Assembly: GCA_027490055.1 (NCBI GenBank)
Contig: JAIXYV010000044.1
Coordinates: 1-33,144, forward strand
DNA: 33,144 nucleotides
Reading direction: 5' to 3'
DNA from: Bacteroidota bacterium
GTDB lineage: Bacteria > Bacteroidota > Bacteroidia > NS11-12g > UBA955
Part shown: positions 1 to 33,144 of the stretch, in pieces
Layout: the number at the start of each line of letters is the position of its first letter
Numbering within the stretch: the first letter of the stretch is position 1
Position numbers and translations under genes: made by a program
The notes under the pieces: generated by a model
Databases searched by the model: none
Seen by the model: the letters and a program-made list of their open reading frames with translations, nothing else
What the model was told of the DNA's origin: nothing

Positions 1-1217
1 TTGGCTTCAGAGCCGACGGCAACAAAGTGTATTCTGAAACGGCTGTTAAAACTAAATACAATGGCAACTTTAATTACTTCAGTTTGTCTTTTCCAATGTA
101 CCGCAAGTCGGTTATCAAAAAAGACACTACTGTAAAAAACAAAACCACTAAATTGTACAAAGAATACCGAACAGTATGGGCGGGTTCATTTGGTATAACA
201 CCTTATTCAAGCATTAATGCGGCCTACTCCAGAATCAAAGACACTACCTACGGTCAGATTAGCAATTTATACTCCAACATTGGTGGTTTAAGTCGCTTTT
301 TCTTTATGAACAGCATAAACTTCAGTAGAAATTTTAGCATTGGTCTAAACACCAGTTATATCTTCGGTCAGAGTCGTTCTTATGCTGGCTATTTCGTTGC
401 AGACAGCGGTGTTACACGTGCGACCATCAACGAAAAAAACATCAGAATGAGTGGTTTCAAATTCGACTTTGGTTTACAAGGTCAGCTTCACGATACCCTT
501 ACACGCATGGATTCTGTCATGGAAAACAATGTGATGGTATTAAAAAAGAAACGCTACCCTATCCGTGTTGTATATGGTGCGACACTTAACAATAACGCCC
601 AACTCAATTACACGGTCTTCAGACAAATACTAAACAAGAGCAATTACTACACTGTAGCAGGTGTTGACACAGTATTACTTCAAGAAAACAAAACAGGCAA
701 AACCTCTTTACCGCTTGGCTATTCAGCTGGATTAAGCATCACTTATAACAATCTCTGGATGATTACTGCCGATTACCGTTCTGAGCGTTGGGGTGAAATG
801 AAGAGAGGCCTTTTTACCGATTCATTCTCTAACAGTTCGCAGTTCAATATTGGCCTGGCTTACCGTCCGGATGCCAATGTCGACATGTTCAAACGCCGCG
901 AAAAGAACAGACGTTACAAAGCCAATCTCGAATACCGCGTAGGTTTTAGAACTTTAAATACTGGTTACAACTTTAAAGACAATGCTGGCAAGATTTCTCC
1001 ATTGAAAGAGTATGGCATCAGTTTTGGAATTGGTATTCCGAAAACCAAAATGGACTACGACCAGAAGCAGGTAGTGGTTAAGTCGCTGATCAACATCACC
1101 GGCGAATACATCCACAGAGGCACTACCACCAATGGCATGATAGCAGAAGATATGTTCCGCCTTACTGTTGGATTTACCCTGGCTGATATCTGGTTTGTAA
1201 AACGCAAATACAACTAA
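1..1217 (+). CDS. Outer-membrane beta-barrel protein (FadL/OmpP1-like), 5' truncated by window
   Basis: The reading frame is open from base 3 to the TAA at 1215-1217, so the N-terminus lies outside the window; the first in-window GTG (27) is not a credible start. The visible 405 residues are rich in alternating hydrophobic/aromatic beta-strand segments (for example SINAAYSRI, NFSIGLNTSYIF, LEYRVGFRTLNTGYNF, FRLTVGFTLADIWF) with no helical membrane span, as expected for the C-terminal part of an outer-membrane barrel. In Bacteroidota a barrel protein of this kind commonly precedes a TPR protein and LptC, which is the order here (4-nt gap to the next gene). The FadL/OmpP1 assignment is inference from this context and general composition; no transport substrate can be read from the sequence. 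Confidence 0.72.
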   Translation, partial: GFRADGNKVYSETAVKTKYNGNFNYFSLSFPMYRKSVIKKDTTVKNKTTKLYKEYRTVWAGSFGITPYSSINAAYSRIKDTTYGQISNLYSNIGGLSRFFFMNSINFSRNFSIGLNTSYIFGQSRSYAGYFVADSGVTRATINEKNIRMSGFKFDFGLQGQLHDTLTRMDSVMENNVMVLKKKRYPIRVVYGATLNNNAQLNYTVFRQILNKSNYYTVAGVDTVLLQENKTGKTSLPLGYSAGLSITYNNLWMITADYRSERWGEMKRGLFTDSFSNSSQFNIGLAYRPDANVDMFKRREKNRRYKANLEYRVGFRTLNTGYNFKDNAGKISPLKEYGISFGIGIPKTKMDYDQKQVVVKSLINITGEYIHRGTTTNGMIAEDMFRLTVGFTLADIWFVKRKYN

Positions 1218-1221
1218 ACCA

Positions 1222-2574
1222 ATGAACGATAAACATAAAATTGTCATCCTGATTCTGGCTCTGATAGGCAATTTTACGTTTCTTCTAACGGCCCAAACTG
1301 CCACTGTTGTTAAAGACCCTGTTAGTTTACCTTCCAGCTGTTTTCCTTTAAAAGGCAAAGACAGTTTGGAAACCATGCGCAACTTTGCTACCCTTCAGGA
1401 ATCTTATCAATTTAAATATTTCGATCGCGAAGCATACAATTCTTATTCCTATGTCTATCGCAATGCGCCATGTGCCTATCGCAGTTTGTACCAGATGGCC
1501 CCTAAGTTGTTTGACGCACTTATTGCCAACAACAATCAAGCTGCTCAAAAACAATTATTGATAGATACTTTACTATTGAGTTTTAATTCGAATTACCAGT
1601 ATTTTGGAGACGAGGGTTACCCTAATCGCGGCACCTGGGCCTACTACATTGGCAAATACCGACCAGAGAAAAACGCTGAAGCGCTGATGCTGTATCGCCA
1701 GTATTTTGCAACAGCCAACGTTAGCGACCGATATTACCTTACAGATAATTTAAAGATTGCCATAACACAGCTAGGCAAGAAACAATACGACCAAGAACAC
1801 CTCATCAGTTTATACACCGATCTCAACAAACTCTGCAATACTAAAATCATGAGCACTACTGATACTGCAGCTTTGCGCCAATGGAACAGCACGCAGCAGC
1901 AAATGGCCAAAATGATGAGACCCTATCTAAAGTGCAGTGACGTTGACAAAATGGTGAACCTGCGACTGAATCAGTATCCCGACAACGACACTATTGTTCG
2001 CGAAGCTTTAGCATTGTATCAGTTAGCACAATGTGGTACCACTTCTGCAACGTATATCAAATGCCTTGAAAGAGATTACAGCAAAGCTAAAACTGCAGAA
2101 ACCGCCTTATTGCTGGCAGACTACTATCGCAAAAAGAAAAATACCGCTCAAGCTGAAAAATACTATTTACAAGCCATAGAGCTAGCTAAAAACAACACAA
2201 CTAAAAGCAACATTTATAGCAAAGCAGCTGAAATGTATGCCGGCAATAAAAACACCCTGTCATTACAATATTGCAACAATGCTTTGAGTCTCGACCCAAA
2301 CAATGGCAGAGCTTATTACATCAAAGGACTTGTTCTCTTCCAGATGCGATGTGGCAACGACTTCGACAAAGCCATGACCGCTTGTGTGAGTGTCGACTTA
2401 TTTAACAAAGCCATAGAAGCAGAACCAGCGCTGAGTAAAGAAGTGAACCAGCGCATTACTCAGTACAAACAATATTACCCATTAAAATCGAAAGCCTTTT
2501 TCTATAATTTAAAGGATGGCGACAGCTTCACCATTAAGTGTATGGGACAAACCACTACCGTAAGAACAAGATAA
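1222..2574 (+). CDS. Secreted tetratricopeptide-repeat protein
   Basis: A 450-residue protein starting at an ATG four bases after the barrel gene. Residues about 5-25 form a hydrophobic signal peptide ending near LLTAQT, so it is exported to the periplasm or outer membrane. TPR-like helical pairs with Ala/Tyr/Leu spacing occupy about residues 270-400 (ETALLLADYYRKKKNTAQAEKYY..., NIYSKAAEMYAGN..., GRAYYIKGLVLFQM). The N-terminal half has no recognisable domain and contains several cysteines. It probably acts as a scaffold for partner proteins; the tight coupling to the barrel gene and lptC suggests outer-membrane or LPS assembly, but no specific function can be assigned. It ends with TAA one base before the lptC start. 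Confidence 0.75.
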   Translation: MNDKHKIVILILALIGNFTFLLTAQTATVVKDPVSLPSSCFPLKGKDSLETMRNFATLQESYQFKYFDREAYNSYSYVYRNAPCAYRSLYQMAPKLFDALIANNNQAAQKQLLIDTLLLSFNSNYQYFGDEGYPNRGTWAYYIGKYRPEKNAEALMLYRQYFATANVSDRYYLTDNLKIAITQLGKKQYDQEHLISLYTDLNKLCNTKIMSTTDTAALRQWNSTQQQMAKMMRPYLKCSDVDKMVNLRLNQYPDNDTIVREALALYQLAQCGTTSATYIKCLERDYSKAKTAETALLLADYYRKKKNTAQAEKYYLQAIELAKNNTTKSNIYSKAAEMYAGNKNTLSLQYCNNALSLDPNNGRAYYIKGLVLFQMRCGNDFDKAMTACVSVDLFNKAIEAEPALSKEVNQRITQYKQYYPLKSKAFFYNLKDGDSFTIKCMGQTTTVRTR

Positions 2575-2575
2575 T

Positions 2576-3133
2576 ATGCAGCGACTATTAGTATTCATTT
2601 CCATCATTCTCTACATGAGCGCCTGCAGCGATTACGCCAAGCAGAATGTCGCCAAGATGATGCAATCTGATACACTCATCTATACACAGGAGGCCGATAA
2701 CGTTACCATTAACTACACCGACTCTGGCGCACTCAAAGCCCGTATTACTGCTAAAAAACTTCTTGGCTTTAAAAGAGACGGTAATGATATTGTTAAAATG
2801 CCAAAAGGCATAGTGGCCAATTTCTACAACGATGAAGGCGAAATTGAAAGTTTTCTAACGGCAGAATACGGCATTTCATATCAAACACAGAAGCTCACCG
2901 AAGTATCGCGCAATGTGGTCGTGCGAAATAATAAAGGCGAAAAACTAAATACAGAGAAGCTGATCTGGGACCAGAAAAAGCAGATCATTTATACCGACAA
3001 GTTTGTCCGCATTACCACCAAAGACGAAATGCTGACAGGCGAAGGCATGGAATCTAAGCAGGACTTCAGCAACTGGCACATTATTAAACCACGTGGCAGA
3101 ATTGCCATTCATAAAGACTCAACCGACAAATAA
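2576..3133 (+). CDS. lptC: LPS export ABC transporter periplasmic protein LptC
   Basis: A 185-residue lipoprotein-like protein. The N-terminus has a hydrophobic segment followed by a lipobox-like ...YMSAC, with Cys17 as the likely lipidated residue. The rest matches the LptC/OstA beta-jellyroll pattern: repeated strands around TINYTDSGALKARITAKKL, FYNDEGEIESFLTAEYG, LIWDQKKQIIYTDKFVRI and the EMLTGEGMESKQDFSNW stretch, typical of Bacteroidota LptC. In the Lpt bridge, LptC receives LPS from the LptB2FG transporter and passes it to LptA. E. coli LptC has an N-terminal membrane helix; Bacteroidota homologues are often predicted lipoproteins, as here. It sits in the barrel-TPR-lptC operon with gaps of 1 and 2 nt. 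Confidence 0.85.
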   Translation: MQRLLVFISIILYMSACSDYAKQNVAKMMQSDTLIYTQEADNVTINYTDSGALKARITAKKLLGFKRDGNDIVKMPKGIVANFYNDEGEIESFLTAEYGISYQTQKLTEVSRNVVVRNNKGEKLNTEKLIWDQKKQIIYTDKFVRITTKDEMLTGEGMESKQDFSNWHIIKPRGRIAIHKDSTDK

Positions 3134-3135
3134 AC

Positions 3136-3345
3136 ATGGAAAAAAAATCATTTGTAAGCAAGCAAATTGCTGTTATACTTTGGTTGATGCTGGCAGCAGT
3201 ATCAGCAATAGAAGGCCTAAAACAATACCAGACTGGCGGGGCCTCTAATCCCTGGTTCTATCTGATGCTTGGTGTTTTCGTTGTAAGTGCCTACATGTAT
3301 TTCACCCGCAAGAACAAGCGTCTGGATAGCGGCGATAAAAAATAA
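3136..3345 (+). CDS. Small two-helix membrane protein of the lptC operon
   Basis: A 69-residue protein starting with ATG two bases after lptC. It has two predicted membrane helices (about residues 9-26 and 40-57) separated by a short Gly/Asn loop, with a basic C-terminal tail (TRKNKRLDSGDKK). No family is recognised. The tight spacing and compact hydrophobic design support a real gene co-transcribed with lptC. Its TAA (3343-3345) abuts the stop of the convergent hydrolase gene with no spacer. Confidence 0.6.
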   Translation: MEKKSFVSKQIAVILWLMLAAVSAIEGLKQYQTGGASNPWFYLMLGVFVVSAYMYFTRKNKRLDSGDKK

Positions 3346-4362
3346 TCAGGCTTTCCAGATTCTGTCCCACAACTGTTTCAGCGCGCGTTTCATTAAATCG
3401 CCACTAAATGTCGGTTCATAAGCAATAATCTGTTCAGGGTGTTGTTTGCTAATCTTGTAGTAAAAGACAAAGGCTTTATCTGGATCGGTTTGAGAGAAAT
3501 CTGAGCGACCCCATTTAACAATATAGACATTGAGCGTATCAGCATTCTGTAACCGATAGAAATACTTCCCCTGACTGAACCATTTGAGGGTATTGAGACC
3601 CTTACCTTCAAATCCTTTTTCCAGTTCCAGATGCCTTGGATAAGACACAAATTGAATACTGTCTTGCTCTTGAAACACCGAATACTCCCCTAGTGTTAAC
3701 AAAGAATCTGTGGTAGAGATACTGGCCCATAAGGCATTATTAAAAAACGTTGGCGAGGTGTATAGATGCTCGTAGCTAATTTGCTGGCGCTGCATTTCTG
3801 AAGACACCTTTTGGTGCACGGCATATTTAACACCGAAGGTCATAACCATATAAGCGGTGCTGACATAGACCGATCGCCAGGCCCATTTCAATCGCGCCGG
3901 ATTATCGCGTTTTAAAAACAGACAATAGCCAAGTATAAACATAAAAGGCAGCGTATACAGCGGATCGATGACAGAGATATTATTGAAGCCTACCTGAAAA
4001 TCTGTAAAGGGCAAAAACAAACGCGTACCATAAGTGGTGAAGGCATCCAGTAAAGCATGGGTGGTTAAACCGAGTAGCCATAGCCAGTACCATTCCTTAA
4101 ATGCTATACTTTTCTTATAGGACCTGTAGCACCAATAGGCCAGCGGAATTCCAAGTAGAATATGCGTGAACCAGGCATGCGAATAGCTGCGGTGTATTAA
4201 AATTTTAGAGACATTATCCGGGAAAGCGAAGTTGAGCAGAATATCCAAATCGGGGATGGTACCGGCAATAGCGCCGAATAGTTGGGCTTTATTGCCTATT
4301 TTTTTACCAAGTGTTAATTCGCCAACGGCTGCGCCTAAAACTATCTGAGTTAATGAATCCAT
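3346..4362 (-). CDS. YdjM/DUF457-family membrane-bound metal-dependent hydrolase
   Basis: A 338-residue protein starting at ATG 4362. The N-terminus (MDSLTQIVLGAAVGELTLG) and the conserved polar residues PDLD (37-40), HRSYSH (57-62), His67 and THALLD (101-106) are the signature of the YdjM/YfhO (DUF457) inner-membrane putative metal-dependent hydrolases. Several hydrophobic segments fill the first 190 residues, and a soluble C-terminal domain of about 150 residues follows. The physiological substrate of the family is poorly defined; some members have been linked to membrane or DNA-damage responses. The gene is monocistronic, converging tail-to-tail with the lptC operon, in the place where a CorC/hemolysin-type gene often follows lptC in relatives (recollection, not checked). 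Confidence 0.8.
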   Translation of the reverse strand: MDSLTQIVLGAAVGELTLGKKIGNKAQLFGAIAGTIPDLDILLNFAFPDNVSKILIHRSYSHAWFTHILLGIPLAYWCYRSYKKSIAFKEWYWLWLLGLTTHALLDAFTTYGTRLFLPFTDFQVGFNNISVIDPLYTLPFMFILGYCLFLKRDNPARLKWAWRSVYVSTAYMVMTFGVKYAVHQKVSSEMQRQQISYEHLYTSPTFFNNALWASISTTDSLLTLGEYSVFQEQDSIQFVSYPRHLELEKGFEGKGLNTLKWFSQGKYFYRLQNADTLNVYIVKWGRSDFSQTDPDKAFVFYYKISKQHPEQIIAYEPTFSGDLMKRALKQLWDRIWKA

Positions 4363-4740
4363 TGACTGCGAAATTATAGAATTATCACCAATCTCCAGAT
4401 AAGGAATCAGGAGTAATCGTTACAGATATGAATTAATTGGATATAATTCTATTTTTCAATAAACATTATTGTACAATTGACTTAAAGAAAAAATCAAATC
4501 CTAAAGTGAGTATATTGCTAAAAATTAACAATATTACGAACACCATCACACAATCTCATCTTCGTTCGTTTCTTCATACTTTTTTTACGGCAAAAAAGTA
4601 TGCAAAAAAGCCGCCACGAATAAAAAATTTCAATTTGACTTGCCACGCAAATCAATACTGCCGGGGCTGTCAAATCAAAATTTCACGCAATTCGTGGACG
4701 CCCACCCGCACTTAACGGTAAATTGAAAACTTTGCAACTC
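4363..4740. other. 378-bp intergenic gap without a convincing gene
   Basis: This gap lies downstream of the glycosyltransferase gene and upstream of the hydrolase gene (both minus strand). A 92-codon open frame exists on the plus strand (4437-4715) but has no family-like features and runs through two foldback repeats, so it is not called. The gap should hold the hydrolase promoter, but no TAnnTTTG match was found on the minus strand. The structured part, 4575-4697, is listed separately. Confidence 0.6.
4575..4697. repeat. Two adjacent foldback (inverted) repeats
   Basis: The first foldback pairs 4575-4585 with 4592-4602 (11 bp, CATAC followed by six T, loop TACGGC). The second is long and imperfect: an outer arm CCACGAAT at 4614-4621 pairs with ATTCGTGG at 4690-4697, and an inner arm ATTTGAC at 4633-4639 pairs with GTCAAAT at 4669-4675, with AT-rich partial pairing between them. 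Read on the minus strand this follows the glycosyltransferase gene and could help end its transcript. Its look is also that of a dispersed intergenic repeat of Bacteroidota genomes; no second copy was seen in this window. Confidence 0.5.
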
Positions 4741-5874
4741 TCAAGCTTTCAACACTTTCCTACCCTTCCAGGTGCTGGTCATTATGAATGACAGTAGCGG
4801 AATAAAAGGGATGTACAATTGGTAGATGGGCATAAGCAGTATGGCATACCATTTTAATGTTAGTATAGTTCTAAAACGCATGTACAACAGAAAGTCTGAC
4901 ATGAATAAAACCAGACATATCAGGTACAAAAACGGTGATGCAAATAGCGTAGCTGCTGCAAAAGCCATCCAGAACGTTACTTGCTTTAACAGCAACATCA
5001 CCATCAGGTAAGTATTGTATTGATATTTATAAGCACTGCGCTTACCAGCCCAGCGTATCCGTTGCAGAATAAACTGTTTAAAGGAAGTTTCTGTATTGGT
5101 AACCACTACCGAAGCAGAATCTATGGCATAGCGCACCTTATCGGGTTGATAGCGTGCAAAACTCTGCATCAACAAATCATCATCTCCCGAACTTAGTTGT
5201 TTATCGCTACCATAGCCACCTAAATGCTCGAAAAGTGCTTTACTGAACATCAGATTAGCACCGTTACAAGTGGCAGGCCTGCCGCTGTTCAACATAAATG
5301 CGCTGATGCCCACCAGGGCTACCGACTCGGCTTGTTGCATCATCGAAAAAACATTGCCATTGTTTTTATAAGACACCAGTCCGCATAACATATGAAGTCG
5401 CTCTGACGTATAACGCCCTTGCATCGATTTCAGGCAATGTGGTTCCATACGACAATCGGCATCAATGGTATAAATGATTGGGTGGCTGGCTGCGGCAATT
5501 CCTGTCTCAATGGCTGCTTTTTTTCCCTGTCCATTTGATAAAACTATACGACTTTGCAATGTGCTGCTCTCTGCCTCTGCAATTGCCACACTGCCGTCCT
5601 CAGAATGGTCGTCGACCAGCAAAACTTCTACAGGAAAACCAATTTCTTTCTGGGCTTTTATAGCTGCCAGACAAGTCGCTAAAGTATTGGCTTCATTGCG
5701 AAAGGGAATAATAACACTCACCCCTTCATTGTTATTTTCTGATTCTGTTCTCGAGCTGGCAATTTGAAATGTTCTGAAAGCATAAAAACAAAATGCAGCG
5801 TACACCAGAATTACCAGACCCACAAATGGGAAAAACACCGTCATCATCAGTAAGGCCAAAATTCTGTAAATCAT
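4741..5874 (-). CDS. Membrane-bound family 2 glycosyltransferase
   Basis: A 377-residue protein. A membrane helix covers about residues 5-32, a GT-A domain about 50-280 and further helices about 283-365. GT2 motifs are clear: VSVIIPFRNEA (52-62), VDDHSEDG (87-94), the metal-binding IDADC (137-141), a SGDDDL acidic motif (229-234) and QRIRW (271-275), as in processive or polyprenol-sugar glycosyltransferases. It should transfer a sugar from a nucleotide donor to a lipid- or wall-linked acceptor at the inner membrane; donor and acceptor cannot be told. The ATG (5874) lies one base after the stop of the upstream LPG-synthase-like gene, so the two are likely translated together, suggesting a joint role in envelope lipid or glycolipid synthesis. 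Confidence 0.88.
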   Translation of the reverse strand: MIYRILALLMMTVFFPFVGLVILVYAAFCFYAFRTFQIASSRTESENNNEGVSVIIPFRNEANTLATCLAAIKAQKEIGFPVEVLLVDDHSEDGSVAIAEAESSTLQSRIVLSNGQGKKAAIETGIAAASHPIIYTIDADCRMEPHCLKSMQGRYTSERLHMLCGLVSYKNNGNVFSMMQQAESVALVGISAFMLNSGRPATCNGANLMFSKALFEHLGGYGSDKQLSSGDDDLLMQSFARYQPDKVRYAIDSASVVVTNTETSFKQFILQRIRWAGKRSAYKYQYNTYLMVMLLLKQVTFWMAFAAATLFASPFLYLICLVLFMSDFLLYMRFRTILTLKWYAILLMPIYQLYIPFIPLLSFIMTSTWKGRKVLKA

Positions 5875-5875
5875 A

Positions 5876-6832
5876 TTAGCGGCGCAGTTTTAGAGAAAAT
5901 AAAATAACGGCACCAATGCACATCGGTAACACCAGGTTAAACAGATAAATCATCATACCCGGCACATACTCCAGACCGACAGCAGATTCGAATCCGCCAG
6001 ACAAGACAAGTGCAGGGACACTAACCCGAATGGCCAGATCTGTCAGTATAAAATTAGGAGAAATGGTTTGCAGTAAAAAGATACAGGCAACGGCCATCAT
6101 GGCATACCATACAGAGCTGAGTTCGGTAGGTGGAAACACTTGTATCATGATGGCATAAGGCAAAACGAATAATAGATACCTTAAAAACGAAAAGCCCAGC
6201 AAACGAAGTATATCGCCTTTCTTTAACAAACCGAGCGCCTCTTTAAGTGCAAGTACTAATGCCGACTCTCTGATAAAACGAAACTGAGGTAAATAGAAAT
6301 AACCAAATACCAGTAAAATTAAAAGTGCAATTGAAGAAACAAGGAAACTAACAGGCACTTCTATTGGCTGTATAACAAGAAAAGCCAGACTACCAAAGAT
6401 CAGTGTGATGAGTAATTGAGAGAAGCTGCCAGCAACAGACAAGATACCAGCACTAACTTTATTGGCATCCTTCACGTAGGCCAGTCGCCCCAGATACTCG
6501 CCCGTTCTATAAGGAAGCAACTGAGATACCGCAACGCCTGAAAGAACCGATTTAAAAGCTATTTTAAACGACTGCAATTCGAGTTTGCAGACAAGGTATT
6601 GCCATTTACGGGTTTCGACGCCCCAATTGAGCAATGAGAACAAAAGAAGAATAAGATACCAGTACCAGTCGAGTCGACTTAAGGCATCTCCTAATGTTTC
6701 GAGTGATACGTTCGGATTTTTAAAAAACTTTTTATAGAGTATTAAGGCAATGAAAGCGGGCACAAGCCATTTAATGACTTTAAAGACCGATGGCCAATTG
6801 ACATTTTTTAGTATCTTTGTTTTGTTTTGCAA
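5876..6832 (-). CDS. Lysylphosphatidylglycerol synthase TM-region (YbhN/AglD-like) family protein
   Basis: A 318-residue integral membrane protein with about eight hydrophobic helices and short basic loops. The pattern [27 protein letters not shown] (about residues 88-114) matches the conserved core of the UPF0104/LPG-synthase transmembrane family, where an '...P.R.GE..R...' motif is typical. There is no C-terminal aminoacyl-transferase domain, so it is not a full MprF. Members are often found beside glycosyltransferases, as here, and are thought to move or modify lipids. The only plausible start is TTG at 6832 (an in-frame TAA occurs two codons upstream), which overlaps the ruvC start on the opposite strand by six bases. 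Confidence 0.8.
6812..6819 (+). promoter_or_regulatory. Candidate -7 box (TATCTTTG) for ruvC
   Basis: TATCTTTG is a perfect match to the Bacteroidota -7 consensus TAnnTTTG. No TTG lies at the usual 17-23 nt upstream; TTG at 6798-6800 is only 11 nt away. It would place the transcript start near 6823, four bases before the TTG start or about 43 bases before the internal ATG at 6866. Confidence 0.35.
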
Positions 6833-7426
6833 CGCTTATTACCAGAAAATTTTGATAGGATCGTCATGGGCATCGACCCAGGTACAAATATAATGGGTTA
6901 TGGTGTAGTTGGCTTAGTGGGGAAAGAATATTATTTACTCAGTATAGGTATTATTCGTCTGGATAAGTTAGAAGACCATGCTTTAAAGCTCAAACATATC
7001 TTCGAGCGGGTAACGGGACTGATAGAAAGCTACAAACCCGACGAGCTGGCCATTGAGGCGCCTTTCTATGGAAAGAATGTACAGTCGATGTTAAAACTTG
7101 GGCGTGCTCAGGGTGTAGCCATAGCGGCGGCTCTAATGCGTCAGATTCCGATTTACGAATATCAGCCACGAAAAATAAAACTCAGCATTACTGGATCAGG
7201 TAATTCAAGCAAAGAGCAGGTAGCAGAGATGCTGCAGCGCTTATTGCAATTTAAAGACATGCCAACACATCTGGATGCTACTGATGGACTGGCAGCTGCC
7301 ATGTGTCATATCTTTCAGTTCAGTCCGCGTAGTTTCGGCGAAAAATCTACCAAGAGCTCACGTGCCAAAACATCTGGTTCGTGGGAAAGCTTTGTTAATA
7401 ACAACAAAGACCGGGTTAAAAAGTAA
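6827..7426 (+). CDS. ruvC: Crossover junction endodeoxyribonuclease RuvC
   Basis: A 199-residue protein (counting from TTG 6827) with the RuvC fold. Catalytic acidic residues are visible: Asp17 in MGIDPGT, Glu77 in AIEAPF, and Asp150/Asp153 with His148 in [10 protein letters not shown]. The basic/Gly segment [13 protein letters not shown] (120-132) is typical. RuvC resolves Holliday junctions with RuvAB. The length is slightly above the E. coli protein because of a Ser/Lys-rich tail. Start choice is uncertain: TTG 6827 gives 13 residues before MGIDPG, with a stop codon six codons upstream; ATG 6866 would leave only three residues before the first catalytic Asp, short for the family. It converges with the anti-sigma gene with a 7-bp gap. 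Confidence 0.95.
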
Positions 7427-7433
7427 GAAAAAT

Positions 7434-8747
7434 TTATTTAAACGTGTAGTTCAATCCGAAACTTACACCATAGTTGAGCAGATCAGCTTTGTAATAATGC
7501 TTGATAAATGGCTTATGGAAATAGTCGATGAAAGGTGCAACCTCAAAATTCAACTGATCGTATAAGCGATAATTCATTGCCAGACGCACTCTGCTAGACA
7601 ATAAATTTTTAAACACTATTCCCTTATCTACCTGAGTGAATGGCACTGCTGCTTTGTTAATACTATCATAGAAGAAGGTATTAGCTTTGGTCAGCAATTT
7701 ATAATTAGCCCCGTAGCTTAAATCGAGTTTAAAATCGCCTCTTTCAAGTATTGCTCTTGAGATATTTAACGAGAGCCCAAATACTTTAAAGTTCTGGTTC
7801 ACTTTATTGTGGTTGGTACCCGCGAGGTACAAATTAGCAGTATCATGAAGACGACCAACATACTCGGAAGGCAGAACAGTTTCAAAATTCGGACGGAACA
7901 CCTGCATATAAGTAGTGTCATGATGATCGCCCATAGACGTGGTTTGTCTGAACTGAGCACTGTGAATGCCAAGAGAGAAATTCCATTTCTTCATTTTGAC
8001 ACCACCGTAAAGACTAACTTCTGAACCCTTTCCTTCCGGGAGTTTCATTAGTTCAGGTTCAATATGGATATTGGTAGAAAGCAAACCATAGTTCATTCCA
8101 ATGAAGTATTGGAAGCGTTTGGTTTGTGGTTTTACACGAGGAATAATGTCCTGAGGCATAGAGAAAGATTTGAAATAACGCTTGATACGCACCAGAGCCA
8201 GGTATCTGTTAATATCGGTCTCGTTATAGTTAGAAATTATTAAATCATTAATAGGGGCTTGACTAATGATATCAGGAGTTTTATCAGGACTGAAAGAATT
8301 GTAGTTATCATTGTTAATAGTGGTGTTGGTTTTAGCTATTGGAGTAAAAGGTTTTACGCTTTTAGTCGGCATTTTAGTAGCAGCGGCTTTTGCTTGCTTT
8401 GTTTGGACTTCAGCAGTACCAGATGGCGATGCAGCAAGTTCAAGTTTTGAAGTTTCATCAGGCAATGCATTGCTTGATGTATTAGGATCAATTTCGGCAG
8501 TTGTATTCGTTGCAGTATTAGTCAATTGTATTGACGAATCTGCTGAAGAAGAACTGGAGTTAAAATACCACAAGCCCGTTACGGCGAGTAACAGGACGAG
8601 GCCAGAGGTTAAAAAGCGCCAGAACAGGATCCATCTTCTGCGGTAAGGGTATTGGGGAATTTGAGCTTCAATAAACTCCCAGGCCCCTTCTTTAAGAGGG
8701 AGCTCCATTTTATCAGCCATATCTTTTAATTCATTATCTTCAACCAT
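7434..8747 (-). CDS. Anti-sigma-like protein with inner-membrane helix and C-terminal beta-barrel-like domain
   Basis: A 437-residue protein. Residues 1-36 are cytoplasmic with an anti-sigma-like motif (PLKEGAWEFIEAQIP). One membrane helix at about 39-62 (ILFWRFLTSGLVLLLAVTGLWYF) is followed by a low-complexity Ser/Thr/Ala/Lys linker of about 130 residues. The last 240 residues or so are built of alternating amphipathic strands (YFIGMNYGLLSTNIHI, SLYGGVKMKKWNFSLGIHS, LLNYGVSFGLNYTFK), ending in an aromatic-rich strand as outer-membrane barrels do. It begins two bases after the ECF sigma gene, so it is probably its membrane-bound regulator. If the C-terminus is truly an outer-membrane barrel, one chain would span both membranes. 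A purely periplasmic beta-rich sensor is the alternative. Confidence 0.7.
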   Translation of the reverse strand: MVEDNELKDMADKMELPLKEGAWEFIEAQIPQYPYRRRWILFWRFLTSGLVLLLAVTGLWYFNSSSSSADSSIQLTNTATNTTAEIDPNTSSNALPDETSKLELAASPSGTAEVQTKQAKAAATKMPTKSVKPFTPIAKTNTTINNDNYNSFSPDKTPDIISQAPINDLIISNYNETDINRYLALVRIKRYFKSFSMPQDIIPRVKPQTKRFQYFIGMNYGLLSTNIHIEPELMKLPEGKGSEVSLYGGVKMKKWNFSLGIHSAQFRQTTSMGDHHDTTYMQVFRPNFETVLPSEYVGRLHDTANLYLAGTNHNKVNQNFKVFGLSLNISRAILERGDFKLDLSYGANYKLLTKANTFFYDSINKAAVPFTQVDKGIVFKNLLSSRVRLAMNYRLYDQLNFEVAPFIDYFHKPFIKHYYKADLLNYGVSFGLNYTFK

Positions 8748-8749
8748 CG

Positions 8750-9292
8750 TTACACTTTAGTTTTAGCTGTTAAAATTTCTGTTAGTTGTTTGCGCGCTCT
8801 ATGGATATTCGACCTTACACTCGATTCTTCTAATCCGAGCTGACCAGCGATATCCGAGTAGCTATACCCTTCGATAGCGAACAGGTTAAGCACGGTGCGC
8901 ATGGTAGCAGGCAATTGAGTAATGGCAGCCATTACCCTATCCATTTCTAAAAAATCCTGATATACCGGTTCATCGTAAGCGATGTGTTCGGCATCTTCAA
9001 GAGATGTTTTAAATTTATTTTTTTCTCTTCTAATATGTTCCAGGCAACAATTGACCATAATTCTTCTTATCCATGATTTAAGAGCACTTTCGCCTCGGTA
9101 GCTTTCAAGTTTTTTAAATACTTTAATAAAACCCTCCTGCATCAAATCGTGCGCAGTATCGTAATCGTTAACATACCTGTAGCACAATCCCAGCATCTGT
9201 TTGGCATAGGTTTCAAACAAACGCTTTTGAGCGGACTTGTCGTTTTTGAGACAAGCTTTTACGAGGTCTTTATCAGTTTGTAAGTCGGTCAA
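8750..9292 (-). CDS. ECF-type RNA polymerase sigma factor
   Basis: A 180-residue sigma-70 family ECF protein. Region 2 covers about residues 22-90, with YRYVNDYDTAHDLMQEGFIKVFKKLESYRGES and SWIRRIMVNCCLEHIRR. Region 4 covers about 120-175, with LPATMRTVLNLFAIEGYSYSDIAGQLGLEESSVRSNIHRARKQL split by the helix-turn-helix. It directs polymerase to a specific promoter set when released by its anti-sigma partner, the next gene two bases downstream. The likely start is TTG 9292, because a TGA lies six codons upstream and no ATG precedes region 2. Its regulon cannot be read here, and no promoter was found upstream. Confidence 0.93.
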   Translation of the reverse strand: MTDLQTDKDLVKACLKNDKSAQKRLFETYAKQMLGLCYRYVNDYDTAHDLMQEGFIKVFKKLESYRGESALKSWIRRIMVNCCLEHIRREKNKFKTSLEDAEHIAYDEPVYQDFLEMDRVMAAITQLPATMRTVLNLFAIEGYSYSDIAGQLGLEESSVRSNIHRARKQLTEILTAKTKV

Positions 9293-9327
9293 TATCCTAA
9301 TAACAAATCAGGCAAAATTTTGTTTTA

Positions 9328-9367
9328 AGAAAAAATGTGTGTCATAACCGAGGCTATGACACACATT
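9328..9367 (-). terminator. Intrinsic terminator of the DUF4397 gene
   Basis: A perfect 13-bp inverted repeat pairs 9334-9346 (AATGTGTGTCATA) with 9355-9367, with an 8-base loop. Read on the minus strand, the hairpin begins about nine bases after the stop of the DUF4397 gene and runs into six T residues. This is a textbook intrinsic terminator. Confidence 0.85.
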
Positions 9368-9375
9368 ATATTGAT

Positions 9376-11076
9376 TTATTTTACTAATGTGGTAGTATAT
9401 ACCCCATTATCTGAGAAAATTGACACCATATATAAGCCTTTACTCAATGACTCAATGTTAACAATTGTTGAATTTAGTGTTTCAGACACTGTTTTTCCGT
9501 CTGGCGTCATCACCACTACTTTATTAACTTTAGAAGCAGTTTCTACTTCGAAGTAGGCGTTAGCCGGATTAGGGAATACTCTGAAATCATTGCCAGTTGA
9601 CACTGTATTAACTGAAGTGGTATTAACCGGCAACTGAATCACTCTACCAGCAGCTGTTACAACAAACAGACCGAAAGCCTGACCAGCATCTTTACCTGCA
9701 GGCACGTTAGGTGATAAGAAACCAGAAGCAATAACGGTGATAGCACTGTCTCTGAAAGCTGAAAGTGGTGCACTGTAAGAGGCAACAATATCAGAACCAC
9801 CAGCAGGCAAGATACTAACAACAATATCAGAAGCATTTGTTGTGATCAAATCTGTTCCATCTGTAAATTCAATACCTTCTGCCAGTAAAGCACCATTAGC
9901 ACCACCAGCTCTAACGTCTACAGCAGGTGCATCAGTGCTACCGTGTATGATACCCAGAGTTACTTTTCCAGACTCTAGTGCAGACACTGAACCCACATAA
10001 CCAGTGATATCAAATACTACACTGCTACCATTTTCGTATTTAGCAGTATCGATTACACCCTGAGCAGTAGCGATAATTTCGGCACCACCTGGAAGGTTAA
10101 GATCGAGGTTGTAGATGCTTTGAGCAATAGAGGTGCTGCTTGCAGGAGCCACCCAAACTGTGAAGTTTTTATTAGCTGGAATGCTTAAGAAAGGCGTTGC
10201 TTTTCTGAAAGCAAAATTATCTAATAAAATTTGAGGCGTACCTGTTAAATTGGTGTAAATATCTACACTTGAAGCTAAGGCATCAGGTGCATTGTGAATG
10301 ATTTGCAATTTAGCAGTCGTTTGTATTGGCAGTTCGATAACAGCACCACCAGATAAAACAGCAAATAAACCAAAACCTTTACCATTCAAATTTTTAGAAG
10401 GATCAAGGAAACCAGAAGCGAAAGCAATGATTGGTTCGCCAGCTGCATTTAAGGCTTTCAATGGTGCAGCATAGGTAAACAAAGCCGCCTCTTCGCCTGG
10501 CAAACTAACATTGATGAAATAGTCGGCATTAGGCACTGTGATATAAGCTGTATTGTCGCCATAAGCAGCAGCTTCAGCAAGATACACAGCATCTCCTACA
10601 GTAGTCTTCGTAAAGGCACTGATATCAACAGCCGGAGCATCTGTAGAACCGTGATAAACCAATAGTTTATTATCAGAACCAGATTTAGTTGTTTCGGCAT
10701 TGGCAATTACCTTTAATTCGAAACCTTTTTGAGGTGTAAAGCCATTTTGAAAATGACCTTGAGCGATCAACACAAATTTGCCGTTGGCAGGCAGGTTAAA
10801 ACCAAAACCAATTACAGAATCGGCAATGGAACTACTGCTTTTTCCAGCAAATACAATTCGGATTGGTCTTTCTGCCGGAGCAGAGATAAAAGGGGTAGCA
10901 GTTCTGAAGGCGAAATTATTTCTCAATAAGGTAGAGGTACCATTATCGAGTAAATACATATCAACCGAATCCAAAGCTGGATCAGCACTGTTGTGAATAG
11001 CCATAACACTGGCAGTTTGTGCTTTTGAAGCAAACATTGCAAAAGCAACGCAGAGGGTACTAATTATTTTTTTCAT
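9376..11076 (-). CDS. Secreted DUF4397-repeat protein with type A T9SS sorting domain
   Basis: A 566-residue protein. A signal peptide (about 1-19, ending ASKAQ) precedes two tandem copies of a unit of about 235 residues. Each begins with a DUF4397-like domain (SVMAIHNSADPALDSVDMY at about residue 23; LQIIHNAPDALASSVDIY at about residue 257) and continues with a second related half (LLVYHGSTDAPAVDI; LGIIHGSTDAPAVDV) ending GFGLFAV/AFGLFVV...G.VI.LP. The last 75 residues or so form a type A sorting domain (FRVFPNPANAYFEVE ... GLYMVSIF) that targets the protein through T9SS to the surface or medium. The biological role of DUF4397 is unknown. The gene is monocistronic, with terminators on both sides; no TAnnTTTG match was found upstream. 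Confidence 0.85.
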   Translation of the reverse strand: MKKIISTLCVAFAMFASKAQTASVMAIHNSADPALDSVDMYLLDNGTSTLLRNNFAFRTATPFISAPAERPIRIVFAGKSSSSIADSVIGFGFNLPANGKFVLIAQGHFQNGFTPQKGFELKVIANAETTKSGSDNKLLVYHGSTDAPAVDISAFTKTTVGDAVYLAEAAAYGDNTAYITVPNADYFINVSLPGEEAALFTYAAPLKALNAAGEPIIAFASGFLDPSKNLNGKGFGLFAVLSGGAVIELPIQTTAKLQIIHNAPDALASSVDIYTNLTGTPQILLDNFAFRKATPFLSIPANKNFTVWVAPASSTSIAQSIYNLDLNLPGGAEIIATAQGVIDTAKYENGSSVVFDITGYVGSVSALESGKVTLGIIHGSTDAPAVDVRAGGANGALLAEGIEFTDGTDLITTNASDIVVSILPAGGSDIVASYSAPLSAFRDSAITVIASGFLSPNVPAGKDAGQAFGLFVVTAAGRVIQLPVNTTSVNTVSTGNDFRVFPNPANAYFEVETASKVNKVVVMTPDGKTVSETLNSTIVNIESLSKGLYMVSIFSDNGVYTTTLVK

Positions 11077-11160
11077 ATTTTTTTCAATTACTACTACTAT
11101 GATGCAGTGCTTTGAATTTTTGTTGCAGGTTTTTGTAAATTTTTTTAAAATATTTTATCA

Positions 11161-11196
11161 AAAAAAAAGTGCGGGCAAATGCCCACACCTTTTTTT
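11161..11196 (-). terminator. Intrinsic terminator of the PKD/Kazal gene, possibly bidirectional
   Basis: An 8-bp stem with one mismatch pairs 11169-11176 with 11181-11188 (GGGC/GCCC core, AAAT loop). It is flanked by a run of A on the left and of T on the right, so it can act on either strand. On the minus strand it lies about 30 bases after the stop of the PKD/Kazal gene. Confidence 0.8.
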
Positions 11197-11219
11197 AGTA
11201 TAAGTAACAATATGTCAGT

Positions 11220-14090
11220 TTAATTTTTAATGATCTTTTCTACCTTTAACAAATCACCAGAACTTGTTGTGATGTTTAAAAGGTACATACCCTGACTTAA
11301 AGCAGAGAGATCTAGTTGCGCGGCACCATTAAAATCGCCAGACAATAACTGAACGCCCGTGATGCTGTATAAACTATATTGATAGTTAAGACCAGGAGCA
11401 GAAGAGATACTCAGAACCTGTGTAGCAGGATTAGGATAAATACTGAACTCGGCATTCGGCACCAAATCGATTCCGGTTGACAAACGCGACATAACATTCA
11501 CATAGAATGTATCAATATTACATGCTCCAAAATCATCACACACAGTGGTGTAGAATTTAGTATACCCAGTGTAGTTGGCACAAGATGAAATACTAATGGT
11601 GTTGAGCGATTTGTTGTGCTTGATTTTAACACAATCGTCATTATCCGCAGCCAACTCTATATCCAGATTTTTTGTATCAGTACCTTTAACGGTATAGCCC
11701 ATTTCTTTAATCTCGTCGTTGTACATCACAATGCGCGAAGACGACTGGTTTAAACTTAGATCAGGGATATAGTTGCTACACGGACCGTGAAGATAGAATG
11801 CCAAACCACCACGCGTATAGGCTTCACAGGCATTTTTGTATTCGACACCATTGCAACCGCAAACTGGCATATCGATGTTACCACAGTTGTATGACGTATC
11901 AATTAAAGTTGAATCAACACACCATGGGAAATCTTCAAAGCAAATAAAGACGGTTGCTGTATCTATTACACTGGAGTTATCTTTTCCAAACACCGCGTAT
12001 TGCATCGTGTCGCAGCCACGGTAAGCAGAATCAGGCAACCACATTAAATTACCCATGGTATCAAAAAGTGTTAAGCCGTGATTGAAATCTTTGATTGCAG
12101 TCGTGTAAGCCTTTTTAAAATTAAGATTCACATCGTTGTACAAGACATTATAACGGTTTCCAATGCTGAAAATATTAGTACTTAGTTGATCGTCAACTGC
12201 CAGAAGATTGCCGTTGTTAATACTTGAATCGACGATACAGATGATTTCACTGGTATAAGATGCTCTGCCAGAAGTATCGAAAGCCGTTAGACTTACAGAA
12301 TAAACACCAGGGTGCACAAAATCGTGAACAGCTTGTCTTTGCATGGCAGTATCTCCATCACTGAAATACCAGTAGAAAGCAATCAAACTATCACCAGTTT
12401 TACAATTATCTGTAACATCCAGTTGAATGCTGGTGCCGCTGATGGTGTAATCAATTGCAGGCTTACAATCAGAAAGATCATTTAGCGGAATAAGGGTCAG
12501 TGACACTCTTGTTGTATCGCAGTTACCTCCTTTACAAATTGAATATTCAAACTGATCCTCGCCTGTAAAGACCAGTCTTTTGCTTTTCAGATACAGTTTA
12601 GAACCAGCCACTCTGGCATCTACTAGAGAAGGCTGAGTCACCAGACTAAGCGAAACATTCTGATAAAAAATATCATTGCTTAGCACTTTTGATTCTACTT
12701 CATTAGCCGAATACTGAAGAACCACATAGTCTTCCATTGCAATCAGCGCATTAGTATCCAATACTGTAACCGATTTACAAACCGTTACGGTATCTGTAAA
12801 CCCAAATTTGGTTAAACATACGGTGTATGTGCCGGTAGTGGCATACTGATGAACCGGATATAATTCATTAGATGTAGAACTATCACCAAAATCCCATTCG
12901 TAAGCCAAAGCATCCGGACAATTTTCAAACGGATGGAAACTGGCCTCATTGATACCTACTGTATAACCAAACTCAGGCTGACAGCGGTTATCGTAAACAT
13001 AAATAAATTTACAGGTACTTAATTTTACATCCAATGAATCGGTGGTTTCTATGCAGACATTATAGGTACCGTAACTTGAATAGGTATGTACCGGATTTTT
13101 CTGAGTAGAGAAAGAACTGTCTCCGAAATTCCAGCTATACGACTTAGCGCTATTATTACCGCCGCATTTAGTCATATTGGTAAAACTAACAGTTTTTAGA
13201 ACTGAACTCGTATTGAAATCAGGCTGGCAATACGCATAATCCTGTCTTATATAATGATAAATATACACTTCACCAGTATCGGTAACTGTGCCATTATTTA
13301 AAACGTATCTCACCATATCATAGGTGTAATTCACAAATGAATCAACTGTGTACTTTAACACACCATTGGCGATTGAAGCCTGACCAAAATTTCCTTGTTG
13401 ACAGATAGAAACAGAGGCGTTGCCATAGAACAAATCGTTATCCTTTAAACTTGTATAAGCAGCACTGTCAGGGAAATAATAATACAGCACATCTGCATTC
13501 GCCTGCATAAAGGTTGAATCAAAGATCGTCACTGTTTCGCAGTAGCGATTGGAGTCGATGCTGGAATAGGCCGTTAAGCAAACATTATAGGCGCCTGCTG
13601 CAGTATATTGGTGCTCAGGATTTAGTTGGGTAGAACCTGAATTATCTCCGAAATCCCATAAGTACCTTAAGTTAGTAGAATCGCTACCTGATGCATTAAA
13701 AAACTCGGCGGAAAGCGGACCAGAGATCGCATAAAAGGAAGCAATGGTATTAGCTCTGCCGAGAACATCCAGATGCATTTCTATGGTGTCTGAATAGATG
13801 GTATTGGTTGAGTCATTAGGAAAGGTATAAGACAAAATAATGGCAATGGTATCTATGATGCCATAATTCTGAGTGGTGTACTCCAAATAGGAGCCATTAG
13901 TAATGGTGAGAGTACCTTGAGTAGGATTTCTTAATGCAACTAGCGAGTCTATCTGGTAGCCGTATAGTGCGTAGTTGATACTGAAATAGCGGTCTCTAAC
14001 TGGAACTTTGGTGGTTCCTGAACCTGCCGAAAGTTCGTTTGCCAGCAATAGAGACAATACAACAATGAGTTTTAAAATGGTTTTACACAT
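11220..14090 (-). CDS. Secreted PKD-domain protein with Kazal-like domain and type A T9SS sorting domain
   Basis: A 956-residue protein from ATG 14090; an in-frame TTG two codons upstream is less likely. A signal peptide covers about 1-22. Four PKD domains are marked by WDFGD/WNFGD/WYFSD followed by P.H.Y...G.Y.VC, with Ig/cadherin-like segments (NDLFYGNAS, NDIFYQNVS, NDVNLNFK) between and after them. A Kazal-like module lies at about 724-771: Cys724, Cys736, Cys744, Cys746, Cys755, Cys771 around PVCGCNGVEYKNACEA. The C-terminal 75 residues are a type A sorting domain (SIYPNPATQVLSI ... GMYLLNI). PKD and Ig-like repeats suggest an extended surface or secreted adhesin-like molecule; the Kazal module may inhibit or resist proteases. 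Function is otherwise unknown. Confidence 0.82.
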   Translation of the reverse strand: MCKTILKLIVVLSLLLANELSAGSGTTKVPVRDRYFSINYALYGYQIDSLVALRNPTQGTLTITNGSYLEYTTQNYGIIDTIAIILSYTFPNDSTNTIYSDTIEMHLDVLGRANTIASFYAISGPLSAEFFNASGSDSTNLRYLWDFGDNSGSTQLNPEHQYTAAGAYNVCLTAYSSIDSNRYCETVTIFDSTFMQANADVLYYYFPDSAAYTSLKDNDLFYGNASVSICQQGNFGQASIANGVLKYTVDSFVNYTYDMVRYVLNNGTVTDTGEVYIYHYIRQDYAYCQPDFNTSSVLKTVSFTNMTKCGGNNSAKSYSWNFGDSSFSTQKNPVHTYSSYGTYNVCIETTDSLDVKLSTCKFIYVYDNRCQPEFGYTVGINEASFHPFENCPDALAYEWDFGDSSTSNELYPVHQYATTGTYTVCLTKFGFTDTVTVCKSVTVLDTNALIAMEDYVVLQYSANEVESKVLSNDIFYQNVSLSLVTQPSLVDARVAGSKLYLKSKRLVFTGEDQFEYSICKGGNCDTTRVSLTLIPLNDLSDCKPAIDYTISGTSIQLDVTDNCKTGDSLIAFYWYFSDGDTAMQRQAVHDFVHPGVYSVSLTAFDTSGRASYTSEIICIVDSSINNGNLLAVDDQLSTNIFSIGNRYNVLYNDVNLNFKKAYTTAIKDFNHGLTLFDTMGNLMWLPDSAYRGCDTMQYAVFGKDNSSVIDTATVFICFEDFPWCVDSTLIDTSYNCGNIDMPVCGCNGVEYKNACEAYTRGGLAFYLHGPCSNYIPDLSLNQSSSRIVMYNDEIKEMGYTVKGTDTKNLDIELAADNDDCVKIKHNKSLNTISISSCANYTGYTKFYTTVCDDFGACNIDTFYVNVMSRLSTGIDLVPNAEFSIYPNPATQVLSISSAPGLNYQYSLYSITGVQLLSGDFNGAAQLDLSALSQGMYLLNITTSSGDLLKVEKIIKN

Positions 14091-14158
14091 AAACAATTAA
14101 TTTCCTACAGGATGCTAAAGTGAAACAATTTGTTGCAAAATTTGTTCAAGAAAAAATC

Positions 14159-14189
14159 CAAATAAAATTAAACATTTAATTGCCTGCAA
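14159..14189 (-). promoter_or_regulatory. Candidate promoter of the PKD/Kazal gene
   Basis: On the minus strand TTG (14189-14187), a 20-nt spacer and TTTATTTG (14166-14159) resemble the Bacteroidota promoter TTG-N17-23-TAnnTTTG, with one mismatch in the -7 box. The predicted transcript start is near 14155, giving a leader of about 65 nt. Confidence 0.4.
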
Positions 14190-14245
14190 CTTGCAACAAG
14201 TATTAAAATTAAAAATGATGAATAATTTGTCTGCGCCCGACGGGT

Positions 14246-15175
14246 TTACTTAACAATCAGCTTCCTACCTAATTTTAAAATGGTAGTCGATTTCATTTTG
14301 TTAAGTTTGCAGAGTTTTGACACAGTGGTTTTGTGTTTGCGGGCAATTGCACCCAGCGTATCACCTTGTTTTACCACGTGGTATTTTTTGGCAACCTTCT
14401 TTACAGATTTGTAATGGTCTTCAGAGAATGACTGATCATCTGCTTTATGTTTTTTAACCAGCTTGTGATTATCAAAAGTAGAACTATCAATCATTACCTC
14501 GTTATTAAGTAATGAGAAAGTTTCGAAGGCAATAAATTTAGAAGGATCGATTGGCTGCCCCATGAAACGAATTTCAAAATGGAGGTGAGAACCGAAACTA
14601 TGACCGGTATTACCGCCCAAGCCGATACTCTGACCCGCCTTAACGGTTGTTCCAGGTTCTACCAATACTTTTGATAAGTGTCCGTAGAGGGTTTCCAAAC
14701 CATTGTGGTGCCTTACCACTACCATATTGCCGTAGCCATAGTAGTAACGCGACATCCTAACAACGCCATCAAACGCCGAAACCACTGTATCGCCTGTTTC
14801 TAGGTCGATGTCGACACCCTGGTGCGCTCTGCCGTGTCTCGGACCGTAGTTAGAAGTCACTATATTGGCCACAGGCATTACAAAACCAAGTGAATCACCG
14901 GTTAGGCAAAGACTTACTGGTTGTCTGAAACTGTTAAAATCGTAAACATATGGATTAAGAATCTCAGTATTCCAGGTATTCATGTAAACATCCCAGGCGG
15001 TACTGAAGGTAGAATCGAAGTTTGAACCCATTTTAATCGACTCTTCTGAAGCCTCTCTACCCTCGTTCATGGTAGCTGTGAAGATGCCGTTAAGATTGTG
15101 CGCGTCGATATAGCCTGTTCCAAGAAAGAACAAACCAATGAAAAACAGGAACTTATATATTCTTGACTTTGTCAC
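14246..15175 (-). CDS. M23-family peptidoglycan endopeptidase with C-terminal LysM
   Basis: A 309-residue protein. An N-terminal hydrophobic segment (8-25) acts as signal peptide or anchor, an M23/LytM peptidase domain covers about 100-212 and a LysM domain covers about 264-309 (YHVVKQGDTLGAIARKHKTTVSKLCKLN). Zn ligands of the family are present: His118 and Asp122 in HQGVD, and His197/His199 in the HLHFE motif. It should cut peptide cross-links of peptidoglycan in the periplasm, with LysM binding glycan strands. It starts at GTG 15175, 23 nt inside the end of ribF; the signal peptide begins directly there and no good later start exists. It is the last gene of the truB-ribF chain, and no strong terminator follows. 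Confidence 0.9.
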   Translation of the reverse strand: MTKSRIYKFLFFIGLFFLGTGYIDAHNLNGIFTATMNEGREASEESIKMGSNFDSTFSTAWDVYMNTWNTEILNPYVYDFNSFRQPVSLCLTGDSLGFVMPVANIVTSNYGPRHGRAHQGVDIDLETGDTVVSAFDGVVRMSRYYYGYGNMVVVRHHNGLETLYGHLSKVLVEPGTTVKAGQSIGLGGNTGHSFGSHLHFEIRFMGQPIDPSKFIAFETFSLLNNEVMIDSSTFDNHKLVKKHKADDQSFSEDHYKSVKKVAKKYHVVKQGDTLGAIARKHKTTVSKLCKLNKMKSTTILKLGRKLIVK

Positions 15176-16085
15176 GTGCGCTTTTTTCGTCGAGGCGCAA
15201 ATTTAGTGATAATTCTTCAATATTTTCAAACTTTTTTTCGTCCCTCAACCGGGCAATCATTGAGATTTCGACTAAGTGTCCGTAAATATCTGCGGAGAAG
15301 TCGAATATATGCACTTCAATACTGAAAGTTTTACCAGGTACGGTAGGATTGTTGCCAATATTCATCATGCCGCCGTAGGTGCGACCATCGACCTGGCATT
15401 TTACCGCATAAACACCAATCGCTGGAATTAGTTTAAATGGCTCATTCAACTCGAGGTTAGCTGTGGGGTATCCCAGTGTCCGGCCGAGTTGCATACCCTT
15501 GACAACTGTGCCAGTGAAATTGTATGGTCGGCCCAGATACTTTGTAGCCGTATCGATTTCGCCAGCCAGCAGAGCATTTCTGATCTTGGTACTGCTGATG
15601 GTTATTTCGTCGATGTCTTCGGCTGCTATTTCCATAACCTCATAGTGGTATTGCTCTTGAAAAGCTTGTAAAAGTTTAATATCGCCTTCGCGGTTCCTGC
15701 CAAAACGATGATCGTAACCCACTATGGCCACCGACACATTCAGACGGTTAACCAAAATTTCTCGGATATAATCTTCGGGCATGATACTGCTAAACTCTTT
15801 GGTAAAAGGCAAAACCACCACATTATCAATATGACAGCGAGCAAAAAGTTCGAGTTTCTCGTCCAGTGTTTGCAGGAGTTTGAGCTGATTATCTTCAGGA
15901 AAAAGAAAGAGACGCGGATGAGGCCAGAAGGTTAAGACGACAGTTTCACCACCTGTTTTTTGAGCCACTTCGGTCATCTGCGCTAAGATTTGCTGATGCC
16001 CCAGGTGCACGCCATCAAAGGTTCCCTGAGTAAAGACCGTCTTTTTAAATTCCGGCAAATCGTCAATTGAATGGAATACTTTCAT
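15153..16085 (-). CDS. ribF: Bifunctional riboflavin kinase / FAD synthetase
   Basis: A 310-residue protein with the FAD synthetase (nucleotidyltransferase) domain first, with GTFDGVHLGHQ (21-31) and the SSTKIR motif (163-168). The riboflavin kinase domain follows from about residue 185, with GRTLGYPTANL (200-210). It converts riboflavin to FMN and then FAD in the cytoplasm. The length is that of standard RibF. The ATG lies two bases after the truB stop, and the end overlaps the M23 gene by 23 nt. The truB-ribF pairing is common in bacteria. Confidence 0.95.
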   Translation of the reverse strand: MKVFHSIDDLPEFKKTVFTQGTFDGVHLGHQQILAQMTEVAQKTGGETVVLTFWPHPRLFLFPEDNQLKLLQTLDEKLELFARCHIDNVVVLPFTKEFSSIMPEDYIREILVNRLNVSVAIVGYDHRFGRNREGDIKLLQAFQEQYHYEVMEIAAEDIDEITISSTKIRNALLAGEIDTATKYLGRPYNFTGTVVKGMQLGRTLGYPTANLELNEPFKLIPAIGVYAVKCQVDGRTYGGMMNIGNNPTVPGKTFSIEVHIFDFSADIYGHLVEISMIARLRDEKKFENIEELSLNLRLDEKSARDKVKNI

Positions 16086-16087
16086 TG

Positions 16088-16822
16088 CTAGAAACCACAG
16101 ATTTTCTGAAACTCGTCAATATTAAAAGCCTTATCGATTGCAAAATCACCAATAGCGGTTCTTCTCAATTCGGTTAAATAGCAACCGCTGTTTAAATCCT
16201 GCGCAAAGTCGTGTGCAAGCGTTCTTATGTATGTCCCTTTGCTGCACTTTACTTCGAAAGAGATATTGGGAAGTGTCCCGCTAACATTAAAATTGTAAAT
16301 CATAATCTTGCGACTTTTAATCTCAACTTCCTGACCGTTGCGGGCAAATTTATAAGCGCGTGTGCCATTGATTTTAATGGCAGAATAAACGGGAGGTGTT
16401 TGCTCCACTTCGCCAGTCATGTGTTTAACCTCGGCGTTAAGCATATCCTGGGTAATGTGCAGATAGGAATATTCGGCATCGAAATCAGTTTCAAGATCAA
16501 AAGAAGGCGTTGTTTTACCAAAATTAAATACACCCGTATAGATTTTAAACATATCTTGAATCTGTTCAATCATCTTGGTACATTTACCAGTACAGATAAT
16601 CATTAGTCCGGTTGCCAGAGGATCCAGCGTACCGGCATGCCCTACCCTTGCGGCTTTAGTAAAATATTTTACTTTCTTAACGAGTTTGAAGGACGACCAA
16701 TGTTCAGGTTTATCGAACAGAAGCACTGCGCCAGTTTTTAACTTCTCCGGATCGAAATTATCTTTCGTCATCAGAAAGCTGGCGATATCTGCCCTTTCCT
16801 CATTGTTTGCTGAAACTTCCAT
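16088..16822 (-). CDS. truB: tRNA pseudouridine(55) synthase TruB
   Basis: A 244-residue protein. The TruB signature is clear: GAVLLFDKPEHWSSFKLV and GHAGTLDPLATG, with catalytic Asp67 (numbering from ATG 16822). Further conserved parts are TPPVYSAIKINGTRAYKFAR and KCSKGTYIRTLAHDF. It makes pseudouridine 55 in the T-loop of tRNAs. ATG 16822 overlaps the upstream T9SS gene by 23 nt; an internal ATG at 16771 (MTKDNF...) would avoid the overlap and give a length closer to many relatives, so the start is open. The protein is shorter than E. coli TruB and seems to lack a C-terminal PUA domain, as many Bacteroidota TruBs do. Confidence 0.95.
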   Translation of the reverse strand: MEVSANNEERADIASFLMTKDNFDPEKLKTGAVLLFDKPEHWSSFKLVKKVKYFTKAARVGHAGTLDPLATGLMIICTGKCTKMIEQIQDMFKIYTGVFNFGKTTPSFDLETDFDAEYSYLHITQDMLNAEVKHMTGEVEQTPPVYSAIKINGTRAYKFARNGQEVEIKSRKIMIYNFNVSGTLPNISFEVKCSKGTYIRTLAHDFAQDLNSGCYLTELRRTAIGDFAIDKAFNIDEFQKICGF

Positions 16823-18677
16823 TGCTCTTAATCTTGCCTTCTACGCTTACTGTATAAAAATAAATGCCCGTCTGAAATTCAGAAACATTAATAATTGCTT
16901 TTTGTTTACCCGCCTCCTGAAACTCTGTTAACTGATACACCAGTCTGCCAGCAGCATCTGTAATCACTAAACTAACTTCTGCAGCCAATTCTGTTTCAAA
17001 TGGCACAGTCATTACATCCGCCACCGGATTAGGGTAAGCATCAGCCTGTTTAGAATTGGCAGTATTTGTTTGAATACCAACAGTAGGGTCATTCATCACC
17101 ACTTTGCTGATCCATGTACCAACGGTATTATTGCTTTTGCCATAAGAACCCACTAACCAGAACTCATTAGGATTGTTATAACGACGTTGAATAGAGGTAT
17201 AATCGCCCCATCTTTCAACTGAATCTGCAATAAAACTATTGATGTATCCATCGCCTTTGCGAGTGGTCACCACATTCGAATACTCGCCATTATTGTCGAA
17301 ATACACCACCGAAGTACCTGGTAAAACGGTTTCACCAGAATGCGAGAATGTGATTAAGCTTTGTCTGCCAAACACATTATTACCTGCATGCACAATGGTA
17401 GGATAAGCGATATCCATACTGTCGTAAGAGATGATATTTGATGTGATAGTCGGGTTAGCAGATGCCGGAAACTGAATTACACCATGGAAGACTGAAGAGC
17501 GACCATTGATGGTGTTATTACAGGTTTGTACGTATTGGATTTTGTTGTTGACATAAAACGACCCGAGCACTCTGGCATCATTGGTTTGCAAACGGAAGCC
17601 AGCTGGTTTCTGAGGTGCGGCAGGCGGTAAGCCATATTGTTTATCAGCCTTTAAAATCTTGTAGGAATACTGCGGATTGGCATGTGAGTGGTTGTGACTA
17701 ATACGATGCAGGAACACGGTATCGTTACTGGCATCTCCGGGACGAACGGATAAGAAATACAAACCCTCTTCACCAGGCTGATAAGCATCCTGAACCGGGC
17801 AAATGCTCCAGATAGGTTTACCATTATGGCGGAGGTTACTCCAAAGATTGTATTGCAGGGTATCGGCAGCATAACCGCGAGCTTTAGGCAATTGCCAGAT
17901 GATGGATTGCTGAAACCCATCGCGCCAGTCGGTATTATCTTTGAGAATATTGACAGTTATAAACAGATCTTCGTTGTTTATAGCAATCATAGGATAATCG
18001 GTCCACTGAGTACCACCAAACGGCTTGCCATTTAACTGGTAAACATTCCATCCATCAAGAGGATTAGAGGTTTTACTAAAACTAACAATGATGCGGGTAT
18101 CAGAGCTTTCAGAACCTTCGAGGAAGACAATGATGAAACGGTTAGAGACAGGATCGAATACCACTTTTGGATCGTAAGCGCGGTTAAGCGCAGAGACACC
18201 AGAGCCAGGTTTAGTAGCTTTCGGATCAGAAGGAAAGAATTCCAGTCCCCAGTTTTTTTTCAGCACACCATTGGTGTTATACACACGGATGTAAGTATTC
18301 CAGACACTTACCACCAGACTGTCATTATTGATGGCCATATTGTTGTCATTAGGCGTACCAGGCACGTGAGCGCCAACGAAACCAGACACAACCTGAGGGG
18401 CAATACCAGCGCGTTTATTACCAGAAGACACTGGAGGGTAAGGCGTATTTTTTAGCTTTTCTCGCAAAGCATTTGCTTGTTGTTTGATAGCGGGATCGTA
18501 GATAGCAGGCGAAGGCATTGCTTTGGCGATGGTATAGATACCACTTTGAAAGCGGTGCAGACTGTCTGGCTCGAAAACACTAAGCAAAGGCACAGCGCCT
18601 TTAGTCAGAGTAGCCGACTCCTGAGCCTGGGCATTCAGACCCAAGAAAAAAACGATGAGTAACAGGTAAATTCTCAT
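16800..18677 (-). CDS. Secreted protein with type A T9SS sorting domain, unknown function
   Basis: A 625-residue protein starting at ATG 18677. A signal peptide (1-18, ending AQAQ) is followed by about 510 residues that look like a beta-propeller or sialidase-like surface protein: GTPNDNNMAINNDSLVVSVWN, YDPKVVFDPVSNRFIIVFLEG, WTDYPMIAINNEDLFITVN and RWGDYTSIQRRYNNPNEFWLVGSYG. These recurring 'D.P...D...NRF' and 'G.Y..I' patterns resemble exo-beta-propellers, but no named enzyme family is certain. A type A sorting domain (ADAYPNPVADVMTV ... GIYFYTVSV) ends the protein. It is the first gene of the chain leading into truB; its last 23 nt are shared with the annotated truB start. Confidence 0.75.
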   Translation of the reverse strand: MRIYLLLIVFFLGLNAQAQESATLTKGAVPLLSVFEPDSLHRFQSGIYTIAKAMPSPAIYDPAIKQQANALREKLKNTPYPPVSSGNKRAGIAPQVVSGFVGAHVPGTPNDNNMAINNDSLVVSVWNTYIRVYNTNGVLKKNWGLEFFPSDPKATKPGSGVSALNRAYDPKVVFDPVSNRFIIVFLEGSESSDTRIIVSFSKTSNPLDGWNVYQLNGKPFGGTQWTDYPMIAINNEDLFITVNILKDNTDWRDGFQQSIIWQLPKARGYAADTLQYNLWSNLRHNGKPIWSICPVQDAYQPGEEGLYFLSVRPGDASNDTVFLHRISHNHSHANPQYSYKILKADKQYGLPPAAPQKPAGFRLQTNDARVLGSFYVNNKIQYVQTCNNTINGRSSVFHGVIQFPASANPTITSNIISYDSMDIAYPTIVHAGNNVFGRQSLITFSHSGETVLPGTSVVYFDNNGEYSNVVTTRKGDGYINSFIADSVERWGDYTSIQRRYNNPNEFWLVGSYGKSNNTVGTWISKVVMNDPTVGIQTNTANSKQADAYPNPVADVMTVPFETELAAEVSLVITDAAGRLVYQLTEFQEAGKQKAIINVSEFQTGIYFYTVSVEGKIKSNGSFSKQ

Positions 18678-18681
18678 GCTT

Positions 18682-18689
18682 CAAAAATA
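18682..18689 (-). promoter_or_regulatory. Candidate -7 box (TATTTTTG) of the T9SS gene
   Basis: On the minus strand TATTTTTG matches TAnnTTTG exactly and ends four bases before the ATG at 18677. Transcription would then start at or next to the ATG, giving a leaderless or nearly leaderless transcript. No TTG at the right distance was seen, so the call is tentative. Confidence 0.33.
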
Positions 18690-18854
18690 GTATTTGTCGG
18701 GCTAAAATCCACACTTTAAAACAGACATCCTGCAATAGAAGTGATAGTCTCTGCGTTAAAGTATGAAAAAGCGCATGCAAATCCAGTAAAACCACAAAGT
18801 TCTGAATCAATAAATGCCTATGAAAAACTGAGTACACTATGTTTAAAACTCCTT

Positions 18855-18885
18855 TTGTTAAGCTTACAGGCAATAGTTTACTTTG
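18855..18885 (+). promoter_or_regulatory. Candidate promoter of the 999-residue TPR gene
   Basis: TTG at 18855-18857, a 20-nt spacer and TTACTTTG at 18878-18885 match the Bacteroidota promoter pattern with one mismatch in the -7 box. Transcription would begin near 18889, about 16 nt before the ATG at 18905. This also argues against the longer reading frame opening at 18839. Confidence 0.42.
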
Positions 18886-18904
18886 CATTAGATATACCAA
18901 TAGA

Positions 18905-21904
18905 ATGCACCTAAGAATATTATTGTTTTTTATGATTTTGTCTGCAGGTTCTGTTTTTGCTCAAAAAACAGCTGCCAACGAAGACAAGATTAAGATTTAT
19001 AACACCGCACTCGAATTATACGACAAACAGTTGTACAATGCAGCGATTTCAAATTTCATGGAATACCTGCCCTATGCTGTAGACGCGGTTAATATCAGCG
19101 ATGTGGAATACTACATTGCCAGTTGTAAATTAAAGTTACTCCACAATAATGCTTTGTCGAATATGCTCGACTTCATGGAGCGTTATCCTAACAGCAGAAA
19201 ACTGAACAACGCCAATCTCGAAGTAGGCGATTACCATTTCAATATTGCCAAATACAAAGCAGCTTTAGGGTATTACAAAAAAGTGGTTGCTGCCAATCTT
19301 AAAAACGACGAAAAGCAACGTCTGGCCTACCGTCTGGGCTATTGCCAATTAAAAGCAGGTAAACTGAAAGAAGCTAAAGAAGCTTTAAAACCATTAACCA
19401 ATACCGACAACCCTTACCGCAAAGAAGCTACTTACTACTACGGCTATGTTTGCTACCTTGACAAAGATTACAAAGAAGCTTTAAAAGCGTTTAAACAAGT
19501 AGATGATGAAAACCTGGGTGCTGTAAAATTATACATCGCCGAAATTTATTATCTGACTGGGGAATATCAAAAATCCATCGACTATGCCAGTGGCAAAGAC
19601 TTTGCTGAACTGAACGATAAACGCGATTTGTTAATTGGCAAATGCCAGTACCGATTAGGCAATTACGAAAAGGCTCAGGAGTATTTTGAAAAATGCCATT
19701 ACAAAATTGACGAATTAAGCAATTCTGAAGCCTACGAAATTGGCTATACCTACTACGCCAATAAAAACTGCATTAAATCTTCGCAGTTGTTTGAAAAGAT
19801 TGCCAATGCGGGCGATGCTATGGCGCAAAGTGCCTCTTACCATCTAGGCGATTGTTTCCTGAAAGTGGGCAAAAAACAAAATGCTTTCAATGCGTTTTAC
19901 GAAGCACAAAGAACAGAGTTTAATAAAGACATTCAGGAAGAAGCGATGTTTGCCTATGCGAAGCTGGCTCAGGAACTGGGCTATCAAAGTAAGGCAGTTG
20001 CCGCTTATCAGAAATTCATCGAGTATTTCCCTAAATCTGCTTACAAAAACGAAGCAAGTAAATTATTAGCGACTTTACTGTATTCTTCCAGCGACTATAA
20101 AGCTGCCATTGCGATTCTCGAAGACATGAGCATCAGCGATGAGACCACTAAAGAATTGTATCAAAAGATTTTGTTTTTAAGAGCTGAAGAATTGTATCTG
20201 CAAAAAGACATGAACAATGCTGAAGCGATGTTCAAAAGGTCTATGACTTATAAAATTGATCTTAGCATCTACGGTCAGTGTCAATACTGGTTAGGCGAAA
20301 TAGATTACAACAGAGGCAACAACGATAACGCCAGAAGTAACTATCAGAAGTTTATTGACAATGCTGAATCTAAAAACACCCAGTATTATCCTCAGGCCTT
20401 ATACGGTATCGCATACACTTACTACAATCAGAAGAAATACGCTGAAGCGGCTAACTATTTCAACCGCTATAAAACCAGCATTGGCTACACGCTGCCTGAG
20501 AATATGTTTCACGATGCAACCTTGAGATTAGGCGATTGCTATTTTGCCATAGCCAATTACAATGCCGCATTGGATGCCTATACGTATATCATCAGCAACC
20601 GCAAGAGTGGCGCCGACTATGCCATGTATCAGCAAGGTATGATCTATGGATTACAAGGCAAGCAAAGCAATAAAATCAATATCCTTAAAAAGATTTCCCG
20701 CGACTTCCCTACCTCGCCATATATTCCAGATGCTATTTATCAGACGGCTGATGTGTATTTGAATCAGGAGAATTATATCGAGGCTGAGCGTCAGTTGCGT
20801 TATTTGATTGAAGACTACCCTAACAGTCAGTGGGTAAAAGACTGCCACGTCAGACTGGCCAGTATCTATTACAGACAAAACGATTACAGCAAGGCAATAA
20901 CCGAGTACAAGTACATTGTTAAAACTTATCCTGGCACACCTGAAGCGCAGAAGGCTATGAAGAATGCCGAGACGACCTACAAAAAACAAGGTCAGGTAAA
21001 AGAATATCTCGATTGGGCTAAGTCGGTGCCAAATGTCAACATCACCACCAGCAAAGAAGATTCATTGTATTACGATGCTGCCATCAGAAAATACGACGCA
21101 GGTGATTGCAACGGTGCTATTAAAGAATTCAAAGACTACCTTAACAATTTCAGCAATGGCTTCTTTGTACTGAATGCTAATTACAGTATTGGCATGTGTT
21201 ACATGAGTCAGAAAGACACTAACTCTGCTATTCCATATCTGAAACATGTTGCAGACAATCAGAACTCAGAATACAAAGAAGACTGTATCTTAAAACTGAG
21301 CAATATTTACATCAACAGAAAAGATTGCAGCAATGGCTTACCGTATTACGAATTGCTTGAGAAATACGCTACCAATGCTTTGTCAGTGCGCAAATCTTTA
21401 TACCATCAGATCTTGTGTTACAATGCCAGCAACGAACTTGCTAAAGCGGCAGAAAAATCAAAGCAATTGCTCAAATACGAATCTCTGAGCAATGCTGAAA
21501 AAGGCTTGAGCAACAATACCATTGGTCGCAATTTATTAATGGACAGTGCTTACCTGAACACCGCTAAACTATACTTTGCAAAAACCTTAAAGAATCAGCA
21601 AGACGAGTATGCAGCCGAAGCCAAATACTATGAAGCATACATTCGCTACAGTCAGGATAGTTTAGACAAGTGCAAAAAGAGCATCATGGAGTTCAACCAT
21701 CAGTTTTCAAACTACGATTACTGGTTGGGTAAGACCTTCATATTATTCTCTGATTACTACCTGAAAAAAGGCGATCAGTTCCAGGCAAAAGCCACCTTAA
21801 ACAGTGTGCTTGAAAACTTTGATAATCCTGAGATCCTTGCTATTGCCAGAGAGAAACTGCAAGCATTAGAGGGCCGGAAAGAAGATAGCGGTACCGACGA
21901 ATAA
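18905..21904 (+). CDS. Large exported TPR-repeat protein
   Basis: A 999-residue protein from ATG 18905. This start is chosen because a clean signal peptide (HLRILLFFMILSAGSVFAQ) begins there; the open frame extends 22 codons upstream to 18839. Almost the whole mature chain is TPR helical repeats of about 34-37 residues (for example YKAALGYYKKVV, YEKAQEYFEKCHYK, YAEAANYFNRYKTS, YIEAERQLRYLIEDYPNS, YSKAITEYKYIVKTYPGTPEAQKAM), including BamD/YbgF-like '..YP.S......A....'. It is likely periplasmic or outer-membrane-associated and a scaffold for protein complexes. It lies seven bases upstream of the FAD oxidoreductase gene, so the two are probably co-transcribed, though the functional link is unclear. 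Confidence 0.85.
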   Translation: MHLRILLFFMILSAGSVFAQKTAANEDKIKIYNTALELYDKQLYNAAISNFMEYLPYAVDAVNISDVEYYIASCKLKLLHNNALSNMLDFMERYPNSRKLNNANLEVGDYHFNIAKYKAALGYYKKVVAANLKNDEKQRLAYRLGYCQLKAGKLKEAKEALKPLTNTDNPYRKEATYYYGYVCYLDKDYKEALKAFKQVDDENLGAVKLYIAEIYYLTGEYQKSIDYASGKDFAELNDKRDLLIGKCQYRLGNYEKAQEYFEKCHYKIDELSNSEAYEIGYTYYANKNCIKSSQLFEKIANAGDAMAQSASYHLGDCFLKVGKKQNAFNAFYEAQRTEFNKDIQEEAMFAYAKLAQELGYQSKAVAAYQKFIEYFPKSAYKNEASKLLATLLYSSSDYKAAIAILEDMSISDETTKELYQKILFLRAEELYLQKDMNNAEAMFKRSMTYKIDLSIYGQCQYWLGEIDYNRGNNDNARSNYQKFIDNAESKNTQYYPQALYGIAYTYYNQKKYAEAANYFNRYKTSIGYTLPENMFHDATLRLGDCYFAIANYNAALDAYTYIISNRKSGADYAMYQQGMIYGLQGKQSNKINILKKISRDFPTSPYIPDAIYQTADVYLNQENYIEAERQLRYLIEDYPNSQWVKDCHVRLASIYYRQNDYSKAITEYKYIVKTYPGTPEAQKAMKNAETTYKKQGQVKEYLDWAKSVPNVNITTSKEDSLYYDAAIRKYDAGDCNGAIKEFKDYLNNFSNGFFVLNANYSIGMCYMSQKDTNSAIPYLKHVADNQNSEYKEDCILKLSNIYINRKDCSNGLPYYELLEKYATNALSVRKSLYHQILCYNASNELAKAAEKSKQLLKYESLSNAEKGLSNNTIGRNLLMDSAYLNTAKLYFAKTLKNQQDEYAAEAKYYEAYIRYSQDSLDKCKKSIMEFNHQFSNYDYWLGKTFILFSDYYLKKGDQFQAKATLNSVLENFDNPEILAIAREKLQALEGRKEDSGTDE

Positions 21905-21911
21905 CATCGGC

Positions 21912-23459
21912 ATGGCGCATGAATTAGAATTAAAAATTAGTCCTGATAAGGCATTTGATGAGTCATATATTTATGCTCAGTGCGCCAGAACTTTGCAGCT
22001 TTCAGAAGGCGATATCGAGGCTATTACTTTTTTAAAGCGATCTATTGATGCCCGAAAGAAGCCTGTTATTTATATTTTACGTGTCAAAGTTTTTGTAAAA
22101 GGTGAGGCCATCGACCCTGAAGAAAAGGGATTCGAATTACATCAGCAGGCATTAAAGAAGCGTATTGGTGTTGTGGGCTTTGGACCGGCAGGCATGTTTG
22201 CAGCCCTTCAGCTTTTAGAAATGGGTTATCAGCCAGTGGTCTTTGAGCGCGGCAAAATGGTAAAAGAACGCCGACGAGATTTGGCGCAATTGAACAAAGA
22301 ATTACTGGTCAACCCAGAAAGCAATTATTGCTTTGGCGAAGGCGGAGCAGGCACTTACAGCGATGGTAAATTATACACCCGCAGTAAAAAGCGTGGCGAT
22401 ATCCGCAAAGTATTAAAAACCTTTGTCGACCATGGAGCACATCCTGATATTATGGTGAATGCTCACCCCCATATTGGGACCAACAAACTGCCAGGCATAA
22501 TAGAAAATATCCGTGAGACCCTTCTGGCATTTGGTGCCGAGATTCGGTTCAACAGCAGGGTAAGTGATTTTGTGATAGAGAATCAGACCATCAAAGCGGT
22601 AGAGATTAACGACAAAGAACAGATACCGGTAGAGGCAGTCATTTTAGCCACGGGGCATTCGGCTCGGGACATCTTCGAATTACTGGTAAGAAAAAACATT
22701 TATACCGAGGCCAAACCATTTGCCTTAGGTGTCAGAATAGAACATCCTCAAACATTGATTGACAGCATACAGTATGGTGTTGCCGAGCGAGGCGAGTATT
22801 TACCACCAGCATCTTATAGTTTAGTAACGCAGGCTGCGGGCAATGGCGTATTTTCATTCTGTATGTGTCCGGGAGGTATTATTGCTCCCGCAGAAACCGG
22901 ACCGGGAGAAGTGGTGGTGAATGGCTGGAGTCCGAGTAAGCGCAATGGCAAATTTGCGAATAGTGGGATGGTTGTTACAGTAAATCCAGAGCATTGGTTA
23001 AAGGCGTATGGCTCGGGACCATTAGCAGCATTAGCCTTTCAGAAAACGGTAGAGCAAAAAGCCTATGCCGCATTTAACAGCATTAAAGCGCCGGCACAGC
23101 GCATGGATGATTTTATACAGAAAAGACTATCGGCAGATTTACCTGAATGCTCGTATTTACCGGGCGTAGGCAGTGCCGATTTACATCAAATATTACCAAG
23201 GTTTATCGGGACTTCATTATCTGAGGGCATGACGCATTTTGGCAAGAGCATGCGGGGGTATAGAAGCAATGATGCCTTATTGGTTGGCGTCGAGAGTCGC
23301 ACTTCCTCTCCTGTTCGCATTCCACGCGATCGCGAGACCTTGCGACATTCGGAGATCAGCAATTTGTTTCCATGCGGCGAAGGCGCAGGCTATGCTGGTG
23401 GCATTGTGAGTGCCGCTTTGGATGGGATTGCTTGCGCAACTGCAGCGGCGGGGTTGTAA
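21912..23459 (+). CDS. FAD-dependent oxidoreductase (COG2509-type NAD(P)/FAD-dependent protein)
   Basis: A 515-residue protein starting at ATG 21912. An N-terminal alpha/beta domain (1-82; RTLQLSEGDIEAITFLKRSIDARKKP) precedes the dinucleotide-binding VVGFGPAGMFAALQL (87-101). Then come YCFGEGGAGTYSDGKLYTRSK, the ATG.SARD motif (VILATGHSARDIFELL) and a C-terminal FAD-binding LFPCGEGAGYAGGIVSAALDGI. This set of motifs is that of the widespread cytoplasmic FAD-dependent family, whose substrate is unknown. No signal peptide is visible. It is probably translated from the same transcript as the upstream TPR gene. It ends in convergent, repeat-rich DNA with no clear terminator. Confidence 0.87.
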   Translation: MAHELELKISPDKAFDESYIYAQCARTLQLSEGDIEAITFLKRSIDARKKPVIYILRVKVFVKGEAIDPEEKGFELHQQALKKRIGVVGFGPAGMFAALQLLEMGYQPVVFERGKMVKERRRDLAQLNKELLVNPESNYCFGEGGAGTYSDGKLYTRSKKRGDIRKVLKTFVDHGAHPDIMVNAHPHIGTNKLPGIIENIRETLLAFGAEIRFNSRVSDFVIENQTIKAVEINDKEQIPVEAVILATGHSARDIFELLVRKNIYTEAKPFALGVRIEHPQTLIDSIQYGVAERGEYLPPASYSLVTQAAGNGVFSFCMCPGGIIAPAETGPGEVVVNGWSPSKRNGKFANSGMVVTVNPEHWLKAYGSGPLAALAFQKTVEQKAYAAFNSIKAPAQRMDDFIQKRLSADLPECSYLPGVGSADLHQILPRFIGTSLSEGMTHFGKSMRGYRSNDALLVGVESRTSSPVRIPRDRETLRHSEISNLFPCGEGAGYAGGIVSAALDGIACATAAAGL

Positions 23460-23480
23460 TCAAACTCTTCACACTCAAAC

Positions 23481-23520
23481 TCACCCTCACCCTCTCCCTC
23501 CTCCTCACCCTCTCCCCCAC
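23481..23520. repeat. C-rich polypyrimidine tract with G-quadruplex potential on the minus strand
   Basis: Five runs of three or more C (23484-86, 23490-92, 23496-98, 23508-10, 23514-18) lie in a nearly pure C/T tract. The opposite strand therefore has five G-runs; four could form a quadruplex with loops of 3, 3 and 9 nt. It begins about 20 bases after the oxidoreductase stop. Confidence 0.55.
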
Positions 23521-23534
23521 GGACCGCAGGTCCG
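23520..23534. repeat. Short perfect hairpin next to the C-rich tract
   Basis: CGGACC (23520-23525) pairs perfectly with GGTCCG (23529-23534) around a GCA loop. There is no T-tract after it, so it is not a standard terminator. Confidence 0.5.
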
Positions 23535-23537
23535 AAC

Positions 23538-23684
23538 ATCAACCGGCACCGCTGGGACCGGCCTATAAGTTTTTACGTCTATTACCAAAGATCCCGCAGC
23601 ATCGCTGATGCATCGAAGTGTATTCTCACGAGGTAGTCTCTATTAACGATTAACGATTAACCAATAACCATTAACCAATAACCA
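23538..23684. repeat. 147-bp tandem direct repeat, copy 1
   Basis: This unit recurs at an exact offset of 147 bp (copy 2 begins at 23685). The first 105 bp or so (CCGGCACCGCTGGGACCGG..., GATCCCGCAGCATCGCTGATGC..., GAGTCTC-type end) are nearly identical between copies, with only a few substitutions. The rest is a heptamer array. The module holds small inverted repeats: GCATC/GATGC at 23599-23611 and the palindrome GATGCATC at 23607-23614. Confidence 0.85.
23642..23683. repeat. Heptamer array 1 (six ATTAACC-type units)
   Basis: Six in-phase 7-bp units with consensus A(T/A)TAAC(C/G) close copy 1 of the 147-bp repeat. Confidence 0.85.
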
Positions 23685-23831
23685 ATCAACCGGCACCGCT
23701 GGGACCGGCCTATAAATTTTCACGTCTATTACCAAAGATCCCGCAGCATCGCTGATGCATCGAAGTGTTTTCTCACGAGGGAGTCTCTATTAACCATTAA
23801 CAAATAACCATTAACCAATAACGAATAACCA
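23685..23831. repeat. 147-bp tandem direct repeat, copy 2
   Basis: Copy 2 of the unit at 23538, with substitutions at a few positions (for example in the T-rich stretch after CCTATAA and the A-to-T change near 23768). It leads straight into the longer heptamer array. Confidence 0.85.
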
Positions 23832-23900
23832 TTAACCAATAACCAATAACGATTAACCATTAACGTTTAACAAAAAACCAATAACCATTAACCATTAACC
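23789..23900. repeat. Heptamer array 2 (16 in-phase ATTAACC-type units)
   Basis: Sixteen consecutive 7-bp units, consensus A(A/T)TAACC, run without a phase break from 23789 to 23900 and stop at the end of the giant PKD gene (stop codon 23902-23904). Variation is mostly A/T at position 2 and C/G/A at position 7; two units (23866-23879) are more degenerate. On the minus strand the unit reads GGTTA(A/T)T. Confidence 0.88.
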
Positions 23901-23901
23901 C

Positions 23902-26900
23902 TCAACGAAGGAGATAAAATGATTGCTCAAAGGTTTTAAGCGTGCCTTTGAATGGCACAATTTGGACGCGGCAGAAGTAGACATCCTGCATGCATAATTC
24001 GCCTTGGTAATAGCCATCCCAGCCCTGATTGATATCTGTGCTTTCCCACAGTTTCTCTCCCCAGCGGTTGAAGATTTCCATTTTAAATTTATAGGCGAAC
24101 ATACTGCCCTCTCCTCGGTACAGGTTGTTGTGTACATCTCCGTTTGGCGAGAAGGCATTTGGTAAGAAGTAAGTGAAGTCTGGCAATATAGCTCCTGTGC
24201 TCAATTTGAAGGTGTCAGAACAGCCTTCACTTGTAAAGGAAACCAGAGTAACAATCCATCTGCCGGTATCCTGGAATAATCCGATTGGATTTTGCAGGAT
24301 GCTGTTGGTGTTATTACCGAAATCCCATGAATATCTTGTGGCATTAGAAGACGACTTATTGTTAAACTGCAACCTTGTCTGATCTCTGGCAATGGTGCTC
24401 AACTGATCGAAATCAAACAAAGCCTTAGGCTTATCTTGTACATTGGCTGCATTATTAATCACCAAAGTATCACGACAACCATAATTAGACACTGTTTGCA
24501 GACGCACATTATAGAGACCAGAAGATGGATAGAAATGCACTGGAGAAGGCAAATACCCTTGTTCGGTATCGCCAAAATCCCAAATATTTTCTACAATACT
24601 GCCCTTAGTGATCGTAGAGGTATTATTAAAGTTGACAGGTTCCGGGTAACAAACAGCTGGCGCGTTAAATGCAGTAACAGGATGCGGATGAACCACTATT
24701 AATTTTCTGATAGTATCAAAACAACCCAGAGCTGATTCAGTGCACAACAACATAGTAAATTCACCATCCTTATTGTACTTCTGAGTACCTGGTGTATTCA
24801 GTGTAGACTCCTGACCATCACCATAGATCCATTTAGTAGAGGTATAATTAACACGCGGATTGACTTTCTGATTCACAAAATTGAAGGCATTGCCTTTCCA
24901 GCATTGTGAATCCTTATTACTCAATACAATTCTGGAGTTCTGAATATTTTCCAAATACACGCGCTGTGTTATTGTATCAACACAGGCTTTATTGGTAATG
25001 ACAGACAATCTCACATTGTGATAGTTTGCAGCCACAAAGGTTTTATTGTTTACCTGAGAACTGCTGGCAGTGGTATTATCATCAAACCACCAGCTTGGGG
25101 TGTAAGTCCCTTTACTAAGAGTTGTTTTATCAGTGAAATTGAAGGCTTGTTTATTCAGACACTGTAAACTATCGTCGATGCTAAACAAGGCCTTAGGTGT
25201 TGCGTAGAATCCAATAATCGCCGAGGTAGAATCCGCACAATCATAATTGGTAGTTGCCACCACTTTTACAGTGTATGCCCCTTGAACAGCATATTTCTTG
25301 ATAGGGTTCTTAGCCGTATCAAAAGTATTATCACCGAAAGACCAACGGTATTTCATCGAGCCAAATTGGACAGTACTGTTATTGGCAAATACAAACTTAT
25401 TGTATCTGAAACACTGAGAATCATTGTTCACTGTATACTTCACATTGGCATGCGGAGCAGGTATGACATTTTTAAATAAGGTATCGAAACAGTTGGTTAG
25501 CGACGAATAAGAAATCAGGCGCACATTATAAATGTTAGGCTGAGCATAAGCAGCTGTTTTCGGCAATTTGCCAATACTGGTATCACCATTATCATAGTTC
25601 CACCAGTACTTCAAGGTATTCATGGCACTGAAGGTAGTGGTATTATTAAAACTGAAAAGGTGACCTCTGAAACATTGAATAGAATCGTTGATATCGAAAT
25701 TAGAGATTGGACGCTCCAGCAAGACAATTCTATGCTTAGCAGAATCAGAACAACCATGCTCGGATACTGCTTTATAACGAATGATATAGGCAGCAGATTT
25801 GTTGGCGTATTTCTTAGTACTAGGAGCAAACTGATTCGAGAAGGTATTGTCACCAAAGTCCCACGAATTGGTCAGAGTACCATATTTCAATTTGGTTTGG
25901 TTGTTGAAATTAAAGAAGTTTTTCTGCCAGCACTGACTGTCATTAGGGATGATGAACTTCACATTAGGCTGAGCAAAAGTAATGGCTGGCTTCATCAATG
26001 TATCGAAACAGTTTTTATCTGTTTGAGCAATGAGTTTTACTTTAAATGTATCTTCTGACGCATAAATATAATTGCTAACGCCTGCAGTGGTTCTTGTATT
26101 TCCATCTCCCATTTGCCACTCGTAAGCAACAATATTGCCCTTTCTTACAGAACTCTGATTGGTAAAGTTAAAATTGTTACCTCTGAAACATTGTTTGTCT
26201 TTAGCGATGGTGTATACAGCATCGGGACTAACATTAAGCACTATTGTTTTGTAGGCAGTATCCTTACAACTGTGTTCAGTTGAGGCAATCAAACGAATAT
26301 TGTAGACAGAATCTTTAAGATATTTTTTTGTGAAATTGGTATCCGTAGAATTGCTGGCATCACCAAAACTCCAGTTATACGATAGCAAGCCTCTCTTAAC
26401 GCTTGTTTGGTTAGTGAACACAAACTTATGTTGTTTGAAACACTGAACGTCGTTATTAACGGCAAAAGCGGCTTTAGCCTGAGGATGTGCTATCACCTGT
26501 CTGAAAGTGGTATCAGCACAATTCTGATCAGAAACAACGATTAAGCGCGTGTTGAAAGTATCTTCTGTGCTATAAGAATGTCTGGTATTTCTGAGTGTAT
26601 CACTTTCTGAATCGCCGAACGACCAGAAGTATTTAGCAATACTGCCAGAAGGAATGGTAGACGATGAATTATAAACAAACTGATTGCCTTTGAAACATTG
26701 TTTAGCTGCATTAACTGCTATGCCAGCTTTCGGACTTGCATTCACCGTGATTAATCTGACAGCAGTATCTCTGCAATTGTGTTCTGTATTACTGATGAGT
26801 GATACAAAATAAGAACCGAAATTGCTGTAAGTTCTTTTAGCATCTTTACTTATTGCAGAGGTATTATCACCAAATGTCCAGGTATAATTCAATGTACCGT

Positions 26901-29900
26901 ATTTGAGGCTGGAACTATTAGTGAAACTATAGGCATTCTTGTTCAAGCATTGAACAGCAGAATTTACAGCGAATCCAGATTTAGCCTGAGCGAAAGTCAC
27001 CACATTTCTGAAGGCTGTATCCAAACAACCCAGATTACTTTTACCAATAAGGCGCACAGTAAAGGTATCTTCAGTTGCATAACGGTGATTGCTAATATCT
27101 TTGCCAGCAGATGTTACAGAGTTACCCATATCCCAGCTGTAGGAAAGAATACTGCCTTTAGCGATTTGGGAGGTATTTGTGAAATTAAACAGGTTATTTC
27201 TGAAACACTGAGTATCTTTATTGATTGTAAACTGTACATTAGGGTATTTACCTAAATACACTAAACGAGATTTTGATGCATTACAACCAGCACTGGTGGT
27301 GGTAGACAATCTGATGGTGTAAGTAGAATCCTTTATATACTTTTTATTCAGCACATTGCTATCGGTCGCTGATGTGGCATCACCAAGTACCCATGAATAA
27401 TTGAGAGATCCACCAGAGAATTTGGTTGAATTAACAAAATTGAAATTATGACCATTGAAGCACTGAGTATCTTTATTGATGGTGAAATCAACTACTGGTG
27501 TCTCGTTGACGAATAAGGTTCTTATGATACTATCGCGGCAACCTGTAGGGGCGGTTACTACTAACTTAACAGCATTATTGCCTTTACTAACGAAAGCTTT
27601 TTTGCTGGCAGAATCGATGCTATTGGTATTATCGCTCCAGGTCCATCTATACCTTAATGGTTGAATATTAGAAGTAGAGGTACTATTAAAATTGATGGTA
27701 TCTAAAGTACAATAAATGGCATTTGGATAAGTAAAACCAGCTTTAGGATTTGGCACCACTTTAACATTCTGCCTCATGGTATCGATACAGCCATTAAAGT
27801 TTTCGTAAATCAGCATCACTTTATAATCGCCAGTAGCGGTATAAGAACGCGGACCAGGATTACTGTTACTTTGAACAAAGCCTTCCGTAAAATACCACTT
27901 ATAACGACGGTGATCGTTTTTGTTGATGATGGTGTTATTTTTCAGTTCGATACCATTGGTATTAAAGCAGGTATCTTTTTTAGAAAAAGTAAAATTAGCT
28001 TTAGGAGAAGGCAATACATCCACTACCATGAAGGTGTCGTGGTAGCAGCCGAACTTAGTTTCCGCTCTTAAAACAATTGGATACATATTGGCTCGTTTAA
28101 ATTTATAAAACAAAGCGGTATTCGTATCCTTGGTATACATGACGGTATCGCCAAAATCCCAGCGGAAATGTTTGATGCTATCTTTAAAAGAAGAGTGATT
28201 GGTGTATTTTACATTGATGTTTCTGTTGAGACAGAAAGAATCATTAGAAACTTTAAAATTGGCTTTAGGGATTGTAGAATTACTAACGATTAGAGTATCT
28301 CTTAAAGTACAACCATTGCGTTCTTTAACTTCGAGCCATAGTACGCCTGGGTTTTTAACGGCTCGGTAATAAACCTGGTGACCGTCGTTCCAGCGGTATT
28401 CGTTATCGATATTAAAGCCTTTAGAGATAACAACATAATTTACCTTACCACAAATGGCAGTATCCTTATTGAAGAGGGATTTTATTTTGGTATCTGCCAC
28501 ATATAACAGCTTGGTAACAGAGTCTTTGGCATTGGTTCGTTTATGGTAGCAGTACATCTTTACCGTGTACCAGCCTGTATCAGCATATTTACGCTGCACT
28601 TTAGTGCCGGTAGCGGTTCCGCCATCCCCAAACTTCCAGGAGTAATTCTGAAAACTGTCATTGGTAATGGCATTAAACTTTACAGTATCTCGTTTACACT
28701 GAGCGTTAATAATAACAAAGTTATTTTGTATTGGTCTGAAATTAGCCGCGGCCGCATAGGCATAGCCCTCATACCAGCCGTAGCCATAGACATAAGACAA
28801 GAACCCTTTGGTACTTTTGATATAATGACTTCCCGTATCAATTTGAATCTGAGCGAAGTGATAGCCCGAAAAATTAGGCGCAGTTTTCCATGCAGAGTTT
28901 TTTAGTTTGACATTATTATGCTGGAAGAAGGCCGTATCCGGCGTCTTCGTCATCACATTGATGTAGTGTTCTGGCGAATTTTGTTGCCACCACCAATTGT
29001 TGTACCACCACCAGAAAGGCGTCTGAGAGACGGTATTAACTGTTGCACTGGTACCAAACTGTTCGTCAGGGAACAATTGTACCTGAGCCGGATCGCCGAT
29101 CCAGTATTTGGTTGGATGGTTTTGGCAGGAGTAGCCACCGAGGGCGAACTGAGCAACAGAAATTCTATTGTTAGATGAAATTCTTAATACAGTATCATTG
29201 TATACCTGATAGGTATAATATCCCCCTTGATTTAGCTGAGTGAGGTACGACCCATTGATATAGATATTAGAATTATTTTCAGCTGCAATAATTTTCAGGG
29301 TATAGCCTTTTACATTGTTTTTAAAAGGAAGGGCGGTATAGTTCTGACCCCAGTTAACGGTGGGCATCATTTGCTCGTAGTTATGGTCCCAGCTACTGTA
29401 GCAAGTTTGGTTGCCTATTGTCCTATTCGTAAAGGTCTGCCTGTTACCGGCAAACACAGAGAATTTTGAATAAATATATTTCGACCGCACGATTGAACCT
29501 GTCAGATCGCGGTCGGAGGTCATGTATTGAAAGGTCTCCCCTTTCTTTAGAGTTATTTGAAAGGGTACTCCTGCCTGACTAAATCGACTGCTCGCACCCG
29601 TTGGCACCACTTCAATGACAGAGGAATCAGCAATACCAACAATAACAAACTCTGGTGATTGAAGTGTTTTTCCGTTACACGACCAGCCCCAGTTGTAGGT
29701 ATCGTCGTTAGTAGTGATAAAATATTCTGGTGAATAGACAATTGAAGCAGTCGGAATGACGACTGTAGCACCCTTAGACCACCAGTAACGGTTTACAGCA
29801 TACACATTGATAATAGTATCTGCCTGAATACGAACGCCATTGGTTGTTACAGTATCCGAATAGCGGCAAACCACTTCACGTGGCAAACGCACCATTTTGG

Positions 29901-30147
29901 TAACGTTAGGTTGAAGGGTAACTGACCTGGAAAAATTCTGTCCCGGAGCTGTTACGGTAACATTTGCAGCATACTGAGAAGAAAGAAAGATCTCAGCCGT
30001 ATCATTATTGTAATAGTTATTGTTGTAGTAGCAATACCAGTCCTGGGCCATAAATGCCACCCAAAAATCTTTGCCTGCCGTACCCTGAGCATTTGATTTA
30101 CAAATACTTAACAGCACAAACAGAGTGATCAGAAGGGGACGTCTCAT
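23902..30147 (-). CDS. Giant secreted PKD-repeat protein with IgGFc-binding-like head and type B T9SS domain
   Basis: A 2081-residue protein starting at ATG 30147. A signal peptide covers 1-20. An N-terminal domain of about 450 residues begins GTAGKDFWVAFM and resembles the IgGFc-binding N-terminal family. About 18 PKD-like repeats of 83-88 residues follow from about 472 to 1985, each with a Cys near the start (mostly QCF/QCL/QCW), a central W.FGD-type strand, a Y......Y.VRL strand and a late Cys. The end is a gliding-motility-associated/type B sorting domain (LPNAFSPNGDVHNN ... FNRWGEKLWES ... GWDGYY). It should be secreted by T9SS and form a long rod on the surface or in the matrix; an adhesive role is inferred from the architecture. 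The two Cys per repeat may form disulfides. Confidence 0.9.
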   Translation of the reverse strand: MRRPLLITLFVLLSICKSNAQGTAGKDFWVAFMAQDWYCYYNNNYYNNDTAEIFLSSQYAANVTVTAPGQNFSRSVTLQPNVTKMVRLPREVVCRYSDTVTTNGVRIQADTIINVYAVNRYWWSKGATVVIPTASIVYSPEYFITTNDDTYNWGWSCNGKTLQSPEFVIVGIADSSVIEVVPTGASSRFSQAGVPFQITLKKGETFQYMTSDRDLTGSIVRSKYIYSKFSVFAGNRQTFTNRTIGNQTCYSSWDHNYEQMMPTVNWGQNYTALPFKNNVKGYTLKIIAAENNSNIYINGSYLTQLNQGGYYTYQVYNDTVLRISSNNRISVAQFALGGYSCQNHPTKYWIGDPAQVQLFPDEQFGTSATVNTVSQTPFWWWYNNWWWQQNSPEHYINVMTKTPDTAFFQHNNVKLKNSAWKTAPNFSGYHFAQIQIDTGSHYIKSTKGFLSYVYGYGWYEGYAYAAAANFRPIQNNFVIINAQCKRDTVKFNAITNDSFQNYSWKFGDGGTATGTKVQRKYADTGWYTVKMYCYHKRTNAKDSVTKLLYVADTKIKSLFNKDTAICGKVNYVVISKGFNIDNEYRWNDGHQVYYRAVKNPGVLWLEVKERNGCTLRDTLIVSNSTIPKANFKVSNDSFCLNRNINVKYTNHSSFKDSIKHFRWDFGDTVMYTKDTNTALFYKFKRANMYPIVLRAETKFGCYHDTFMVVDVLPSPKANFTFSKKDTCFNTNGIELKNNTIINKNDHRRYKWYFTEGFVQSNSNPGPRSYTATGDYKVMLIYENFNGCIDTMRQNVKVVPNPKAGFTYPNAIYCTLDTINFNSTSTSNIQPLRYRWTWSDNTNSIDSASKKAFVSKGNNAVKLVVTAPTGCRDSIIRTLFVNETPVVDFTINKDTQCFNGHNFNFVNSTKFSGGSLNYSWVLGDATSATDSNVLNKKYIKDSTYTIRLSTTTSAGCNASKSRLVYLGKYPNVQFTINKDTQCFRNNLFNFTNTSQIAKGSILSYSWDMGNSVTSAGKDISNHRYATEDTFTVRLIGKSNLGCLDTAFRNVVTFAQAKSGFAVNSAVQCLNKNAYSFTNSSSLKYGTLNYTWTFGDNTSAISKDAKRTYSNFGSYFVSLISNTEHNCRDTAVRLITVNASPKAGIAVNAAKQCFKGNQFVYNSSSTIPSGSIAKYFWSFGDSESDTLRNTRHSYSTEDTFNTRLIVVSDQNCADTTFRQVIAHPQAKAAFAVNNDVQCFKQHKFVFTNQTSVKRGLLSYNWSFGDASNSTDTNFTKKYLKDSVYNIRLIASTEHSCKDTAYKTIVLNVSPDAVYTIAKDKQCFRGNNFNFTNQSSVRKGNIVAYEWQMGDGNTRTTAGVSNYIYASEDTFKVKLIAQTDKNCFDTLMKPAITFAQPNVKFIIPNDSQCWQKNFFNFNNQTKLKYGTLTNSWDFGDNTFSNQFAPSTKKYANKSAAYIIRYKAVSEHGCSDSAKHRIVLLERPISNFDINDSIQCFRGHLFSFNNTTTFSAMNTLKYWWNYDNGDTSIGKLPKTAAYAQPNIYNVRLISYSSLTNCFDTLFKNVIPAPHANVKYTVNNDSQCFRYNKFVFANNSTVQFGSMKYRWSFGDNTFDTAKNPIKKYAVQGAYTVKVVATTNYDCADSTSAIIGFYATPKALFSIDDSLQCLNKQAFNFTDKTTLSKGTYTPSWWFDDNTTASSSQVNNKTFVAANYHNVRLSVITNKACVDTITQRVYLENIQNSRIVLSNKDSQCWKGNAFNFVNQKVNPRVNYTSTKWIYGDGQESTLNTPGTQKYNKDGEFTMLLCTESALGCFDTIRKLIVVHPHPVTAFNAPAVCYPEPVNFNNTSTITKGSIVENIWDFGDTEQGYLPSPVHFYPSSGLYNVRLQTVSNYGCRDTLVINNAANVQDKPKALFDFDQLSTIARDQTRLQFNNKSSSNATRYSWDFGNNTNSILQNPIGLFQDTGRWIVTLVSFTSEGCSDTFKLSTGAILPDFTYFLPNAFSPNGDVHNNLYRGEGSMFAYKFKMEIFNRWGEKLWESTDINQGWDGYYQGELCMQDVYFCRVQIVPFKGTLKTFEQSFYLLR

Positions 30148-30169
30148 GGTTTAAATAGTAGCCTTTTGC

Positions 30170-30199
30170 TTGTTTAATCAATTAAATCTATTAACTTTG
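30170..30199 (+). promoter_or_regulatory. Promoter of the caspase-like gene
   Basis: TTG (30170-30172), a 19-nt spacer and TAACTTTG (30192-30199) match the Bacteroidota promoter with a perfect -7 box. The predicted start is near 30203, giving a leader of about 54 nt. Confidence 0.6.
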
Positions 30200-30200
30200 T

Positions 30201-30228
30201 CAAATATAAGTATATTTACTTATAACAA
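30201..30228 (-). promoter_or_regulatory. Divergent promoter of the giant PKD gene
   Basis: On the minus strand TTG (30228-30226), a 17-nt spacer and TATATTTG (30208-30201) match the consensus. The -7 box lies one base from the -7 box of the plus-strand promoter. The predicted start is near 30197, giving a leader of about 50 nt. Confidence 0.52.
30207..30222. promoter_or_regulatory. 16-bp palindrome in the divergent promoter region (possible operator)
   Basis: TAAGTA-TATT-TACTTA is a perfect 6-4-6 inverted repeat between the -7 and -33 elements of the minus-strand promoter. Its position would suit a repressor or activator site; AT-rich chance pairing is the alternative. Confidence 0.35.
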
Positions 30229-30256
30229 GTCTCATTCATAAAAGTTTTACAGAAAA

Positions 30257-30835
30257 ATGAAAACCGCAAGTTCGTATGCCAAGCAAATCTTCTGTATAGA
30301 AGGCGACTGGCACCCAGATCTGCGTCAGAAGGACACTATTGAAAACGCATTAAAGTTCATGGAGACGGCAAGTGGCATGAAAATCAAATACATACACAGG
30401 CATTGCTCGACTTCAGAAGAATTAAAGAACCGTATCGACGAGTACAGCAAGCGCCGTTACGACCAATTCAGCATTTTTTATTTAGCCTTCCATGGCGTTC
30501 CGAATGGCTTAAAACTAAGTCCGAAGAACATTTTATCTTTGGATGATCTTGCCGATATGGCAGAGAACAAACTTCAGAACAAGATTTTACATCTTGGCAG
30601 CTGCGAGACCTTGAACATCGACCGCCGACAGATTAAGAAATTCTTAAATAAGACCGGGGCCTTGTGTGTGAGTGGTTTCAAAAAAGAAGTCCCTTTCGTA
30701 AGTTCCACTATTTTCGACGTTCTGTACTTCGAAATGTGTCAGTACTACAAACAGATGCATGTCATCGAAAAACACATGAAAAATTATTATGGCAAACTGA
30801 TGAAAGAATTGCAGTTTGTGATGGTATACGAATAA
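30257..30835 (+). CDS. Predicted caspase/CHAT-like (clan CD) cysteine peptidase-fold protein
   Basis: A 192-residue soluble protein without signal peptide or membrane helix. It starts IFCIEGDWHPDL and has two hallmarks of the caspase-haemoglobinase fold: a strand ending in His-Gly (FYLAFHG, His79) and a later strand ending in Cys (ILHLGSCET, Cys116). A third strand (GALCVSGFKKEVPFVSS, 134-150) resembles the region after the catalytic Cys of CHAT peptidases. From memory, the pattern is that of an uncharacterised small bacterial family (possibly DUF6642), which I cannot verify here. If active it would be a stand-alone His-Cys peptidase; substrate unknown. It has its own promoter and terminator and diverges from the giant PKD gene. 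Confidence 0.7.
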   Translation: MKTASSYAKQIFCIEGDWHPDLRQKDTIENALKFMETASGMKIKYIHRHCSTSEELKNRIDEYSKRRYDQFSIFYLAFHGVPNGLKLSPKNILSLDDLADMAENKLQNKILHLGSCETLNIDRRQIKKFLNKTGALCVSGFKKEVPFVSSTIFDVLYFEMCQYYKQMHVIEKHMKNYYGKLMKELQFVMVYE

Positions 30836-30850
30836 ATATTATATCGCTAC

Positions 30851-30885
30851 AACAAAAAACCCCGGTCGAGCCGGGGTTTTTTGTT
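30851..30885. terminator. Bidirectional intrinsic terminator
   Basis: A perfect 15-bp stem (30851-30865 with 30871-30885) has a CCCCGG/CCGGGG core, a 5-base loop and flanking A and T runs. It lies between the convergent caspase-like and S9 peptidase genes and can serve both. Confidence 0.92.
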
Positions 30886-30908
30886 TCTGTGGAGCGCGGC
30901 TCCAACGC

Positions 30909-33068
30909 TTATAATTTCTCTGTTATAAACTTCGTAATCTTTGTAAACAGATGTAACCTCGTCTTGCCACCGCTTATGCCGTGGTTTTTATTCGGATAGT
31001 ACTCGGCATCGTAAGCTATGTTCTTATCGTTCATGGCTCTTACCATCTCTGCGGCATTCTGGAAATGCACATTGTCATCCGCCGTGCCATGGATGATCAA
31101 ATAATTGCCTTTGATTTTATCGACATGCGATAATGGTGAATTCTCATCATAGCCTAATGGATTCTCCTTTGGTGTACGCATATATCTCTCTGTATAAATA
31201 TTATCGTAAAAACGCCAGTTCGTTACCGGGGCAACCGCTACAGCAGTCTTGAAATAATCAGCACCCTTGGTGATACAATTACTAGCCATAAAGCCTCCGT
31301 AACTCCACCCAAAAATCCCAATTCTGGTCTTGTCTACATAGGACTGAGAACCAAAATATTTAGCCGCTTCAATATAATCGATGGTCTCGTATTTACCCAG
31401 ATTCAAATAGGTCATTTTCTTGAACAACTCGCCTCTGCCACCACTTCCGCGATTGTCTACCGAGATGACGATATAACCCTTAGCAGCCATATACTGATAC
31501 CACATGTAATTGCCGCCCTGCCACTGGTTTTTTACAGTTTGGTAACCAGGACCGCCATACACAAAAAACAATACAGGATACTGTTTTGATGGATCAAAAT
31601 CTGGAGGTACAATCTTCCAGTAATCCAATGTCACATTCTCAGAACTCACAAATGATCCGAACTCTACATTGCCTAATGCCATCGCAGACAATTTATCTTT
31701 TAAAGCCTGATTGTTTTCTAAAACCCTCAGGGTTGAACCATCCATATTTTTAATAGTATAAACAGCCGGTGCCGTCATACTCGAATAATTGTCAATAAAA
31801 TAATCAAATGTACTGGTGAACGATACTGAGTGCCAGCCTGCTTCGGTAGTTAATTGCTCAATTGCGCCTGATTTAATTGATACAGAATACAACTGACGTT
31901 CACTAGGTTTTCCCTTGCCTGAAGTAAAAAATACTTTACCAGACGATACTCCGCAAATGGCATCTATCTCCCACTCGCCTTTTGTTAATTGAGTAACATT
32001 ATATTTAGCATCAATGGCATATAAATGTTTAAATCCGCTCTTCTCTGAAGAGAAAATTGCCATTGGCATAGTAGAATCGCCATTGATAAACTGCCAGTCT
32101 TCAATCTCTACATACCATTGATTTATTTCAGTGTAGATAACCTGAGGTTTGCTGTAGTAGTAGCTAAATCTTAGAACTTCGAGCTTATTCTGCAAGCGGT
32201 TTAATCGCTGAACTGATAAGAAATTAGTACTCATCCATTTGATACGGGGCAGGTACTGATCATTTGCAGAGCCTGTTTCACACAGCACATCTTTCTTCTT
32301 GCCAATCTTGTGAATGTATACATCTACCTTACTGTTTGGCTCACCAGCCTTAGGGTACTTCCAGGTTTCTTTCTCTGGATACAATTTACCATAAATATCC
32401 ATACTAAAATATGGAACAGCGGTTTCATCAAATTTGTAGTAGGCGATAAACTGACCATCAGGACTCCATTCGAAGCCTCTGCTCATACTAAACTCTTCTT
32501 CATATACCCAGTCGACCGCCCCATTGATGATACTATTTTTAGCACCATCTCTGGTGATTTGCACATCTTTTTTCCTGATCAAATCAAAGTAAAAAAGATT
32601 GTTATCGCTGACATAGGCTACTTTGGTCGCATCAGGACTTAAACTAGCGTACATAATTTTCTTATTGGAAATACGTGTTATGGTGCCAGTTCTTAAATCA
32701 TAAACGTAGGTATTACTCTTTCCGCTGTGACGGTACACTGATTCGAAACCATTAGTGATTAAGACTTTGGTTTCGTCGTTACTGAAAGTATAAGATTCAA
32801 TAGAAACAGGCATTGAATCAACCAGAATTTTATCTGTCGAGAACATCGTGCTTAATTTATTTCCAGTTTTAAAATCATAACGGTTACATGATCTTGTTTT
32901 ATCAGCATTCATATCCAGCTGACAATAGGTTTTACCATCATTTAGGGAATTGAAACCTGGTACGAACTTCGGACTGTACTCGCGGCTGTTCCAGATGGAT
33001 TCAAGACTCAGTTGTGCCATCCCTGCAGTGCTGCAGATTAGCGACAATAACATTAAAAAGACTCTCAT
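30909..33068 (-). CDS. DPP IV-type S9 family serine peptidase
   Basis: A 719-residue protein from ATG 33068; a TTG three codons upstream (33077) is less likely because the signal peptide MRVFLMLLSLICSTAGMAQ begins at the ATG. An N-terminal beta-propeller (about 40-480) contains the DPP IV double-Glu motif in DWVYEEEF, which binds the substrate N-terminus. The alpha/beta-hydrolase domain follows, with catalytic Ser589 (GWSYGG), Asp664 (HGTADDNVHF) and His696 (NKNHGI). It should remove Xaa-Pro (or similar) dipeptides from peptides in the periplasm, supporting peptide nutrition. It is monocistronic, ending before the shared terminator at 30851-30885. Confidence 0.95.
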   Translation of the reverse strand: MRVFLMLLSLICSTAGMAQLSLESIWNSREYSPKFVPGFNSLNDGKTYCQLDMNADKTRSCNRYDFKTGNKLSTMFSTDKILVDSMPVSIESYTFSNDETKVLITNGFESVYRHSGKSNTYVYDLRTGTITRISNKKIMYASLSPDATKVAYVSDNNLFYFDLIRKKDVQITRDGAKNSIINGAVDWVYEEEFSMSRGFEWSPDGQFIAYYKFDETAVPYFSMDIYGKLYPEKETWKYPKAGEPNSKVDVYIHKIGKKKDVLCETGSANDQYLPRIKWMSTNFLSVQRLNRLQNKLEVLRFSYYYSKPQVIYTEINQWYVEIEDWQFINGDSTMPMAIFSSEKSGFKHLYAIDAKYNVTQLTKGEWEIDAICGVSSGKVFFTSGKGKPSERQLYSVSIKSGAIEQLTTEAGWHSVSFTSTFDYFIDNYSSMTAPAVYTIKNMDGSTLRVLENNQALKDKLSAMALGNVEFGSFVSSENVTLDYWKIVPPDFDPSKQYPVLFFVYGGPGYQTVKNQWQGGNYMWYQYMAAKGYIVISVDNRGSGGRGELFKKMTYLNLGKYETIDYIEAAKYFGSQSYVDKTRIGIFGWSYGGFMASNCITKGADYFKTAVAVAPVTNWRFYDNIYTERYMRTPKENPLGYDENSPLSHVDKIKGNYLIIHGTADDNVHFQNAAEMVRAMNDKNIAYDAEYYPNKNHGISGGKTRLHLFTKITKFITEKL

Positions 33069-33074
33069 ATCTGG

Positions 33075-33082
33075 CAAAAATA
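33075..33082 (-). promoter_or_regulatory. Candidate -7 box (TATTTTTG) of the S9 peptidase gene
   Basis: On the minus strand TATTTTTG matches TAnnTTTG exactly and ends six bases before the ATG at 33068. It predicts a transcript start within a few bases of the ATG. No TTG at the usual distance was found before the window end. Confidence 0.35.
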
Positions 33083-33144
33083 CAGAAAAAACACACTTTT
33101 ACCTACCCCTAAAGTTTATTGACTCTTTGATAATTTATTGGAAA

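Follow-up and report, generated by a model that had tools for sequence, protein, structure and literature searches.

In a 33,144-nucleotide contig of a Bacteroidota bacterium (NCBI GenBank assembly GCA_027490055.1, JAIXYV010000044.1, positions 1 to 33,144; hereafter, the window), the gene of an ECF sigma factor is followed by a gene whose product joins an anti-sigma-like N-terminus, one transmembrane (TM) helix, a long tether, and an outer-membrane barrel in one chain. This arrangement, which had been proposed in a preliminary description of the locus, is supported by AlphaFold2 modeling and Pfam searches, and the barrel anti-sigma layout is confirmed to be real and widespread. The N-terminus probably holds the sigma factor, while the outer end is, according to the structure model, an outer-membrane barrel. 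The reading of the pair as a trans-envelope sensor is plausible and has already been described for relatives.

The sigma factor is recognized in NCBIfam by general ECF models alone (Table 1), and the ATG of the anti-sigma gene lies 2 bases past the sigma stop codon. Because a strong terminator cuts the sigma gene off from the upstream DUF4397/T9SS gene, the sigma and anti-sigma genes look like a two-gene unit. A basic transcription unit shared with the upstream DUF4397 gene is rejected on account of this terminator, despite the gene order being kept in the closest relative. A convergent RuvC gene lies 3′ of the 437-aa open reading frame. Around the sigma gene, predicted promoters of the E. coli type scored no better than those in shuffled sequences.

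Table 1. Coordinates of the features discussed in the text (positions in the window, unless a locus identifier precedes them)
Feature	Position	Strand	Basis or context
RuvC gene	6827..7426	+	
Dma/Reo-type anti-sigma with barrel, 437 aa	7434..8747	-	AlphaFold2
Residues 213-437, predicted 8-stranded OmpA-like outer-membrane barrel	7437..8111	-	AlphaFold2; structure matches
Residues 65-212, low-complexity periplasmic tether, mostly disordered, holds helix 176-191	8112..8555	-	AlphaFold2, composition
Residues 34-64, predicted inner-membrane helix, starts Arg-Arg-Arg	8556..8648	-	AlphaFold2, composition
Residues 1-33, putative sigma-binding motif	8649..8747	-	AlphaFold2; motif common to neighbors of related ECF genes
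ECF sigma factor, 180 aa, TTG start	8750..9292	-	Pfam Sigma70_r2 (E 5e-18) and Sigma70_r4_2 (E 1e-16); TIGR02937, 100 bits
Intrinsic terminator, 15-pair stem	9334..9367	-	Between DUF4397/T9SS gene and sigma gene
DUF4397/T9SS gene	9376..11076	-	Upstream of sigma gene
Protein of 2081 aa	23902..30147	-	IgGFc_binding domain, about 11 PKD repeats, CHU_C signal
DUF4397 or DUF4397-like gene	L176:1575-3275	+	Adjoins a closest copy
DUF4397 or DUF4397-like gene	L006:985-1698	-	Adjoins a closest copy
DUF7619/T9SS-cargo gene	L167:1628-3988	-	
DUF7619/T9SS-cargo gene	L169:73-2538	+	
DUF7619/T9SS-cargo gene	L170:348-2798	+	
DUF7619/T9SS-cargo gene	L174:92-2524	+	
DUF7619/T9SS-cargo gene	L175:2245-4812	-	
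CHU_C-ended anti-sigma	L154:2010-2894; L196:6510-7394	-	Contig C49, this genome
Paralogue with three motif copies (L004/L152)	L152:1179-2813	-	Contig C16, this genome
Anti-sigma with six motif copies	L136:4533-6554		
Anti-sigma with about seven motif copies	L133:4684-6738		

The anti-sigma was modeled in AlphaFold2 from an alignment of the window protein with 37 relatives, all drawn from the ECF loci of the sigma search described below. In the model, two short N-terminal helices (residues 3-13 and 22-29, with a conserved Trp23) precede a long helix that opens with PYRRRW and contains a hydrophobic segment. The first of the short helices is shorter than in the family consensus. Because the long helix begins Arg-rich (positive-inside), the N-terminus is predicted to lie in the cytoplasm, with residues 34-64 as the single TM helix. 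Most of residues 67-175 have pLDDT values below 50, and the linker of residues 65-175 is rich in Ser, Thr, Asn, Ala, and Pro (63% S/T/N/P/A/Q); the one helix predicted within the tether comes just before the barrel. From the helix end to the first strand the model counts 148 residues, followed by 224 in the barrel, close to the linker of about 130 and C-terminus of about 240 residues given in the preliminary description.

Neither a Pfam match nor a credible NCBIfam match was found for the window protein. One NCBIfam hit, SrfA (E 0.026), spans the TM and low-complexity stretch, is far under the cut-off, and was discarded. Neither the complete protein nor the motif profile retrieved a meaningful sequence match from the PDB. 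At the N-terminus, where the motif consists of about 35 aa and two helices, Pfam detected no class I anti-sigma domain (RseA/ChrR/RsiW-like). The layout is nevertheless not a product of chance, because an orthologue of 46% identity shares it and the family profile has many full-length matches.

The C-terminal part of the model is not a globular, non-barrel fold: it has eight long strands within residues 213-436, and for the majority of these strands pLDDT exceeds 90. In structure comparisons (Foldseek, VIA-align), residues 208-437 fit 8-stranded outer-membrane barrels, with OmpA as the top match (Z 19.0 over 177 residues at 3.4 Å), followed by NspA (Z 18.5) and the OprF N-domain (Z 16.9 at 2.0 Å). 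Alternation of residues between the two sides of the strands, summed over all eight, exceeds that of within-strand shuffles (P = 0.005), although single strands are mostly not significant on their own. The last strand is amphipathic and aromatic and ends the chain with YGVSFGLNYTF-K. The barrel of the window subfamily is homologous to that of Bacteroidales fusions located beside the same type of sigma factor (hhalign, 99.2%, E 2e-19; 96.2% when the window sequence alone is compared).

As a single query, the window protein retrieved one full-length relative of the same layout from another genome (G013; the 46%-identity orthologue), one partial relative, and weak N-terminal matches, and it retrieved no relative from the genome contig collection. 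Because the window protein evolves fast, the sigma alignment was used to find relatives. A family profile built from 17 members finds 9 places in this genome and has matches in 58 of the 59 genomes from its GTDB family, up to 12 per genome. The same fusion beside ECF sigma genes, which the preliminary description had suggested looking for elsewhere, is widespread, and at every complete family locus that was read an ECF sigma gene adjoins the anti-sigma gene.

Adjacency was also tested from the sigma side, with a sigma query that returned 80 ECF loci, nearly all in Bacteroidota records. At 75 of them, the gene directly after the sigma gene encodes the motif [FI][DE]xx[FL][KR]..L......P....W..[IL]...L and a hydrophobic helix (74 by a Trp-anchored count, plus L133). 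The Trp is partly built into this anchored count, whereas neither the spacing nor the hydrophobic flanking positions depend on the anchor. The remaining five are a locus at a contig end (L149) and four sigma genes that have no motif gene right after them (L092, L094, L101, and L110), of which L094, L101, and L110 come from Mucilaginibacter. The same sigma/anti-sigma pair is also found on a short contig labeled as a Treponema MAG (L080, CAMNGY010000257.1), which is probably mis-binned Bacteroidota DNA.

The C-termini that follow the motif vary. The barrel is the commonest (OMP_b-brl_2 is matched by 26 of the 38 long members), and the others are T9SS signals or short forms of 220-280 aa with no known domain. 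In nine loci (L070, L071, L073, L074, L079, L081, L121, L131, and L138), the N-terminal motif and the TM helix are shared, but a CHU_C type IX secretion signal takes the place of the barrel, and some of these anti-sigmas contain PKD. Most of the CHU_C-ended loci belong to Flavobacteriales; L138 is from Crocinitomix catalasitica. This genome also encodes one CHU_C-ended anti-sigma, full-length relatives of which are found in most of the same-genus genomes searched. In this genome and in the seven relatives that were read, the gene order is sigma factor, CHU_C-ended anti-sigma, and a further secreted protein; wherever the gene of the latter is complete, it encodes a giant CHU_C protein of 1589-1916 aa.

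A second variation affects the N-terminus. Two to about seven tandem motif copies precede the TM helix in L152, L018, L136, L133, L135, L072, and L078, as though each chain were to bind several sigma molecules. We found no description of CHU_C-ended anti-sigmas or of tandem sigma-binding motifs in the literature open to search. Tentatively, we suggest that the anti-sigma module may be a phylum-wide cassette with an interchangeable outer end, and that in its CHU_C-ended form the T9SS machine itself might exert a pull on the anti-sigma or process it, which would make the sigma factor a direct readout of T9SS activity; we consider this a serious possibility, somewhat short of probable.

Genes of T9SS cargo recur around the family. 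After the sigma and barrel anti-sigma genes of several paralogues, there is a third gene that encodes a protein of about 800 aa with DUF7619 and a T9SS sorting tail; it is absent at the window locus. DUF4397 or DUF4397-like genes adjoin all three closest copies, two with a T9SS tail (Pfam) and the third lipoprotein-like by eye. Elsewhere in the window, a large gene encodes a CHU_C-ended protein with PKD repeats (Table 1). Because DUF7619/T9SS cargo follows several paralogues and a DUF4397/T9SS gene precedes the sigma gene in the closest relative as it does in the window, this sigma pair may have its partners or targets among T9SS surface proteins.

We propose that the two genes very probably form a sigma/anti-sigma pair of the Dma/Reo kind, in which the motif holds the sigma factor, a perturbation of the barrel is passed on through the tether, and proteolysis frees the sigma factor. 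The N-terminal two-helix motif would hold the co-encoded ECF sigma factor at the inner membrane, and the TM helix and disordered tether would run to the OmpA-type barrel, placed in the outer membrane by BAM. The barrel would be disturbed when the outer membrane is damaged, when barrel assembly fails, or by a surface ligand. The disturbed chain would then be degraded or altered, probably by an HtrA-type periplasmic protease and subsequently by an RseP-like M50 protease, releasing the sigma factor. The proteolytic relay is modeled on RseA-type systems, and this genome encodes two DegP/HtrA-type proteins and a single M50 protease, which is RseP-like and contains a PDZ stretch. Computation establishes the gene pair, its domain layout and barrel fold, the occurrence of the motif next to the sigma gene throughout the phylum, and both protease families in the genome; sigma binding, the two-membrane topology in the cell, the stimulus, and proteolysis are inferred. 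A linked-chain fold of a relative's sigma factor with its own motif, made from in-frame relatives with the intergenic stop read through as Gly, had a pTM of 0.42 and motif pLDDT of about 43-57 (six paired rows), and Foldseek recovered from it the ECF sigma fold only.

Within the Dma/Reo reading, the tethered barrel could instead be a reporter of BAM function integrated into the chain, detected in the periplasm only in its unfolded state, and not an inserted ligand receptor. In Phocaeicola, a toxin induces a pair of the same layout along with genes that a BamA inhibitor induces as well (PMC9308784), and the amphipathic aromatic end strand, YGVSFGLNYTF, would also suit such a role. However, many divergent paralogues with differing barrel loops (9 profile matches in one genome) are better explained by specific ligands or partners than by a single general signal, and the neighboring cargo genes differ among paralogues. 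We therefore regard the reporter variant as possible, on the doubtful side.

That the tether is cut soon after synthesis, leaving an ordinary OmpA-like protein and a separate anti-sigma, is unlikely. A disordered tether is open to proteases, and the HtrA and M50 proteases of the genome could act on it; yet the two halves stay fused, next to a sigma gene, across many divergent paralogues and orders, although separate genes could do the same job. Moreover, the tether is poorly conserved with no obvious common cut site, and the conserved protease site between the halves that would have spoken against the preliminary description is not evident there. A reading in which the protein is no anti-sigma, but a barrel protein that keeps its signal anchor uncleaved and is only a neighbor of the sigma gene, is very improbable. 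Although no Pfam anti-sigma domain was found and the linked-chain fold predicted no direct contact with confidence, it is the N-terminal motif, not the barrel, whose conservation downstream of sigma genes extends through the phylum, and published genes of the same layout behave genetically as anti-sigmas (PMC13088901, PMC9308784).

Class I anti-sigmas were found to adjoin only 6% of Bacteroidetes ECF sigma factors (PMC7406223), which leaves open how the others are held. The short Trp motif that follows 75 of the 80 ECF genes is a candidate answer for one sigma clade. The barrel-fused form shows that the published Dma/Reo design extends far outside gut Bacteroides and that single genomes hold multiple copies of it. 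The main value of our findings lies in this extension and in the CHU_C-ended and tandem-motif variants, which make a modular logic testable.

In FecA-FecR-FecI cell-surface signaling, three separate proteins are needed, among them a 22-strand TonB-dependent receptor. The window pair resembles this system in its chain of information from outer-membrane barrel through inner-membrane anti-sigma to ECF sigma factor, but it uses one chain with a fused 8-strand barrel and has no FecR domain (Pfam, AlphaFold2). The anti-sigmas RseA, which acts on sigma-E, and RsgI are single-pass proteins with an extracytoplasmic sensing part and no outer-membrane barrel. They share the single-pass design with the window protein, whereas the N-terminal domains differ and the barrel is present in the window protein only.

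The closest counterparts are from gut genera. The Dma proteins (Dma1-3) of B. thetaiotaomicron combine an N-terminal sigma-binding domain, a TM helix, a long disordered tether, and a C-terminal beta-barrel and adjoin ECF21 sigma factors; the Dma2 phenotype depends on its sigma factor, Das2 (PMC13088901). The same four parts, the sigma-binding one putative, are encoded beside an ECF sigma gene in the window, a likeness drawn from the published layout, the profile comparison having been made with other Bacteroidales fusions. Dma proteins have been reported only from Bacteroidota, also the phylum of the window protein. The lineages differ, however, and the window side has many paralogues per genome, with T9SS cargo genes beside several of them and near this locus, whereas Dma genes are accompanied by NigD genes or PULs. 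In addition, Dma3 carries its sigma factor in the same chain, while the window sigma factor has a separate gene.

The C-terminal outer-membrane barrel of the Phocaeicola anti-sigma later named Reo was described in 2022 (PMC9308784; PMC13114119), and disruption of its gene switches on the sigma regulon (PMC9308784). EcfO-Reo of B. fragilis and Phocaeicola vulgatus has been proposed to be an outer-membrane stress sensor (PMC9308784, PMC13114119). As in the window, the sigma gene is followed by that of a large anti-sigma that ends in a barrel and spans from cytoplasm to outer membrane, a topology predicted for the window protein; the EcfO-Reo regulon is partly known (nigD genes, O-antigen length). 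Because this layout has been published as Dma/Reo (PMC13088901, PMC9308784, PMC13114119), it is not new in kind, and the novelty with which the preliminary description presented it does not hold. Judged from its sequence, the window pair is a member of the Dma/Reo kind, with a layout published in 2022-2026, from a lineage that possesses a T9SS and does not belong to the gut genera.
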